64,000 nucleotides of DNA from Mariprofundus sp. KV. Its GTDB lineage: Bacteria > Pseudomonadota > Zetaproteobacteria > Mariprofundales > Mariprofundaceae. Positions within the stretch are counted from its first letter, which is position 1, and every line of letters starts with the position of its first letter. A program made the translations under genes and the position numbers. Positions 1 to 64,000 of the stretch are shown piece after piece. Under the pieces are notes generated by a model that saw only the letters and a program-made list of their open reading frames with translations, ran no database searches and had not been told where the DNA came from. The stretch lies in assembly GCF_013387475.1 (NCBI RefSeq), contig NZ_VWNB01000008.1, positions 1-64,000 on the forward strand, read 5' to 3'.

Positions 1-56
1 AGCTCAGGAAACAGCGTGCTTTGGCTGCGGCTTTCTCCAATAACAAATCGTTTCAT
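1..56 (-). CDS. IS1182-type transposase, N-terminal fragment (runs off window)
   Basis: Reading leftwards from an ATG at 56, the 18 visible codons give MKRFVIGESRSQSTLFPE. This matches the conserved opening of IS1182-family (DDE, IS5-like superfamily) transposases, which typically begin MKRFI.GE.R.QSTL.PE. The rest of the gene lies left of the window, so completeness and the other IS end cannot be judged. The 5' flank (57-150) should hold the terminal inverted repeat of the element; I see a short dyad CACAA-N4-TTGTG at 67-80 but cannot say it is the IS end. Family assignment rests on the short N-terminal motif only. Confidence 0.6.
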   Translation of the reverse strand, partial: MKRFVIGESRSQSTLFPE

Positions 57-154
57 GCAAATACCCCACAAGACGTTGTGAGATAATTATACCATTATTG
101 ACCAGCGTTTTCACACACTCTGGGCCGCAAGCAGAAGTTCACATAAGACTAGAT

Positions 155-325
155 TTAATGCTTAAACTCTCTTTTCAGGAAGAAGATATGGACCAGAAGT
201 GTGAGGGCGAAGGAGAGCAGGGTGCCTAGAAAGAGGTCATCCACACTGAATCCGAGAAAGTGCAGAGCTACCCCGGTTATGATTGCCAATACCCATGCGA
301 TTAACATGACTCCCCCCATTCTCAT
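155..325 (-). CDS. small two-helix membrane protein, unknown function
   Basis: A 56-residue reading frame starting at ATG 325, preceded by a strong purine-rich site (AGGGAGGGA read on the minus strand). The peptide has two hydrophobic stretches, about residues 6-25 and 32-50, joined by a short GFSVDD loop and ending in a basic tail (KREFKH). It looks like a hairpin inner-membrane protein. A second in-frame Met at residue 3 could also be used. It stands alone between the transposase start and the divergent flavoprotein gene. I do not recognise a family. The good ribosome site and clear helix-turn-helix membrane pattern are the reasons to call it. Confidence 0.55.
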   Translation of the reverse strand: MRMGGVMLIAWVLAIITGVALHFLGFSVDDLFLGTLLSFALTLLVHIFFLKREFKH

Positions 326-450
326 TCCCTCCCTGGAACCGTTTCATATTTATTATTGTTACTGTTATAGATCAAATATGAGATAAATCAAATCGACACG
401 GCCTGATGCTTTGCGTTGGCCTGTCTGCACAATTGACCTAGAGTCACGGC

Positions 451-1638
451 ATGAGTGATAGATATGATCTGATTGTGATTGGTGCCGGAATTTCCGGGTT
501 GGCGATGGCCTTTGAGGCCAAACAGGCTGGCATGAGCGTGCTGGTGCTGGAGAAGGAGGCGCGGGCCGGAGGCTGCTTTGAGTCGGCCATTGTTGATGGC
601 GACACTCCTTTCTGGCTGGAGATGGGGACACACACCTGTTTTAACTCCTATGGCCGCCTGTTGAAAATCCTTGAGCAGCTCGGGCTTATGGATCAACTCA
701 CGGCGCGTGAGAAGCTGCGCTACAAGATGCTTGCTGAGGGTAAACTCTGCTCGATTCCTTCACGCCTGAGCTTTTTTGAACTCTTTACCAACGCTTGGCG
801 CATCTTCTCTGCCAAGAAAGAGGGCAAGTCGGTTGCCGAGTACTACAGTGCCATTGTTGGTGCGAAGAACTACCGCAATGTGTTCCGGCACGCCTTTAAT
901 GCGGTGCTCTGCCAGCAGGCCGATGATGTGCCATCGGATATGCTGTTTCGCAAACGGCCACGTGATAAAGAGGTGATGCGCAGCTACACCTTTCCGCAAG
1001 GGCTGGGGCGCATTATCAGTGAGCTGGAGAAGCAGGTCGGCTGCCGTAAAGGGGTGACTGTTCATGCGATCTCGTTTGATGAATCAGAGGGTTTCTCTGT
1101 GCAGATCGACGATGAAACCGTTGCGGCGGATAAACTGGTTTGTGCGGCACCTGTGCTTGCCGCCTCGCGTCTGCTGTATGAGAGCTTTAGCGAGATTGCC
1201 GAGCAGTTGGCATGGGTGGCAGAGGTTGAGATTGAATCGGTCGGTATCGTGGTCAACAAGGCTGATCTGCCGCTTGAGCCGGTAGCGGGTATTATTGCGG
1301 CTGATGGTGATTTCTACTCATCGGTATCGCGCGATATTGTTGATCATCCGCACTATCGCGGTATGACATTCCACTTTAAACCGGGGCTGCTTGATCAGGG
1401 GCAGAAGATTGAACGCATCTGCTCGCTTCTGGAGATTGATGCCACCAAACTGCAGCGGGTGTTCTACAAAACCAATCGCCTGCCAAGCCCGGATATGGGG
1501 CATGGGGCAGTGATCGCCAGGGTGGATGAGCTGCTGGCCGGCAAACCGCTGGCGCTGGTGGGCAACTATTTTGAGGGCGTGGCGGTCGAGGATTGTCTGG
1601 CGCGTGTGGAGCGTGAGTTCAAGCGGCTGATGCAATGA
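451..1638 (+). CDS. protoporphyrinogen-oxidase-like FAD amine oxidase
   Basis: A 395-residue flavoprotein with the dinucleotide-binding motif GAGISGL at residues 11-17, followed by the acidic end of the Rossmann strand (VLEKEARAGG), the layout of the HemG/HemY and amine-oxidase superfamily. The FAD-contacting C-terminal stretch (LALVGNYFEGVAVEDC) also fits protoporphyrinogen/coproporphyrinogen oxidases, where it reads as LvGn...GvgvndC. The likely role is oxidation of a porphyrinogen in haem synthesis, which would suit a cytochrome-rich iron oxidiser, but the substrate is inferred. It is slightly shorter than typical HemY (about 450 residues). Its TGA overlaps the next gene's ATG (ATGA), so the lipoprotein gene is translationally coupled. 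Confidence 0.7.
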   Translation: MSDRYDLIVIGAGISGLAMAFEAKQAGMSVLVLEKEARAGGCFESAIVDGDTPFWLEMGTHTCFNSYGRLLKILEQLGLMDQLTAREKLRYKMLAEGKLCSIPSRLSFFELFTNAWRIFSAKKEGKSVAEYYSAIVGAKNYRNVFRHAFNAVLCQQADDVPSDMLFRKRPRDKEVMRSYTFPQGLGRIISELEKQVGCRKGVTVHAISFDESEGFSVQIDDETVAADKLVCAAPVLAASRLLYESFSEIAEQLAWVAEVEIESVGIVVNKADLPLEPVAGIIAADGDFYSSVSRDIVDHPHYRGMTFHFKPGLLDQGQKIERICSLLEIDATKLQRVFYKTNRLPSPDMGHGAVIARVDELLAGKPLALVGNYFEGVAVEDCLARVEREFKRLMQ

Positions 1639-2081
1639 AAATCAGCGTGGTTCTGACGGCAGTGCTGCTGCTGTTGAGCGGTTGCGGCGCGGGCGCAAAA
1701 ACCGATGTGCTGTATGAGTGCCCATCCCCCGATGGCAGTTTGATTGCCACCCTCTACCGGGTCTCAGATGGTGCGCGTGAGATCGATCGCGAGACCCGAC
1801 TGAATGTACGGCCTGCCAGCGATGCCTTTAATGATGCGATGTTCAGCTTCGCCATGCGCCATGGTTATGATGCGATTGTGCGCTGGTCATCAGAAAAGGA
1901 GCTGGCCTTCACCTACCCGATTGACTCTGAACTGACGCATGTCGAGAACGTCATCTTCGGCAGCAGCCAGACCTTCAGCGCAACTGAACAGATCGTTGTG
2001 AGCTACCACGAAGAGCCCTCCACGCATGGTTATTTTATGGTTGAGAAGCGCTGTTTGAATGGAGTCGAAGCGGTAAAATAG
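1635..2081 (+). CDS. putative lipoprotein, unknown function
   Basis: A 148-residue protein with a lipoprotein signal peptide: basic start, leucine-rich core and lipobox LLSGC, giving a lipidated Cys about residue 17. The mature part has no recognised domain; it opens with a cysteine-containing strand (YECPSPDG) and a second Cys near the C-terminus (KRCLNG), so one disulphide is possible. It overlaps the upstream flavoprotein by four bases and is therefore probably co-expressed. Its 3' end overlaps the convergent STAS-like gene by 47 bases. Confidence 0.6.
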   Translation: MKISVVLTAVLLLLSGCGAGAKTDVLYECPSPDGSLIATLYRVSDGAREIDRETRLNVRPASDAFNDAMFSFAMRHGYDAIVRWSSEKELAFTYPIDSELTHVENVIFGSSQTFSATEQIVVSYHEEPSTHGYFMVEKRCLNGVEAVK

Positions 2082-2523
2082 TTTCCAGGCTTAGCGCTTC
2101 ATGGACGGCAATGTTTTTTTGAACCACCCTGACGACCTCACCGGCACCCAGCCACTGGATGGCTGAATCAAGCTCGTGACCATGAAACACCCTGATCTCA
2201 TCCAGTCCCTCCACCTCACTGGCCAGCTGATAGATCCTGGCCATGCCGAAGCCAATGGTGTTCCTGGCAACAATGGCCAGCCTGCCACCGGGGCGGAAAC
2301 GGGCCTGCTGCAGCTGCTTGCCGGCTTCATAGACGGCGTGGTGATCAAGGCGGTGGGCTGAGGCATTTTCACAGAGAATGGTAAGTCGTTTTTTTCCCGG
2401 GCAGCTATAGCGATCACCAAGGATTTCGGTTGTGTAATCACTCAGATCAGTCGCTTTCATCGAGCCATGAAAGATGGTCAGTAGAAAGTTCTTCTGCGGA
2501 TCATGATGGATGAAAAAGCCCAT
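2035..2523 (-). CDS. STAS/SpoIIAA-like protein
   Basis: A 162-residue soluble protein resembling the SpoIIAA-like (STAS superfamily) group: N-terminal strand (FFIHHDPQKNFLLTIFHG), an alternating alpha/beta core with RLAIVARNTIGFGMARIYQLAS, then the typical end IRVFHGHELDSAIQWLG (these proteins usually end vF.d.eeAl.WL). It begins just downstream of the gcv operon terminator and has its own ribosome site (GCAGGGAG before ATG 2523). The tail-to-tail overlap with the lipoprotein gene is long for real genes, but both reading frames look protein-like. A regulatory or ligand-binding role is possible; function unknown. Confidence 0.55.
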   Translation of the reverse strand: MGFFIHHDPQKNFLLTIFHGSMKATDLSDYTTEILGDRYSCPGKKRLTILCENASAHRLDHHAVYEAGKQLQQARFRPGGRLAIVARNTIGFGMARIYQLASEVEGLDEIRVFHGHELDSAIQWLGAGEVVRVVQKNIAVHEALSLETILPLRLHSNSASQP

Positions 2524-2537
2524 GTATCTCCCTGCTC

Positions 2538-2565
2538 AAAAAAGTACGGCAGCATGCTGCTGTAC
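2538..2565 (-). terminator. intrinsic terminator of the folD-gcv operon
   Basis: On the minus strand a near-perfect hairpin, GTAC.GCAGC ATGCTGC.GTAC (2565-2544), is followed at once by six T. It lies 40 bases past the gcvPB stop and just before the ribosome site of the STAS-like gene, so it probably ends the glycine cleavage transcript. Confidence 0.75.
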
Positions 2566-2605
2566 GCTTATTAATAGCAGAGATCCGGCTATTTGCTATG
2601 AGAAA

Positions 2606-4093
2606 TTACTGCTCTTTCCAGGTCAGGACCGGATTGCGGGCAGCCTGTGTCTCATCAAGCCTGCGACGGAATGGTTTGACCGGTGCTTCGTGCAGCATTT
2701 CGGTATCACCGGCCTCACACTGATCGGCAATCTCCAACATCGCATCGCAGAAGGCATCGAGTGTTTCGCGTGATTCGGTCTCTGTCGGTTCGATCAGCAT
2801 CGCGCCATGCACAATCAGCGGGAAGTAGACGGTCATCGGATGGAAACCGAGATCGATCAGCCGCTTGGCGATATCGAGGGTTTTCACGCCGTGGCTATGC
2901 TGAAGCTCATCGGTGAGCAGGCACTCATGTTTGCAGAGCCCCTCAAAGGGTACATGGTAACGATCTTTGAGACGATGCAGCACATAGTTGGCATTAAGTA
3001 CCGCATCCTCGGCAATCTGATGCAGATGCTGGCGGCCAAAGGCGGAGATATAGGCGTTGGCACGCAGTAGCACGCCGATCTGACCGGCTGAACCGAGCAC
3101 AGGGCCGATAGAGTTTTCATCACTGTGCACCAGAGCGTAGCTGTCACCATTGTTAACTATGCGTGGCACCGGCAGGTAGGGGGCCAGTGCCTCATTCACC
3201 GCAACAGGGCCACCACCGGGGCCACCGCCGCCATGCGGGGTGGAGAAGGTTTTATGCACATTGATATGCAGGCAGTCGATACCCATATCACCGGGACGAG
3301 CAACACCGACCAGTGCATTGAGGTTGGCTCCGTCGCCATAGACCATGCCGCCGGCATCATGCACAAGCTGGCAGATCTCCTTGATATCGGACTCAAAGGC
3401 ACCGGCAGTGTTCGGATTGGTCATCATCAGGGCGGCGGTATTCTCATCCAGATGTGCTTTGAGCTCATCCAGATCAATACGGCCATCAGCACCGGATTTC
3501 AGTTCAACCGTCTGCATGCCACAGAGGGCGGCAGAGGCGGGGTTGGTGCCGTGCGCAGAGTCCGGCACCAGCACCTTGCGGCGATTGCTTTCACCGCGTG
3601 CATCGAGGTATGCCTTGATCATCATCAGGCCGACCAGTTCACCGTGTGCACCAGCGGCTGGCTGCAGCGTGACATACGGAAGGCCGGAAATTTCACCCAG
3701 CCACTGCTGTGTCTCATAGAGCAGTTCAAGGGCGCCCTGAGCTGTATCCTCGGGCTGATCGGGGTGAATGTGCGCCAGTCCCGGCAGGCGAACCACCTGC
3801 TCGTTAACACGCGGATTGTATTTCATGGTGCAGGAGCCCAGCGGATAGAAGCCGGTCTCAATGCCGTGGTTCCACTGCGACAGGCGCACAAAATGGCGAA
3901 CGGTTTCCGGCTCGGAGAGGCCCGGGATGTTGGCGGGAGTTTTACGCGCAAAGGCAAGCAGTGCATCAGAAAGTGGCCCATCCACGCCCGGCAGACTGAT
4001 CGATTCCGGTGCCTCATGAGCATGTTCAAAGAGCAGTGGCTCCTCATGCTGAATGCCGTTGGTGCCTGAGTATTTGTAGTCCGGATTAATCAT
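2606..4093 (-). CDS. gcvPB: glycine dehydrogenase (decarboxylating) subunit 2
   Basis: The 495-residue C-terminal half of P-protein, split from its partner as in many bacteria. P-protein decarboxylates glycine and passes the aminomethyl group to lipoyl-GcvH. The PLP-lysine segment HINVHKTFSTPHGGGGPG is clear (about residue 285), with the glycine-rich loop after it, and the opening motif MKYNPRVNE is typical of subunit 2. The ATG overlaps the gcvPA stop by four bases (TGA/ATG on the minus strand), so the two subunits are made together, as needed for an alpha2beta2 enzyme. Last gene of the folD-gcvT-gcvH-gcvPA-gcvPB operon; no lpd (L-protein) gene is nearby. Confidence 0.95.
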   Translation of the reverse strand: MINPDYKYSGTNGIQHEEPLLFEHAHEAPESISLPGVDGPLSDALLAFARKTPANIPGLSEPETVRHFVRLSQWNHGIETGFYPLGSCTMKYNPRVNEQVVRLPGLAHIHPDQPEDTAQGALELLYETQQWLGEISGLPYVTLQPAAGAHGELVGLMMIKAYLDARGESNRRKVLVPDSAHGTNPASAALCGMQTVELKSGADGRIDLDELKAHLDENTAALMMTNPNTAGAFESDIKEICQLVHDAGGMVYGDGANLNALVGVARPGDMGIDCLHINVHKTFSTPHGGGGPGGGPVAVNEALAPYLPVPRIVNNGDSYALVHSDENSIGPVLGSAGQIGVLLRANAYISAFGRQHLHQIAEDAVLNANYVLHRLKDRYHVPFEGLCKHECLLTDELQHSHGVKTLDIAKRLIDLGFHPMTVYFPLIVHGAMLIEPTETESRETLDAFCDAMLEIADQCEAGDTEMLHEAPVKPFRRRLDETQAARNPVLTWKEQ

Positions 4094-5448
4094 TTGGCCA
4101 CCTCCAGTGCAGCCAGGAAGCCGGTGATGTCAGTCGGCTCCACCATCTCGGTGGTGGCGACCAGCAGGTGGTTGTTCGCGGCTGCCGGATCAATCTGCTC
4201 AAGCGGGATACCGGCAAAGATATCCTGCGTACGCGCTGCAGCGAGGAAGCGTTCACGCGCACTCTTATCGGTAAAGCTTAAAACGGTTTCATTGTAACGT
4301 GCCCCATTGGCTGCGCTGACATGCGCAGGCAGTTGCGAGAGCAGTGACTGCAGTGCCGCGGCAGAGTGTCTGGCTACCCTGGCAAGACCTGCATCGCCCA
4401 TCAGGGTCATATAGGTGGCAGCGGCGGTACACATCAGCCCCTGATTGGAGCAGATGTTGGAGGTCGCTTTTTCGCGACGGATATGCTGCTCACGGGTGGA
4501 GAGGGTAAGCACAAAACCGCGCTTGCCATTCACATCCGAGGTCATGCCGCAGACGCGACCGGGCATCTGACGCAGATACTTCTGCTTGCAGGTGAACAGA
4601 CCCAGATGCGGGCCGCCAAAGCCCATCGGGATACCGAGCGACTGGCCGGAGCCGACAGCAATATCGGCACCCATTGCTCCGGGTGATTCAATCAGAGCGA
4701 AGGCCGAGATATCGGAGAAGGCGACCACCATCAGACATTTGGCTGCATCACAGGCCGCACGCAGTGGTGCCAGATCATAAACCGAGCCGTAGAAGTCCGG
4801 GTACTGCACGATCACACAGGCGGTGGTTGCATCGATAGCATCAATCACCTTCTCCAGATCAGTCCCGAAGTTCGTTCCCGACTGGCCCATGCCGACTTCG
4901 ACATATTCACCCTCCAGACGTGAAAGGTAGTTGGCGGTAACACTGCGGTAGCGCGGATTGACCGATCCGGCCATCACCACGCGTGATTTGCGGGTTACAC
5001 GTCGTGCCATCAGAGCCGCTTCGGCGGTGGCAGTGGCTGCCTCATACATCGAGGCATTGGAGACATCCATGCCGGTCAGACGCGCAATCATGGTCTGGAA
5101 TTCAAACAGTGCCTGCAGTGTACCCTGTGAGATTTCCGGCTGGTAGGGGGTGTAGGCGGTGAGGAATTCACCGCGTGAGATGACATAATCGACAACGGCA
5201 GGGACGAAGTGGTGGTAGGTGCCGCCACCGAGGAAATAGGCGCTGTTGCTGGCATTGCGGTTCTTCTGCGATGCCCGTGTGAACTTGCGCACAATACCTG
5301 CTTCAGAGAGTGCATCGGCAAGCTCAAGGCTGCCGGCATCCATCTGGAACTCTGCCGGAACATCGGCGAAAAGGTCGCGCACTGTGGCAAGCCCCATCGT
5401 TTCAAGCATTGCGCGTCTATCAGTTTCCGTATGTGGCAAAAATCTCAT
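4090..5448 (-). CDS. gcvPA: glycine dehydrogenase (decarboxylating) subunit 1
   Basis: A 452-residue protein matching the N-terminal half of P-protein. It opens MRFLPHTETDRRAMLETMG, typical of the split form, and contains YTPYQPEISQGTLQALFEFQ and the EAATATAEAALMA segment. It has the PLP-fold but not the PLP lysine, which is in subunit 2. About 85 bases separate it from gcvH upstream, and that gap holds a possible attenuator hairpin; downstream it overlaps gcvPB by four bases. Confidence 0.95.
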   Translation of the reverse strand: MRFLPHTETDRRAMLETMGLATVRDLFADVPAEFQMDAGSLELADALSEAGIVRKFTRASQKNRNASNSAYFLGGGTYHHFVPAVVDYVISRGEFLTAYTPYQPEISQGTLQALFEFQTMIARLTGMDVSNASMYEAATATAEAALMARRVTRKSRVVMAGSVNPRYRSVTANYLSRLEGEYVEVGMGQSGTNFGTDLEKVIDAIDATTACVIVQYPDFYGSVYDLAPLRAACDAAKCLMVVAFSDISAFALIESPGAMGADIAVGSGQSLGIPMGFGGPHLGLFTCKQKYLRQMPGRVCGMTSDVNGKRGFVLTLSTREQHIRREKATSNICSNQGLMCTAAATYMTLMGDAGLARVARHSAAALQSLLSQLPAHVSAANGARYNETVLSFTDKSARERFLAAARTQDIFAGIPLEQIDPAAANNHLLVATTEMVEPTDITGFLAALEVAK

Positions 5449-5469
5449 GTTATTCCCGGTTTATCGATT

Positions 5470-5508
5470 AAAATTAAAAAGCCCGGAAAGCAGCGTGGCT
5501 ATCCGAGC
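5470..5508 (-). terminator. terminator-like hairpin inside the gcv operon
   Basis: Between gcvH and gcvPA the minus strand carries GCTCGGA (5508-5502) and TCCGGGC (5487-5481), a 7-bp stem with one G-T pair and a 14-base loop, followed by the T-rich run TTTTTAATTTT. It could lower transcription of the P-protein genes relative to gcvH, or protect the gcvH 3' end after processing. Confidence 0.45.
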
Positions 5509-5532
5509 TTCGATGATCACAGTGGTGCGTGG

Positions 5533-5907
5533 TTACTCTTCAAGGAAGGTGGTGTACTCGTCGTCACTCATCAGTTCAAGGGTCTCACCACTCATCTTCA
5601 CTTTGGCGATCCAGCCTGCTCCGTATGCATCGCTGTTGACCTTTTCAGGTTCGCCTTCGAGCTCTTCATTCACCTCAATCACTTCACCGGCGACCGGCGC
5701 ATAGACATCGGAAACAGCCTTGACCGATTCAACCACGGCATAGGCTTCACCGGCATCAATGGTGCGGCCAATTTCAGGTAGCTCAACAAATACGATATCA
5801 CCAAGTGCTTCCTGGGCATGGTCACTAATGCCGAAGGTGGCAATATCACCTTCAATGCGAACCCACTCATGGTCTTTGGTATACTTCAAATCAGCAGGAA
5901 TAGTCAT
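5533..5907 (-). CDS. gcvH: glycine cleavage system H protein
   Basis: A 124-residue lipoyl carrier of the glycine cleavage complex. The lipoylation site is Lys63 in [14 protein letters not shown], the universal GcvH signature, and the hinge [10 protein letters not shown] is conserved. Length is standard (about 125-130). A purine-rich ribosome site (GGAAGGAGAGG on the minus strand) precedes ATG 5907. It shuttles aminomethyl, then dihydrolipoyl groups between P-, T- and L-proteins. The lipoyl group would be made through LipA, whose gene lies at 42965-43888. Confidence 0.97.
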
Positions 5908-5949
5908 GGCCTCTCCTTCCTCAGCTAGAAAAATAAATTGGTCTTAAAG

Positions 5950-7041
5950 TTAGCGCCGGACGTTGCTGCGCACAAACGGTAAAGTTGTGCGCTCAGCAGG
6001 GACTGCTTTGCCACGAATCTCTACCGTTAATGGAGCAGACTCAGCGTGTTCCGGTTTCACATAGGCCAGGGCAACGCCGCCAGCCATCGGGCTGAACATA
6101 CCGGAGGTGATCTCACCGGTTTCCACGCCATTGGCAAACACCTTGTAGTGCTCACGCGGGATACCGCGTTCGGTCAGTTTGATGGCGATCAGACGCTGAT
6201 GTGCCCCCTCTGCACGGCGTGCCTCAACCGCAGCTTTACCGATAAAGTCACCCTTATCGAGCTTGGTGATCCACATCAGTTTGGCCTCAACCGGTGTAAC
6301 CGCGTCAGAGATCTCGTGGCCGTAGAGGGCATAACCCATCTCGGTGCGCAGCATGTCGCGGGCGGCAAGGCCGATCGGTTCAGCGCCATTGGCAAGTAGC
6401 TTCTGCCATACCTCTACTGCGATGGCGTTGGGGATATAGATCTCAAAGCCATCCTCACCGGTGTAACCGGTGCGTGATATAATGCTGTTGCGACCAGCGA
6501 TACTTACCTGTGCAAATTTATAGTAGCCGATGCTCTCCAGATCGCTTTCAAGTAGTGGCTGCAGTGCAGCCTGAGCGGCAGCACCCTGTAGCGCCAGCAG
6601 CGTGGTATCGTCTGACTCATCACTCACCTGCACATCGAATGCCGCAGCCTGCTGCAGCAGATGTGCCACATCCTTATGACGGTTGGCGGCATTGATACAG
6701 AGGTAATATTCACGATCTGAAATTTTGTAGGTGGTGATATCATCGATGAAGGTGCCTGCATCATTGAGCAGGGCCGAGTAGTGCACCTGTCCTTCTGCCA
6801 GTTTTGAGACATCGTTGGTGGTGACATATTGCAGGAAAGCCAGTGCATCGGCACCTGCGACGCGCACCTGCCCCATGTGGGTGATATCAAAAAGGCCTGC
6901 GCCACCTTCACGCACAAAGGTGTACTCTTTCAGGGCACCGTTTTTGTACTGTACCGGCATCTCAAAGCCGGCAAACGGCACCATCTTGCCACCAAGCGTT
7001 ACGTGCTCATCAAAGATCGGGGTTTTAGCCAGTTCGCTCAC
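5950..7041 (-). CDS. gcvT: aminomethyltransferase (glycine cleavage T protein)
   Basis: A 363-residue T-protein that releases ammonia from the GcvH-bound aminomethyl group and makes 5,10-methylene-THF. Typical segments are TPIFDEHVTLGGKMVPFAG, the folate-site region AGLFDITHMGQ and SRTGYTGEDGFEIY. The start is GTG at 7041, overlapping the folD stop by one base (TAGTG), which implies coupled translation. It is about 40 bases upstream of gcvH. Its product is the direct substrate of FolD, which explains the pairing. Confidence 0.96.
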   Translation of the reverse strand: MSELAKTPIFDEHVTLGGKMVPFAGFEMPVQYKNGALKEYTFVREGGAGLFDITHMGQVRVAGADALAFLQYVTTNDVSKLAEGQVHYSALLNDAGTFIDDITTYKISDREYYLCINAANRHKDVAHLLQQAAAFDVQVSDESDDTTLLALQGAAAQAALQPLLESDLESIGYYKFAQVSIAGRNSIISRTGYTGEDGFEIYIPNAIAVEVWQKLLANGAEPIGLAARDMLRTEMGYALYGHEISDAVTPVEAKLMWITKLDKGDFIGKAAVEARRAEGAHQRLIAIKLTERGIPREHYKVFANGVETGEITSGMFSPMAGGVALAYVKPEHAESAPLTVEIRGKAVPAERTTLPFVRSNVRR

Positions 7042-7910
7042 TATTCGTCGCCTACGTGTGTTTTGAATGCCTGCACGGTATTGGCCAGCAGCATGGTGAT
7101 GGTCATCGGTCCGACGCCACCGGGAACAGGGGTGATCCAGCCGGCGCGCTGGCTGGCGGCTTCAAACTCAACGTCTCCGGTCAGCGAACCATCTTCAAGG
7201 CGGTGGATGCCCACATCAATGACAATGGCACCCTCTTTGATCCATTCGCCTTTGATCAGGCCGCGTTTGCCTGCCGCTGCCACGACAATCTCGGCACGCT
7301 CAATATGCTGCTGAAGGTTTCTGGTGAAACGGTGGCAGACGGTAACGGTGGCACCGGCCAACAGCAGTTCCAGCGCCATTGGGCGACCGACAATGTTCGA
7401 TGCGCCGACAATCACACACTCCATGCCATGCAGATCAAGGCCTGTTTCAGCCAGCAGCTTCATGCAGCCGTAGGGGGTGCAGGAGCGCAGTGCAGGTTTG
7501 CGGGCAGTCAGGCGTCCGACGTTATAAGGGTGGAATCCGTCAACATCCTTGCCCGGATCGATCGCTTCGAGGATCGTCTCGGAGTTGATGTGATCAGGAA
7601 CCGGAAGCTGAACCAGAATGCCATCCACCTTGGGATCGTTGTTCAGTTCGGCAATCAGGCCAAGCAGATGCAGCTGGGTGGTGTCGGCAGGCAGTTCGTG
7701 TGAAAAGGAGCGGATGCCCGCCTTTTCACAGCCCAGTTTCTTGTTTTTGACATAGACATGCGAGGCGGGGTCGTTGCCGACAATGATCACGGCAAGGCCG
7801 GGTGCGCGACCATGTTTCTGTTTAAGTGCGGCAGCCTCCACACCGATTTCACCGCGCATGCGGTCGGAGAGGGCTTTGCCGTTGAGGATGTTTGCAGTTG
7901 AAGCGTTCAT
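7041..7910 (-). CDS. folD: bifunctional methylene-THF dehydrogenase / methenyl-THF cyclohydrolase
   Basis: With start [11 protein letters not shown] at 7910 the protein has 289 residues, the normal FolD length. Conserved parts are [14 protein letters not shown] (with the catalytic Lys of the YxxxK motif), [19 protein letters not shown]-like [10 protein letters not shown], and the NADP site [15 protein letters not shown], ending [15 protein letters not shown]. An in-frame Met four codons upstream (7922) is possible; neither start has a strong ribosome site. First gene of the glycine cleavage operon, so serine/glycine-derived one-carbon units are made and interconverted by one transcript. The promoter must lie in the short divergent gap to mak; no glycine riboswitch is visible there. 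Confidence 0.96.
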
Positions 7911-7948
7911 AAGGCTGCGCATTGTTGCAGTAAGGCTCGGTTCAGACA

Positions 7949-8887
7949 ATGATAAGCTGCATGAACGTGTTTCCTGAATCAGGACTGCGCATCGGCATCG
8001 ACCTTGGCGGCAGTAAAATTGAACTGATTGCGCTGGACGCCTGCGGCTCTGAACTGCTGCGTTTCCGCCGTGCCACCCCCGCTGGCGATTACCGGCAGAC
8101 GGTTCAGCTGATCGCAGCCATGGTTGCAGAGGCGGAAGCCGACCTGGGTGCAGAGGCCAGCGTGGGTGTCGGTACACCGGGTGCGATATCACTGAAAAGC
8201 GGGCTGATGAAAAACTGTAACTCGACCTGCCTGAACGACATGCCACTGCAGCAGGATCTGCAGCGGCAGCTTGGCCGAGAGGTGCGCCTGAGCAATGATG
8301 CCAACTGTTTTGCGCTCTCCGAAGCGGTGGATGGCGCAGCCGCCGGGGCCGGTATGGTGTTCGGCGTGATTCTCGGCACCGGGGTCGGTGGCGGTATCGT
8401 AGTCAATGGCAAGGTGCTCAATGGCGCCAACAGTATTGCCGGTGAGTGGGGCCATAATCCGCTGCCCTGTCCGCAAGCGGATGAGCTGCCGGGACCAGCC
8501 TGTTATTGTGGGCGATATGGCTGTATTGAGACGTGGCTCTCCGGGCCGGCGATGAGTGCTGACCACCGGCGACATGAGCAGGTCAGTGTATCAGCTGAAG
8601 AGATTGTCAGGTTGGCAGGAGAGGGTGATCAATCTTGTCAGCAGAGCGTGGCGCGTTATTGTGATCGTTTGGCCAGAGCGCTGGCTGGTGTAATCAACAT
8701 CATCGATCCCGATACCATTGTGCTCGGCGGTGGTATGTCGAACATCAAGCCGCTTTATGATGAAGTGCCACGCTTATGGGGGAGTTATATCTTCTCAGAT
8801 GAGGTGCGCACACGCCTTGTCGCTCCGAAGTTCGGTGACTCTTCCGGCGTACGCGGGGCAGCATGGCTATGGAGCCAGGGGAACTAA
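7949..8887 (+). CDS. mak: fructokinase, ROK family
   Basis: A 312-residue ROK-family sugar kinase. It follows E. coli Mak almost segment by segment: [16 protein letters not shown] (ATP phosphate loop), DDYRQT-like [28 protein letters not shown] (catalytic Asp in NDAN), [22 protein letters not shown], the zinc site [12 protein letters not shown], and the end [13 protein letters not shown]. It phosphorylates free fructose using ATP. Starts at ATG 7949 or ATG 7961; E. coli Mak would begin near residue 13, so the later start may be right. Divergent from folD with only about 38 bases between. Confidence 0.9.
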
Positions 8888-8888
8888 T

Positions 8889-9245
8889 ATGAAGTTTATG
8901 CATATGGCACTGATTGTATCCGATCTGAAACGGGCAGCAGATTTTTATGAATCTATCCTTGGTTTGACGAAGATTGCGCGCCCTGATCTCGGCTTTGATG
9001 GTCTCTGGTACGGGCTTGATGGCGGCAGTGAGCTGCATCTGATGCTGCTTGATAATCCATACGCCGACTGCAGTAAGCCGGAGCATGGTGGACGCGATAA
9101 CCACATCGCTCTGCAAAGTGATGCGTTCGACAAGATTCGCCAGCGTCTTGATTCTGTGGTTATCCCATACACCATGAGCCGGTCAGGGCGTAAGGCACTC
9201 TTCTTCCGTGATCCTGATGGTAATACGATTGAACTGATGGCCTGA
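8889..9245 (+). CDS. VOC-family (glyoxalase/dioxygenase-fold) protein
   Basis: A 118-residue single-domain vicinal-oxygen-chelate protein starting MKFMHMALIVSDLKRAADFYESILG and ending FFRDPDGNTIELMA, the two hallmark segments of the fold. His6 and Glu near the C-terminus (IELM) are the usual metal ligands, with His in ELHLML and DNHIAL as others. It starts one base after the mak stop, so it is co-transcribed. Substrate unknown: lactoylglutathione lyase-like chemistry is possible, and gshA lies next door on the opposite strand, but the protein is equally like uncharacterised VOC proteins. Confidence 0.8.
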   Translation: MKFMHMALIVSDLKRAADFYESILGLTKIARPDLGFDGLWYGLDGGSELHLMLLDNPYADCSKPEHGGRDNHIALQSDAFDKIRQRLDSVVIPYTMSRSGRKALFFRDPDGNTIELMA

Positions 9246-9272
9246 TTGGTGATTGGCCCGCAGCCGTATCAA

Positions 9273-10616
9273 TCAAATATGCATCGCCTCAAAAAAGACG
9301 CGGTCGATGTTTTTGTTCCATGCACCGTGATAGAGCTCAAGCCAGAATTCAGCCTGTGTCTGACCGGCGGCAATGGCACTTTCCAGTGGTTTAAGAAAGA
9401 TGGTCTCGTTTTGGCCGCTGCTGTTGCGGGCATCAATGCGCTCAAGACCTGCCCGGCTGATCTGTAGCATCTGGTCACAGAGCTGCAGTGCGGTTGTCCC
9501 TCTGAACGGTGTGGCCAGTGCAGTTTTCGGGGTGTTGGCTCGCAGTTCAACCACCTCGGCATGGCTCCAGTCGGCTATCATCTGCCAGGCCTGCTGCTGC
9601 GCCTGTTGGTCATAAAGTAAGCCTTTCCAGAGGGCGGGCAGCGAACAGATCCACGGCCATGGCCCGGCATCGGCGCCGCGCATCTCCATGTACTGTTTCA
9701 GTCGCACGTCGGGGAAGAGGGTGGAGACATGCAGTTCCCAATCCGCAATGGTCGGAAACTGGCCGGGCAGCTGATCAAGCTTGCCGGCCATGAAATCGCG
9801 GAAGCTGGCGCCGGCACAATCTATATATTCATTGTCGCGAATAAGGCAGTACATCGGCGCATCAAGCGCCCACTCGGTATAAGCGGCAAAGCCGAAATCC
9901 TCAGCAAAGGCACAGGCCGGGATACCGGTACGATTGGAGTCGGTATCAAGCCAGCAGGCACCACGGCGGGAGAGGTAAGCCGATGGTTTGCCATTTTCAA
10001 ACGGGCTGGCGGCATACAAGGCGGTGACCAGCGGTTGCAGGCAGAGTGAAATGCGCATCTTCTGCGCCATATCCGCCTCCGATTCGAAATCGATATTGGC
10101 CTGTACGGTTGCGGTGCGCAGCATCATATCCAGGCCGCCACTGCCAACCTTCGGCATATAGTTGCGCATGATTCTGTAGCGCGCTTTCGGCATCCACGGA
10201 ATATCATCGCGTTGCCACTTGGGCTGAAAGCCCATGGCGAGAAAACCGATGCGCAGCTCATCAGTCACACTTTTGAGGATTTTGTGGTAAGCGGTGGTCT
10301 CTTCGCAGGTCTGGTGGATCGTGGCGTGCGGGGCGCCGGAGAGTTCAAGCTGACCACCCGGTTCAAGGGTGATCGAGGCCATGCCGTTTTTCAGTGCAAT
10401 GATATTTCCATGTTCCCTGACCGGTTGCCACTCCTGACTGGCTAGCAGTGTCAGCAGGTTGCGGATGCTGCGCTCCCCCTCATAAGGGATCGGCTTGAGC
10501 GTATCCATGCAGAAACCGACCTTTTCATGTTCGGTGCCGATGCGCCACGTTGCACGCGGTTTGCAACCCTGTTTGAACCAGTTGCTCAGGTCAGATGTGG
10601 AGAGATGCGATGACAT
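9273..10616 (-). CDS. gshA: glutamate-cysteine ligase, plant/alphaproteobacterial type
   Basis: A 447-residue GCS2-family ligase catalysing ATP-dependent gamma-glutamylcysteine formation, the first step of glutathione synthesis. Recognisable segments are RIGTEHEKVGF near the start, ITLEPGGQLELSGAP, MLRTATVQANIDF and MEMRGADAGPWPWICSLPAL. Length fits the plant-like bacterial type rather than the E. coli GshA family. It faces the VOC gene tail to tail. A gamma-glutamyltransferase (ggt) gene at 55114-56736 would break glutathione down in the periplasm. Confidence 0.92.
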   Translation of the reverse strand: MSSHLSTSDLSNWFKQGCKPRATWRIGTEHEKVGFCMDTLKPIPYEGERSIRNLLTLLASQEWQPVREHGNIIALKNGMASITLEPGGQLELSGAPHATIHQTCEETTAYHKILKSVTDELRIGFLAMGFQPKWQRDDIPWMPKARYRIMRNYMPKVGSGGLDMMLRTATVQANIDFESEADMAQKMRISLCLQPLVTALYAASPFENGKPSAYLSRRGACWLDTDSNRTGIPACAFAEDFGFAAYTEWALDAPMYCLIRDNEYIDCAGASFRDFMAGKLDQLPGQFPTIADWELHVSTLFPDVRLKQYMEMRGADAGPWPWICSLPALWKGLLYDQQAQQQAWQMIADWSHAEVVELRANTPKTALATPFRGTTALQLCDQMLQISRAGLERIDARNSSGQNETIFLKPLESAIAAGQTQAEFWLELYHGAWNKNIDRVFFEAMHI

Positions 10617-10672
10617 GGCGACAGCTTAACCTATTCTATATATAGATAGTAGATGGTTGCTGTGTGGATAAA

Positions 10673-12394
10673 TCACCGTGACTGCTGGATAGCATCCCCT
10701 AGCGCATCAATCAGCGGCTGCAGATGTTTTTCATACGGCTTCCAGCGGCCAATCGACTTGTTAGAGATGCCGCTGCGCACCTGGGAAAGGCTTTGCGTTT
10801 TCACGACGCCACGTTTCTCATGGAATTTGAGGAAGCTGTCGTCCCACTCAAGTTCACAGAACGCTACCAGGCGGCGCATCTCCCCCTCAGGGTCGGCAAT
10901 CAGCGACTCGTTGGCAATTTCATACATTACACCCTCAGGCAAGGTGGTGCGCCAGTGCTCCATAAGTTCTGAATAGATTTGATAGTACCCTCCCAGCTCT
11001 TTGAGATCATAGGCAAATTTGAAGAATCTGCCTTCAAAGGAGGTTGAGTAAATCGACAGGCAGTTATCCAGAGGGTCTCTATGAGCATGGACAATCTTTG
11101 CTTTCGGAAACAGGATATGTATTACACCCACCAGCCAGTGATGGTAGAGCGTTTTATCAATATAGCGTGCATGTTTGCCGAATGCTGCATGTAGAGCATT
11201 AGAGTATTCTGTTGTTGCCTGCGTTATCAGCTTCGGTGTTATATGGCAAATGTTGGGAAACGGGAAATCTCGAACCTCAGAAAACGCTTCCCCGGGGCTG
11301 AGTATGTTGTGGACGGCAAAGCCCAGGGTGTCAGTTTCTCCGGTGTCAACAGTTTTAGCGTGCGCATCCAGAATTCGTGCGACCAGTGATGATCCTGATC
11401 TTGGCATGCCGAGAACAAAGATCAGATTCTTGCCTCTGTTGCTATCGGCATGGGCATGAAACAGCTCTTTGGTGAAAGTGGTAGAAATCACTTCCAGCAT
11501 GCGTCGATCATCGTCGATGTTATAATCTATTTCGTTTCGGAAGTGTTGGTTTCCCTGCTTATAGTATGCGAAAGATTTATCATAATCACCGAGGTCTGCC
11601 CATGCTTGCCCAAGGGAAAATCCCATGATGCCCCGGTTGCGCGAAGGAAGACTTTCGTTCGATAAAATATCTTCGGCTATATTCAGTATGGAATCGAAGG
11701 CGGTGAATTTGGTGTGGCGACAATATAAATATATTGCATTGGCATGCTCAGGTTCAATTTCAAGGAGTTGGAGTAACCGCTGTCTGGCTTCGTCAAGCTC
11801 TCCTGTTTCCATTAACAGTCTTGCTAAATTATATAAGCCCTTGGTGTTGTCAGGGGCTAGCTCTATAGCCTTCCGCATGTAAACACTGGCTTCATCGTAC
11901 CTGTTTTGCATCTGCAAAATCCGGCCAAGGTTTGCATGGCTAGGGCTGTGCTTGGGGGCAAGCTTAAGAGCAGTCCGGGCTGGAGTATCGGCATCACTCC
12001 AGCGACTAAGGTCACAAAGGGTTGTAGCCAGGGCCTGCCACCCTTCAGCGCCTCTGGGGCAAAGCCGAGTGTACTGCTTCCAGTAAGTTAGCGATTGCAA
12101 ATAATTCCCCTGCTCTCGATACAGGGTTCCCAAACAGGCAATTAAGCCGGGATGCCTTGGATGCTGTTTAATGGCCAACCTCAGGTCGGATTCAGCTTTG
12201 TCCGGCTGACCCTGTTTCATGTCAATTCGGGAGAGGATGGTTTGAGCATCGGGGTTGTTTTTGCTGAAGGCCATAATCTGTTGGCAAAGCAGAGCGGCCT
12301 GCTCAAATTCATTAGATATATAGGCATGCTGGGCATTATGGAGCAATGCATTAAGCCTGTTTGTTTGTTGCATGTTTAGTTTACGTTGTTTCAA
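10673..12394 (-). CDS. TPR-repeat sulfotransferase
   Basis: A 573-residue protein in two parts. Residues about 10-250 are tandem tetratricopeptide repeats (for example PGLIACLGTLYREQGNYLQSL and GLYNLARLLMETGELDEA). Residues about 320-560 are a sulfotransferase domain with the PAPS 5'-phosphosulfate loop LGMPRSGSSLVARIL and the 3'-phosphate segment IVHAHRDPLDNCLS. The family transfers sulfuryl groups to sugars, lipids or protein tyrosines; the acceptor here is unknown. A second Met at residue 8 (MQQTNRL) is an alternative start. The base composition is somewhat more A+T-rich than its neighbours. It is divergent from cyc2, but with a separate long upstream region. Confidence 0.85.
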   Translation of the reverse strand: MKQRKLNMQQTNRLNALLHNAQHAYISNEFEQAALLCQQIMAFSKNNPDAQTILSRIDMKQGQPDKAESDLRLAIKQHPRHPGLIACLGTLYREQGNYLQSLTYWKQYTRLCPRGAEGWQALATTLCDLSRWSDADTPARTALKLAPKHSPSHANLGRILQMQNRYDEASVYMRKAIELAPDNTKGLYNLARLLMETGELDEARQRLLQLLEIEPEHANAIYLYCRHTKFTAFDSILNIAEDILSNESLPSRNRGIMGFSLGQAWADLGDYDKSFAYYKQGNQHFRNEIDYNIDDDRRMLEVISTTFTKELFHAHADSNRGKNLIFVLGMPRSGSSLVARILDAHAKTVDTGETDTLGFAVHNILSPGEAFSEVRDFPFPNICHITPKLITQATTEYSNALHAAFGKHARYIDKTLYHHWLVGVIHILFPKAKIVHAHRDPLDNCLSIYSTSFEGRFFKFAYDLKELGGYYQIYSELMEHWRTTLPEGVMYEIANESLIADPEGEMRRLVAFCELEWDDSFLKFHEKRGVVKTQSLSQVRSGISNKSIGRWKPYEKHLQPLIDALGDAIQQSR

Positions 12395-12523
12395 TTATTC
12401 ACCATGTAATAATAAGTAGTAGTGGCATATTGGGTTGATGCGACATCAAGTCAACATCATTGTTTTAATATAAACAGGCTAAAATCCATGTGTGGGAAAA
12501 TGACACACACAAGATGTGGCGTG

Positions 12524-12552
12524 TTGACCCAGTGACCTGGATCACGCAATGT
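12524..12552 (+). promoter_or_regulatory. possible cyc2 promoter
   Basis: In the 291-bp gap between the sulfotransferase gene and cyc2 there is a TTGACC box at 12524-12529 and, 17 bases on, a weak CAATGT box at 12547-12552. Just upstream is a dyad GTGTG-N8-CACAC (about 12490-12508) that could bind a regulator. The -10 match is poor, so this is a candidate only. Confidence 0.3.
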
Positions 12553-12637
12553 TCGCAACGTCATCCCATGGGGGAGAGCCTTTTCAGCGATCTAGATCTG
12601 CGAAAGGGTTTGAAACGAGGGATGGAAATATTTGCAC

Positions 12638-12655
12638 TAACCCCAGTAGGGGTTA
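12638..12655 (+). promoter_or_regulatory. stem-loop in the cyc2 leader
   Basis: A perfect 7-bp stem, TAACCCC-AGTA-GGGGTTA, sits 30 bases before the cyc2 start and 16 bases before its ribosome site (AGAGGA at 12671-12676). No T-run follows, so it is not a terminator. It may stabilise the 5' end of a very abundant mRNA. Confidence 0.5.
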
Positions 12656-12685
12656 AATAAACTTTTTAATAGAGGATATCACAAC

Positions 12686-14029
12686 ATGAAGAAGACACTT
12701 CTTTCTGCTGCTGCTTTCGCTGTTGTTGCTGTTTCTGCTGTTGCAGTTGCTCCAACTACTTCTGAAGCTGTTCCTGCATTCGCTCGCCAGACCGGCGCTG
12801 CATGCTTGAACTGCCACTTCCAGGCAATTCCACGAATGACCGCTTTCGGTCGTTCTTTCCGTATGAACGCTTTCCGTGACATGGGTGAGCAGGGTCTCAT
12901 CGAAGACGAGCACCTGTCACTTCCAGCGGTATTCAACATGGCTTTCCTGATGAAAGCTCGTATCTCTAACGGCACTACTAAAAACGCTGCTGGCCTTGTA
13001 ACTGCTGGTGGTGGTCTGATCGGCACTGCAGCTACCTCTGGTCTTGCTCTGGGTCTGACCGGTACTGCTGCTACTGCTATCCCTGGTGGCACTCCATCAA
13101 CTACTGCTCTGCAGTTCCCTGATGAGACTGCATTCCTGTTCGGTGGTCGCTTGGGCGAGCACACTGGTATGTTCGTTGAAATGGGCTACAACGGTGCGGC
13201 TATGGACATGCTGGGTTACAAAGTTGCATACGTAGTAGACATCGACGGCGGCCTGATCGCTGTTGCTCTGGGTACTTCTGACGCTCTGGGTCTCTCTTCT
13301 GTGTTCAATGATCCATCAAACGCAATCTCTCGTAACACTCGCGGCGTACAGACTCGTGCACGTGCAATGCGTGACACTGTTCACCACAACGCTATGACTG
13401 GTGTTGGTGTGTACGGTATCGTTGCTAACTCTATCTACTTCGCTGCAGGCGCAACCGTTTCTGGTGGCGGCGGTGCTGTAGTAGGCGGCGGTGTTGATCT
13501 TGAAGTTGGTCAGTACTACCGTGCTGCATTCATGGGTGAGCTCGCTGGCTTTGACGTAGTTGCTGGTGGTTGGTACGCTAACTCTATCAACCCAATCCAT
13601 AAAATGACTGGCGTTGGTAAAGGTTCACGTAAGGAGCTGGGTGTTGACGTTCAGCTGCAGGGCGATATCGGCGCTGCTTCTGTTGGTTTCTACATGCCTG
13701 TAGTTATCTCCTCTAAGACTGATGCTGCTTGGAATGGCCTGCTGACTGGTACTATGGCTGCTAGCCAGAAAGTTACTGGCTTCATGCCTTACGTAAACAT
13801 CGCTTTCGGCGCTGCTGGTATCCGTCTTGGTTACGACTACTCTAAGCAGACTGCTACAGTTGGTGGTGCCCTGACTCGTAAGGATACTCAGGTTATTGTG
13901 GGTGCCTGGTACGACCTGGCTCAGAACTTCACGCTGGATCTTGAGTATGATGCACAGAAACGCACTGGCATTGCTGGTACTGTTTCTAAGCTGAACGCTA
14001 CTACTCTGCAGCTTGAGTACGTATACTAA
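12686..14029 (+). CDS. cyc2: Cyc2 iron oxidase: outer-membrane monohaem cytochrome-porin fusion
   Basis: A 447-residue protein with a signal peptide (cleavage near ...SEAVPAFA) followed at once by the Cyc2 signature FARQTG..CLNCHF: one CxxCH haem site (Cys40, Cys43, His44) and the FGR.FR.N.F segment. The remaining 380 residues are glycine- and aromatic-rich alternating strands ending in LQLEYVY, the usual C-terminal Tyr/aromatic beta-signal of an outer-membrane barrel. Length matches Cyc2 (about 430-450). In Zeta- and other iron-oxidising bacteria Cyc2 takes electrons from Fe(II) outside the cell. Codons are strikingly uniform (GCT, GGT, CGT, CTG, TCT), unlike neighbours, indicating very high expression. 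It is monocistronic, with its own ribosome site and terminator. Confidence 0.88.
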   Translation: MKKTLLSAAAFAVVAVSAVAVAPTTSEAVPAFARQTGAACLNCHFQAIPRMTAFGRSFRMNAFRDMGEQGLIEDEHLSLPAVFNMAFLMKARISNGTTKNAAGLVTAGGGLIGTAATSGLALGLTGTAATAIPGGTPSTTALQFPDETAFLFGGRLGEHTGMFVEMGYNGAAMDMLGYKVAYVVDIDGGLIAVALGTSDALGLSSVFNDPSNAISRNTRGVQTRARAMRDTVHHNAMTGVGVYGIVANSIYFAAGATVSGGGGAVVGGGVDLEVGQYYRAAFMGELAGFDVVAGGWYANSINPIHKMTGVGKGSRKELGVDVQLQGDIGAASVGFYMPVVISSKTDAAWNGLLTGTMAASQKVTGFMPYVNIAFGAAGIRLGYDYSKQTATVGGALTRKDTQVIVGAWYDLAQNFTLDLEYDAQKRTGIAGTVSKLNATTLQLEYVY

Positions 14030-14050
14030 GATTCCTTTTGGAAGCTTTGG

Positions 14051-14079
14051 AAAGGGGCCCTTCGGGGCCCCTTTTTTTA
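14051..14079 (+). terminator. strong intrinsic terminator of cyc2
   Basis: A 10-bp stem, AAAGGGGCCC and GGGCCCCTTT, is closed by a TTCG (UUCG) tetraloop and followed by a run of T. It lies 21 bases after the cyc2 stop. The unusually stable hairpin fits an mRNA that must be abundant and long-lived. Confidence 0.92.
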
Positions 14080-14182
14080 TGCCTTAAAAAGCCGGAATGT
14101 GAAGTGCACTACGCTCCAATGAAGTGGCGTGAACCTCCTTTTGCCTTGACCCGGCACCTGCAACTGGCTGTAATGCGCGGCT

Positions 14183-14875
14183 ATGAAACAATACCTTCTT
14201 TTTATTCCAGTCGTTTTACTACTCTCCTCATGTGAGGGTAAACAGTTTTTCTACCCCAATGATCAGCAGGGGCCTGCATATACGTTGGGTAATGGTGAGG
14301 ATCCAGTAGCAGGAAAGCCGCGTGCACCATTGGATGTGCCGCCTGAATTGCAGGCTGAACTTGAAGTGCCGATGGCAGGCGAAATTGCCAGCAGAGCAGA
14401 TGAGACGGTGCTCTCTAAAGATTATCAGGATGCAGTGGCTGGCAAGGCGATTGCGCTGGATGCCAAAATCTATCCGGTTGATGCAGCCAAGGTCTTCTCT
14501 GCGGTCGTGGATGCTATGACCAGTTTGAATATCCCCGTTGATTCGGTGGATTCACCAAGTGGCATCATTACGACTGACTGGATCCGTAGAGGCGATGCTT
14601 CTGCATCGATGTTTGAATTTTTCGGTTCTACTTCAGCAAGTACTCCGACACGCCATCGCTACATCGTAAGGGTTTACCGGGCAAAAATAGAAGGACGTGA
14701 TGAAGCCACCAAGCTTGAGGTTCGTGTCCATGGGCAGATGGCAATTAATCGTTCCTGGGTCAACAAAGCCATGAAGCAGAAGGTGACCGACCAGTTGTTT
14801 GTGGGTGTGGACGAGCAGCTTCAGCGTATGCAACAGGGTGTAACTGGCCAAACAGTCGGAGACACTGCGCAGTAG
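14183..14875 (+). CDS. BamC-like (NlpB/DapX) lipoprotein
   Basis: A 230-residue lipoprotein with lipobox LLSSC (lipidated Cys about residue 17). The mature chain starts with an unstructured, proline-rich stretch (GKPRAPLDVPPEL) like that of BamC, then a domain with KIYPVDAAKVFSAVVDAMTSLNIPVDSVDSPSGIITTDWI, similar to the helix-grip fold of BamC in which lVdrs.g.i.t.W recurs. BamC is an accessory of the beta-barrel assembly machine. Its position right after the outer-membrane barrel gene cyc2 may be chance. Assignment is by pattern; a different periplasmic lipoprotein family (DUF3576-like) is possible. Confidence 0.55.
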   Translation: MKQYLLFIPVVLLLSSCEGKQFFYPNDQQGPAYTLGNGEDPVAGKPRAPLDVPPELQAELEVPMAGEIASRADETVLSKDYQDAVAGKAIALDAKIYPVDAAKVFSAVVDAMTSLNIPVDSVDSPSGIITTDWIRRGDASASMFEFFGSTSASTPTRHRYIVRVYRAKIEGRDEATKLEVRVHGQMAINRSWVNKAMKQKVTDQLFVGVDEQLQRMQQGVTGQTVGDTAQ

Positions 14876-14885
14876 AATCAACAGC

Positions 14886-14908
14886 CCTGCCGAGCGTTGT
14901 TCGGCAGG
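14886..14908. terminator. shared bidirectional hairpin between the lipoprotein gene and trpC
   Basis: CCTGCCGA-N7-TCGGCAGG forms an 8-bp stem between the convergent lipoprotein and trpC genes, 10 bases after one stop and 8 before the other. T-rich sequence follows on the plus side (GTTGTTATTTT). Confidence 0.65.
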
Positions 14909-14915
14909 CTCGTTG

Positions 14916-15701
14916 TTATTTTATCAGCTCTTTCAGTGCCAGGCCCGGATCGGGCTGGCGCATCAGTGATTCACCAATCAGGAATCCGTAGACGCTGTTC
15001 TCATTCATCAGCCTGATATCATCGGGGGTGAATATGCCGGATTCGGTAATGACAGTTTTGTCATTGCCGATCTTTTCCAGTAGCTCTATGGTCGTATCAA
15101 GTGTCACGTCGAAGGTGTGCAGATTGCGGTTGTTGATGCCCATCAGTTGAGTATCCAGTTTCAGAGCCCGTTCCAGCTCCGCTGCATTGTGCACTTCAGG
15201 CAGTACGGAGAGGCCAAGCTCATGAGCACATGCAGTCAGCTCTGCAGCCAGCAGATCATCCAGCATGGCCATAATCACCAGAATGGCATCTGCTCCCATC
15301 GCTTTGGCTTCAATGATCTGATACGGGTCGAGCATGAAATCCTTGCGCAGGATAGGCAGAGAGACAGCATCACGAATGGCTGTGACATAAGCATCATCAC
15401 CCTGAAAATATTTCACATCAGTAAGAACGGAGAGGCAGGTTGCACCACCGGCTTCATAGCGCTTTGCAATTGCAACCGGATCAAAATCGGCGCGAATAAT
15501 GCCTTTGGACGGGCTGGCTTTTTTCACCTCGGCGATAACAGCATTTTGTCTGCTGGCCACTTTTACTTGCAGTGCTCCGGAGAAATTGAGGGGAGACTTA
15601 TGCTTCGCAACGGCAAGTAGTTCAGCTTCACTGCGTTGGAGTTTGCAGGCGTCTACCCACTCACGCTTATAAGCTGCGATTTCATTCAGTATTGAGCTCA
15701 T
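14916..15701 (-). CDS. trpC: indole-3-glycerol-phosphate synthase
   Basis: A 261-residue TIM barrel with NAVIAEVKKASPSKGIIR (catalytic Lys in EVKKASPS), YEAGGATCLSVLTD, LPILRKDFMLDPYQIIEA and INNRNLHTFDVTLDTT, all TrpC hallmarks. It closes the indole ring from CdRP. It is a stand-alone TrpC, not fused to TrpF. The ATG overlaps the trpD stop by four bases. Last gene of trpEGDC; trpF, trpB and trpA must be elsewhere. Confidence 0.96.
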   Translation of the reverse strand: MSSILNEIAAYKREWVDACKLQRSEAELLAVAKHKSPLNFSGALQVKVASRQNAVIAEVKKASPSKGIIRADFDPVAIAKRYEAGGATCLSVLTDVKYFQGDDAYVTAIRDAVSLPILRKDFMLDPYQIIEAKAMGADAILVIMAMLDDLLAAELTACAHELGLSVLPEVHNAAELERALKLDTQLMGINNRNLHTFDVTLDTTIELLEKIGNDKTVITESGIFTPDDIRLMNENSVYGFLIGESLMRQPDPGLALKELIK

Positions 15702-16729
15702 ACTGCTACACCTTGGGTGAACGCAATCAGCTTGTTCAATATCTCAGACACGCGCCCGTTATCTATGGCGTTTGCAGCCATTGCGATGCCATCGCCAATG
15801 CCATCCACTTTACCCGCCACCCAGAGCGCTGCAGCAGCATTAAGCAGTACAATATCCCGCCCGGCACCAGCCTGACCGGCAAAGATATGTTTCAGGATTG
15901 CAGCATTGGTGGCGGCATCATCGCCTGCCAGTGCTGCAGGCGTAGCGTAAGGCATGCCAAAAGCGGCCGGATCAATCTCAAAGCTGATCGGCTGCTGACC
16001 GGCCTGAATCAGAATTGCATCGGTAATATCGGTAGTGGTAATCTCATCCAGCCCGTCACGGCCATGCACAATCAGGGCACGTTTGCAGCCGAGCTTGGTA
16101 AGCGCGCCTGCGACCAGCGCCAGTTTCTCTTTGGCGTAAACACCAAGTACCTGATACTTAGCATTGGCCGGATTGGTCAGGGGGCCAAGCAGATTAAAGA
16201 TCGTGCGTACGCCCAGTTCGCGGCGAACGGGGCCGGCATGTTTCATGGCCGGATGCAGGTGCTGGGCAAAGAGAAAGCCGATACCGGTCTGGTCAATGCA
16301 TTCGGCCACCTGTTCGGGTGTGATATTCAGGTTTACACCGAGCGCTTCGAGTACATCTGCGGCGCCGGATTTTGATGACATGGCTCGATTGCCATGCTTG
16401 GGAACGGGTACGCCGCAAGCAGCAACGACCATCGAGACGGCTGTAGAGATATTGAATGTTTTAGCGCCATCACCACCAGTGCCGCAGGTGTCGATCAGGC
16501 CGGTGGCCTGCGGGGTGATTTTGGTGGATGCACTGCGCATCGCTCGGGCTGCGCCGGCAATGATCTCGGCGGTTTCTTCACGAATGGAGAGTCCCATTAG
16601 TATGGCTGCAGTTTGAGCGGAGGTTGCCTCACCCTTCATGATGGCTGAGAACACTGCCTCTGAAGCCTCTTCTGAGATGCAGCTGCCAGCCTGAAGGTCT
16701 TTAATGATCGCTGTGACCGCGTTGCTCAT
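15698..16729 (-). CDS. trpD: anthranilate phosphoribosyltransferase
   Basis: A 343-residue enzyme joining anthranilate to PRPP. The PRPP/magnesium loops [19 protein letters not shown] and [24 protein letters not shown] are complete, as is [36 protein letters not shown]. Length is standard. It is separate from TrpG, not fused as in enterics. Four-base overlaps at both ends couple it to trpG and trpC. Confidence 0.96.
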
Positions 16730-17292
16730 GCCCTGGCCTCAAGGAAGTTTTTCAGCATCTGGTGGCCGTGTTCGGTGAGGATCGATTCAGGATGAAACTG
16801 CACGCCGAAGGTGGGGTGTTCACGATGGCGCAGTCCCATCAGCTCCCCCTCCTTGGTCCAGGCTGTTTTAATCAGGCAATCCGGTAGTGGCTCAGGCACA
16901 ATCAGTGAGTGGTAGCGTGTAGCGGTAAACGGAGAGGGCAGCCCTTTGAAGATATATTCGCCGTCATGTTCAATAGGACTGGTTTTGCCATGCATCAGGC
17001 GTGGTGCCCTGATTACCTCTCCGCCGAATACTGCGGACATCGATTGATGGCCAAGACAGACACCGAGTAACGGAATGACGCCGGAAAAACGGCGAATTAC
17101 ATCCATCGAGATGCCAGCTTCATGCGGCGTGCAGGGGCCGGGAGAGACAAGGATGTGGTCTGGCGCAAGTTCGGCAATCTCATCAAGGCTGATTTTGTCG
17201 TTGCGGTAGACCAGCGGCTGTTCTCCCAGTTCACCCAGGTACTGCACCAGATTGAAGGTGAATGAATCGTAGTTATCGATAACGAGGATCAT
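16726..17292 (-). CDS. trpG: anthranilate synthase glutaminase component
   Basis: A 188-residue class I glutamine amidotransferase. It has the opening [23 protein letters not shown], the nucleophile Cys in LLGVCLGHQ, and the catalytic His and Glu in [15 protein letters not shown]. The start ATG 17292 overlaps the trpE stop (ATGA). It supplies ammonia to TrpE; the same subunit may also serve PabB. Confidence 0.95.
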
Positions 17293-18719
17293 GATTTCCT
17301 GCCTTGTGCTTCGGCCAGTGCAACGGCGCGGAACATGGCCGTTGCCTTGTTGACGCACTCAGTGTGTTCGCGCTCGGGAACCGAATCTGCAACGATGCCG
17401 GCCCCGGCCTGAATGTGGATCTCTCCACCGTGAATAACCGCAGTGCGAATGGCAATGGCAGTATCCAGTCGCTGGCCGCCAAAGCCGATATAACCGACTG
17501 TGCCGGCATAGGGGCCACGCGCTATCGGTTCAAGTTCATGAATGACCTGCATGGCGCGCACTTTCGGAGCGCCTGATACCGTGCCCGCCGGGAATGTGGC
17601 TGCCAGAAGATCCAGGCTGTCTGCATCCTCTCTCAGATCGCCCTCAACCTGCGAGACGATATGCATAACATGCGAGTAGCGTTCAATGGTCATCGATTCA
17701 GTCAGTGTGACCGAACCATATTTGCAGACCCGTCCCAGATCATTGCGACCCAGATCAACCAGCATTACATGTTCAGCCAGCTCCTTGGCATCCTGCAACA
17801 GATCCGCTTCCAGGGCCTTGTCTTCGGCCGCGGTTTTGCCACGCGGCCGGGTGCCTGCAATCGGGCGAACCACCGCTTTATCCATCTCCCTGCGCACCAG
17901 AATCTCCGGTGATGAGCCGACCAGAATGGTCTCACCGATGTGCAGGTAGAAGAGATAGGGTGATGGGTTGATGTGGCGTACTGCGCGGTAGACGTCAAAG
18001 GGCGCACAGGTCAGCTTTTTGGAGAAGCGCTGGCTCAACACCACCTGAAAAATATCACCGGCAAGGATGTATTCACGGGCTTTGGATACTGCCGCTTCAA
18101 AATCGGCCTGCGTGGTTTGCGCCACCGGCGGTTCTGTCAGCGTGGTGTCGGCATCAAGTTTCAGCACCTGCGCCATATCACCCTCATAGAGGCTGGCCTC
18201 CATGCCATCCAGTACAGAGGCTGCATCTTTTCCCTGATCGGCAGGCAGGCGCACACAGCAGGTCAGCGTACCTTTCAGGTTATCAAAAACCATAAATCGA
18301 TCGACCAGCAGATAGGCTGATTCAGGTGCGCCGACAGGGTCGGGCAGGTCGGCTGGAATATCTTCAAACCGGGAGACGATCTGATAGCCGAAATAACCGA
18401 CAGCACCACCGGCAAACGGCAGGTCATCCTCAGGGATGAACTCCTGCTGCAGCACAAAATCACGCAACCAGTCGAGAATGCCACCATTAAAATGCTCTTC
18501 GCGGCCATCACGGTAGAGCAGATGCGTGGTGTCACCATTCGAGGTGGCGCGACATGCAGGGCTGATGCCGAGAATGCTGTAGCGGCCCCACTGCTCGCCG
18601 CCTTCAGCGGACTCGAACATGAAGCAGTCACCACGATTTACCAGGCGCGAAAAGAGGCCCGGCGGCGTGAAGCAGTCGGCGGAAAGGGTGCGGCGGAAAA
18701 GTTTCATGGTCGCGCTCAT
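17289..18719 (-). CDS. trpE: anthranilate synthase component I
   Basis: A 476-residue chorismate-utilising enzyme. The C-terminal catalytic domain shows [51 protein letters not shown], and [23 protein letters not shown], all typical of TrpE, with [24 protein letters not shown] at the end. First gene of the trpEGDC operon. The alternative start MKLFRRT is four codons in. Only about 70 bases separate it from the tRNA gene on the other strand, and I see no Trp-rich leader peptide or attenuator there. Confidence 0.96.
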
Positions 18720-18793
18720 ATTGACAAGGTTACCCTACTGTGGCGAAATGCGCCGCCTTCGGGACAGGAGAGATAACCTGTCTGCGAGGAAAC

Positions 18794-18869
18794 GGGGCCA
18801 TAGCTCAGCTGGGAGAGCGCCACACTGGCAGTGTGGAGGTCAGCGGTTCGATCCCGCTTGGCTCCACCA
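18794..18869 (+). tRNA. tRNA-Ala (anticodon GGC)
   Basis: A 76-base cloverleaf. The acceptor is GGGGCCA/TGGCTCC with one G-T pair, the D-arm contains TAGCTCAGCTGGGAGAGC, and the anticodon stem CCACA/TGTGG encloses the loop CTGGCAG (anticodon GGC, reading GCC/GCT). The variable loop is AGGTC, the T-arm is CAGCGGTTCGATCCCGCT, and the 3' ACCA end is encoded. It is the only RNA gene seen in the window. Confidence 0.97.
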
Positions 18870-18875
18870 TATTGA

Positions 18876-18905
18876 AAACCGGGCACATTGTGTCCGGTTT
18901 TTTTA
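18876..18905 (+). terminator. terminator after tRNA-Ala
   Basis: AAACCGG...CCGGTTT encloses an inner ACA-TTG-TGT pairing and is followed by seven T, beginning seven bases past the tRNA CCA end. Confidence 0.85.
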
Positions 18906-19046
18906 TGCCCCTGTTTTTCTGAGCCGATGCGCTGTGAAATATTCATTGTCGCGAAGGTTATATTTTCTCCCTTTATCGGGCTATCCCCAATTCATGGTTT
19001 TTCACTGCTGCTTCTACTGAGCAATTTCATTGCATTAAAGGTGTGG

Positions 19047-19751
19047 ATGCATTCGAATCGGTCAATGGATTTTGATGCGAATATTGCCGACACACTGATT
19101 AAGCTCTTTGCCGCCTGGCTGCTGATTGCCGGTGTTGCCTACTGGGCCAATCGTGAAGGGCTGGGGCTCTCGAAAAAGATGCTCATCGCCTCAGGGCGAG
19201 GACTGTTGCAGTTGCTGGCGCTGGCGTTTGTGTTGCACTGGATATTCGATATCCAGTCGCATCTGGCGCAAGCCGCTCTGATAGCCGGGTTCTGTATCCT
19301 TGCTGGCCATAACAGCGCGTCTCATCAAGATGGTGCGCGTACCACATGGATAGCTTGCGCGATCGGTTTGATCTGTGCCTGCCTTGTTACCCTGCCATGG
19401 CTGGCAGTGACCGGTTCAATCTCTGATGATACCCGAACGCTGGTGCCACTGGGTAGTATGATTGCAGCCAATGGCATGAATGCGATCTCTATCATGTTTT
19501 CACGTCTGAAATCAGGCGGCGAGCTTGGTGATGGCCTGAAGACAGCTATGATTCCAACCATTGATACGCTGCGTGTGGTGGGGCTGGTGCATATGCCGGG
19601 TATCTTTGTTGGCATGGTGCTGGCGGGTGCATCGGCAATCGATGCTGCAGTGGCGCAATTGATTGTGCTCTACATGGTGGTGACCTCCAGTTTTACAGCT
19701 TGCCTGATTACTTTTCTGATGATGAATCACCTGAACAAACGTAAGGCGTAA
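19047..19751 (+). CDS. FetB/UPF0014-family membrane permease
   Basis: With start MHSNRSMDF at 19047 (AAAGG ribosome site) the product is 234 residues with about seven hydrophobic segments. The family hallmarks are SGRGLLQLLALAFVL in the early part (usual S.R...QL), GSMIAANGMNAIS, and the C-terminal MPTIDTLRVVGLVHMPGIFVGMVLAGASAIDAAVAQLIVLYM (usual iP.ka.i.mvglvsLPGmMtGqil.G..P..A..yQi). E. coli FetB pairs with FetA to export iron, which would suit an iron oxidiser, but no ATPase gene is adjacent, so the partner and substrate are uncertain. An in-frame extension back to the tRNA terminator is rejected. Confidence 0.75.
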   Translation: MHSNRSMDFDANIADTLIKLFAAWLLIAGVAYWANREGLGLSKKMLIASGRGLLQLLALAFVLHWIFDIQSHLAQAALIAGFCILAGHNSASHQDGARTTWIACAIGLICACLVTLPWLAVTGSISDDTRTLVPLGSMIAANGMNAISIMFSRLKSGGELGDGLKTAMIPTIDTLRVVGLVHMPGIFVGMVLAGASAIDAAVAQLIVLYMVVTSSFTACLITFLMMNHLNKRKA

Positions 19752-19901
19752 GGCACTGGCTATCAGCTCTTAAGAGGCAGGCAAGCTGCCCTGACTGCTC
19801 TCTTTTCACTGCTTGATGTGAGCGCATTTTCCTGCGACCCTCTGGCTTATGAGACGGGAGAGGAGAACTGCAAATGTTAGTCTGCGGCAGGTGATTTTCA
19901 G

Positions 19902-22900
19902 ATGCGGCTGAAGCGTATTGAGCTGGCCGGATTTAAATCATTTGTTGATCCGACCAAGATCGATCTGGATCGTGGCATTACTGCCATTGTCGGGCCTAAC
20001 GGTTGTGGCAAATCAAATATTGTTGACGCGCTGCGCTGGGTGCTGGGTGAACACTCGGCAAAACATCTGCGTGGTGGCGTTATGGATGATCTCATATTTC
20101 AGGGATCCGACACCCGTCCGCCGGTGGCCGTTTGTGATGTCGAACTTACCTTTGCCATTCAAAGAGGAACCCTTGCCAGCCCCTACCACGAGTTAAGTGA
20201 AATCAGTATTCGCCGTCGGCTGACGCGCGATGGTGGTTCCGACGCCTTTATTAATGGCAAAATGGTGCGGCTGAAAGATATTGTTGATCTGTTTCTCGAT
20301 ACCGGCATCTCCACCCGCGCCTACGCCATCGTTGAACAGGGCTCGATTGCCCGCATGGTAACGGCCAAGCCTGAAGAGCGTCGTGTGATCTTTGAAGAGG
20401 CCGCAGGGGTGATGAAATACCGCTCGCGACGCAAAGAGGCCAGTCGCCGCATGAAGGATACACAGCAGAATCTTGATCGCGTGCTCGATCTTCTGGAAGA
20501 GGTGCGCAGTCAGTGTCGCAGTCTCAAGCAGCAGGCATCACGCGCAGAACGTTTCAAGACGCTGCAGGATGAATTCACGCATCTGCAGTCGGTCAGTCTT
20601 GGTCTGCGCTATCGCAACCTGCAAGAGGGCTTCGTGGCCATAGAGCAGCGTCTGAAACAGGCGCGTGCAACAGAGGCTGAAGCAGGTCAGCAACTGACGG
20701 TTTTTGAGAAACAGGTAGCAGAACGGCGACAGCAGGTTGTTGCCCATGAGGATGAGGCGCAGTCGCTACAGGATCAGTTGCGCGAGGCAGAGCGTCGCCG
20801 TGCAGACCTGCAGCAGCAGGCTGAGCGTATTGCCGGCGAACGCCGGCTGTTTACCGAGCGCAAGGCAGCGCTGAACTCGCGTATTGAGGAGGCGACTGAA
20901 TTCAGTAGTCGGGTTTGTGAAGAGTTGGCAATGGCTGAACAGCGCCTTGCTGAGCAGGATGACTCCGAACTGCAAGCTCTCAAAGCAATGGCCATCACAA
21001 GCCTCGAGCAGGCGCAACTGAGCTTTCAGCAGCAGGGGTTGCAGCGTGATGGCTGTCTCTCTGAATATGAGCGCTTACGACATAGCGGTGAGCAGGCCAG
21101 GCAGCAGCGCGACAAGGCAGAGGCTGCACTGCTTCGTTTGGCTGAGCGTGAAGCGCGACTGGCAGAACAGCTTTGTGAGATAGAGGGGCAGATCAGTCGT
21201 AATAGTGCAGCGATGGGGGAGGCTGAGAAGCTTCTCAGTGCCAATGAACAGGCTTATCGCTGCGCCGAAGAGCATGTTGCATCAGCGCAGGAGGCCTTGG
21301 ATCAGAGCAGGATAAGCCGGGAAAATGCGGCGCAGGCACTGGCGCAGCAGGAGTCTGCTGTGCGTGAGTTAAAGGGCGCTGTACAGGAGCTGCGCGGACG
21401 CACCAAAAATCAGGATATTCCGGATGGTCTGCGTGACGGTCTGAGAGCATCGGGTGGCATCTGGGTTGATGAGTCATTGAATGTGCCCGAGGGGCTGGAG
21501 GCGGCGGTGGCTGCGGCGCTGCGCGGAGGCTCTGCCGATGTACGTATTCCTGTTGATGCAGATCTGAATAGCTGGAGAGATATGCTGACTCGTTCGGCTG
21601 CCGCTCCGATCGCCCTGTTTGCCGGTAACGGTAGCGCAGGTCAGAGCGTTACCGCAAATTCTCTTGCCGATGCCATCGGTGTAGACCCTAAACATCCGCT
21701 CTATGATCTGTTTGCTCCGATCAGGCTGGTTGATGAGATAGCTCAGGGCTTTGGCAGTGACGGGCAGTGTGTCAGTCGTGATGGCTGGCGTTATGAGCCG
21801 GAAGGGTGGCTGGTGCCGCCGGCCGGAAACAGAACTGCAAACCGTCTGGCCACACAGCGCAAGCTTCGCGATGCTGAAGGTGAGCTGACTCTGGCTGAAG
21901 TGGCTCTGCTGTCTGTCTCTGAAACATTTGCCGAAGCGGAATTGACTCTGGAGAAGCAGCAGAAAGATTGGCAGCAGGCCCATATTGAGGTGACAAGAAC
22001 TGAAGGCGACTGGCATAAGTCTCAGGCTGAGCTCTCACGTTCAAAATCAGAGCAGCTGTCCCTGAATGAGCGTCAGCAGCGTCTGCAGAGTGATATCCAT
22101 GAGGCTGCGGAAGAGCGCCATCACTGGCAGCAGCAGCTGGACCGGGCTGGCGGTGTGGACCAGAAAGCCCTTGATCTCGCACGCCGGCGTCTTGATGAGC
22201 AGAATAGTGAGGTTGCCAGGTGTGAACAGTCACTGAATCAGGCGCGTACAGGGCTGTCACAGGCCGAGCAGTCACTGGCTCTGTTTGCGCAGGCCCGGGG
22301 TAATATGCAGCGTGAATGTGAACGGCTGCTGCAGGAGCGTTCGCGGTTAACCGGTCAGATCGAATCTGATCGGGTGCGACTTACTCAGGCTGAGGCAGAG
22401 CTGGCCAAGGTTCGTGCCCACAGTGATCTGGATGAGCAGCTGGCTGCTGCGGCAACTGAGGTGGAGAAGCAGCATCAGGCGATGAATGAGATTCGCCAGC
22501 AGGGGCATGAGCTTCAGCAGGCACAGCATGAGGCTGAGCGCAGCGAGCGTCAGGCGCGCCAGCAGCTGCAGCTGGCCGGCGAACAGCGTCAGGCCATCGA
22601 GCTTTCACAGGCTCAGGATGCAACACGCCTGCAGGATCTCGAAGAGGAGATCGAAAATCGTTGTCAGAGATCAGCAGCGGATCTTCTAAAGCGCATCGAA
22701 AGCATGGGCGATCTTGAAGATGCCGATGTGATGATCGCCCGCAGCCACGAGTTGGGTGATCGTCTGGAGCGTTTCGGGCCGGTCAATCTGATGGCGATTG
22801 ATGAGTTTGAGCAGGCCAGCGAGCGGGAGGTGTTCCTCTCTGAGCAGGCTACGGATCTGGAAGCGAGTCTGGCAACGCTCAACGACACTATCACACGCAT

Positions 22901-23375
22901 TGACCGGACTACCCGCCAGCGCTTCCTTGAGGTGTTTGAGCAGACCAACGCCTACTTTAAACAGACCTTTCCACAGCTCTTTGGCGGTGGTCGTGCCGAG
23001 CTGCGTCTGGATTCCGATGATGTGCTTACCGCCGGTGTTGAGGTGATTGCCCAGCCGCCGGGTAAGCGACTGCAGGATGTCACACTGCTTTCCGGTGGTG
23101 AAAAGGCGCTGACAGCTGTGGCACTGGTGTTCTCGATATTCAAGATTAAACCGGCACCGTTCTGTGTGCTCGATGAGGTGGATGCGCCGCTTGATGACGC
23201 CAATGTGGCGCGTTTTGGCGAGATGGTGCGTGAGCTCTCCGACCGGGTGCAGTTCCTCTCTATCTCACACAATAAAATTACCATGCAGCAGGCCGATCGC
23301 CTGATCGGTGTATCAATGCCTGAGCCGGGCGTATCCAAGATTGTTGCTGTCGATATGGAATCAGTTCCGCACTAA
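19902..23375 (+). CDS. smc: chromosome segregation protein SMC
   Basis: A 1157-residue SMC ATPase. The N-terminal head has GFKSFVDPTKID and Walker A GPNGCGKSN (about 32-40). Two long coiled-coil arms, rich in Gln, Glu, Ala and Arg, flank a hinge at about 500-640. The C-terminal head has the signature LSGGEKALTAVALVFSIF and Walker B FCVLDEVDAPLDD. It organises and compacts the chromosome with ScpA/ScpB, whose genes are not here. It stands alone, about 150 bases after the permease gene and before the secretion ATPase. Confidence 0.96.
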   Translation: MRLKRIELAGFKSFVDPTKIDLDRGITAIVGPNGCGKSNIVDALRWVLGEHSAKHLRGGVMDDLIFQGSDTRPPVAVCDVELTFAIQRGTLASPYHELSEISIRRRLTRDGGSDAFINGKMVRLKDIVDLFLDTGISTRAYAIVEQGSIARMVTAKPEERRVIFEEAAGVMKYRSRRKEASRRMKDTQQNLDRVLDLLEEVRSQCRSLKQQASRAERFKTLQDEFTHLQSVSLGLRYRNLQEGFVAIEQRLKQARATEAEAGQQLTVFEKQVAERRQQVVAHEDEAQSLQDQLREAERRRADLQQQAERIAGERRLFTERKAALNSRIEEATEFSSRVCEELAMAEQRLAEQDDSELQALKAMAITSLEQAQLSFQQQGLQRDGCLSEYERLRHSGEQARQQRDKAEAALLRLAEREARLAEQLCEIEGQISRNSAAMGEAEKLLSANEQAYRCAEEHVASAQEALDQSRISRENAAQALAQQESAVRELKGAVQELRGRTKNQDIPDGLRDGLRASGGIWVDESLNVPEGLEAAVAAALRGGSADVRIPVDADLNSWRDMLTRSAAAPIALFAGNGSAGQSVTANSLADAIGVDPKHPLYDLFAPIRLVDEIAQGFGSDGQCVSRDGWRYEPEGWLVPPAGNRTANRLATQRKLRDAEGELTLAEVALLSVSETFAEAELTLEKQQKDWQQAHIEVTRTEGDWHKSQAELSRSKSEQLSLNERQQRLQSDIHEAAEERHHWQQQLDRAGGVDQKALDLARRRLDEQNSEVARCEQSLNQARTGLSQAEQSLALFAQARGNMQRECERLLQERSRLTGQIESDRVRLTQAEAELAKVRAHSDLDEQLAAAATEVEKQHQAMNEIRQQGHELQQAQHEAERSERQARQQLQLAGEQRQAIELSQAQDATRLQDLEEEIENRCQRSAADLLKRIESMGDLEDADVMIARSHELGDRLERFGPVNLMAIDEFEQASEREVFLSEQATDLEASLATLNDTITRIDRTTRQRFLEVFEQTNAYFKQTFPQLFGGGRAELRLDSDDVLTAGVEVIAQPPGKRLQDVTLLSGGEKALTAVALVFSIFKIKPAPFCVLDEVDAPLDDANVARFGEMVRELSDRVQFLSISHNKITMQQADRLIGVSMPEPGVSKIVAVDMESVPH

Positions 23376-23510
23376 CGATCTTGTTGACGACAGCAGTGTG
23401 CCAGGTGCCAAACAGCTCAGGTAGAGCATCATTGCATGCATGCAATGATTCGGGTCAGGCAACTGGCACGAAACCTGCTCAATGATGGAGCTGGTCGGGC
23501 AGGAGGATGC

Positions 23511-25409
23511 ATGCCGGATACCCCACAATCAGAAGCGATGTCGATACCGGGCCTGAAAGAGCGTCCCGGAGGTCATTTTGCGGCCATCCTTGTTCAGGAT
23601 GGTGTGATGAGTGTTGCCGATGTCAAAAAGGCGATGCGTGTACAGGAGAAGCTGGGCAGCAGTAAGCTTGTATCCACCATTCTCACTGAGCTGGGCATTC
23701 TCACTGAAGATGAACACCGTCGCATTATCCGCAAACATGGCAGAGAATTCCGCATTGGCGAGTTGATCTGTGAGCTGGGTTATATCACCCTGCAGCAGCT
23801 GCAGGAGGCGGAGAGGAAGCTTGTAAGCTCTCCGGGGAAACGTATCGGCGAAGTCATTCGTGAAATGGGGTTGATCGAAGATCGGCAGCTTGCCCAGGCG
23901 CTCTCTGAACAGCTGGCGATGCCCTTGATTCATCTCGATATTGATACCGCTGATCGCACCGTGCTTACCCAGTTTGCCATTAAATTTATGCGTATGCATA
24001 TGACTGTGCCCTATGAGGCCAGTGGCACCAAGGTTTCAATCGCCACAGCCAATCCTCTGAATAACACGGCAATTCAGGAGATTGAAAAACGGATGCAGAA
24101 GAAGGCGGTGGTTTCGATTGCCGCAGAGAGTGCGATCCTCTCCCTGCTCAGTAAGCTTGAGTCGGCAGGCGGCAGGGGCGGTGAGGCGAAAGATCAGGTC
24201 GCTGATGTGGTTGATAGTATTCTGCTGGCGGCTATTCGCGATCATGCCAGTGATATTCATATTGAGCCGATGGATGGTTTAGCACGCGTGCGTTTCCGTC
24301 TCGATGGTGTGCTGATTCATAAAATGGATCTGCCCTCGGAACTTTCGCAGCGCGTTTTGGCACGTCTGAAGGTGCTGGCAGAGATGGACATCTCCGATAG
24401 CCGTCGCCATCAGGATGGCCGCTTTACCCGCGAAGTGAGTAATGTCAGGGCGGATTATCGAGTATCCACCTATGTGACAATCTATGGCGAAAACATGGTG
24501 ATGCGTATTCTGCGCAGCTCCGGCGGTATCAAAAATATCGAACAGATCAGTATGAGTCGTGGTGTGCTGGATCGCTTCAAACATGAGGCGCTGGATGTGC
24601 CGACCGGCGTGGTGCTGATTACCGGGCCGACAGGTTCAGGTAAAACCTCCACCCTCTATGCCGCGGTTGATTACCTGAATCGTCCAACCACCAAAATCAT
24701 TACCGTGGAGGATCCTGTCGAATTTATCGTGCCCGGTATCATGCAGTGCTCGGTGGATGCAACGGCTGGTCGCTCGTTTGATCAGTCACTGAAAGCGATG
24801 ATGCGTCAGGATCCTGACATTATTGTCATGGGTGAGGTGCGTGACCGCCCCTCGGCTCAGGTGGCTGTACAGGCGGCGTTGACCGGTCATAAGGTGCTGA
24901 CCACATTTCATACCGAGGACTCGATCGGCGGTCTGTTGCGTCTGATTGATATGGGCATTGAGACCTTCCTGATCTCATCCACCGTGGTCAGTATTCTGGC
25001 TCAGCGACTGATTCGCACCATCTGCCCGGAGTGCAGGCAGGCCTATATGCCGAACAAACGTATTGCCAACCTTATCGGCATTGATGATGAGACATTGCGC
25101 ACCAGTACCTTTTATCGCGGTACAGGTTGTGGCACCTGCTACGGTACCGGCTATCATGGCCGTACTGCCCTGCATGAACTACTGGTGCTCAATGAGGATG
25201 TGCGTGAGGCGATTCTGGCGCATAAGAGTTCGCACGATATCAGACAGATCAGCTGTGATACCACCAACCTGCTCTCGCTGATGGAGGATGGGCTCTATAA
25301 GGTGCTGCTTGGGCTGACCACCGCTGAAGAGGTGTATCGCATTGCGCCGCGCTCACTCTCGACGCGCTCAGTAGAAGATATTTACCGATTAATGGGACAT
25401 GGGGAATAG
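23511..25409 (+). CDS. PilB/MshE/GspE-type secretion ATPase
   Basis: I start it at ATG 23511, which has an AGGAGG site four bases upstream; the product is then 632 residues. The N-terminal part carries MshEN-type repeats (RIGELICELGYITLQQLQEAE and RIGEVIREMGLIEDRQLAQAL), which in MshE bind cyclic di-GMP. The ATPase core has HIEPMDGLARVRFRLDGV, Walker A GPTGSGKTSTLYA, the Asp box ITVEDPVEF, Walker B DPDIIVMGEVRD, the His box TGHKVLTTFHTED, and a tetracysteine zinc site (CPEC, CGTC). It powers assembly of a type IV pilus or type II secretion pseudopilus. No pilC, pilin or gspF genes are adjacent; instead two HDOD genes follow. Confidence 0.88.
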   Translation: MPDTPQSEAMSIPGLKERPGGHFAAILVQDGVMSVADVKKAMRVQEKLGSSKLVSTILTELGILTEDEHRRIIRKHGREFRIGELICELGYITLQQLQEAERKLVSSPGKRIGEVIREMGLIEDRQLAQALSEQLAMPLIHLDIDTADRTVLTQFAIKFMRMHMTVPYEASGTKVSIATANPLNNTAIQEIEKRMQKKAVVSIAAESAILSLLSKLESAGGRGGEAKDQVADVVDSILLAAIRDHASDIHIEPMDGLARVRFRLDGVLIHKMDLPSELSQRVLARLKVLAEMDISDSRRHQDGRFTREVSNVRADYRVSTYVTIYGENMVMRILRSSGGIKNIEQISMSRGVLDRFKHEALDVPTGVVLITGPTGSGKTSTLYAAVDYLNRPTTKIITVEDPVEFIVPGIMQCSVDATAGRSFDQSLKAMMRQDPDIIVMGEVRDRPSAQVAVQAALTGHKVLTTFHTEDSIGGLLRLIDMGIETFLISSTVVSILAQRLIRTICPECRQAYMPNKRIANLIGIDDETLRTSTFYRGTGCGTCYGTGYHGRTALHELLVLNEDVREAILAHKSSHDIRQISCDTTNLLSLMEDGLYKVLLGLTTAEEVYRIAPRSLSTRSVEDIYRLMGHGE

Positions 25410-25410
25410 A

Positions 25411-26265
25411 ATGGACGCATTTCAACTGGCTGAAGAGATTCGCCTCCGCTTTCGACAAGGCGACGCCAAGCTACCGGTACTGCCTGAAGCGGTGATGGAG
25501 GTGCGCAAAATCGTCAATGACGAGAACAAGGGCGCCGGCGATATTGCCAGGGTGGTGGCAAAAGACTCAACGCTCTCCACCACTGTGCTGCGTATTGCCA
25601 ACTCTGCCCGCTTTAGAGCCGGGGGAGCTGAGATCCGTAACCTTCCCATGGCGATTCAGCGATTGGGTGGACGCCGGACGCTGCAGCTGTTGACTGCTAT
25701 CTCAAGTCAGGTGCATCTGGCGGTGAAAAACAAGCAGCTGCAGGGGGTTCTGCGCGACAGCACCCGCCACGCTCTGCTGGTGGCCACTGCAGCCCAGCAT
25801 CTGGCACGTTTGACACGCACGGTTGATCCTGAAGAGGCATTTCTTGGCGGCATGCTGTTTGATGTCGGTGTCTCGGCCATTATCTGTGCCGTACCTGATG
25901 AGATCATTAAGTGTGCCCCTGAAGAGCAGAAGGTTATCCTCAAGCAGCTGCATCGCGAAATGGGTGGTCGCCTGCTCACCTACTGGGATATGCCTGATGC
26001 CTTTATCGCACTGGCGTCTCACCATGGCGTTGAGGCCGATGATCGACCAAGAGAGAATCTGATCGACCTGATTGATGCCGTGCAGTTTATGCTCGACTCC
26101 AGCGGCCATTCGCTACCCTTTGATGATGTGCCGGAGGGCATTGATGCGCTGCACTATCCTCCGATGCGCAGACTGAATGTGAATGAGACCCATCTGGCTG
26201 CTGTGGAGGTGGAACTGGAAGATGGTGTGGCCGAGCTGGAGCAGATATTCAGCCAGCTCGGTTGA
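25411..26265 (+). CDS. HDOD-domain protein
   Basis: A 284-residue HDOD protein from start MDAFQLAEE (GGGGA site), one base after the ATPase stop, so probably co-translated. The HDOD domain spans about residues 18-210, with LPVLPEAVMEVRKIV, ARVVAKDSTLSTTVLRIANSA, NLPMAIQRLGGRRTLQLL and a degenerate HD region (FLGGMLFDVGVSAII). HDOD proteins are signalling relatives of HD phosphohydrolases, usually without catalysis. Linkage to an MshEN-type ATPase suggests a role in controlling pilus or surface behaviour; this is inference. Confidence 0.82.
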   Translation: MDAFQLAEEIRLRFRQGDAKLPVLPEAVMEVRKIVNDENKGAGDIARVVAKDSTLSTTVLRIANSARFRAGGAEIRNLPMAIQRLGGRRTLQLLTAISSQVHLAVKNKQLQGVLRDSTRHALLVATAAQHLARLTRTVDPEEAFLGGMLFDVGVSAIICAVPDEIIKCAPEEQKVILKQLHREMGGRLLTYWDMPDAFIALASHHGVEADDRPRENLIDLIDAVQFMLDSSGHSLPFDDVPEGIDALHYPPMRRLNVNETHLAAVEVELEDGVAELEQIFSQLG

Positions 26266-26318
26266 TCAGGGGAACTCTGAAAACGACATCCATGTAGTTT
26301 TTTCAGAACGGAAGCCGC

Positions 26319-27443
26319 CTATTCAGTGGCCTCAAAGAGATCCGGGAAGCTGATTTTGATTCGGGATACTTCTCCCTCCAGCTGACGATAAAAAGCAGCG
26401 CTTTCGATGGGCAGCTGCAGTTCATCTGTAATGAACGATTCATTCACCCTGGCGAAACCGCAGCAGTGACCACTCCAGACCAGTTCGCTGGCCATGGTAG
26501 ATGCATCCTTGGCAAAATGGTCGAAGATCAGATGTGCAAGATTCAATGCCATCATGGCGTGCTGCAGCTCTTTGGGTATTGCGGAGACGGGCAGCGTGCC
26601 GGTGTGGTGATGGTATGAGATGAAGTGTTGTACCTTTTTTGGCAGCTGCCAGTGCAGGGCAAGGATGACACCGGCATCAATGTGGGTGTAACCCAGCTGC
26701 TCATATTCAGCCTGCAGGGCATCAGTACCTGAGTCGATAGCCGTCTTTAACTGTGCAAGCTTCTCATCCGTCTCAAGGTTGAGGATCACCAGCTTGCCGA
26801 TGTCATGCAGCATGCCGATCAGACTGGCGTCATGGCGCTCCAGTTTCTGACATGATTCAGCCAGCAGTCGGGTGAGGCTGGAGATCGACTGGCAGTGCAT
26901 CCAGATATAACGAACCTGCTGACGCATCTTCTCACTCTGTCCCAGTTCAGGGGCAAGACTCTTAAAGATGACATTGCTGGTCTCATCCAGTCCGAGACGG
27001 GCAATGGCCAGAGGAATATTGCTGATCTCGGAGCTGCCGGGCACTGAATAGGCGGATGAGTTGCACACCTTGAGAATCTGAGCGGTAAGGATCGGATCCT
27101 GTGCGATGACTGCGCCCAGCTCTCCGGCTGAGGCGTCGGGCTGCTCCAGAATCTGCTGAATCTTGTGCCAGATCTCCGGCATCGGTGGAATCTCATGAAT
27201 CTTGGAGCGCAGATGTTTAAGTATCTCGCCATTTAGGCGGGGAGGTTTGCTCAGATCATATGCGGAGTTGTGACGCAGTGAAGAGGGGCAGCTGGCAAGA
27301 ACGCCTCCGAGTGAGTTGGGGGGGCACGCATTGATCTGCACCGTTTGGGTGGCTACGGATTTTCTGGTTGTGGTGCGGGATGGTCTTGTGCTGCGCTCAC
27401 TTTCACGACTGCGTTTGCCAAATATTTTTGCCAACCAGGACAT
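26319..27443 (-). CDS. HDOD-domain protein with basic N-terminal tail
   Basis: A 374-residue protein from ATG 27443 (GGGGG site upstream). The first 80 residues are low-complexity and basic (FGKRSRESERSTRPSRTTTRKS). The HDOD domain follows, with IPPMPEIWHKIQQILEQPDASAGELGAVI, ILKVCNSSAYSVPG, NIPLAIARLGLDETSNVI and SLIGMLHDIGKLVILNL, in which the HD pair is intact, unlike in the neighbouring HDOD protein. It is convergent with that gene. The first residues (MSWLAKIFGKRS) may form an amphipathic membrane anchor. Function unknown; a signalling role is likely. Confidence 0.8.
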   Translation of the reverse strand: MSWLAKIFGKRSRESERSTRPSRTTTRKSVATQTVQINACPPNSLGGVLASCPSSLRHNSAYDLSKPPRLNGEILKHLRSKIHEIPPMPEIWHKIQQILEQPDASAGELGAVIAQDPILTAQILKVCNSSAYSVPGSSEISNIPLAIARLGLDETSNVIFKSLAPELGQSEKMRQQVRYIWMHCQSISSLTRLLAESCQKLERHDASLIGMLHDIGKLVILNLETDEKLAQLKTAIDSGTDALQAEYEQLGYTHIDAGVILALHWQLPKKVQHFISYHHHTGTLPVSAIPKELQHAMMALNLAHLIFDHFAKDASTMASELVWSGHCCGFARVNESFITDELQLPIESAAFYRQLEGEVSRIKISFPDLFEATE

Positions 27444-27544
27444 AGGAACCCCCAAGGTGCCAGCTGCTGCGCACTCCTTTCTGACAGCAAATTCAGTGCC
27501 ATAAGTTGCCTCGGATATGGTGGCGCTCTAGCCTGCGTCGCCTG

Positions 27545-28903
27545 ATGAAACAAGAGAGCCAAAAACTACTAGGTCTGGACAGGCTGTTTATTAAAACTTA
27601 CGGCTGCCAGATGAACGAATATGACTCCGGCCGTATGGCGGATATGATGAAGCAGGCCTATGGCCTAAGGCTTGTGGCAACGCCGGATCAGGCCGATGTG
27701 ATTCTGATGAATACCTGTTCGGTGCGCGAAAAAGCGGAAGAGAAGGTCTACTCCGAGCTTGGCCGCTATAAAAAGCTGAAAGAGAAACGTCCTGACATGA
27801 TTATCGGTGTGGGTGGCTGTGTCGGTCAGCAGGAGGGGGAGCGCATTCAGAAGCGTGCGCCCTACGTTGATATTGTGTTCGGCCCGCAGACCTACCATCG
27901 CCTGCCTGAGATGATCAAAGAGATTCGCCGTGATCGTGTCTGCCTGACCGAAATTGATATGCCGGAGATCGAGAAGTTTGATCATCTGCCCAAAGCGGAG
28001 AGTCATGGTGCAGTCGGTTGTGTGACGATCATGGAGGGGTGCGATAAATTCTGCACCTTCTGTGTGGTGCCCTATACGCGCGGTGCTGAAATATCACGGC
28101 CTGTTACAGATATTCTTGATGAGTGTCGCGAACTGCTGGCCGGAGGCGCAGTGGAGATCAGTCTGCTGGGGCAGAATGTGAATGCCTATCGTGGTCCGGG
28201 ACCGGATGAAGAGGAGTGGGACTTCACCATGCTGCTCTATGCCGTGGCTGCACTCCCCGGCCTTCAGCGTCTGCGTTTTTCCACCAGCCATCCGATGGAG
28301 ATGACCAGTGAACTCTGTGTCGCTTTTGCCGAGATTCCGCAGCTGATGCCCTATCTGCATCTGCCGGTACAGAGCGGTTCGGATCATCTGCTCAAAGTGA
28401 TGCATCGCGGCCATGATCGTGAAACCTATTTCCGTATTATTGATGAGTTGCGTCAGCACTGCCCCGATATTGCCCTCTCTTCCGATTTCATTGTCGGATA
28501 TCCGGGAGAGAGCGATGAGGATTTTGAACAGACACTCGATCTGGTACGCCGTGTTCATTACGACTCCGCCTTCTGTTTCAAGTATTCACCACGGCCGGGA
28601 ACGCCCGCCTCCAAGGTTGAGGACAGCGTGCCTGAAGCGGTGAAAGATGCTCGTCTGCAGCAGCTGCTAACGCTGACGCGCGAACAGACACGGGAGGCTA
28701 TGCAGTCGCAGGTCGGAAAAACGGTTGCGGTGCTGGTTGAGAAAGAGAGTCGCGATGCCGGCGATATGGCCGGGCGCACGGCCGATTTCAAAATTGTCCA
28801 TTTCAAGGGTCAGAAGCGTCAGATCGGACAGATTATGCCGGTGCGTATCACTGAGGCCTATGGTCAGTCGCTCAGGGGCGAGTTGATTCTTGCTGATGAT
28901 TAA
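27545..28903 (+). CDS. miaB: tRNA-2-methylthio-N6-dimethylallyladenosine synthase
   Basis: A 452-residue radical-SAM methylthiotransferase from ATG 27545. The N-terminal UPF0004 domain has three cluster cysteines (TYGCQMNEYDS, MNTCSVREKAEEK, GGCVGQQEG). The radical-SAM motif is GCDKFCTFCVVPYTRG (CxxxCxxC), followed by EISLLGQNVNAY and LHLPVQSGSDHLLKVMHRGH. The C-terminal TRAM domain starts about residue 385. It thiomethylates i6A37 in tRNAs. First of the classic miaB-phoH-ybeY-corC-lnt set. Confidence 0.96.
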   Translation: MKQESQKLLGLDRLFIKTYGCQMNEYDSGRMADMMKQAYGLRLVATPDQADVILMNTCSVREKAEEKVYSELGRYKKLKEKRPDMIIGVGGCVGQQEGERIQKRAPYVDIVFGPQTYHRLPEMIKEIRRDRVCLTEIDMPEIEKFDHLPKAESHGAVGCVTIMEGCDKFCTFCVVPYTRGAEISRPVTDILDECRELLAGGAVEISLLGQNVNAYRGPGPDEEEWDFTMLLYAVAALPGLQRLRFSTSHPMEMTSELCVAFAEIPQLMPYLHLPVQSGSDHLLKVMHRGHDRETYFRIIDELRQHCPDIALSSDFIVGYPGESDEDFEQTLDLVRRVHYDSAFCFKYSPRPGTPASKVEDSVPEAVKDARLQQLLTLTREQTREAMQSQVGKTVAVLVEKESRDAGDMAGRTADFKIVHFKGQKRQIGQIMPVRITEAYGQSLRGELILADD

Positions 28904-28921
28904 AGGCATGATTACCCTGTT

Positions 28922-29872
28922 ATGACAGTTTCCCTGCGTCTTGAGGCGCGTGATGCAATTTCTCTACAGCGCCTGTGCGGTGCCGGCAACCGCATCGTCA
29001 ACAGGATCGAGACGTTCTATCAGGTACAGTTTCATGGTCAGCCCGGAGCCTGGGATATTGACGGTGCGCAGGCTGCAGCTGCGCGCGCAGCAATGCTGCA
29101 GCTTGCTGCAAGGGCCGCCTCACAGCCAGGTGAACTCAGTGATGTTGATGTGGAGGGTGTATTGAAGGATGTTCAGGTGAGCGATAGTAGCCAGAGCGAA
29201 GTCGAACAAGGGGTGTTGATCGCCGGTCGGCGCCATATCAGTGGCAAAACAGCCAACCAGCGCAGTTATCTTAAGTCTATTCAGCGCAACACACTCTCGC
29301 TGGCGGTTGGCCCGGCCGGATCAGGAAAGACCTATCTGGCTGTAGCCGCAGCTGTGGCTGCTCTCAGCAGCAATCGCGTTGAACGCATTATCCTGACCCG
29401 TCCGGCTGTGGAGGCTGGTGAGAAGCTCGGATTTCTTCCCGGGGATCTGCAGCAGAAGGTCGACCCCTATCTGCGTCCGCTGTTTGATGCACTCTCCGAT
29501 ATGCTCGGCGTGGAGAAGATGAATGCCATGATGGAGCAGGGGCGCATTGAAGTTGCTCCGCTTGCCTATATGCGTGGACGAACACTCAATGATGCATTTG
29601 TGATCCTCGATGAAGCGCAGAACACCACGCGTGAACAGATGAAGATGTTTCTCACCCGCCTCGGTTTTGGTTCGGTGATGGTGGTGACCGGTGATGTCAC
29701 CCAGATCGATCTGCCCCGCCATCAGCAGAGTGGGCTGCTGCATGCCCTGCAGGTGCTGGAGCATGTCACCGATATCGGTATATCGCGCATGAGCAGTAGT
29801 GATGTGGTTCGCCATCAGCTGGTTGAGAAGATAGTCAATGCCTATGAAGGGATGGAGAAGCAGGAGCCGTGA
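28922..29872 (+). CDS. ybeZ: PhoH-family ATPase (YbeZ type)
   Basis: A 316-residue P-loop ATPase with an N-terminal KH-like region, Walker [19 protein letters not shown], and Walker [27 protein letters not shown]. These are characteristic of PhoH/YbeZ, a predicted RNA helicase that works with the ribosomal RNA endonuclease YbeY. The next gene is ybeY, with a four-base GTGA overlap, so the two are coupled. Confidence 0.93.
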
Positions 29873-30354
29873 TCGACGTTGTTATTGATGATGAGCTTGA
29901 AGCCTCATTCAGCGCTCCCGAAGGTATCGAGAGTGCTGTGTTGATAGCCTGTGAAGCTGCCGGTCATTCAGGAGAGCAGCCTGAAATGTGTATCCGTTTT
30001 GCAGCCGATGAGGTGGTGCAGGAGCTAAATGCGACCTGGCGCAGCAAGGATAGCGTGACTGATGTGCTCTCCTTTCCCATGCAGGAGGCCCCTGAGTTCG
30101 ACTTTTCCGAGTCGCTCGGTGATATTGCGCTGGCCGTTCCCTTTATCCTTAATGAGGCTGAGCGTCTGGGGCTGCCACAGGCAGATCACACTCTGCACCT
30201 GATTGTGCATGCTACCCTGCACCTTCTGGGCTTTGATCATATTGATGATGACGATGCAGATGAGATGCAGGCGCTGGAGAGGCAGATCATGTCAAAGATC
30301 GGTCTGCACGACCCCTATCCAGTGCAAACAAAAGAGAATCCGGAGAAGATATGA
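29869..30354 (+). CDS. ybeY: endoribonuclease YbeY
   Basis: A 161-residue metalloprotein with the zinc motif [11 protein letters not shown] near the C-terminus, [16 protein letters not shown] in the middle and [10 protein letters not shown]. It acts in 16S rRNA 3'-end maturation and ribosome quality control. Start is GTG 29869, overlapping the phoH stop. It overlaps corC by four bases (ATGA). Confidence 0.95.
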
Positions 30355-31193
30355 GTTCCACATTCCAGAAATGGACACGTAAGCTGCGTGAGTCACTGAT
30401 TGAACACCTTCGTCCGGGGCGAGATGATGAGGAGTTGTTGGCGGTTCTCGGGCGCGCCGAAGCGGTACAGTCGGATGAGCAGCGCAGCATGCTGGAGCAG
30501 GTGGTGGCCTTTAATGATACCCGCGTGCGTGAAGTGATGGTGCCGCGCTCGGAGATCCATGCCGTGAATGTGGATGCATCCCTTGCCGAGGTGGAAGCTG
30601 CACTGATTGAGCATGGCGTTACCCGCCTGCCTGTAATTGAATCAGATATCGACCATGTGCTTGGTGTTGTGCATACCAAGGATGTTCTGGCTGCCCGTGT
30701 GCGTGGTGAGTCGCCATCTCTGGCTGCGATCCTGCGCCCCTGTCTGCGGGTACTGGAGCTGGAGAAGGTCTCCGGCCTGCTTGAAGAGATGCGGGACGAA
30801 GGGTGTCATATTGCCATGGTGCTGGATGAGTATGGGGGTACAGCCGGACTGGTGATGCTCTCTGATCTGCTGGATGAGATTGTTGGTGAGATCCGCGATG
30901 AGAGCGAAGAGGATGAGAGTGAGTGTCATGTTCAGTCCGATGGCAGCTATATCGTGCTGGCGCTGATGCATATTGAAGATCTCAGTGAAGAGCTCGGGGT
31001 GAAACTACCGCTGGGCGATTATGATACTGTGGGTGGCTGGCTTACCGACCGGCTGGCACGCATCCCGCAAGTCGGTGAAGTGATCACGCTGGAGGGGTTT
31101 CAGATTCATATTGTAGAGGCTGATCCGCGACGTATCACGAAGGTGCGTATGCTGCGTTTGCAGGACTCACAGCCCGACAGTTCTGGTGGCTGA
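30351..31193 (+). CDS. corC: CorC/YbeX CBS-domain protein
   Basis: A 280-residue soluble protein with two CBS motifs (VREVMVPRSEIHAVN about residue 60, and PCLRVLELEKVSGLLEEM about 130) and a C-terminal CorC_HlyC transporter-associated domain (LGDYDTVGGWLTDRLARIPQVGEVI). It is linked to magnesium/cobalt efflux and, in the ybe cluster, to ribosome metabolism. It overlaps ybeY by four bases and lnt by eight. Confidence 0.93.
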   Translation: MSSTFQKWTRKLRESLIEHLRPGRDDEELLAVLGRAEAVQSDEQRSMLEQVVAFNDTRVREVMVPRSEIHAVNVDASLAEVEAALIEHGVTRLPVIESDIDHVLGVVHTKDVLAARVRGESPSLAAILRPCLRVLELEKVSGLLEEMRDEGCHIAMVLDEYGGTAGLVMLSDLLDEIVGEIRDESEEDESECHVQSDGSYIVLALMHIEDLSEELGVKLPLGDYDTVGGWLTDRLARIPQVGEVITLEGFQIHIVEADPRRITKVRMLRLQDSQPDSSGG

Positions 31194-32643
31194 CTCCCGC
31201 AAACTGCAGATGCTGCTGGCATTGGCTCTGGGCGGGCTGATGCCTTTTGCATTTTCCCCCTTTGATTACGCCTGGCTGGCGATACCGGCTCTGGCCGGGT
31301 TTTTATGGCTGCTCTGTCAGGGGGCTCCGTTTCGCATCGGTTTCGCCTTTGGTTTCGGCTGGTTCGGTTTCGGCGCCTGGTGGCTGGCACCAACCCTGCA
31401 CACCTTCGGCCATCTGCCGTGGGCAGTGGCCTGGTTCTGTGTGCTGGTGGTCGGTTGCGTGATGGCACTGTTACCGGCCTTGTGGGCCTGGCTGGCAGCC
31501 AGGGATGGTGGACGAACACACTGGATTCTGGTCAGCTTTCCGAGCGTTGCCGTGGTTGAGGAGTGGGTGCGGGGGCATATATTTACCGGCCTGCCGTGGA
31601 CTGCACTGGGTAATCTGATGCTTGATACACCGGCCATCGGCTGGGCATCGTGGTTCGGTGTATACGGTCTGGCCTTTATACCGGCTCTGCTGGCGGCATC
31701 ACTGCTGTTGCTGGTTACCCATGAAGAGAAAAAGTGGGGAGCAGGCGGCCTTCTCATCTCCACGCTATTGGTGCTGGCTGCACCGCAACCCCTGGATGCA
31801 ACCGGTGAAGAGGTTTACCACGCCGCGCTGATTCAGGGCAATATTCCACAGGATCAGAAATGGGATGCCGCCTTTCTTAATGAGACGATGTTCAGATATG
31901 CCGAGCTCTCTGAGCAGGTGGCAGGGAAGAGTGATGTGATTATCTGGCCTGAGGCTGCAATCCCCTTCTTTCTGGAGCGCGCACCGGAGTGGGACAGCTG
32001 GCTTAGTGGTAATATTACTGGTTGGCAGGTGCCGCTGATCTTTGGCGGGTTGAAGCTGACCGGAGAGAGTACGGCCAATAACGGTCTGTTTGCTGAAGAA
32101 CCGGCTGGCAGCAGTCGTGAGTTTGCGGGTAAACAGCACCTGGTGCCATTTGGTGAGTATGTGCCGTCATGGGTGCCCTTTGTGAGAGCACTGGTTCCGG
32201 CTATCGCCAACTTCAGGCCTGCTGAAGATTCAGGCACCGTGCAGTTGCGTGGTGTCAGTTACGGCTCACTGATCTGTTATGAATCGCTGTTTCCTGAACA
32301 GGCGCGCCTGCGGGTACAGAACGGTGCACAGGTGCTGGTCAATGTCACCAATGATGCATGGTACGGCACTACTCCGGCGGCCTGGCAGCATTTTCAGGCT
32401 GCCCGCATGCGTTCGGTGGAGAGTGGCCGCTATCTGTTGCGTGCGGCCAATACAGGCGTGACAGCGATTATCGGACCTGATGGCAAGGTGAGAAGCGCTA
32501 TCCCGTGGTGGACCAAACAGTCTCTGGTTGGTGAGTTCAGGCTCTCCAAGGCGGTAACCCCCTATGTGAAATGGGGAGATACTCCTTTGCTGGCTCTGTT
32601 GATTTTGTTAGTAATCCCTCTGATATTCAGAAAAGGTGAATAA
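31186..32643 (+). CDS. lnt: apolipoprotein N-acyltransferase
   Basis: A 485-residue inner-membrane enzyme with about six N-terminal helices (1-200) and a periplasmic nitrilase domain. The catalytic triad is visible: Glu in VIIWPEAAIP, Lys in the central loop region near GKQHLVPFGEYVP, and Cys in YGSLICYESLFPE. It adds the third acyl chain to lipoproteins, several of which are encoded in this window. Start is GTG 31186 inside the end of corC. Length is slightly below E. coli Lnt (512). Confidence 0.94.
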   Translation: MADSRKLQMLLALALGGLMPFAFSPFDYAWLAIPALAGFLWLLCQGAPFRIGFAFGFGWFGFGAWWLAPTLHTFGHLPWAVAWFCVLVVGCVMALLPALWAWLAARDGGRTHWILVSFPSVAVVEEWVRGHIFTGLPWTALGNLMLDTPAIGWASWFGVYGLAFIPALLAASLLLLVTHEEKKWGAGGLLISTLLVLAAPQPLDATGEEVYHAALIQGNIPQDQKWDAAFLNETMFRYAELSEQVAGKSDVIIWPEAAIPFFLERAPEWDSWLSGNITGWQVPLIFGGLKLTGESTANNGLFAEEPAGSSREFAGKQHLVPFGEYVPSWVPFVRALVPAIANFRPAEDSGTVQLRGVSYGSLICYESLFPEQARLRVQNGAQVLVNVTNDAWYGTTPAAWQHFQAARMRSVESGRYLLRAANTGVTAIIGPDGKVRSAIPWWTKQSLVGEFRLSKAVTPYVKWGDTPLLALLILLVIPLIFRKGE

Positions 32644-32668
32644 GTGCATCCATGAAAGGGGAAATTCT

Positions 32669-33658
32669 ATGAGCAGACAGCAGGTTTGTGTGTTGGGTGC
32701 GGGATCCTGGGGAACGGCGCTGGCGCTGGTGCTGGCCCGCAGTGGTGCGCGCGATGTCTGGCTGGTCGCACGCGATGATGAGCAGGTGGCTGCCATCGCA
32801 TCGAGTCGCGAGAACCGCCACTATCTGCCGGGTATAACCCTGCCTGAAAATATCCGTATCACTGCAGATACCGGGTTGGCTATCGCGAATATCGATGCCT
32901 GCGTCTATGCACTGCCCTGCATTGCCGTGGATGATTATCTGCCGCTGCTTGGCAGTGGCGACTATCCGGTCATTGCCGCCTGTAAGGGGCTGCATCCGGA
33001 GACGCTGATCCGCACTGATGAGATGTTGGCCAGATATATCGACAGCTCGCGTATTGCGCTGCTTTCAGGGCCATCTTTTGCAGTGGAGGTGGCAAAGGGG
33101 CAGCCCACCGCCATTACCATGGCGGCAGAAAATCTGGGGCTGGCTGCAGCCGCAGCATCATATTTTGATGATACCAACTTCCGCATCTACCCCAGCGATG
33201 ATCTCGTTGGTGTGGCCATGGGTGGCGCGCTTAAAAATGTTATTGCCATTGCTGCAGGTATGGCTGATGGACTCGGTTTTGGCCACAACTCGGTTGCTGC
33301 AGCTGTGACGCGAGGCCTCTCCGAGATGGCGCGCCTGAGTGTCGCCTGTGGTGGTAAAACAGAGACGATGATGGGTCTTTCAGGGCTTGGAGATCTTGTG
33401 CTTACCTGTACCGGTGAGCTGTCGCGCAATCGCCAGTTCGGTATCGCTGTTGCCAGGGGGAGAAGCTGCTCTGTTGCTATTGAGGAGATTGGTCAGGTTG
33501 TCGAGGGTGTCCGCACAGCCAAGGCTGCCAACCTGCTGGCTGAGAAATTGAATATTGAGTTGCCGCTGATGCAGAGTGTTCACCACATTTTAAGTGGTAG
33601 CATTGCGATCAAAGAGGCAGTGACACAGTTGATGGCGAGGCCGGAGCGGCCGGAATAG
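32669..33658 (+). CDS. gpsA: glycerol-3-phosphate dehydrogenase [NAD(P)+]
   Basis: A 329-residue enzyme supplying glycerol-3-phosphate for phospholipids. It has the NAD motif VLGAGSWGTALALVLA, ALLSGPSFAVEVAKGQPTA, the catalytic-lysine segment GGALKNVIAIAAGMADGLGFGHNS, and MMGLSGLGDLVLTC. The start at ATG 32669 follows the ribosome site GAAAGGGGA. The TAG stop abuts the ATG of the smr gene. Confidence 0.96.
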   Translation: MSRQQVCVLGAGSWGTALALVLARSGARDVWLVARDDEQVAAIASSRENRHYLPGITLPENIRITADTGLAIANIDACVYALPCIAVDDYLPLLGSGDYPVIAACKGLHPETLIRTDEMLARYIDSSRIALLSGPSFAVEVAKGQPTAITMAAENLGLAAAAASYFDDTNFRIYPSDDLVGVAMGGALKNVIAIAAGMADGLGFGHNSVAAAVTRGLSEMARLSVACGGKTETMMGLSGLGDLVLTCTGELSRNRQFGIAVARGRSCSVAIEEIGQVVEGVRTAKAANLLAEKLNIELPLMQSVHHILSGSIAIKEAVTQLMARPERPE

Positions 33659-34177
33659 ATGGCCGATGAGGATGATCTGTTTGTCGAGGCAGTGGGTGAA
33701 ATTCGCCCACTTGCCCCATCCAACAAGATAGGGTCAGCGCTGCGGAAAAAGAGAAAAAGGGTGGTTCCGATCAAAGTCGGAACGGGTCTGATCAATCCGC
33801 CACGCCAGGATTGTTCACCTGAGCGCTCAGAAGATCCGTGGCGACTGGTTGCCGATGGTGTCTCCCGCGAACGGCTGCGGCGACTGGCTGGCGGCGAGCC
33901 ACCTGTTGAATATACGCTTGATCTGCACGGTTTCACGCGCGATGAGGCGCAGCGCCAACTGGCTTTAGTCTTTGAAGCTGCGCTGCAGGGCGGGCAGCGT
34001 GCCATGCGAATTATTCACGGGCGCGGTCTGCATTCCCACGGCAAGGCGATTCTCAAAGAGGCTCTCTATCACTGGCTGCAAGATGGCCCTTTTGCCTATG
34101 CAGTGCTGGCGGCGATTCCTGAGCCGGGTAGTGGTGGCGGGGCCTGTCTCGTTCTGCTGCGCAGACAGGGCACGTAA
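33659..34177 (+). CDS. Smr-domain protein
   Basis: A 172-residue protein with a basic, probably flexible first half (ALRKKRKRVVP) and a C-terminal Smr domain: TLDLHGFTRDEAQRQL, then RIIHGRGLHSHGKAILKEALYHWL. The LDLHG and HGRG motifs are those of the small MutS-related nuclease domain (YdaL/SmrA type). ATG directly follows the gpsA stop (TAGATG). Likely a DNA- or RNA-acting enzyme; substrate unknown. Confidence 0.85.
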   Translation: MADEDDLFVEAVGEIRPLAPSNKIGSALRKKRKRVVPIKVGTGLINPPRQDCSPERSEDPWRLVADGVSRERLRRLAGGEPPVEYTLDLHGFTRDEAQRQLALVFEAALQGGQRAMRIIHGRGLHSHGKAILKEALYHWLQDGPFAYAVLAAIPEPGSGGGACLVLLRRQGT

Positions 34178-34204
34178 GCTATTGGCATCTAACGGAGGGG
34201 ATTT

Positions 34205-36172
34205 ATGAAAAGTCTGTGGAATGAGAGTGATGCGCAGGAGCTTGCGGGTGATCTGTTGGCGCAGCGTGTTTACAGCTCGCGGCTGCTGGGTCAGGAGCCT
34301 TCGCTGGTGTTGCATGGTGGTGGCAACACCTCGGTTAAGGCTGAAGCGGTGAATCTGTTCGGAGAGTCGGAAACGGTGCTCTATGTGAAGGGCAGTGGCT
34401 GGGATCTGGCGACGATTGAGAAAGCCGGTTTTGCACCGGTTCGACTGGATGTGTTGAAAAAGATGGCGGAACTGCAGGCGCTGAGCGATTCCGATATGGT
34501 CAATGCCCAGCGTGCAGCGATGACCGATCCGAATGCGCCCAACCCTTCGGTTGAAGCGATTCTGCATGCCATCATCCCATCCGCTTTTGTCGATCACACC
34601 CATGCCGATGCGGTGGTGACAATCAGTAATGCTCGGGATGGAGAGACGCGGCTGCAGGAGATTTACGGGGACGAAGTGCTGCTATTGCCCTATGTGATGC
34701 CGGGTTTTGTGCTGGCACGTCAGGTCCATGAACTTACGGCAGGCATCAACTGGTCAAAACTCAAGGGTATTGTGCTGTTGCACCACGGTGTGTTCACCTT
34801 CTCTGATGATGCGCGTGAAAGTTACGAAAATATGATCGATCTGGTCTCCAAAGCTGAGGCCTATCTGGCTGAACATGTTGCCATTGAGCCTGTGCTTGCA
34901 ACGGCTGATGCCGTTGACTTAAAGCAGATGGCAGCGATGCGCAGGGCAGCATCAGAGGTGCGCGGCTCTGCCATGCTTGCCCGGCTGATCAGTGATGCTG
35001 ACGCCGTTTCATTTTCGGCCCGCAGCAATGTTGCCGCGATTGCCGGGCGCGGGCCGCTTACGCCTGATCATGTCATTCGCACCAAGCGCACCGCGATGGT
35101 CGTCGCTGATGATGCGGTTGCCAGTGTGCACTCCTTTGCCGATGACTATCGCAACTATTTCAATCGCAATAACAGTAGCGATCTTACCTGCCTCGATCTG
35201 GCGCCACGCTGGGCACTCTGGCCGGGCTGCGGGGCTGTGGCTTTCGGCACGACGCCGGGAGAGTGTGACATTATCGCCGATATCAGTCGCCATACGATGC
35301 AGGCGATCTCCCGCGCCGAGGCCCTTGGTGGCTGGCAGGCGCTGCCTGAGAAAGATATTTTCGAGCTGGAGTACTGGGAGTTGGAGCAGGCCAAACTGAA
35401 CAAGGGTGGCTCAGCCCCTGAATTCAGGGGCAAGGTTGCCCTGGTTACCGGCGGAGCAAGTGGTATCGGCAGAGCCTGTGTCGAGTCACTGCTGGCCAGA
35501 GGTGCTGTGGTTGTGGCGCTGGATATTAATCCTGAGATTATCGATATGAATGCGCCTAACCTGCTTGGTCTGGTTTGTGATGTGACCAGCAGGGCACTGT
35601 TGAAACGATCAATTGAAACAGCGATACGCCGCTTCGGCGGGCTGGATATTGTGATCAGTAATGCAGGTGTTTTTCCGGTCAGTTGTGACATTGAAGCGAT
35701 GGATGCGGATCTCTGGCAGCAGAGTCTTAATCTCAATCTGACCAGTCATCAGGTGCTGTTGCAGGAGGCGATTCCCTACCTGAAACAGGGTATCGATCCG
35801 GCAGTGGTGATCATTGCCTCTAAAAATGTGCCGGCTCCGGGGCCTGGAGCTGCTGCCTACTCTGTAGCCAAAGCGGGTTTGACCCAGCTTGGGCGGGTGG
35901 CTGCCCTTGAACTGGGTAAAGATGGTGTGCGCGTCAATATGCTGCATCCCAATGCGGTATATGATACGGCAATATGGAACGATGAGGTGCTGGAGAAACG
36001 GGCTGCCAGTTATGGTTTGAGTGTGGATCAGTACAAGAGAAATAATATCTTATGCTGTGAAGTGACCTCGCATCATGTGGGTGAGCTGGCCTGTGCGATG
36101 GCCGGGAACCTGTTTGCCTGTACAACCGGAGCACAGCTACCTGTTGATGGCGGCAATGAACGGGTCATCTGA
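34205..36172 (+). CDS. class II aldolase / short-chain dehydrogenase fusion
   Basis: A 655-residue bifunctional protein preceded by AACGGAGGGG. Residues about 1-400 are a class II aldolase/adducin domain with zinc-binding His in DHTHADAVVT and LLHHGVFTF. Residues about 410-655 are an SDR with ALVTGGASGIGRACVESLLARG, VISNAGVF, catalytic AAYSVAKAG (Tyr-x3-Lys) and QLPVDGGNERVI. Proteins with this architecture (RhaD-RhaE-like) cleave rhamnulose-1-phosphate and oxidise lactaldehyde, but no rhamnose genes are here and the true substrate is not known. It stands between housekeeping genes. Confidence 0.88.
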   Translation: MKSLWNESDAQELAGDLLAQRVYSSRLLGQEPSLVLHGGGNTSVKAEAVNLFGESETVLYVKGSGWDLATIEKAGFAPVRLDVLKKMAELQALSDSDMVNAQRAAMTDPNAPNPSVEAILHAIIPSAFVDHTHADAVVTISNARDGETRLQEIYGDEVLLLPYVMPGFVLARQVHELTAGINWSKLKGIVLLHHGVFTFSDDARESYENMIDLVSKAEAYLAEHVAIEPVLATADAVDLKQMAAMRRAASEVRGSAMLARLISDADAVSFSARSNVAAIAGRGPLTPDHVIRTKRTAMVVADDAVASVHSFADDYRNYFNRNNSSDLTCLDLAPRWALWPGCGAVAFGTTPGECDIIADISRHTMQAISRAEALGGWQALPEKDIFELEYWELEQAKLNKGGSAPEFRGKVALVTGGASGIGRACVESLLARGAVVVALDINPEIIDMNAPNLLGLVCDVTSRALLKRSIETAIRRFGGLDIVISNAGVFPVSCDIEAMDADLWQQSLNLNLTSHQVLLQEAIPYLKQGIDPAVVIIASKNVPAPGPGAAAYSVAKAGLTQLGRVAALELGKDGVRVNMLHPNAVYDTAIWNDEVLEKRAASYGLSVDQYKRNNILCCEVTSHHVGELACAMAGNLFACTTGAQLPVDGGNERVI

Positions 36173-36238
36173 ATTGGTGAGGGATGCCCCTGACTAAATA
36201 ATGCTGTCTGAACCGGAATCCTGCGTTATAGTACTTGC

Positions 36239-36643
36239 ATGAAAATGAGATATCTCCTACTACCTGTTTCACTGACTTTCCTGCTCTCTTCCCATGCGTT
36301 GGCGGAAGATGCGGCCCTGCCGCCGCCTGATGTTGGTGTTGAAGCACCTGTTGAGCCCGCTCAGGCTGATGAGATGAGGGAGAGTGCTCCCAATCTTCGC
36401 GATGAGCTGGGAACCACCAATAGTGACACCACCATCGATGTCCGCTCTTATCAGCGCAAGGATGGTGCTGAAATTACCGAGTATGCTGTGCGCGGTCGTG
36501 TCTATAAGATCAAAGTACAACCTCCCGGTGGTTTACCTGCCTATTATCTCTATGACCGTGATGGTGATGGTACCTTCGAGCGGCGCCTGCCCGGTGGCGG
36601 CAAGCCGCTCTCCCCACCGAGCTGGGTTGTAAAAGAGTTCTGA
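36239..36643 (+). CDS. DUF2782 periplasmic protein
   Basis: A 134-residue exported protein: signal peptide ending SSHALA, a Pro/Glu-rich linker, then the DUF2782 domain (IDVRSYQRKDGAEITEYAVRGRVYKIKV followed by PAYYLYDRDGDGTFERR). The DxDGDG stretch may bind calcium. Function unknown. It lies four bases before the thiE-like gene, so the two share a transcript. Confidence 0.8.
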   Translation: MKMRYLLLPVSLTFLLSSHALAEDAALPPPDVGVEAPVEPAQADEMRESAPNLRDELGTTNSDTTIDVRSYQRKDGAEITEYAVRGRVYKIKVQPPGGLPAYYLYDRDGDGTFERRLPGGGKPLSPPSWVVKEF

Positions 36644-36646
36644 TCC

Positions 36647-37270
36647 GTGCGGGTTAATATCCCGTCGCTTACCCTGATTACTGACAGCAGCCGATATCCG
36701 GATGATCTGCTCTTTGCTGTGCTGGAGAAGACGCTGGGTCATGGCGTGGACGCTGTTCTTCTGCGTGAAAAGCAGCTGAGCTCGGCAAAGCTGCTGGCAT
36801 TGGCCTCGCGACTACGCGAGCTTACTGCAGCATTCGGGGCGGCACTCTATATTCATACGCAGGCCGATATTGCAGCGGCAGTGGATGCTGATGGTGTGCA
36901 TCTGGCCAGTGGTGATATGAGCAATATCCAGGCTATCCGCAGCTGGCTCAATGATGCGAATAAAACAGTATCGACCTCGTGTCATTCGCTCGCCGAGATC
37001 AGAATGGCGGAGCAGTATGGCGCCGATTTCCTCTTTCTCTCCCCTGTTTTTCCCACTGCCTCTCATCCGGGAGCAGCGCACCTTGGCGCCGATACGTTTA
37101 TCGATCTGGCTGCGCAGAGCTCGCTTCCGGTCCTCGCACTGGGCGGCATTGATGAAGAGAACTGCCAGGAGATCCGGGGCCATGGGATAGCCGTGATCTC
37201 TGCCCTTCTGGCTGCGGATGACCCCGCTGTGACTGCGACCCGTTTGTATCAACAGAGCTCGCAGGGCTGA
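36647..37270 (+). CDS. thiamine-phosphate synthase-like protein (ThiE/TenI family)
   Basis: A 207-residue TIM-barrel protein with GTG start 36647. It has LLREKQL, DGVHLASGDM, STSCHSLAEIRMAEQYGADFLFLSPVFPTASHPG and LALGGID, all of the ThiE/TenI superfamily. The SPVFPTASHPG form is typical of the ThiE-like domain often fused to MutT/Nudix proteins. The canonical ThiE INDR.D motif is replaced by IHTQAD, so catalysis as a true thiamine-phosphate synthase is doubtful. No other thi genes are nearby. A strong terminator follows. Confidence 0.7.
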   Translation: MRVNIPSLTLITDSSRYPDDLLFAVLEKTLGHGVDAVLLREKQLSSAKLLALASRLRELTAAFGAALYIHTQADIAAAVDADGVHLASGDMSNIQAIRSWLNDANKTVSTSCHSLAEIRMAEQYGADFLFLSPVFPTASHPGAAHLGADTFIDLAAQSSLPVLALGGIDEENCQEIRGHGIAVISALLAADDPAVTATRLYQQSSQG

Positions 37271-37273
37271 TGC

Positions 37274-37306
37274 TTGTCCCCCATTTGGGGGACAACACTT
37301 TTTTTT
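37274..37306 (+). terminator. intrinsic terminator after the thiE-like gene
   Basis: A perfect 9-bp stem, TTGTCCCCC-ATTT-GGGGGACAA, is followed by CAC and eight T, starting four bases past the stop codon. Confidence 0.92.
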
Positions 37307-37357
37307 CAAGGCGTTATCATTGGCCCCTCTTACGGATGAGAAGAAGGGGTTCTAGAG

Positions 37358-37876
37358 ATGAAGCAGTTAATTCTTGTACGACATGCAAAATCCAGCTGGG
37401 ATGATCTAAGTGCCAGAGATTTTGATCGGGATCTCAATGATCGCGGTCATTGCGATGCTCAGGAGATGGGGCAACGGTTAGCCAGACGAGGCTTTAAACC
37501 TGATGCTTTTATGATAAGTTCATCCCGGCGCACCAGAAGCACAGCGTATCTGATGGCGGATCAGCTTGCTTTTTCTCACGCAGACATTGAGCTGAAGGAT
37601 GAGCTCTATCTGGCTAGCCCCAGCACCATGCTCAAAGCGATTCGTCAGACCCCGGATCATGTTCAGCGGCTGGCTCTTCTGGCCCATAACCCGGGCATTA
37701 CCGAGCTGACTAACAGGTTGGCAAGAACCTATATTAATAATGTTCCCACCTGTGGTCTGGCTATTCTTGAGATGGATATCAGTTCATGGAACGAGGTTGG
37801 TGGCAGGGCGCTGTTGCTCGACTTCGATTATCCGAAACGGGCTCTTGCGGAAGATGCATTGCAACAGCAGCCATAG
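37358..37876 (+). CDS. sixA: SixA-type phosphohistidine phosphatase
   Basis: A 172-residue histidine-phosphatase-superfamily protein. The catalytic site is LILVRHAKSSWDD, with ISSSRRTRSTA and the second His in LLAHNPGITEL. The RHAKS start and short length match SixA, which removes phosphate from phosphohistidine of signalling or PTS proteins. The gene begins about 50 bases after the terminator with its own site, and the TAXI gene follows 18 bases later. Confidence 0.85.
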   Translation: MKQLILVRHAKSSWDDLSARDFDRDLNDRGHCDAQEMGQRLARRGFKPDAFMISSSRRTRSTAYLMADQLAFSHADIELKDELYLASPSTMLKAIRQTPDHVQRLALLAHNPGITELTNRLARTYINNVPTCGLAILEMDISSWNEVGGRALLLDFDYPKRALAEDALQQQP

Positions 37877-37894
37877 CTTCTAGAGTGTTTCGCC

Positions 37895-39157
37895 ATGAGC
37901 ATTGGCGACAAAATAAAAACATTTACTCCGGCAGTCGTTTTGGCGCTGCTTGGATTCGTGATAGCTTATCAGTTTGTTGATCCGGCACCACCGAGCACAC
38001 TAACCTTTGCAACAGGTTCAAAAGAGGGTGCCTATTACGCCCATGCGATCTCCTACCGCGATTACCTCAAGCAGCGTGGCATCACAGTCACCATTCTGGA
38101 GTCGGCCGGTTCTCTGGAAAATGTTGACTCTTTAACCTCGGGCAAAGCCGATGTGGCTTTTGTACAGAGCGGTATTGCAGACCCTCAAAGCAGCAAACTC
38201 TCCTCACTTGGCAGCATGTATTATGAGCCGCTCTGGGTTTTTGTGCGCTCTGGTCTTACCATCAGATCACTCAATGCGTTGAAGGGAAAGTCGATCGCTA
38301 TCGGCCCGCAAGGCAGTGGCAGTCGCGTTCTGGCGCTGCAGCTGTTGCAAGAGAATGGTGTGGATGAGACAACTGCAACCCTGCTGCCTCTCTCAGGAAG
38401 CGCTGCTTCCGAGGCGCTGAACAGCGGTAAAATTGATGCGATATTCCTGGTCGCTGCAGCCACTGCAGACGCGGTATGGCAACTGAACCGCAATGCCAAT
38501 GCAAAACTGTTCAGCTTTGATCGTGCTGATGCCTATACCCGGCGCATTGCAACCCTCTCGGCGCTGACTCTGCCGCAGGGCTCCCTCGATCTTGGTGCTA
38601 ATGAACCGAAGCAGGATATGAAACTGTTGGCTGCCACGGCTACTCTGCTGGTGCGTGAGTCGCTGCACCCGGCACTGCAGGATCTGTTGATGCAGGCAGC
38701 CACCCATGTGCACGGGGGTAGGAGTCTCTTCTCTACTGCCGGAGAATTTCCAACACCGCTGTATACGGCACTGCCGCTAAGTAAAGAGGCATCACGGTAT
38801 TACAAATCAGGCCCGTCATTTCTACAACGCTACCTGCCATTCTGGGCGGCTACGCTGGTGGATCGATTGAAGGTGATGTTGCTACCCTTTATTGCCCTGC
38901 TTATTCCACTGTTTAAGGTGATGCCACCGCTCTATCGCTGGCGTGTGCGTTCAAGAATCTATCGCTGGTATGATGAGTTAAATCGTATCGATGAGGCGCT
39001 GGGCAATGGCTTTGATCAGTCATATCTGGATGAGCTGGATCGTATCGAAGCTGAGATCAGGAAGGTGCATGTGCCGCTCTCCTACTCTGATGAGCTGTAC
39101 AATCTGCGTATGCATCTTGTCCTGATCCGTGAATCTGCTGAAAAAATACAAGGATAA
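37895..39157 (+). CDS. TAXI-family TRAP solute receptor with membrane anchors
   Basis: A 420-residue protein. An N-terminal helix (about 10-28) anchors a periplasmic ligand-binding domain of the TAXI type: TLTFATGSKEGAYYAHAISYRDYL, then SAGSLENVDSLTSGKADVAFVQSG and IAIGPQGSGSRVLALQLL. A second hydrophobic segment (about 325-350, RLKVMLLPFIALLIPLFKV) is followed by a cytoplasmic, charged, helical tail. No TRAP permease gene (the fused 4TM-12TM protein) is adjacent, so the receptor is an orphan and may sense rather than transport. Confidence 0.8.
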   Translation: MSIGDKIKTFTPAVVLALLGFVIAYQFVDPAPPSTLTFATGSKEGAYYAHAISYRDYLKQRGITVTILESAGSLENVDSLTSGKADVAFVQSGIADPQSSKLSSLGSMYYEPLWVFVRSGLTIRSLNALKGKSIAIGPQGSGSRVLALQLLQENGVDETTATLLPLSGSAASEALNSGKIDAIFLVAAATADAVWQLNRNANAKLFSFDRADAYTRRIATLSALTLPQGSLDLGANEPKQDMKLLAATATLLVRESLHPALQDLLMQAATHVHGGRSLFSTAGEFPTPLYTALPLSKEASRYYKSGPSFLQRYLPFWAATLVDRLKVMLLPFIALLIPLFKVMPPLYRWRVRSRIYRWYDELNRIDEALGNGFDQSYLDELDRIEAEIRKVHVPLSYSDELYNLRMHLVLIRESAEKIQG

Positions 39158-39160
39158 ATC

Positions 39161-40516
39161 ATGACTGACCGACCTATTGAACTGCTGGCTCCGGCAGGCA
39201 CCATCCGCAATATGCGCTATGCCTTCGCCTTTGGTGCGGATGCCGTCTATGCAGGACAGCCGCGCTACTCATTGCGCGTGCGTAACAACGATTTTCAGCT
39301 GGACAATCTTAAGACCGGCATCGATGAAGCGCATGCGCTGGGCAAAAAGTTCTTTGTCGCCAGCAATCTTCTGCCGCACAACAACAAGCTTAAACGTTAT
39401 CTGGAGCATATGCAGCCGGTGATTGATATGGGGCCTGATGCACTGATCATGGCCGACCCCGGCCTGATGATGATGGTGCGCGAACGTTGGCCGGAGATGG
39501 ATATTCACCTCTCCGTGCAGGCCAACACAATGAACTGGGCAGCAGTCAAATTCTGGCAGTCGGTGGGAGTGAAGCGAATTATCCTATCCAGAGAGCTCTC
39601 GCTGGATGAGGTGGAGGAGATCCGTCAGCAGTGTCCTGATATTGAGCTGGAAGTGTTTGTTCATGGCGCACTCTGTATGGCCTATTCAGGTCGCTGTCTG
39701 CTCTCAGGTTACTTTAATCATCGTGATGCGAATCAGGGCTCATGCACCAATGCTTGCCGTTGGGAGTATGGCATGGAGAAGGCGGCAGAGGATATCTCCG
39801 GTGACATTATTCCGATTCAGGTGCTTGATGGTATGAACGCCCAGCCATTTGCCGATACAGGCAGTGTGGAGCGACATCCACTGGGGGACAGAGTCTATAC
39901 TCTGACCGAACCCAACCGTCCGGATGAGCAGATGCCTATCTTTGAAGATGAGCATGGTACCTACATTATGAACTCCAAGGATCTGCGCGCCGTGCAGCAT
40001 GTTGAGCGACTGGTGAAGATCGGTGTCGACTCACTGAAGATCGAGGGCCGCACCAAATCCCACTACTATGTGGCACGCACAGCCCAGACCTATCGGCAGG
40101 CGATTGATGATGCCGTGGCGGGAAGGCCATTTGATGAGAAGCTGATGTTCCAGCTCGATGGTTTGGCCAGTCGTGGTTACACCGATGGTTTCTATACCCG
40201 CAAACGCTCATCAGGCACCCAGAACTATGAAACCGGAAACTCGCAATGGCTTACACAGCGTTTCGTTGGTGAAGTGGTCGGTTATGATGAAGAGAAGAAG
40301 ATGGCCGAAGTGATCGTGAAGAACAAATTCGCGGTGGGTGACTCGATTGAGCTGATCAATCCCGATGGCAACCACACCTTTATCGTCGAATCGATCAACG
40401 ACGCCCGCTACGGCAATCCGATGGATGTGGCTCCGGGCAGTGGTCATCAGGTCAAAATCCCAGTGCCGGTAAAACCTGCTGAACTGGCGCTGCTGGCGGT
40501 TAATCTGCCGGGCTGA
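39161..40516 (+). CDS. trhP: tRNA U34 hydroxylation protein TrhP (U32 peptidase family, YegQ)
   Basis: A 451-residue U32-family protein. It opens IELLAPAGTIRNMRYAFAFGADAVY and contains the family signature ELEVFVHGALCMAYSGRC with LSGYFNHRDANQGSCTNACRW; the cysteines there are the probable iron-sulfur ligands. DSLKIEGRTKSHYYVA follows. YegQ/TrhP helps make 5-hydroxyuridine at tRNA position 34 using prephenate. It begins three bases after the TAXI gene stop. Its 3' end overlaps the convergent PH-domain gene by 17 bases. Confidence 0.92.
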   Translation: MTDRPIELLAPAGTIRNMRYAFAFGADAVYAGQPRYSLRVRNNDFQLDNLKTGIDEAHALGKKFFVASNLLPHNNKLKRYLEHMQPVIDMGPDALIMADPGLMMMVRERWPEMDIHLSVQANTMNWAAVKFWQSVGVKRIILSRELSLDEVEEIRQQCPDIELEVFVHGALCMAYSGRCLLSGYFNHRDANQGSCTNACRWEYGMEKAAEDISGDIIPIQVLDGMNAQPFADTGSVERHPLGDRVYTLTEPNRPDEQMPIFEDEHGTYIMNSKDLRAVQHVERLVKIGVDSLKIEGRTKSHYYVARTAQTYRQAIDDAVAGRPFDEKLMFQLDGLASRGYTDGFYTRKRSSGTQNYETGNSQWLTQRFVGEVVGYDEEKKMAEVIVKNKFAVGDSIELINPDGNHTFIVESINDARYGNPMDVAPGSGHQVKIPVPVKPAELALLAVNLPG

Positions 40517-41063
40517 TCCCCCGGCGCAGCTGTTCGATAATGGCAAAGGGCTCGCCTGCATTGGTCAGATTGTTCAGGCGCGGTGTGGTTTCTCTCTGGC
40601 CGGGGAAGAGCATCTGGCTCTGATAGGCGGAGGTGATCTCCTCAAAGCCGAGAATGATTGAGCCGGAACCATTCCGATCCTCAAATTTCTGCAGGTTCTC
40701 AATGTCGCTGATGGCAATAAAGCGACTCTGTTTGGTGCGGATGCCGGAAAGGATAATGATGCGCTGATCGGTGATGCCATAGAAGGTCTTCTGACGCAGT
40801 CTGATATCGTAATAGAAGCGTCCGGCAATCATGTAGAGACCGATGAAGACAAATGGCAGGCCGAACAGTGCCATCAGCAGCGGCGCATCTCCGCTGATCA
40901 CCTGATACTCCCAGAAAATGGAGAAGCCACCCCAAAGCAGACTGAAGGGGACCAAAAAGAGATCTGAAGGGTGCAGCAGGAACCCCTGCTTTGGCTGCGC
41001 ACTCCAGAGCAGCTGCTCATCCTTGGTCAACTCGGCAGCGATAACAGTTTTATGGTCATACAT
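40500..41063 (-). CDS. bacterial PH-domain membrane protein
   Basis: A 187-residue protein starting MYDHKTVIAAELTKDEQLLWSAQP (a GTG five codons upstream is possible). Two transmembrane helices (about 32-50 and 60-85) are followed by YYDIRLRQKTFYGITDQRIIILSG, the typical bacterial PH (bPH2) strand pattern. Such proteins are common, and function is unknown; a membrane-stress or lipid-linked role is suspected. Confidence 0.75.
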   Translation of the reverse strand: MYDHKTVIAAELTKDEQLLWSAQPKQGFLLHPSDLFLVPFSLLWGGFSIFWEYQVISGDAPLLMALFGLPFVFIGLYMIAGRFYYDIRLRQKTFYGITDQRIIILSGIRTKQSRFIAISDIENLQKFEDRNGSGSIILGFEEITSAYQSQMLFPGQRETTPRLNNLTNAGEPFAIIEQLRRGISPAD

Positions 41064-41235
41064 ACAGCAAATATCCACCGATTACGACGAATTCTCAATG
41101 GTTGAATAGTCTCTCTGAGACCAATGGGTTCACTGGAAACGGTTCAGGGCTAACAGTTTTGTCAATTTTCTGCGATACTGCCGCGCGGTTGGCGCAAGCT
41201 GGCCACAACCAGAGGTGTTCGGGGGCCTGACAGTT

Positions 41236-42306
41236 ATGGCGATGAAGTACAATACAGATGATCTTCGCATTAGCGGCTTGAGCGAAATTGCTGCGCCGGA
41301 AGAGGTGCATGCCGAGTATGCGATCAGTGAAACCGCTGCGCGCACTACCCATGATGCACGTGTTGCCATCCATGAGATACTGCATGGTGAGGATGACCGC
41401 CTGCTCGTGGTGGTTGGCCCGTGCTCGATTCACAATCCCGATGCAGCTCTGGAATATGCAGCTCATATCCAGCGCATGCGTAAAGAGCTGGGAAATGATC
41501 TGCTTATTGTTATGCGCGTCTACTTTGAGAAGCCACGTACTACGGTTGGCTGGAAAGGCTTGATCAATGATCCGAATCTCGATGGGACATTCGAGATTAA
41601 TAAAGGCATCCGCCTGGCCCGTAAACTTCTTCTTGATGTCAACGAGATGGGTGTACCTGCAGGCACTGAATTCCTCGATCTGATCACACCGCAATATGTG
41701 GCTGATCTGGTCAGCTGGGGTGCAATCGGGGCGCGCACAACCGAGTCACAGGGCCATCGTGAGCTGGCCAGTGGTCTCTCCTGTCCTGTTGGTTTCAAGA
41801 ATGGCACCAATGGTGGCTTTCAGATCGCCATTGATGCGCTGCATGCGGCCAAACATCCACATGTCTTCATCTCGCTGACCAAGCAGGGTAAATCTGCAAT
41901 CTTCTCAACTGCAGGCAATGATGATTGCCATATCATCCTGCGCGGTGGCACAGAGCCGAACTACGATGCGGCGAGTGTGGCGCGTGCTGTCAATGAACTG
42001 CAGGCCGCCAAACTCTCCTGCAGCCTGATGATCGATTGCAGTCATGCCAACAGCAGCAAGCAGTTCAAACGTCAGATCGATGTGGGGGCAGATATTGCGG
42101 GTCAGATTGCCGACGGAAATCACTGTATCACAGGCGTGATGATTGAGTCGCATCTGCATGAAGGCCGTCAGGATGTTGTGGCGGGAGAGCAGCCTGAATT
42201 CGGCATCAGTATTACCGATGCCTGTCTGGGTTGGGAAGATACAGAGGCCCTGCTTCATACGCTGGCTGAAGCCGTACGCAAACGCAGGTCTGCAGCTGCC
42301 GAATAA
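41236..42306 (+). CDS. aroG: 3-deoxy-7-phosphoheptulonate (DAHP) synthase, class I
   Basis: From ATG 41236 the product is 356 residues and closely follows E. coli AroG/F/H: YNTDDLRI at the start, LVVVGPCSIHNPDAALEYA, VMRVYFEKPRTTVGWKGLINDP, GAIGARTTESQ, SGLSCPVGFKNGT, DCHIILRGG, DCSHANSSKQ and SITDACLGWEDTE. It makes DAHP from PEP and erythrose-4-phosphate, feeding chorismate to the trpEGDC products also encoded here. Which aromatic amino acid inhibits it cannot be told by eye, so the symbol means the type, not the isozyme. Confidence 0.94.
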   Translation: MAMKYNTDDLRISGLSEIAAPEEVHAEYAISETAARTTHDARVAIHEILHGEDDRLLVVVGPCSIHNPDAALEYAAHIQRMRKELGNDLLIVMRVYFEKPRTTVGWKGLINDPNLDGTFEINKGIRLARKLLLDVNEMGVPAGTEFLDLITPQYVADLVSWGAIGARTTESQGHRELASGLSCPVGFKNGTNGGFQIAIDALHAAKHPHVFISLTKQGKSAIFSTAGNDDCHIILRGGTEPNYDAASVARAVNELQAAKLSCSLMIDCSHANSSKQFKRQIDVGADIAGQIADGNHCITGVMIESHLHEGRQDVVAGEQPEFGISITDACLGWEDTEALLHTLAEAVRKRRSAAAE

Positions 42307-42330
42307 ACAATCGTGAAACGACACAAAAAA

Positions 42331-42358
42331 GGGCGCAGTGAAAACTGCGCCCTTTTTT
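42331..42358. terminator. bidirectional terminator between DAHP synthase and the RRM gene
   Basis: GGGCGCAGT-GAAA-ACTGCGCCC forms a perfect 9-bp stem with a GAAA tetraloop. Six T follow on the plus strand and six A precede, so it can stop both converging transcripts. Confidence 0.94.
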
Positions 42359-42376
42359 ATGCTTCAATGGTCTGAA

Positions 42377-42832
42377 TTAATCTTCGTCTCTCTTCTTCGC
42401 CTCATTCACACGCAGGGTGCGACCGGCGTAATCGGTGTCGTTGAGATGCTCAATAGCGGCTTTGGCATTAGGCGTGTTCATCTCGACAAAGGCGTAACCT
42501 TTAAAACGACGGCTGCGGCGATCTTTTACGAGACGAATATCGACCACGTCACCGAAAGGGGAGAAGATGTTTTTGATCTCTTCATTACCGACATTAAAAG
42601 GCAGATTGCCAACATAGATATTGCTGGTGCCACTCTCTTTGCTGCCTGAACTCTCTCCGGAGGGGTAGAGTGCGACGAGCAGACCACCGAATATCGTGCC
42701 GAGGGTCAGGCCGCTGGCAAACAGTGATGAGGGGTGGATAGCGTCCAGTCCAACCAGCTGGATAGCGTAACTGCCAATGACGGAAACGACGATCGCCGCC
42801 ACAAACAGTTTAATAAAACAGGAAAAGCTCAT
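42377..42832 (-). CDS. membrane-anchored RNA-recognition-motif protein
   Basis: A 151-residue protein starting MSFSCFIKLFVAAIVV. Two hydrophobic helices (about 5-27 and 38-57) are followed by a Ser/Gly linker and one RRM domain (about 71-145) with RNP2 IYVGNL (72-77) and RNP1 RFKGYAFV (109-116), plus a charged tail. RRM proteins of this size are known in cyanobacteria and some proteobacteria, usually soluble; the added membrane hairpin is unusual. It presumably holds RNA at the inner membrane. A longer in-frame extension upstream of Met 42832 runs antisense through lipA and is rejected. Confidence 0.85.
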   Translation of the reverse strand: MSFSCFIKLFVAAIVVSVIGSYAIQLVGLDAIHPSSLFASGLTLGTIFGGLLVALYPSGESSGSKESGTSNIYVGNLPFNVGNEEIKNIFSPFGDVVDIRLVKDRRSRRFKGYAFVEMNTPNAKAAIEHLNDTDYAGRTLRVNEAKKRDED

Positions 42833-42964
42833 TGTTATACTCCATGCCTGCAGGATTGCAGGAAAAAAATCATGGCGAAGACTGCCAACAAAGATGTCTG
42901 AACGCACGTTAATCCATAAAACAGGGTGGATGTACGCAGCAGCCTGATTCGCTAGCATGCGACC

Positions 42965-43888
42965 ATGAGCAGAAAAGTGATTCCGATTCAGGTTGAAACA
43001 CCGGGTGAGCCGATGATTGGCAAACCGAAATGGTTGAAGGTGCGTGCGCCGATGTCGCGCGAGTACAAATCCATCTCCGAAATGATGCGCAAACTCAAGC
43101 TTAATACAGTATGCGAAGAGGCCTCCTGCCCCAATATTGGCGGCTGCTGGAAACAGGGCTCGGCTACCTTCATGATTCTCGGGCGAGTCTGTACTCGCAC
43201 TTGCGCCTTCTGTGATGTGGCAACCGGCAGACCTGATCCTGTTGATCCTGATGAAGCGGTGAACCTGGCCACAGCTGTGGCTGAGATCGGCCTTAAACAT
43301 GTGGTGATCACCTCGGTGGATCGCGATGATCTCAAAGATGGCGGTGCAGGCCACTATGCGACCGTGATTCGGGAGCTCAAAGCCCGTCAGCCGGATGTAA
43401 CCATTGAAATTCTCACTCCTGATTTTCAGCGCAAGCCTGACTCCTGCCTGAATACGATTATCGAAGCCGGCCCCGATATCTTTAACCACAACCTTGAAAC
43501 CGTGCCCCGCCTCTATCGCTCAGTGCGGCCGGGGGCTCGTTACTTCACATCCCTGCGTCTGCTGCAGCGTGCCAAAGAGCTTGATCCTAATGTGGTAACC
43601 AAGTCCGGCATTATGCTGGGACTTGGTGAAGAGCGTGATGAGGTGCTGCAGGTGCTTGATGATATGCGCGAGGCTAACATCGACATCCTCACCATCGGCC
43701 AGTATCTGCGGCCGAGTGAAAAACATCATCCGGTGATGAAGTTCTGGACGCCTGAAGAGTTTGATGATTTCAAATATATCGCCGAGAAGAAGGGTTTCGG
43801 CATGGTCGCCTCCGGGCCACTGGTGCGCTCATCCTTTCATGCAGATGAGGTGTTCCAGGGGTTGAAGCTGAGCGGTAAAAAAAGATAA
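42965..43888 (+). CDS. lipA: lipoyl synthase
   Basis: A 307-residue radical-SAM enzyme inserting two sulfurs into octanoyl groups on GcvH and the 2-oxoacid dehydrogenases. Both clusters are visible: [13 protein letters not shown] (CX4CX5C, auxiliary) and [10 protein letters not shown] (CX3CX2C, SAM). The closing stretch FHADEVF with preceding ASGPLVRSS carries the conserved RSSY/F-type Ser ligand. No lipB gene is adjacent. It supports the gcv operon functionally. Confidence 0.97.
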
Positions 43889-43921
43889 GTGTCTCTGCCT
43901 TTTATCAGTTAGGTCTCATCT

Positions 43922-44317
43922 TCACAGCATATCAGCCAGCGACTGCTCCTCCAGTACCTTCATAAAGGCGCGGCGTGCTTTATACAGCACACCCATCAGA
44001 TGACAGTTGTCGATCAGCGGGCAGGTGTTGGTTTCACGGGAGAAGCACTCCTGAATATTCATATGTGGCTCAGTCAGCCGCACCACATCAGCAATAAAGA
44101 TCTCTTCCGGTTTTTTGGCCAGACGCATGCCGCCGGATTTGCCGCGTACAGTCTGGATAAAACCGTGAGCCCCCAGGTTATGTACCACCTTTACCATATG
44201 GTTGCGTGATACCCCATAATGCTCGGTGATCTCAGAAACCGTCACCAGACGATCCGGATGTTTGCCGATATAGAGCAGGGCACGCAGCGAGTAATCGGTG
44301 TAGGAGGTGAGTTGCAT
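43922..44317 (-). CDS. nsrR: Rrf2-family nitric-oxide-sensing repressor (NsrR)
   Basis: A 131-residue winged-helix repressor opening MQLTSYTDYSLRALLYIG, with the DNA-binding region VSEITEHYGVSRNHMVKVVHNLG and wing VRGKSGGMRL. The iron-sulfur ligands Cys91, Cys99 and Cys105 (C-X7-C-X5-C) have the NsrR spacing. NO destroys the cluster and releases the operators. It is divergent from hcp, and two NsrR-like sites lie in the shared 269-bp gap. This pairing of regulator and target is common and supports the call. Confidence 0.88.
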   Translation of the reverse strand: MQLTSYTDYSLRALLYIGKHPDRLVTVSEITEHYGVSRNHMVKVVHNLGAHGFIQTVRGKSGGMRLAKKPEEIFIADVVRLTEPHMNIQECFSRETNTCPLIDNCHLMGVLYKARRAFMKVLEEQSLADML

Positions 44318-44412
44318 GCGGTGAAGGTATATTCAGTTTATATATTATGCAAACTCCTGATGTTCAATGACTCTTTTATCTTCTTTGAGCTTGATTCACG
44401 CATCGAAATCAA

Positions 44413-44435
44413 AAGATATATTTCGTTGACATGTT
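44413..44435. promoter_or_regulatory. candidate NsrR operator, upstream copy
   Basis: The left half AAGATATATTT matches 9 of 11 positions of the NsrR half-site AAGATGCATTT; the right half (44425-44435) is weak at 5 of 11. The 11-1-11 spacing is kept. It may be a low-affinity or half site between nsrR and hcp. Confidence 0.4.
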
Positions 44436-44449
44436 TTACCCTGATGTCT

Positions 44450-44472
44450 AACTTGCACTGCCAATGCATCTT
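44450..44472. promoter_or_regulatory. candidate NsrR operator of hcp
   Basis: The right half CAATGCATCTT (44462-44472) matches 10 of 11 positions of the NsrR half-site AAATGCATCTT. One base away, the left half AACTTGCACTG matches 7 of 11 of AAGATGCATTT. It lies about 115 bases before the hcp start and is the best operator candidate in the gap. Confidence 0.6.
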
Positions 44473-44586
44473 TAGAGAGAGAGAGTGAAGGGCATCAGAT
44501 CTAATAAGTAAAACCGCTGCAGCAGGATTTTTTTCAGGCAGTGAGGATTACTTACAACTATTTATATGAAGAGGAGTTAGCTGCTT

Positions 44587-46248
44587 ATGTTTTGTTATCA
44601 ATGTGAACAAACATCCCGTGCCGATGGCGTTTTGGGATGTGCTTCGGCTGTCGGAAACTGTGGTAAGGATGCACAGACATCTGATCTACAGGATCTGCTG
44701 ATCCATGCCGTCAAAGGTATTGCCCAGTACGCCAGGCGTGCCCGTGATCTCGGAGCAGGCAGCAATGATGCCGGTAGATTTATTCTCTACGCCATGTTCA
44801 CCACGCTGACCAATGTGAACTTCAATCCGGCCCGTTTCACCAGCATGCTGGTTGAAGCTGCAGAGATTCGTGCGGCTGTGAAAAAGGCTTATGAAGATGC
44901 TGCGGCAGCTCAGGGTGTTGCTGTCGAAGAGCTGAGCGGCCCTGCCGTTTGGGATATTCCAGCTGCAACCAATGAACTTCTGGCACAGGCAGAGATGGCT
45001 TCGGTTCGTGCCGGTGAAGCTGAAGTCGGTGAAGATATCGTCGGTCTGCGTGCCCTGATTCTCTATGGTGCAAAGGGTGTTTGCGCTTATGCCTATCACG
45101 CTCTGATGCTCGATGAGCAGAGTGATGAGGTTTACGCCGCTCTGGAAAATACCATGGACTTCCTGGCCAGTGATCCAACCGATGTTGATGCACTGGTTGG
45201 TCAGGCACTGGCACTGGGCCATACCAATCTGACCGTAATGGGCATGCTTGATGCCGGTAATACCGGCAAATTCGGCACTCCTGAACCATCAGCCGCACGT
45301 ATCTCCCCTGTTGCCGGCAAAGCAATTCTGGTCAGTGGTCACGACATGGCCGATCTGGCAGCACTGCTGGAGCAGACCGAAGGCACAGGCATTAATGTCT
45401 ACACCCATGGTGAGATGTTGCCTGCACACAGCTATCCTGAGTTGAAGAAGTATGCACATCTGGCCGGTAACTACGGTGGTGCATGGCAGGATCAGCAGAC
45501 TGAATTTGCCAACTTCCCGGGCCCGATTCTGATGACCTCCAACTGCATTATCGAACCTGCCGCCTCCTATCGTCGTCGTATCTTCACTGCCGGCCCAGTT
45601 GGCTGGCCCGGCCTGCGTCATATCGAAAATCATGACTTCTCAACCCTGATTCAGGCCGCCAACGCCATGCCCGGTTTTGCCGCAGACTCTGAAGAGGAGA
45701 CCATAACTGTTGGTTTCGGCCGTGATGCCGTACTTGGTGTTGCCGATGTTGTGATCGATGCGGTGAAAGCTGGTGCGATCAAACACTTCTTCCTTGTTGG
45801 CGGTTGTGACGGTGCTGCATCAGGCCGTAACTACTACTCCGATCTGGTTGATCAGACGCCAAAGGATAGTGTGATTCTGACACTGGGATGCGCCAAGTAC
45901 CGTTTCAATAAGAAGGATCATGGCGATATCGGTGGCATCCCGCGTCTGCTGGATATGGGTCAGTGCAATGACAGCTACTCTGCAATTCAGGTTGCAGTGG
46001 CGCTATCCAAAGCGTTTGAGTGTGAGGTTAATGAGCTGCCACTCTCCCTGTTTGTCTCATGGTTTGAGCAGAAGGCTGCAGCAGTGTTGCTGACCCTGCT
46101 GGCGCTGAACATCAAGGGTATCACCCTTGGGCCAACACTGCCGGCATTCATCACACCACCAGTGCTCAATACGCTGGTAGAAGCATTTGATATCAAGGCC
46201 AATACCACACCGGAAGCTGATCTGGCTGCTGCACTGGCGGCAAATTGA
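44587..46248 (+). CDS. hcp: hybrid cluster protein (hydroxylamine / NO reductase)
   Basis: A 553-residue Hcp. The N-terminal cluster cysteines are Cys3, Cys6, Cys18 and Cys25 (CX2CX11CX6C), the spacing of the enterobacterial type. Further signatures are [63 protein letters not shown] and GQCNDSYSA, which supply hybrid-cluster ligands. Hcp reduces nitric oxide (and hydroxylamine) and S-nitrosylates proteins under anoxia. It starts after a GAGGAG site. It lies downstream of NsrR operators and upstream of its likely reductase, from which it is separated by 198 bases full of hairpins. Confidence 0.96.
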
Positions 46249-46254
46249 TTGAAA

Positions 46255-46284
46255 TTGAATAAGAGCTTCCATGCACTTATTCAA
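46255..46284. repeat. hairpin 1 of the hcp-reductase spacer
   Basis: TTGAATAAG and CTTATTCAA form a perfect 9-bp stem with a 12-base loop, starting six bases after the hcp stop. The loop contains CCATGCACTTA, which recurs at 46326-46336. Confidence 0.65.
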
Positions 46285-46320
46285 TGAGCAAAGGCAAAAG
46301 TGTCATTTTACCTTTGCTCA
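46285..46320. repeat. hairpin 2 of the hcp-reductase spacer
   Basis: TGAGCAAAGG (46285-46294) and CCTTTGCTCA (46311-46320) form a perfect 10-bp stem; AAAA and TTTT inside can lengthen it. It begins on the next base after hairpin 1. Confidence 0.7.
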
Positions 46321-46350
46321 CTAAACCATGCACTTACGTGCCTGATTTAG

Positions 46351-46370
46351 GCGACCCATCCGTGGGTCGC
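46351..46370. repeat. hairpin 3 of the hcp-reductase spacer
   Basis: GCGACCCA-TCCG-TGGGTCGC is a perfect 8-bp stem with a 4-base loop. It lies 14 bases before the terminator hairpin. Confidence 0.65.
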
Positions 46371-46384
46371 ATCTGCTAAGGCTA

Positions 46385-46420
46385 AAAACTGGGGCGGTTT
46401 ATCCCGCTCCAGTTTTCTTT
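46385..46420 (+). terminator. terminator between hcp and its reductase gene
   Basis: AAAACTGG-GGCGG pairs with CCGCT-CCAGTTTT through 13 bp (one G-T), loop TTTATC, followed by CTTTTAA. Transcription from hcp should stop or be reduced here, so the reductase gene needs its own promoter or readthrough. Confidence 0.8.
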
Positions 46421-46446
46421 TAATTCAGAATTCAAAGGATGATTCG

Positions 46447-47493
46447 ATGAGCCAGACCTATTCCATTTGCCTGAACACTCAGGATGGTAAAGAGATAAGT
46501 TTTGACTGCACAGCAGATGAAAACCTGATTGATGCCGCTGCCAGGGCCAATATCACACTGCCTGCGGTCTGCCATGAAGGTAACTGCGGCGCCTGTCATG
46601 GTCACTGCCGAAGTGGTGACTACGAACAGAAATCGCATAGTTCCGGTGCTCTCTCCAAGCAGGATGAAGAGCACGGCGGCATTCTGATGTGCCGCACGCA
46701 TCCACGTGGCAATATGGTCGTTGAAGTAACCTCTGACCTCTCCCACATCACCTCCGGCCCTGTACCGGAGCCGGTGTGTGAAGTGCTGGCAGTTGATGAT
46801 ATGGGCGGTCAGGTTCGACGCCTGTTGTTGAAGGTGTTGCCTGATGAATCGGGTGTTGTGCACTCAGAATTTGAACCGGGCCAGTTTATGGAGCTTGAGA
46901 TTCCGGGCACAGATGTTCGTCGTGCCTACTCGATCTCCAATGCGCCCAACTGGAGTGGCGAGCTGGAGTTTATGATCCGCCTGCAACCGCATGGTAAGTT
47001 CTCCACATGGCTGACTGATGTTGCCAGGGTTGGTGACCGGCTCAACACAAAAGGCCCGGAAGGCAGCTTCCTGCTGCATCAGGCCGGTATTGCGCCACGC
47101 CGTTTTGTTGCCGGCGGTACCGGTGTTGCGCCGATGCTCTCAATGCTGCGTCAGATGGCGGAGTTTCAGGAGCCACATGAGTCCCATCTCTATTTCGGAC
47201 TCACCTCGGAAGCCGATCTGTTTGCCATTGAAGAGATTGAAGAGCTAAAAAGTTCTCTGCCAAATCTCACTGCCGAGGTGTGCATCTGGAAACCTGCAGG
47301 CGATTGGCAGGGATTTACCGGTTCACCTGTTGATGCATTCAAACGTGATCTGCAAGCCGATCTTGCCAAAGGCATTCAACCGGATGTCTACCTCTGTGGC
47401 CCTCCGGGACTGATTGATGCGGCTGAAGCTGTAGCTGACGAGCTTGGTCTGCCCTACAGCAGCCTGTTCAGCGAGCGATTCCTGCCCGGTTAG
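46447..47493 (+). CDS. ferredoxin-flavin reductase, probable Hcp reductase (Hcr-like)
   Basis: A 348-residue electron-transfer protein. Residues 1-95 are a plant-type 2Fe-2S domain with CHEGNCGACHGHC and the fourth ligand in ILMCRTHPRG. The FAD domain has RRAYSISNAPN (usual RxYS), and the NAD(P) domain has VAGGTGVAPMLSMLRQM and YLCGPPGLIDAAE. The site AAAGGATG precedes the start. Next to hcp, it most likely passes NADH electrons to Hcp, as E. coli Hcr does. In E. coli Hcr the ferredoxin domain is C-terminal; here it is N-terminal, as in MmoC-like oxygenase reductases, so orthology to Hcr is uncertain. Confidence 0.82.
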   Translation: MSQTYSICLNTQDGKEISFDCTADENLIDAAARANITLPAVCHEGNCGACHGHCRSGDYEQKSHSSGALSKQDEEHGGILMCRTHPRGNMVVEVTSDLSHITSGPVPEPVCEVLAVDDMGGQVRRLLLKVLPDESGVVHSEFEPGQFMELEIPGTDVRRAYSISNAPNWSGELEFMIRLQPHGKFSTWLTDVARVGDRLNTKGPEGSFLLHQAGIAPRRFVAGGTGVAPMLSMLRQMAEFQEPHESHLYFGLTSEADLFAIEEIEELKSSLPNLTAEVCIWKPAGDWQGFTGSPVDAFKRDLQADLAKGIQPDVYLCGPPGLIDAAEAVADELGLPYSSLFSERFLPG

Positions 47494-47501
47494 CCTGAGC
47501 T

Positions 47502-47522
47502 GCCCCTGCCATTGCAGGGGGC
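47502..47522 (+). terminator. hairpin after the reductase gene
   Basis: CCCCTGC-CATT-GCAGGGG forms a 7-bp stem nine bases after the stop. The T-tract is weak (TTAACCCTTTTAT), so termination may be partial. Confidence 0.5.
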
Positions 47523-47627
47523 TTAACCCTTTTATGAATTGCCAGTTGTTCTCCCGGGACAATGATGACAACCTCTTCATCCCTCACCGTGGGGGTGAAG
47601 GGAAGTTATCATTCGGGAGGGTGCAGT

Positions 47628-49211
47628 ATGCCCTATAACAAAAAGCAGATCAGTGAAGAGCTGGCGATCAGTCATTTAGGCCTGAAAAACCTGGAAGATG
47701 TCTACTGGAATTTGCCAACACCGCGCCTGTATGAGCACGCCATCCGGAACCATGAAGGGCATGTGGCGCACAGAGGCGCACTGGTGGTGCGTACCGGTTA
47801 TTTCACCGGCCGGGCGGTGAAGGATAAGTTCATCGTTGATGAGCCATCCAGCCGTGACAAGGTGTGGTGGGGTGATTATAACAGTGCCTTTTCTGAAGAG
47901 CGTTTTGATGCCCTCTACAAACGGGTGCAGCGCTATCTTGAGGGTCAACAGGTCTATGTTGAAGATTGTCTTGCAGGCGCGGACTCCGGATATGAGAAAC
48001 AGATACGTGTCATTACCCAGGATGCCTGGCACTCGCTGTTTGCCCGTATTATGTATGTGCGCCCGGCTGATCTGGGGCGAGATATTGCCTATAAAGAGCC
48101 TGAATTTACTGTCATTCATGTGCCCCATTTCCATGCTATGCCAAGTCGTGACGGCACCAACTCCGAAGCGTTTGTGATTCTGCATCTGGGGCGTCGTATC
48201 GCTCTGATTGGTGGCACCGCCTATGCCGGTGAGATTAAAACGTCGATCTTTACGATTATGAACTATCTGTTGCCGGATGAGGATGTCCTGCCGCTGCACG
48301 CCTCGGCCAATGTCGGTGAGTCCGGTGATGTGGGCGTTTTTCTTGGTCTGGACGGTACAGGAAAAACAACGCTCTCGTCAGACCCTTCGCGCCGCCTGCT
48401 TGGCGATGATGAACATGGCTGGAGCCAGAGCCATCTCTTCAACTTTGAGGGGGGCTGTTATGCCAGAATCGCCAATCTTTCCGCAGAGAAGGAGCCGATG
48501 GTCTATGAGGCAACGCAGCGCTTTGGTACCCTGATTGAGAATGTGGGGCTTGATACCCAGAGTCGCAGGCTCGATTTTAAGGATACCAGTCTGACCGAGA
48601 ATATCAGGGCTGCCTATCCGATTGATGCGATTGCAAATGCCATCTGGCCGGGGGTGGCGGCTCAGCCATCGAATATGGTGCTGCTCTCTGCTGATGCTTT
48701 TGGTGTATTGCCTGCTATTGCCAGATTGTCGCCCGAACAGGCGATGTACTACTTCCTGCTCGGTTATTCGACCAATATCCCCGGCATTGAGGAGGATGTG
48801 AAGGAGCCGGAGGCGACCTTCAGCCCCTGTTTCGGAGCGCCATTTCTGGCTCAGAATCCGGTGGTCTATGCCAACATGCTGGGTGAGAAGATCCGCAGAG
48901 GAGGTGTGCAGTGCTGGCTGCTCAATACCGGCTGGAGCGGTGGTGACTGTCGCAGCGGCGCACGCATGGATATCGAATTGACTCGCACGCTGCTCAGCGC
49001 AGCGCTTTCCGGCGCACTTAACGATATCAAATATCAGCGCCACCCGATTTTCGGGTTGCAGATGCCGGAGACACTCGATCCGATTACCACCTGGTCTGAC
49101 CCCAAACATTACATGGAGAATGCCGAGAAGCTTGCCACCAGCATCAAGGCGGCGATGGCTCAGTTTAAAGGGGCGATTGCGGATGAAGTGCTGGCTGCCG
49201 GCCCGCGTTAA
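47628..49211 (+). CDS. pckA: phosphoenolpyruvate carboxykinase (ATP)
   Basis: A 527-residue PEPCK from ATG 47628, with GGGAGGG seven bases upstream. The nucleotide loop is FLGLDGTGKTTLSSDP, preceded by SANVGESGDVGVF. The substrate/metal segments RDGTNSEAFVILHLGRR and GGTAYAGEIKTSIFTIMNYLLP are complete, as is NTGWSGG. It interconverts oxaloacetate and PEP; in an autotroph it may run anaplerotically. A G-rich dyad at about 47573-47603 lies in the leader. The upstream in-frame extension (from 47562) is not needed. Confidence 0.95.
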   Translation: MPYNKKQISEELAISHLGLKNLEDVYWNLPTPRLYEHAIRNHEGHVAHRGALVVRTGYFTGRAVKDKFIVDEPSSRDKVWWGDYNSAFSEERFDALYKRVQRYLEGQQVYVEDCLAGADSGYEKQIRVITQDAWHSLFARIMYVRPADLGRDIAYKEPEFTVIHVPHFHAMPSRDGTNSEAFVILHLGRRIALIGGTAYAGEIKTSIFTIMNYLLPDEDVLPLHASANVGESGDVGVFLGLDGTGKTTLSSDPSRRLLGDDEHGWSQSHLFNFEGGCYARIANLSAEKEPMVYEATQRFGTLIENVGLDTQSRRLDFKDTSLTENIRAAYPIDAIANAIWPGVAAQPSNMVLLSADAFGVLPAIARLSPEQAMYYFLLGYSTNIPGIEEDVKEPEATFSPCFGAPFLAQNPVVYANMLGEKIRRGGVQCWLLNTGWSGGDCRSGARMDIELTRTLLSAALSGALNDIKYQRHPIFGLQMPETLDPITTWSDPKHYMENAEKLATSIKAAMAQFKGAIADEVLAAGPR

Positions 49212-49245
49212 ACCCGGCAGATATACAAATAGCTGTTGATCATGA

Positions 49246-50382
49246 ATGATTCGCGCTATGCGATACGTTACCGATGAACAACAGATAGACCCTTCAGAGA
49301 AGCAGCAGTGGTTGCCGCTACTGCGGCGCGGCTTTCAGCTTGGCTGGGTGAGTCAGGGTAAGCGCCCTGATATGCCGACTGCCGAGCAGAGCGCAAGGCG
49401 CTGGTCGAATGATCAGGCTGTTATGCTGCCGGGCATCATCGATGTCACTGCGTGGAAGTCCGAGATTGATGCGGCACACAAGCTGATGGAAGCCACGCTG
49501 GATGCGGATGAGCTCTCTTCACTGCTGGAGCAGCCGCCCTATAGCAGTCGCCTTGCGCCCCTTTTTCCGCTGGTTGCATCCTCCTTTGAAGAGCATGACG
49601 AGCAGGGTATTGAGAAGGTCTATTTCGATGCTGAACAGGGTGAAGAGCTACTGGCTGAGAATCTCTGGTGTAAGGCATCGTGGTTATCTTTTATCGAAGA
49701 GGATGCCTCGCTGCGCTTCCGCTTCTCATTCGGTATGGAGTGCATGGAAGATGTGGCTGCTGATCCTGAGCGTCAGCTCTGGGCGGGGCGCCTCTGTGAT
49801 ACAATTTTCCCGGAATCCGCAGCGATCACTGAGAACCCTGTAATCCTTGCGAACCTTGAGAGGATCGTTGGTGGTGAACCGGCGTTTGTGGAGCGTATTG
49901 TTTACTTCAATGCCCCCAACGGTGGCGCGCAGATGCACCACGATGTTGAACGTGGCCATGATGGTGTGGTTTTCGCACAGCTCTCTGGAAGCACCTTCTG
50001 GCTGGCACTCTCCAAGCCTGAACTGATCGATGCGCTGATCGATTTCATTACAGATCCGAATAACAGCAGTGAGATTACCCGTCTGCTGCCTGAATCTGCC
50101 GATCGTCTGCAGCTGGCAGAGCTACTGAGTGATCGTGCCGGGCTGGCTGCCTATATGGATGAGTTTGATCATGAGCTGGTTGAAGCGGTGATGGACCGCT
50201 CTGCCCTGTTTACCAGCCATCTGGTTGCAAAAGGTTATGCTTATATCCTCAATGCAGGTGATGTCCTGCTTATGCCACAGCGGGATCTTGATACCTGCGT
50301 ATGGCACGCTGTCACCTGTCTGGGCGATGAACCGGGTGAAGCTTTATCATTCGCGGTACGCGCCAACAAATCAGCAGGGTAG
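49246..50382 (+). CDS. JmjC/cupin-like putative Fe(II)/2-oxoglutarate oxygenase
   Basis: A 378-residue protein not obviously in a named family. The C-terminal half has a jelly-roll pattern. QMHHDVERGHDGVVFAQLSG holds a candidate HxD iron pair (His-His-Asp), and WHAVTCLGDEPGEALSF holds a distal His about 100 residues later, after YILNAGDVLLMPQ (usual lkpGDvLyiP). This is the arrangement of JmjC-like/Cupin_8 hydroxylases. The N-terminal 170 residues are acidic and unrecognised. It is a single gene about 35 bases after pckA, ending at a terminator. Hydroxylation of a protein or small molecule is a guess from the fold. Confidence 0.5.
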   Translation: MIRAMRYVTDEQQIDPSEKQQWLPLLRRGFQLGWVSQGKRPDMPTAEQSARRWSNDQAVMLPGIIDVTAWKSEIDAAHKLMEATLDADELSSLLEQPPYSSRLAPLFPLVASSFEEHDEQGIEKVYFDAEQGEELLAENLWCKASWLSFIEEDASLRFRFSFGMECMEDVAADPERQLWAGRLCDTIFPESAAITENPVILANLERIVGGEPAFVERIVYFNAPNGGAQMHHDVERGHDGVVFAQLSGSTFWLALSKPELIDALIDFITDPNNSSEITRLLPESADRLQLAELLSDRAGLAAYMDEFDHELVEAVMDRSALFTSHLVAKGYAYILNAGDVLLMPQRDLDTCVWHAVTCLGDEPGEALSFAVRANKSAG

Positions 50383-50460
50383 ATGAATTATATTGTACAT
50401 CCATGTGTAACACCCTTTCAGGGCGCTAAAGCGTGTTATTCCTGCTTCCAGCAGAATCAT

Positions 50461-50488
50461 GGACGTGCCGCAGGCACGCCCGGTTTTT
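50461..50488 (+). terminator. terminator of the cupin-like gene
   Basis: CGTGCC-GCA-GGCACG (50464-50478) with flanking GG/CC is followed by CCGG and five T. It lies 80 bases past the stop codon. Confidence 0.65.
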
Positions 50489-50506
50489 AGTTTACTGAAT
50501 AAATAG

Positions 50507-50532
50507 AAAGGGGCGGTAATAACCGCCCCTTT
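50507..50532 (-). terminator. terminator of mscS
   Basis: AAAGGGGCGGT and ACCGCCCCTTT form a perfect 11-bp stem with a 4-base loop, 20 bases downstream of the mscS stop. On the minus strand it is followed by TTTCTATTTATT. Confidence 0.85.
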
Positions 50533-50552
50533 GTTGTTGATTGTGACAAGGG

Positions 50553-51371
50553 TTACTCCGTTTTGGAGATATGAACATCCATCTGTGGGTAGGGGATGGA
50601 GATGCCGTTGTCATCAAAGGCGATCTTGATCTTCTCATTGAGGTCGAAAAGAACTGCCCAGTAATCACCTGAATTGACCCACGGGCGCACATTGAAGTTG
50701 ACACTCGAATCACCCAGTTCACCCACGGCAATCAGAGCAGCAGGCTCTTTGAGGATACGCTCGTCGGCATCGATAATGCCCTGCATGATCTCTCTGGCTT
50801 TGCGGATATCATCGTCGTAACCGATACCGAATACCATATCAATACGACGGGTATCACGGGCCGAGTTGTTGGTGATGGTACCGCCATAAATAGCACCGTT
50901 AGGTACGATGATTTCACGGTTGTCACCGGTTTTCATGCGTGTGCTGAAGATGCCGATCTCTTCAACCACACCGCTTGCGCCACCGGCTTCAATCAAGTGA
51001 CCCACCTTGAACGGGCGGAAGACAATCAGCAGTACGCCTGCAGCAAAGTTCTGCAGTGAGCCCTGCAGTGCCAGACCGACAGCCAGACCTGCGGCACCGA
51101 TCAGTGCAATGAATGAGGTGGTATCAACGCCAAGCTGGTCGAGTGATGCGATAATGATGAACAGCAGCAGCAGCGCATTGAGGATCGAGCGTACAAAGCT
51201 GACCAGCATAGGATCCATGCCAGCTTTGTTGAGCATTGTATCAACAACGTTAAGCAGCGCTTTGGCTATCCAGCGACCAACGATAAAGATCGCCAGGGCC
51301 ATGATGATATTGATGCCCCACGGAATAGCGTAGAGATCAATGAACTCCTGGATGTTTGATGTTTCAGGCAT
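50553..51371 (-). CDS. mscS: small-conductance mechanosensitive channel (MscS)
   Basis: A 272-residue channel from ATG 51371 with GGAGG five bases upstream. Three transmembrane helices lie in the first 115 residues. The third is the pore helix, with the Ala/Gly pattern GAAGLAVGLALQGSLQNFAAGVLLIVFRPF and the following MscS beta domain (GVVEEIGIFSTRMKT, VPNGAIYGGTITNNS). It opens on hypo-osmotic shock. The 213-bp upstream gap holds an AAAGGGA-TGATC-TCCCTTT hairpin at about 51397-51415 in its leader. Confidence 0.94.
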   Translation of the reverse strand: MPETSNIQEFIDLYAIPWGINIIMALAIFIVGRWIAKALLNVVDTMLNKAGMDPMLVSFVRSILNALLLLFIIIASLDQLGVDTTSFIALIGAAGLAVGLALQGSLQNFAAGVLLIVFRPFKVGHLIEAGGASGVVEEIGIFSTRMKTGDNREIIVPNGAIYGGTITNNSARDTRRIDMVFGIGYDDDIRKAREIMQGIIDADERILKEPAALIAVGELGDSSVNFNVRPWVNSGDYWAVLFDLNEKIKIAFDDNGISIPYPQMDVHISKTE

Positions 51372-51596
51372 GGGAGCCTCCAAATTTAGAGATAAAAAGG
51401 GATGATCTCCCTTTCAGCTGTGCAATATTACACATTGGCCGCCAACTACAACAGTATTCGTAGTCGATGGGCTTGTAAAAGTAACACTGCTTAGCCGGGC
51501 GCATTGTTTATGCGCAAGCAGGAGAATGGGCGTGAACTATTTCACATCTCAGGACAGAAGAGTTTAAAAGGTGCTGCACAGGCGCCCTCACCGCGT

Positions 51597-52265
51597 TTAA
51601 TAGGGCACAGTTTTACCATCAAATGCTACAAACTCACCGGCAGGATAATTGCGGGCATCTGAAATGACGGCGCTCATGCCAGCCACAGAGGTCGTTACAT
51701 CGATCAGGCCGGTGTTATGGGTCATATCTGTCATCACCCAGCCCGGATGCAGGGTAATGACATGAACGCCATGGGGTGCCAGATCAACAGCCATCGATTT
51801 GGAAACGATCACCAGCCCTGCTTTGGCGGCACGGTAGGCGTAGGTGCCGCCACTGCTGTTATCACTTGTAGAGCCCATCTTTGAGCTGATATTGGCAATC
51901 ACACCTTTGCTCGCAATCACTCGCTCCGCCAGAAGTTGTACAACCCTGAGCGGGCCGACACAATCGACATTAAACACCTCCAGCATCGCCTTGCCGGTCA
52001 CCCGGTTCAGTGACTGTCCATCCTTGCCCGGTCCGTAGATACCGGCATTATTGATCAGCAGATCAATCGTATCAGGCAGGTCACCTTGTGGATGTTCATC
52101 ACTGCCTACATCCCAGCAGACGGTGTGCAGTCTCTCCGACCCTATGCTGGCAAGTTCACCCGCATCCGAGCGATAACAGGCCCAGACAGATGCACTCTGT
52201 TGCAGATAATGTTTTACAAAACCGAGCCCTAAGCCTCGATTTGCACCGGTAATCACTACGTTCAT
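51597..52265 (-). CDS. short-chain dehydrogenase (C-factor/sniffer type)
   Basis: A 222-residue SDR with cofactor motif VVITGANRGLGLGFVKHYL, LLINNAGIYG and the active-site Tyr-x3-Lys in YAYRAAKAG, followed by LHPGWVMTDM. The GANRGLGL start, short length and ISSKMGS are typical of CsgA/sniffer-like carbonyl reductases. Substrate unknown. Divergent from the NusG-II gene. Confidence 0.88.
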   Translation of the reverse strand: MNVVITGANRGLGLGFVKHYLQQSASVWACYRSDAGELASIGSERLHTVCWDVGSDEHPQGDLPDTIDLLINNAGIYGPGKDGQSLNRVTGKAMLEVFNVDCVGPLRVVQLLAERVIASKGVIANISSKMGSTSDNSSGGTYAYRAAKAGLVIVSKSMAVDLAPHGVHVITLHPGWVMTDMTHNTGLIDVTTSVAGMSAVISDARNYPAGEFVAFDGKTVPY

Positions 52266-52313
52266 GTGACCTCCATTGGATTCATGTGCTACTGAACTGC
52301 TACCATAGGGCCC

Positions 52314-52748
52314 ATGGTCGATTCAGTGAAGCCCCATATCTCGCATAAGAGTTTTCTGACCCTGCTCAAGGGAACTCTGGCAGACCGCATCCTGCTTGCC
52401 GTCTCACTGGCAGCTATTGCTGCGGCCTGGTTTGTTGTGCAGGCCGTGGTGGCATCAGGACCTGCAGTTGCCGAGGTTTATCATGGCAAGGTGCTACTTG
52501 CTACCTATCCGCTGCCACTGGCAGGCGAGCCGGCAAAATCTTTTAAGATTGAGGGTGAACTGGGCTCCGCCGAAATCCTGCTCGATGCCGATGGTGTGCG
52601 TATGCTCTCCTCTCCCTGCTCGGCTCAGCGCTGTGTCTACTCCGGCGCGCATCGCCATGCCGGAGATATGATCGCCTGTGTGCCCAATCGGATTCTGATT
52701 ACCATTCGCGGCAGTGCGAAATCCCGTTTCGACGCCATTGTTGAGTAA
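52314..52748 (+). CDS. NusG domain II-containing exported protein
   Basis: A 144-residue protein with one N-terminal membrane helix (about 26-46) and a NusG-II-like beta domain: AEVYHGKVLLATYPLP, then GSAEILLDADGVRMLSSPCSAQRCV and IACVPNRILITI. The SSPC..Q.C and CVPNR.LI.I pattern is characteristic of the family usually found beside Gx transporters and ApbE/Rnf genes. It is three bases from the Gx transporter gene, as elsewhere. Function unknown; a link to quinone or flavin chemistry is suspected from context in other genomes. Confidence 0.82.
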   Translation: MVDSVKPHISHKSFLTLLKGTLADRILLAVSLAAIAAAWFVVQAVVASGPAVAEVYHGKVLLATYPLPLAGEPAKSFKIEGELGSAEILLDADGVRMLSSPCSAQRCVYSGAHRHAGDMIACVPNRILITIRGSAKSRFDAIVE

Positions 52749-52751
52749 CGC

Positions 52752-53288
52752 ATGAGTCAGGAGATGATGCGCCCACCTTTGGCTGAGTTGCAGCAGAAGG
52801 CAAACTGGCTGGCGCTGCTGCTGCTGGCAGTTGGTCTGCACGTTTTTGAAGCGGCACTGCCAGGTCTTGGCCCATGGTTTAAGCCGGGGCTGGCCAATCT
52901 GGTGACACTGCTGGCACTGCTCTGGCTGGGGCCAAGGGCTGCTTTCCTGCTGGCTATCGGCAGGGTAGTGGTTGGCAGCTTCTTTATCGGCACACTGTTT
53001 ACGCCGACCTTTGTCATCAGTATGGCCGGGGCCCTTGTTGCAGCCGTTGTCATGCTTGCCGCGTGGCGTTCGATACCCGGCATAAGTCTGGTCGGTGTGA
53101 GTCTGCTCGGGGCACTGGCTCATATGGTCGCCCAGTTTGTAACCGTGGAGACGCTCTTCATTCAGCAGAGTCTGCTCTATTTTGCACTGCCACCACTGCT
53201 GCTGCTCTCAACGATTACCGGCTGGCTAAATGGTGTGCTGGCAGGGTATATTGCGGCGAGACTTGAGTTCCCTAATGAAAAAAATTGA
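52752..53288 (+). CDS. Gx transporter family protein (heptaprenyl diphosphate synthase component I-like)
   Basis: A 178-residue membrane protein with five or six helices. The segment GPWFKPGLANLVTLLALLWLGPRAAFLLAIGRVVVGSFFIGTLF matches the Hpre_diP_synt_I / Gx transporter family (usual p..k.GlaNi.tl..l...g...A......R..l..l..G). It resembles ECF-type S components, so vitamin or isoprenoid-precursor uptake is possible. Co-transcribed with the NusG-II gene; its end overlaps the TonB-like gene by 14 bases. Confidence 0.82.
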   Translation: MSQEMMRPPLAELQQKANWLALLLLAVGLHVFEAALPGLGPWFKPGLANLVTLLALLWLGPRAAFLLAIGRVVVGSFFIGTLFTPTFVISMAGALVAAVVMLAAWRSIPGISLVGVSLLGALAHMVAQFVTVETLFIQQSLLYFALPPLLLLSTITGWLNGVLAGYIAARLEFPNEKN

Positions 53289-54186
53289 TCTGAATTCACA
53301 GCAGCGCCGCATTGGCAGCGCATTTATCGCTTCAATCGCCCTGCATATGCTGCTGGTGGTGATGATCGACTATGCCGATGAGAACAGGGCACTGCCGAAA
53401 AAGGATACGCCGAAGATTATGGATGTGGTGCTTCTCGATGAGAAGAAGTCGCCATCCAAAAAGGCGCCGAAAGATGCCCGTACTATGTCCAATCGCAGTG
53501 CCACCGGCGGTAGCAGCAAGGCCGAGGATAATGTCACCCGTCAGGCCAAAGCGCCGATGACCGGCCAGCAGCAACCGCAGCGGCCAACACCGCCGGGACA
53601 ACCGAAAACACCGCCACCGATCAGCCTGGAGAGTCGTACCCGCATGATGGCCAAACGCGGTGCTTTTCCTGATAGCAGTCAGCTTAAAAAGCAGAAGAAG
53701 GTAGAGAAGAGTAAGCAGCCCACCAAACAAGCGGCAAATGTTCCACTGCCTAACCTGATGCCATCAGCGATGGCGCTGTCGCAGCTCTCACGGGATTTTG
53801 AGCGCGAGCGGCGCATGAAGCAGAAGCTCAGCAAAGAGGCTGATATTCCGATCAACACCCGTCAGGCCAAGTATGCTCCGTATGCGCAGGCACTGGTGCG
53901 TGCACTAGAGGAGCAGTGGCGACCCGGTCAGGCGAACTATGATCAGTATCCACAGGAGGCACGTCGCGCCCTGATGAAGCTGACCATTGAGCGAAATGGC
54001 AATCTGGTCGGTGTAGAGATCCTCAATCCGAGTCCGATCCCGCAGATTAATAACAGTGCGGTCGAAGCGATCAATGCTGCGGCCCCGTTTAAGGTGCTGC
54101 CATCATCGTGGGGTCTGGATCGCGTCAGCTTTTATCTCACCTTCGAGGTGGTTGAGGACAGGTTTGTTTTCCGACCGGCAAGGTAA
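53275..54186 (+). CDS. TonB/TolA-like energy transducer protein
   Basis: From ATG 53275 the product has 303 residues. A single N-terminal helix (IGSAFIASIALHMLLVVMI) carries the Ser/His face typical of TonB and TolA (SxxxH). A long Lys/Pro/Gln-rich periplasmic linker (for example QRPTPPGQPKTPPP) follows, and a C-terminal TonB-like domain (PQEARRALMKLTIERNGNLVGVEILNPS). It should couple ExbBD/TolQR energy to the outer membrane; no exbBD is adjacent. It overlaps the preceding gene by 14 bases and mutY by 23. Confidence 0.8.
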   Translation: MKKIDLNSQQRRIGSAFIASIALHMLLVVMIDYADENRALPKKDTPKIMDVVLLDEKKSPSKKAPKDARTMSNRSATGGSSKAEDNVTRQAKAPMTGQQQPQRPTPPGQPKTPPPISLESRTRMMAKRGAFPDSSQLKKQKKVEKSKQPTKQAANVPLPNLMPSAMALSQLSRDFERERRMKQKLSKEADIPINTRQAKYAPYAQALVRALEEQWRPGQANYDQYPQEARRALMKLTIERNGNLVGVEILNPSPIPQINNSAVEAINAAAPFKVLPSSWGLDRVSFYLTFEVVEDRFVFRPAR

Positions 54187-55117
54187 AATACTTCTTCACT
54201 GGTATGCCAGCAGTGCCCGCCAGCTTCCCTGGCGGCAAACAACCGACCCCTATCAGATCTGGATCTCCGAGATTATGTTGCAGCAGACACAGGTGAAAAC
54301 TGTACTGCCACGATATCGCAACTGGTTTGATCTCTTTCCGACCGTGGAGGTTTTGGCTGCATCATCTGTGGATGATGTTTTGAAGGCGTGGGAGGGGCTG
54401 GGTTACTATCGCCGTGCCCGCTTTATTCACCGCGCCGCGCAGATGATTGTCAGCGATTTTGCCAGCCAGTTCCCCACCAGTTTTGACGATATCTTGAAAC
54501 TGCCCGGTATTGGCCGCTCAACCGCTGGCGCGATTGCTTCATTCTGTTTCAATCAATCTGCGCCGGTACTCGATGGCAATGTGAAACGGGTACTCAAACG
54601 CTGGTATGCAGAGCCGGAAGCCAGCGACAAGACCCTCTGGTTGCGGGCTCAACAGGTTATTGATGCTTCAGGTGACCCAGCCACATGGAATCAGTTGATG
54701 ATGGAGCTGGGGGCGACTACTTGCTCCGCCAAATCTCCAGACTGCAGCAGTTGCCCTGTGCATACGTTTTGCGCTTCAGCATTCAGTGTCGACGTTGCAA
54801 AAGAGCTGCGCAAGCAGGTGGCTGTTGTTGATCTGCACTGGCGCATTCATCTCTTCACCTGCCCCGAGAAGGGCATCTGGCTCACCCAGCGCCCTGATGC
54901 CGGTATCTGGGGCGGCCTCTGGTCACCACCGATCACCGAACTGGAAGATCGCCCTGATGAAGAACCGACCCATATCCATCAGCTGACCCACCGGCGTTTG
55001 CACCTCTACCCGCTTCAATCCGATAGCGATCCGACTGGTGATGGCCGCTGGGTTCCCTCCATCGAAGGCTATGCACTACCTACGGGCATTCATCGCTTGC
55101 TGGATAAGATGATATGA
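54164..55117 (+). CDS. mutY: A/G-specific adenine glycosylase
   Basis: A 317-residue MutY. WYASSARQLPWRQTTDPYQIWISEIMLQQTQV is the N-terminal hallmark, followed by the HhH LPGIGRSTAGAI, catalytic Asp in VLDGNVKRVL, and iron-sulfur ligands C-X6-C-X2-C-X5-C (CSAKSPDCSSCPVHTFC). The C-terminal MutT-like domain starts about residue 225. The best start is TTG 54164, six bases after GAGG and inside the TonB-like gene; an upstream in-frame ATG (54056) would add unrelated residues. It removes A opposite 8-oxoG, relevant to oxidative stress from iron. Confidence 0.93.
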   Translation: MFSDRQGKILLHWYASSARQLPWRQTTDPYQIWISEIMLQQTQVKTVLPRYRNWFDLFPTVEVLAASSVDDVLKAWEGLGYYRRARFIHRAAQMIVSDFASQFPTSFDDILKLPGIGRSTAGAIASFCFNQSAPVLDGNVKRVLKRWYAEPEASDKTLWLRAQQVIDASGDPATWNQLMMELGATTCSAKSPDCSSCPVHTFCASAFSVDVAKELRKQVAVVDLHWRIHLFTCPEKGIWLTQRPDAGIWGGLWSPPITELEDRPDEEPTHIHQLTHRRLHLYPLQSDSDPTGDGRWVPSIEGYALPTGIHRLLDKMI

Positions 55118-56736
55118 GATCAGTTCGTACCCTTCTGACTTTTGCTTTTCTACTGCTACTGACCTCATCTGCACTCAGCGCAGAGGCAGGCATGGTCGTG
55201 GCCGCCCAGAAGAGTGCTGCCGAGGCAGGAGTTGAGATGTTAAAAAAGGGCGGTAACGCCTTTGATGCGGCAGCAGCCACAGCGTTGGCTCTGGGTGTTG
55301 TTGAGCCCGGATCGTCGGGCATTGGCGGAGGCGGTTTCTTTCTGCTCTATATCGCCAAGGAGAAGCGTTATGTGATGCTGGATGCGCGCGAGACCTCACC
55401 GGGTCTTGCTGGCAAAGGCGAAGTCTATGCGACGCAATCCAGTGTTGACGGGCCACAATCAGCAGGAGTGCCGGGTCTGGCTGCCGGAGTCGATCATCTT
55501 GTTAGCCGTTACGGGAAATTGAGCCGAAAAGCGATCACCCGGCCAGCCATTGATCTGGCCAGAGATGGTTTTGAGGTCGGGCCTCGATTGAGATCAATGC
55601 TGAACTGGCGCGGCAAAGTCTTTAATGAGACAGGGCGTAACATTTTCATATCCGGCCAACAGATCAAGCAGGAGGCGCTGGCTGATACACTTGCCCGCTT
55701 TGCCAAAGGTGGATCTGAAGAGTTCTATCGCGGTGAAACAGCCGGGCGACTGATTGCAGATATGAAACGTGATGGTGGTTTGATTCGCGAAGCTGATATG
55801 GCCGCCTATCGGGTCATTGAACGCACGCCTGTCACCTTCGATTATAAGAACTATCGGGTGATCTCTGCACCACTGCCATCATCCGGTGGTATGACGCTGG
55901 CGCATGTGTTCGGGCAGCTGAAAAATGATGATCTCAAAGCAATGGAGCGGACTGATCGGGTTCATCTGCTTGTCGAAGCTATGAAGCGCGCCTACCTGGA
56001 TCGTAATGCACATATGGGTGACAGTGATTTCGTCGATATTCCAGACCTTCTGAATGCGGATCGTTTGCAGCAATTGAGGGTTGGCATCCGCATGGATCGT
56101 GCTACGCCCAGCAGCGAGCTTGGCAGCACTACTGATGCCATAGGGCCGGGCACTGACACAACTCACTTCTCTGTCATCGATAGCGAAGGCAATATGGTTT
56201 CAGCCACGCTCTCAATCAACTACGCCTTCGGCTCCGGTTATGTCTCTCCCTCTACCGGTATTTTAATGAATGATGAGATGGATGATTTTGCCACCCGCCC
56301 CGGCAAACCCAACGCCTACGGCTTGGTGCAGAGTTCAGCCAATGCTGTTGCACCGGGTAAACGCATGCTCAGCTCCATGACCCCGACCTTTGTGATCGGC
56401 CCTGATCGCACCTTTATTGTCGGCACTCCCGGCGGTTCACGCATTATCTCGATGGTACTGCTGGCGAGCCTCGGTTTTATGCTTGATGAGAGTGCTCCAG
56501 CCGACTGGGTGAATGCTCCGCGCTATCATCACCAGTTTTTGCCCGATGTTATTCAGCATGAACAGGGTGCATTTACAGCAGAACTAACCTCCGAACTCCA
56601 GAGTCGTGGGCACATTTTCAAGCCGATGAATCGCCAGTACGGCAATATGCACGCGATAGTCCTCGATAGAAAATCAGGCCAGCTTACCGGACTTACAGAT
56701 GCCCGTGGCGAAGGTGTTTCAATCACAGAAAAGTAG
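55114..56736 (+). CDS. ggt: gamma-glutamyltransferase
   Basis: A 540-residue periplasmic enzyme: signal peptide (ending SSALSA), KSAAEAGVEMLKKGGNAFDAAAATALALGVVEPGSSGIGGGGF, and the autocatalytic processing site DTTHFSVID with the nucleophile Thr about residue 349. The small subunit follows, with FGSGYVSPSTGILMNDEMDDF, SSMTPTFVI and GTPGGSRI. It hydrolyses or transfers the glutamyl group of glutathione. It overlaps mutY by four bases. Confidence 0.95.
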   Translation: MRSVRTLLTFAFLLLLTSSALSAEAGMVVAAQKSAAEAGVEMLKKGGNAFDAAAATALALGVVEPGSSGIGGGGFFLLYIAKEKRYVMLDARETSPGLAGKGEVYATQSSVDGPQSAGVPGLAAGVDHLVSRYGKLSRKAITRPAIDLARDGFEVGPRLRSMLNWRGKVFNETGRNIFISGQQIKQEALADTLARFAKGGSEEFYRGETAGRLIADMKRDGGLIREADMAAYRVIERTPVTFDYKNYRVISAPLPSSGGMTLAHVFGQLKNDDLKAMERTDRVHLLVEAMKRAYLDRNAHMGDSDFVDIPDLLNADRLQQLRVGIRMDRATPSSELGSTTDAIGPGTDTTHFSVIDSEGNMVSATLSINYAFGSGYVSPSTGILMNDEMDDFATRPGKPNAYGLVQSSANAVAPGKRMLSSMTPTFVIGPDRTFIVGTPGGSRIISMVLLASLGFMLDESAPADWVNAPRYHHQFLPDVIQHEQGAFTAELTSELQSRGHIFKPMNRQYGNMHAIVLDRKSGQLTGLTDARGEGVSITEK

Positions 56737-56740
56737 GGTG

Positions 56741-57211
56741 TCAGCTATCACTCAAGGCTGAAAGCACGGCATTCCATGCTGCTGCTAAGTTCTTTCGATT
56801 ATAACCACCGCCACCAAGGGCGATGATGCGGCGCTGGCTGAATTCATCTGCGATTCTGCAGAGGCTGGCGGCGGCGAGGGCGTGGGATTTTGGTGTGAGC
56901 TGCATATGGGTGATCGGGTCTCCGGCTATGGAGTCAGCACCGCACTGAAAGATGATGAATTCCGGATTGAATGCGCGGATAAAAGCTTCGGCTTCGGGCC
57001 AGATATTGAGGAAATCAGCATCGTTTGCACCGGGTCGCATCGGCAGATTCAGTTTGGTGCCTTTTGCAGCTCCTCTGCCTGTTTCATCAGCGAAACCCGT
57101 ACCGGGATAGAGGTGGGCACCATCCTCGTGGAGATCGACAACACATAGATCGGCATCATTTTCAAAGGCGTAGAAGACGCCATCGCCGTGGTGGGCATCG
57201 ATATCGCCATT
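56741..57211 (-). pseudogene. histone-deacetylase-family (AcuC-like) gene, 5' truncated
   Basis: Reading leftwards from about 57211 the frame gives GDIDAHHGDGVFYAFEND, then DLHEDGAHLYPGTGFADETG, MRPGANDADFLNIWPEAEAFI, FQCGADSIAGDPI and IALGGGGYNRKNLAAAW. This is the C-terminal 60% of a class II HDAC/acetoin-utilisation family protein, with the catalytic DxDxHHGDG motif at the very edge. Directly upstream in frame stand two stops (TAA TAA), and the normal N-terminal half (about 120 residues) is absent. The gene was probably cut by arrival of the hsd island. A shorter internal Met (57040) exists but would lack the active site. Confidence 0.85.
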
Positions 57212-57230
57212 TTATTATGTTTGAAAAATA

Positions 57231-57282
57231 GTTGCATCGCTAAACCATTATATAGACTTCTATAATCGAGTTTTTATGCAAC
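57231..57282. repeat. 52-bp symmetric dyad beside the island junction
   Basis: GTTGCAT (57231-57237) mirrors ATGCAAC (57276-57282), and ATTATA (57247-57252) mirrors TATAAT (57261-57266), with equal 9-base gaps on both sides and an 8-base centre. It begins 20 bases from the truncated HDAC gene. A related half, TTGAAAA-N2-GTTGCA, recurs at 57305-57319 (compare TTGAAAA-N3-GTTGCA at 57221-57236). It could be an attachment or terminal element of the island, or an operator. No gene is seen here. Confidence 0.6.
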
Positions 57283-57407
57283 CGGATAACACCCTTCTGA
57301 TTGATTGAAAATGGTTGCAAAAGTGAGATGAAAAAACTGTGGTGATTTCAGCGTGGCATATATTAACTGGGTGCAATTATTGCTTTGGTTTTCGCTTCAC
57401 CGTGCCG

Positions 57408-57642
57408 GTTGCCTCAAGGCAACTGTCCAACATTGGACAGTGATAAAATAAACGAAAAGAGCTTGTCCACGGCTGGACAGTCGAAAGTTGCCTCAAGGCA
57501 ACTGTCCAACATTGGACAGTGATAAAATAAATGGAAAGAGCTTGTCCACGCTTGGACAAGCTCCTGAGACTGAGCGTATTGAGGTTTTGTCCACGACTGG
57601 ACAGATGAAAGTTGTCACGTGGCAACTACCCATCGATGGCAC
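57408..57642. repeat. ordered palindrome array (TGTCCA-N4-TGGACA and GTTGCC-N4-GGCAAC)
   Basis: Five exact TGTCCA-N4-TGGACA palindromes start at 57424, 57464, 57503, 57543 and 57588 (spacing 40, 39, 40 and 45). GTTGCC-N4-GGCAAC palindromes start at 57408 and 57487, with a one-mismatch third copy at 57611 followed by a decayed sixth TGTCCA-type site (57627-57642). The first 45 bases of the 79-bp unit at 57408 recur identically at 57487. Both palindrome types have 6-bp arms and a 4-base centre. The array lies in the 654-bp gap (57212-57865) that separates the broken HDAC gene from hsdM; short frames across it are repetitive and unconvincing as proteins. Confidence 0.9.
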
Positions 57643-57744
57643 CTATGGGATAATTGATACAGGTGTTATTTGGAAAAACAGTTGCTGATATTCACACTGT
57701 TGCAGGTATGCGCGCTTAAAGAGGTGTATTCCAGTGTAAATGTA

Positions 57745-57777
57745 GGTGTAAAGTGTAATTACACTAGGATTTACACC
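57745..57777. promoter_or_regulatory. nested palindrome upstream of hsdM
   Basis: A perfect 14-bp palindrome, AGTGTAATTACACT (57752-57765), sits inside a wider inverted repeat, GGTGTAAA (57745-57752) and TTTACACC (57770-57777). The motif GTGTAA also occurs at 57734-57739. It lies 30 bases upstream of the likely hsdM promoter and looks like an operator for a dimeric regulator, whose gene is not visible. Confidence 0.6.
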
Positions 57778-57807
57778 CCCCCATGATTGAGGTTTAGAGG
57801 GCAGTCA

Positions 57808-57835
57808 TTCACGTTATCAAAATCTCTGCTACACT
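57808..57835 (+). promoter_or_regulatory. likely promoter of the hsd-CBASS operon
   Basis: TTCACG (57808-57813), a 16-base spacer and TACACT (57830-57835) form a fair sigma-70 promoter 30 bases before the hsdM start. The leader then carries GGGGAGAGAG as ribosome site. Confidence 0.5.
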
Positions 57836-57865
57836 AGCGAAGATAGGGACATGGGGAGAGAGTAG

Positions 57866-59488
57866 ATGCAGTGGATTGCACCATCTGAGAAAGATCAGGC
57901 AAACAATACATTAGAGAAAAGGCTTTGGGATGCAGCCGATCAGTTTCGGGCCAATTCTGGGCTGACTGCAGCGCAGTATTCCGCCCCAGTTTTGGGTATG
58001 ATCTTTCTGCGCTTTGCCGAAACCCGTTTTGAGCAGCGTCGTGCCGAGCTGGATGCTGCCGGCGCATCGTCGCGGCGCTCCGGTTCCCGTGTGGATGATC
58101 CTGCCGCTTATCATGCTGAAAGTGTCATGTATCTGCCTGAGACTGCCCGTTTCGCGCATCTGCTGGCCATGCCGGAAGGTGGCAATATCGGCCAGGCGAT
58201 CAATGATGCGATGGCCGAGGTGGAGAAGTTTAATCCTCAGCTTGCCGGTGTGTTGCCACGCTCCTATCAGCTGTTCGAAAGCACTCTGCTGAAGGATATT
58301 CTGAAGAAGGTCTCCGAGATTCCGGTCAGTCTCGAATACGATGCCTTTGGTCGCATCTACGAATACTTCCTCGGCGCATTCGCCCGCACTGAGGGGCAGA
58401 AGGGTGGTGAGTTCTATACGCCATCCTCCATCGTTCGCCTTCTGGTCGAGGTGATCGAACCCTTCCACGGCAAGGTGCTTGATCCCGCTTGTGGTTCCGG
58501 TGGTATGTTTGTGCAGTCCGCCCGCTTTGTTTCCGAGCATCACAAGTCAGCAGCCGATGAGTTATTTATCCACGGTGTTGAGAAGACCGACGAAACTGGT
58601 CGTTTGGCTCGCATGAACCTCTCCATTCACGGTCTTGAGGGGGATATCCGCCACGGTGGTCATATCAACTCCTATTACGATGATCCCCACAGTGCCGTCG
58701 GCCAGTTCGATTTTGTGTTGGCTAATCCGCCGTTCAATGTGAATGCCGTGGATAAGGAGCGGCTGGAATCCGATGTCGGCGAAGGTCGTCGCTATCCCTT
58801 CGGACTTCCGCGCACCGACAACGGCAACTACCTCTGGATTCAGCTCTTTTACTCCAGCCTGAACGATCAGGGCCGTGCCGGCTTCGTGATGGCCAATTCT
58901 GCTGCCGATGCCCGCTCCTCAGAGATGGAGCTGCGCCGCCAACTGATTGAAGCCAAGGGTGTTGATGTGATGGTTGCCGTTGGCCCGAACATGTTCTACA
59001 CCGTAACGCTGCCCTGCACCCTCTGGTTCCTCGACAAGGGTAAGAAGGGAACCCCTCGCGAGGATCAGGTGCTGTTCATCGATGCTCGCCATATCTATCG
59101 CCAGATTGACCGTGCCCATCGCGACTGGACGGAGGCACAGAGCAGCTTCATCGCCAATGTCGTGCGTCTCTATCGCGGCGAATATGTTGATCTCACACTG
59201 GGTGGCGAAGAGACAGAAGCGAAGCTAAAAGAGGTGTTCGGTGATGCACCTGCATATGCTGATATCCCCGGTCTCTGCAAAGCGGCTACGCTTGCTGAGA
59301 TAGAGGCACAGGGTTGGAGTCTTAATCCCGGTCGCTATGTCGGTGTCGCCCCCGGCGAAGATCTGAGCGATGAGGATTTCAAGGAAAAACTCGAAGCCCT
59401 CAACGAAGAGTTGGAAGTGCTCAATTCGGAGGCGCGTGAATTAGAAGCGGTCATTGCAGCCAATGTGGCAGAGATATTGGCTGCATGA
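57866..59488 (+). CDS. hsdM: type I restriction-modification methyltransferase subunit
   Basis: A 540-residue HsdM. The N-terminal helical domain ([23 protein letters not shown], then [12 protein letters not shown]) is followed by the N6-adenine methylase: [24 protein letters not shown] motif [10 protein letters not shown] and catalytic motif ANPPFN (NPPF). The C-terminal coiled coil ([27 protein letters not shown]) probably contacts HsdS. It methylates the host sites specified by HsdS. Four-base overlap with hsdS. Base composition is like the host genes, unlike the following cassette. Confidence 0.95.
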
Positions 59489-60810
59489 TAACGATTAGCG
59501 ATCCATTGCGTGCCTTTGCAGAGAAGCTACCTTTAGATTGGCAATTGTTGCCGTTCAACGCGATGCTTTCAGAGCCTGTCCGCAACGGAATTTACAAGAA
59601 GAAAGAATTTCACGGAAAAGGAACTCGTGTTGTAAATATGGGTGAACTTTTTGGGTTCGATTTCATCTCTGCGCAAGAAATGAAGAGAGTTGAATTGACG
59701 GCAGTTGAGGAACGGAAATCAGGCCTGAAAGATGGGGATCTTCTCTTTGCTCGCCGTTCATTGGTTTTCGAGGGCGCAGGGAAATGTTCATTGGTTGTTA
59801 ATCCGTCGGAACTCCTCACCTTCGAATCATCTATTATTCGAGCACGGCCAAATCGGCAAGTCGCCGAGCCTAGGTTTCTGTTCTATCTTTTTTCTTCGCC
59901 GCTTGGCCGAGCGATAATTGCCTCAATTGCAACACGAACGGCGGTGTCTGGAATTAGAGGGAGCGATTTGATGGGGGTTGGGTTGCCACTTCCCCCTCTG
60001 ACTACTCAACGGCGCATTGCGGGGATATTGTCGGCCTATGATGAGCTGATCGAAAACAACCAGCGGCGGATCAGGATTCTGGAAGAGATGGCGCGCAGCC
60101 TTTGCCGCGAATGGTTCGTCCATTTCCGCTATCCCGGCCATGAGGAAGTCCCCCTCGTTGATTCCCCCCTTGGACCCATTCCGCAAGGGTGGGAGGTGAA
60201 GCAAGTTAAAGACTTTGGAAAGGTGATCACGGGAAAAACGCCAAGCAAATCTAACCCAGCGTTTTACGGTGAGGATAACCAATTCGTAAAAACCCCGGAT
60301 ATGCATGGAAACATGTTCATTCTAGATACAGTAGATCGACTTTCTGATGCAGGGGCCTTGTCCCAAACAAATAAAACACTCCCCGTTGGCTCCATTTGCG
60401 TGAGCTGTATTGGAACCATTGGTGTGGTTTCTCTGACAACTGAAGAATGTCAGACGAATCAGCAGATTAATTCCGTGGCCCTGAACAGTTCTGAACATAG
60501 AGAATACCTCTACTTTTGCCTTCAAGGGTCAAAGCAGAGACTTGAGAATTTAGGTTCCAATGGCGCAACGATGGGCAACGTCAATAAGGGTAAGTTTGAG
60601 GCTATGGAGATTATTTCCCCACCAAGTGACTTGTTGATTAACTACCACCGCCTTGTGGTGCCAATATTTTCTGAAATCCTCAGGGCCTCTCGGCTCAGTG
60701 GAAACTTACGGCAGGCTCGCGACCTGCTACTGCCGAAGCTATTAAGTGGTCAGATTAGTGTTCAGCAATGCTCTCTAACTTCGGAGGATTTGTATGCCGC
60801 GAACAGTTGA
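59485..60810 (+). CDS. hsdS: type I restriction-modification specificity subunit
   Basis: A 441-residue HsdS with two target-recognition domains (about 15-170 and 230-395). Each ends in a conserved helical spacer: [38 protein letters not shown] in the centre and [24 protein letters not shown] at the end. The central phrase [14 protein letters not shown] and [23 protein letters not shown] begin the second half. It fixes the bipartite DNA target. The target domains are more A+T-rich than the spacers, as usual for shuffled domains. Its last 17 bases overlap the CD-NTase gene. Confidence 0.93.
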
Positions 60811-61666
60811 CGAAGGATTTAAGGACTTTTTAACTAAACTCACGCCTTCTGCTATAGAGTCAGAAGCGGTGAAGAAGCACCGTGCCTCTATTAAAGCTTG
60901 CTTGGAAGCCAGCTATAAAATGAATCGCTTTGTTCGAATAGGCTCCTTTGGAAATGGAACGAGCATAGCGGGCTACAGTGATGTGGATTATCTAGCGAGC
61001 CTCCCAACAAGCCAGTTGAATCAGAATTCAACTTATACGCTGTCAAAAGTTAAAACCACACTGGATACCAGATTCCCTCGAACAGGAGTCCAAGTAAGCT
61101 GCCCTGCTGTTGCAATACCATTTGGGACCAAGGCAGCGGAACACACAGAGATCGTGCCTGCGGACTTTGTTAATGAAGACGAATACTACAAAATATATGA
61201 AATCGCAGACTGCTCTGGAGGGTGGATGCGCGTATGTCCAGATGCTCATAATGCCTATAGTAATTATGCTAATTCTGAACGGGGTGGGAAAGCCAAGCCG
61301 CTGATTAGATTTATTAAAGCCTGGAAGTATTATTGCAATGTCCCCATTTCATCTTTTTATTTAGAAATGCAAACAGCTAAATATGCTTTAGGAGAGGATG
61401 TCATTGTTTATGCCATTGATGTGAAGAGGGTGTTGAAAATGCTGTTGGACAGTGAACTGGCAATGATGCAAGACCCTATGGGACGTTCGGGCTACATTGT
61501 CCCATGTAAGACCGAAGCCATGAAACAAGATGCATTATCCAAACTTCAGATTGCTGTCTCCAGAGCTGAAAAGGCGCTTGCTGCTGATAGCGCTACCAAG
61601 ACATCCGATGCATTTTATTGGTGGCGGTTACTATATAATGACCAGTTCCCAACATACTACTACTGA
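60794..61666 (+). CDS. CBASS CD-NTase (SMODS-family cyclic oligonucleotide synthase)
   Basis: A 290-residue nucleotidyltransferase. The active site is GSFGNGTSIAGYSDVDYLA: Gly50-Ser51 of the helix N-cap and metal ligands Asp63 and Asp65. The third acidic residue is probably Glu119 in HTEIVPADF. The C-terminal helical domain LIRFIKAWKYYCNVPISSFYLEM is typical of the SMODS group. Such enzymes sense phage infection and make cyclic di- or trinucleotides. A GGAGG site precedes ATG 60794, which lies inside the hsdS end; its stop overlaps the effector start (TGATG). Visibly A+T-richer than hsdM. Nucleobase specificity and clade cannot be told by eye; an OAS/poly(A)-like NTase is a less likely alternative. 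Confidence 0.88.
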   Translation: MPRTVDEGFKDFLTKLTPSAIESEAVKKHRASIKACLEASYKMNRFVRIGSFGNGTSIAGYSDVDYLASLPTSQLNQNSTYTLSKVKTTLDTRFPRTGVQVSCPAVAIPFGTKAAEHTEIVPADFVNEDEYYKIYEIADCSGGWMRVCPDAHNAYSNYANSERGGKAKPLIRFIKAWKYYCNVPISSFYLEMQTAKYALGEDVIVYAIDVKRVLKMLLDSELAMMQDPMGRSGYIVPCKTEAMKQDALSKLQIAVSRAEKALAADSATKTSDAFYWWRLLYNDQFPTYYY

Positions 61667-62595
61667 TGAACAATATTCCTGAAGAGCAAAACTCTCCCAA
61701 ACAACTTGATCGATTAGCTGCTCAAAGAAATCTTTATGCGACGGCAAAAAAGATATTTGGAGTACAAATTACTCTGGCAGCTCCCATTGCAATAGTTTGG
61801 ACTATTTCAGTTTTGGTTGATCGTAGCATTGTGGGTTATGCTGCTATTTGGGGTTTGACCGTTGTTCTTTCAGACATTCTGTTTCTCACGCCATGGCAAA
61901 AACGTTTGAGAGCTAAGGCCGCTAAGATTCAAGAGCTGTTTGATTGTGATGTTCTTCAGATGCCATGGAATGAAATTAAGGCTGGCCCCCCCCCAGCACC
62001 AGAGGAAGTCAAAGAGCAGTCTGATAGATACAAAAAAGTTGAAGGTAAGCATCCAACACTTGTAAACTGGTATGCCCCCGTGGTTGGAGAGCTTCCAATA
62101 GCAATGGCTAGGCTGGTTTGCCAGAGGACTAATTGTTGGTGGGATGCTACTCAGAGAAAGCGCTATGCTGCATGGATACTAGGCATCATTTTATTCATTT
62201 TGCTGTTAATTGTTGGAATAGGTTTATTTGGAGGTCTGACTGTTGAGGCGCTTTTCCTTGGGGCAATACTACCTCTTGCGCCAGCCATTACCGTTGGAGT
62301 TAGACAGTTCCTTGAACAGATGGAGTCAGCCCAAAGACTCGATGAGTTAAGAAATCATGCCGAGGGAATTTGGGCTGCTGCATGTTGCAATCCAGATTCA
62401 CCAGAATTTGCCCTTAAATCTAGGTCGTTACAAAATGAAATTTTTGATAACCGAAAACGAACCCCTTTAGTTTTTGATTGGATATTTAAGCTCTTTAGAG
62501 ATAAGTACGAGGACCAGATGAATTATAGTGCTGAAGAATTGGTGCAAGAGGCAAGCAGAAGTATAAATTCATACGGCAGCGGAACCAATGTCTGA
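61666..62595 (+). CDS. S-4TM family putative pore-forming CBASS effector
   Basis: A 309-residue membrane protein with four helices in two pairs: about 31-52 and 54-77, then 167-189 and 191-211. A cytoplasmic middle region carries IQELFDCDVLQMPWNEIKAG, the diagnostic stretch of S-4TM proteins; a soluble helical tail (about 215-309) follows. S-4TM proteins are predicted to permeabilise the membrane when bound by a cyclic nucleotide, killing the infected cell. One-base overlap with the CD-NTase stop and eight-base overlap with hsdR place it in one transcript. A+T-rich like its partner. No Cap2/Cap3, HORMA or TRIP13 genes are present, so the unit would be a minimal (type I) CBASS. Confidence 0.87.
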   Translation: MNNIPEEQNSPKQLDRLAAQRNLYATAKKIFGVQITLAAPIAIVWTISVLVDRSIVGYAAIWGLTVVLSDILFLTPWQKRLRAKAAKIQELFDCDVLQMPWNEIKAGPPPAPEEVKEQSDRYKKVEGKHPTLVNWYAPVVGELPIAMARLVCQRTNCWWDATQRKRYAAWILGIILFILLLIVGIGLFGGLTVEALFLGAILPLAPAITVGVRQFLEQMESAQRLDELRNHAEGIWAAACCNPDSPEFALKSRSLQNEIFDNRKRTPLVFDWIFKLFRDKYEDQMNYSAEELVQEASRSINSYGSGTNV

Positions 62596-64000
62596 TTATT
62601 CAGAAGACGGTCTAGTCGAACAGCCTGCTATCCAGCTCTTTGGGGAGCTGGGATGGGAGACTGTTAACGCCACCGATGAAATGCTTGGGGCTGAGGGTAC
62701 GCTAGGACGTGATGTTAAAGGCGAAGTGATTCTTGGTGCTCGGCTGCGCTCTAAAGTTCAAAGGTTGAATTCTGGATTTCCTGAAGTAGCCATCAATGCA
62801 GCGATAGATGAAGTGAGTCGTGACCGTTCGGCTACGACACCAGAATCAGCCAACCGTGAGCTATGGGGATTGATGCGCGATGGCGTGAAGGTATCCATTC
62901 CCGACCATGAGAAGGGTGGGGTTAAGACCGAGCGGGTGCAGTTGATCGACTGGAACAATCCGGCAAACAATGAGTTCCTGCTGGTTAGCCAGATGACCAT
63001 TACCGGGCCGCTCTATACCTGCCGTCCCGATTTGATCGGTTTTGTGAACGGCATCCCCTGGGTGGTGATTGAGCTGAAGAGGCCGGGAGTGTCGGCCAGA
63101 AATGGCTTTGATGAGAACCTGACAAGCTATAAACACGCGCAGAACGGCATTCCTGCACTCTTCTGGAGTAATGCTTTGCTGATCGCATCCAACGGAACAG
63201 AGAGCCGTGTGGGTTCGCTTACAGCCGAATGGGAGCGCTTCTTCGAGTGGAAGCGTATCGAACGTGAGGATGAGCCTCGCCGGGTCTCACTAGAGGTGAT
63301 GTTGCGCGGTTTATGTGAACCGTCTCGCTTGCTTGATATGGTGGAGAACTACACGCTCTTTTCTGAGCACAAACAGGGGCTGACCAAGATCATCGGTCAG
63401 AACCATCAGTTCCTCGGCGTGAACAATGCCATTGATGCCACACTCAATGCCCGCGATGAAGGACATGGTCGTGGCGGTGTCTTCTGGCAGACGCAGGGCT
63501 CGGGCAAGAGCTTCTCGATGGTCTTCTTTGCACAGAAGATTCTGCGCAAACATCCGGGAAACTGGACCTTCGTAATTATCACCGACCGTGTGGAGCTGGA
63601 TGAGCAGATTGCCCGCACCTTTGCGGCCTGTGGAGCGGTCACCGATGCGAATGCCTGTCATGCATCTTCCGGCGTACATTTGAGAGAACTGCTCTCCGGA
63701 AACAACCGTTACGTATTCACGCTGATCCACAAGTTTCAGGATGATGCGGTACTGTGTGACCGCAAGGATGTGATTGTTCTGACCGATGAAGCGCATCGCA
63801 GCCAGTACGACACGCTGGCCATGAACATGCGAGCAGCTCTCCCTAATGCCACCTTTGTAGCATTTACAGGCACCCCGCTGATTGCTGGCGAGGAGCGTAC
63901 CCGTGAGGTGTTCGGTGATTACGTCTCCATCTACGACTTCCAGCAGTCAATCGAGGACGGGGCAACGGTGCCGCTCTTCTATGAGAACCGCACACCTGAA
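62588..64000 (+). CDS. hsdR: type I restriction enzyme, endonuclease/translocase subunit (partial)
   Basis: Opens MSDYSEDGLVEQPAIQLFGE at ATG 62588, inside the effector gene's end, and is open to the window edge (471 codons seen of about 1,000). The N-terminal PD-(D/E)xK nuclease has PDLIGF (Asp148) and VVIELKRPG (Glu162, Lys164). The translocase shows Walker A TQGSGKSFSM (about 300), VIITDRVELDEQI, Walker B LTDEAHRSQ (about 400) and motif III FTGTP. It cuts unmethylated DNA with HsdM and HsdS. No defect is seen in the part present. Confidence 0.95.
   Translation, partial: MSDYSEDGLVEQPAIQLFGELGWETVNATDEMLGAEGTLGRDVKGEVILGARLRSKVQRLNSGFPEVAINAAIDEVSRDRSATTPESANRELWGLMRDGVKVSIPDHEKGGVKTERVQLIDWNNPANNEFLLVSQMTITGPLYTCRPDLIGFVNGIPWVVIELKRPGVSARNGFDENLTSYKHAQNGIPALFWSNALLIASNGTESRVGSLTAEWERFFEWKRIEREDEPRRVSLEVMLRGLCEPSRLLDMVENYTLFSEHKQGLTKIIGQNHQFLGVNNAIDATLNARDEGHGRGGVFWQTQGSGKSFSMVFFAQKILRKHPGNWTFVIITDRVELDEQIARTFAACGAVTDANACHASSGVHLRELLSGNNRYVFTLIHKFQDDAVLCDRKDVIVLTDEAHRSQYDTLAMNMRAALPNATFVAFTGTPLIAGEERTREVFGDYVSIYDFQQSIEDGATVPLFYENRTPE

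Follow-up and report, generated by a model that had tools for sequence, protein, structure and literature searches.

The 64,000-nt window, i.e. the whole stretch of Mariprofundus sp. KV DNA that was analysed, ends inside a mobile element of 18.8 kb whose remainder lies beyond the window on contig C27 (Table 1). The element sits in a histone-deacetylase-family gene of the minus strand, which is uninterrupted in congeners and is split here into two parts (profile positions 148–298 at 56753–57205, and 1–148 at C27 76017–76439); congener sequence at the break (e.g. GCTTATGTCGATATCGATGCC) places the junctions within a few bases. About 25 bp inside the left end lies GTTGCAT, which is found inverted at the right end. 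From left to right, the element contains a palindrome array, hsdM, hsdS, a CD-NTase gene, a 4TM effector gene, hsdR, a four-gene recombinase module and further cargo. An earlier note on this DNA, made from the sequence alone, had placed an hsd-CBASS defence operon behind the array, and this was right: PADLOC recovered hsdM, hsdS and the CD-NTase with an effector that defines CBASS. Absent from that note was the setting of the array within a mobile element, 200 bp from its end.

Table 1. Features of the palindrome array, the defence operon and the mobile element (window positions, unless C27 or L018 is given)
Feature	Position	Strand	Remark
Histone-deacetylase-family gene, C-terminal half	56753–57205	-	PF00850 profile positions 148–298
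Mobile element, left 6.8 kb	57206–64000	+	18.8 kb in full (C27 57206–76017); runs past the window
Left terminus of element	57206–57236	.	similar to the left termini of its relatives that sit in recQ
Palindrome array	57408–57642	.	79-bp unit twice, then a degenerate third unit
Palindrome A1, GTTGCC-TCAA-GGCAAC	57408–57423	.	
Palindrome B1, TGTCCA-ACAT-TGGACA	57424–57439	.	8-bp arms; abuts A1 directly
Palindrome B'1, TGTCCA-CGGC-TGGACA	57464–57479	.	
Palindrome A2, GTTGCC-TCAA-GGCAAC	57487–57502	.	
Palindrome B2, TGTCCA-ACAT-TGGACA	57503–57518	.	
Palindrome B'2, TGTCCA-CGCT-TGGACA	57543–57558	.	11-bp arms
Palindrome B'3, TGTCCA-CGAC-TGGACA	57588–57603	.	
Palindrome A3, GTTGTC-ACGT-GGCAAC	57611–57626	.	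single arm base altered
Degenerate B3, TACCCA-TCGA-TGGCAC	57627–57642	.	ninth site; closes the array
Second, separate repeat set: GTGTAA repeats with perfect AGTGTAATTACACT	57727–57779	.	from sequence; TRF row 57734–57757
hsdM, type I methyltransferase	57866–59488	+	PADLOC MTase_I 9e-229
hsdS, specificity subunit	59485–60810	+	PADLOC Specificity_I 2e-89
CBASS CD-NTase (cyclase)	60794–61666	+	PADLOC Cyclase 2e-119
CBASS 4TM effector	61666–62595	+	PADLOC 4TM effector 9e-104
hsdR, first part (on to C27 65746)	62588–64000	+	1052-aa ORF; name based on sequence and on its place behind hsdM/hsdS
Four-gene recombinase module (718, 671, 327, 429 aa)	C27 66016–72517 (L018 9016–15517)		

The array comprises five exact copies of TGTCCA-N4-TGGACA (the B and B' sites), whose exact arms, varying centres and positions are as the earlier note gave them, two exact copies of GTTGCC-N4-GGCAAC (A1 and A2) and one GTTGCC-type copy with a mismatch. 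The alternating second class reported in the note thus stands for two copies, and the third (at 57611) has one arm base changed. In the 660 bp from the element end to hsdM, there are seven perfect 6-4-6 palindromes, as compared to a mean of 0.21 and a maximum of 2 in 500 dinucleotide shuffles, a density far above chance. The array is made of a 79-bp unit present in 1.9 copies that are 94% alike, followed by a partial third piece (77%); because the unit is tandem, sites 1/3 and 2/4 are duplicates of each other, and the five sites do not count as independent. Centre-to-centre spacings are 40, 39, 40 and 45 bp, so that the 39–40 bp period noted for the first four sites is right, but the number of helical turns is not constantly four (3.7–4.3 turns). 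Unit 3 differs from units 1 and 2 at 6/36 arm positions and at 7/12 and 8/12 centre positions (one-sided Fisher P of 0.009 and 0.002, from a small sample and two non-independent comparisons), which suggests that the arms were kept relative to the centres between units. Since the altered arms of A3 and B3 carry no compensating changes, base-specific reading would fit the array better than a conserved hairpin.

The array is located 224–458 bp upstream of the hsdM start, and the operon is co-oriented. Between the array and hsdM lies the GTGTAA palindrome set, which is nearer to the likely hsdM promoter than the array is. A promoter scan of the region found nothing, no regulator gene was seen between the array and hsdM in the ORF list for 57206–57880 (judged by eye), and a tRNA search found none. 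Type III toxin-antitoxin RNA repeats were rejected, as hsdM comes next and no toxin-sized ORF lies in between. One string, TTGTCCACG, resembles the actinobacterial DnaA box minus its last base; DnaA boxes were rejected, given this missing final base and the absence of TTGTCCACG from the B sites.

The array was found once in its own genome, in none of the other genomes of the family that were searched and in none of 397 other genomes sampled from the phylum. The scattering over random loci that the earlier note had named as evidence against its reading is thereby excluded, and a generic or dispersed intergenic repeat family was rejected. Allowing up to two mismatches, the genome holds 23 sites versus 24 for a reversed control, and the sole one-mismatch site is within a lipoprotein-like coding sequence, so a host regulon was rejected as well. 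DNA similar to the array was found neither in plasmid records, which bears on the iteron-like element suggested in the earlier note, nor in 50,697 phage records, and a literature search for the motif strings returned nothing. Among viral contigs, L030 has eight TGTCCA-N4-TGGACA copies within 3 kb (6813–9665), one of them inside a reading frame. The earlier note had also said that absence of the array upstream of all related hsd operons, combined with no effect on expression, would count against it; the absence, which is half of this condition, was found for the closest hsdM homologues (76–77% identity), and a conserved hsd operator was rejected on that ground.

With regard to the carrier, the 671-aa and 429-aa module proteins have weak phage-integrase family matches, with R, HxxR, H and Y residues kept across relatives, the 718-aa protein has no Pfam match, and the 327-aa protein carries an AAA_33 domain. 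The four-gene module has relatives at 41–57% identity in a Gallionella MAG and in Methylotenera mobilis, both times within recQ close to the Walker A codons, and at 26–29% in Neptunicella. The Methylotenera and Gallionella elements (L031 and L032) have a left terminus like that at 57206 and about 100 bp from the left end to the first recombinase gene; neither contains the array, which was therefore rejected as an obligatory element end. On these comparisons, neither the mobile element nor the hsdM operon has the array as a conserved part. An additional left end deeper in the element, ahead of the first recombinase gene (L018 ~8926), was considered as well and set aside, the alignment giving no firm support. 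No relatives of the recombinases were found in viral contigs, a tblastn search of plasmid records with three of the four module proteins returned nothing close, and there was no NCBIfam match to Gamma-Mobile-Trio proteins (whose models are presumed to be present there). Three cargo genes at L018 15652–18495 (327, 232 and 224 aa) have no Pfam or NCBIfam match, and profile searches found no regulator gene in the right-hand cargo. For part of the intergenic stretch L018 17460–17600 (CGGCCATGAATGGACAG), the host genome has a near-copy at C4 71071, possibly a dispersed repeat, and a perfect hairpin with a 21-bp stem lies at L018 18578–18635, about 0.4 kb from the right end of the element.

Two known types of element invite comparison. 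GInt genomic islands have a four-gene module (a small protein beside three that are tyrosine-recombinase-like) at the 5' end beside attL with cargo behind, and insert site-specifically with imperfect direct repeats of 10–17 nt (PMC5385486). The SE element has the order intA-tfp-intB-srap, imperfect inverted ends with a 6-bp spacer, and a strand-biased circle, and leaves no empty site after excision (PMC10214605). Our element is like GInt in its apparent four-gene tyrosine-recombinase module (two of whose proteins keep the R, HxxR, H and Y residues), in its insertion within a gene and in cargo that can include RM systems (PMC5385486), but the module make-up differs (here the AAA domain is on an accessory protein), and the hsd-CBASS cargo follows the left end and precedes the module, the GInt plan being seen in L031 and L032 instead. 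Insertion inside a gene is clear here; flanking direct repeats of the 10–17 nt kind are not. With SE and Tn554 it shares two catalytic-type tyrosine recombinases with partner proteins, and imperfect inverted ends, but the module order, 718-671-327-429 aa, is not that of SE (PMC10214605). The ends of our element share GTTGCAT inverted. The module resembles both types in plan; we assigned the element to neither because gene order and cargo position differ.

Our tentative preference is to read the array as clustered operators of the hsdM-hsdS-CBASS-hsdR operon to which dimers would bind. The palindromes would act as double-stranded operators for a dimeric DNA-binding protein, one subunit contacting each 6-bp arm, with 10 bp between half-sites and hence arms about one helical turn apart; several such dimers, 224–458 bp before the hsdM start, would set the expression of the operon. 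Two half-sites one turn apart suit a helix-turn-helix dimer, and the 6-4-6 dyad geometry is like that of phage-repressor-type operators; no cognate regulator was found here. Presumably a protein binds the sites and acts on transcription; as the host shows no excess of sites, this protein is probably not one of its global regulators. The operator reading is favoured by the palindrome excess (7 versus 0.21), by arms that are steadier than the centres and by the single co-oriented operon downstream. Against it stand the hsdM homologues without an array, the location of the array upstream of the likeliest promoter area, the out-of-phase spacing, the empty promoter scan and the lack of a regulator gene before hsdM or in the right-hand cargo. 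The dimer site proposed in the earlier note agrees with the kept arms, drifting centres and uncompensated broken arms, and the note's interpretation as a whole is supported in part.

As for the protein, we can only speculate that the 327-aa protein of the element may be the binder: in a model of its N-terminal part, short helices (39–46 and 50–53) between longer ones could form a helix-turn-helix. Foldseek with this model gave no significant match (best E 2.7; several TetR-family chains were among the matches), and because the fold matches are non-significant the protein is only a lead. A precedent for the operator reading is the RptR island of enteropathogenic E. coli, in which a homodimer of RptR (a 79-aa repressor encoded by the first gene of the operon) represses a type I RM operon at three repeated palindromes, 6-bp TAGCTA sites in the promoter (PMC12255303). 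Our locus is similar in having repeated palindromes before a type I RM operon and, between hsdS and hsdR, the genes of a second defence system, but its sites are 16 bp long and 224–458 bp upstream of hsdM (PMC12255303). No rptR-like gene (~79 aa) was seen at the operon head in the ORF list for 57206–57880 (by eye), and none of TAGCTA, TAGATA, TATCTA and TATATA was seen in 57766–57865, the 100 bp before hsdM (RptR sites precede rptR instead).

Among the alternatives, it is rather unlikely that the array is a relic, i.e. a palindromic operator from another element that was tandemly duplicated and is now functionless. Its presence in only one of the genomes searched, its degenerate third unit and its conservation with neither the element nor hsdM agree with such an origin, but the better preservation of the arms than of the centres does not. 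The next structural alternative is an accessory recombination site, where the recombinases or the 327-aa protein would bind and build a recombination complex at the left end, since GTTGC, the core of the A arm, crowds that end (the left 500 bp are denser in it than elsewhere in 20 kb) and each of the two ends has GTTGCA repeats. The array and the left end are also 200 bp apart. We nevertheless consider this role unlikely: the Methylotenera and Gallionella elements have no array and only ~100 bp before the first recombinase gene, TGTCCA is missing from the right end, and neither palindromes nor hairpins came up when the GInt and SE papers were searched for such terms (PMC5385486, PMC10214605).

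More doubtful is a role of the palindromes as RNA hairpins, which would halt or slow transcription in the interval from the host gene fragment to the operon, or would form a leader structure. Folding of the array, proposed in the earlier note, gave far better values than shuffles for both strands (z of -6.6 and -7.4), and two terminator-like matches were found on the minus strand versus 0.6 expected. However, strong folding is expected of any palindrome array, the plus strand has no terminator-like match, and the arm changes are uncompensated; the Rfam scan gave no match at gathering score and so lends no support to the structured RNA that the note had suggested. Very improbable is a hairpin region for a single-stranded form of the element, such as a start of second-strand synthesis on a circular intermediate; if true, a mobile defence element would bring along a strand-conversion origin of its own, located at the left end. 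Least probable of all is that the array serves phage DNA-binding proteins as a decoy or sensor, an idea raised for phage proteins in the earlier note, as TGTCCA palindrome pairs are found in six viral contigs (one with 8 copies) but three control palindromes are found in 3, 2 and 7, which makes such pairs uninformative about phages, and the A-B combination occurs in no viral contig, with nothing similar in the phage records.

The array is real, unusual, present in a single one of the genomes searched and in an informative place. If it is indeed an operator cluster, it would show how an element-borne defence operon stays controlled in a new host, and would point to a regulator not yet known. 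The carrier may be the stronger result, and at least as interesting to specialists as the array: with its four-gene recombinase module, this kind of element inserts into genes of the host (one of the deacetylase family in our case, recQ in that of its relatives), and here it brings RM and CBASS with it.
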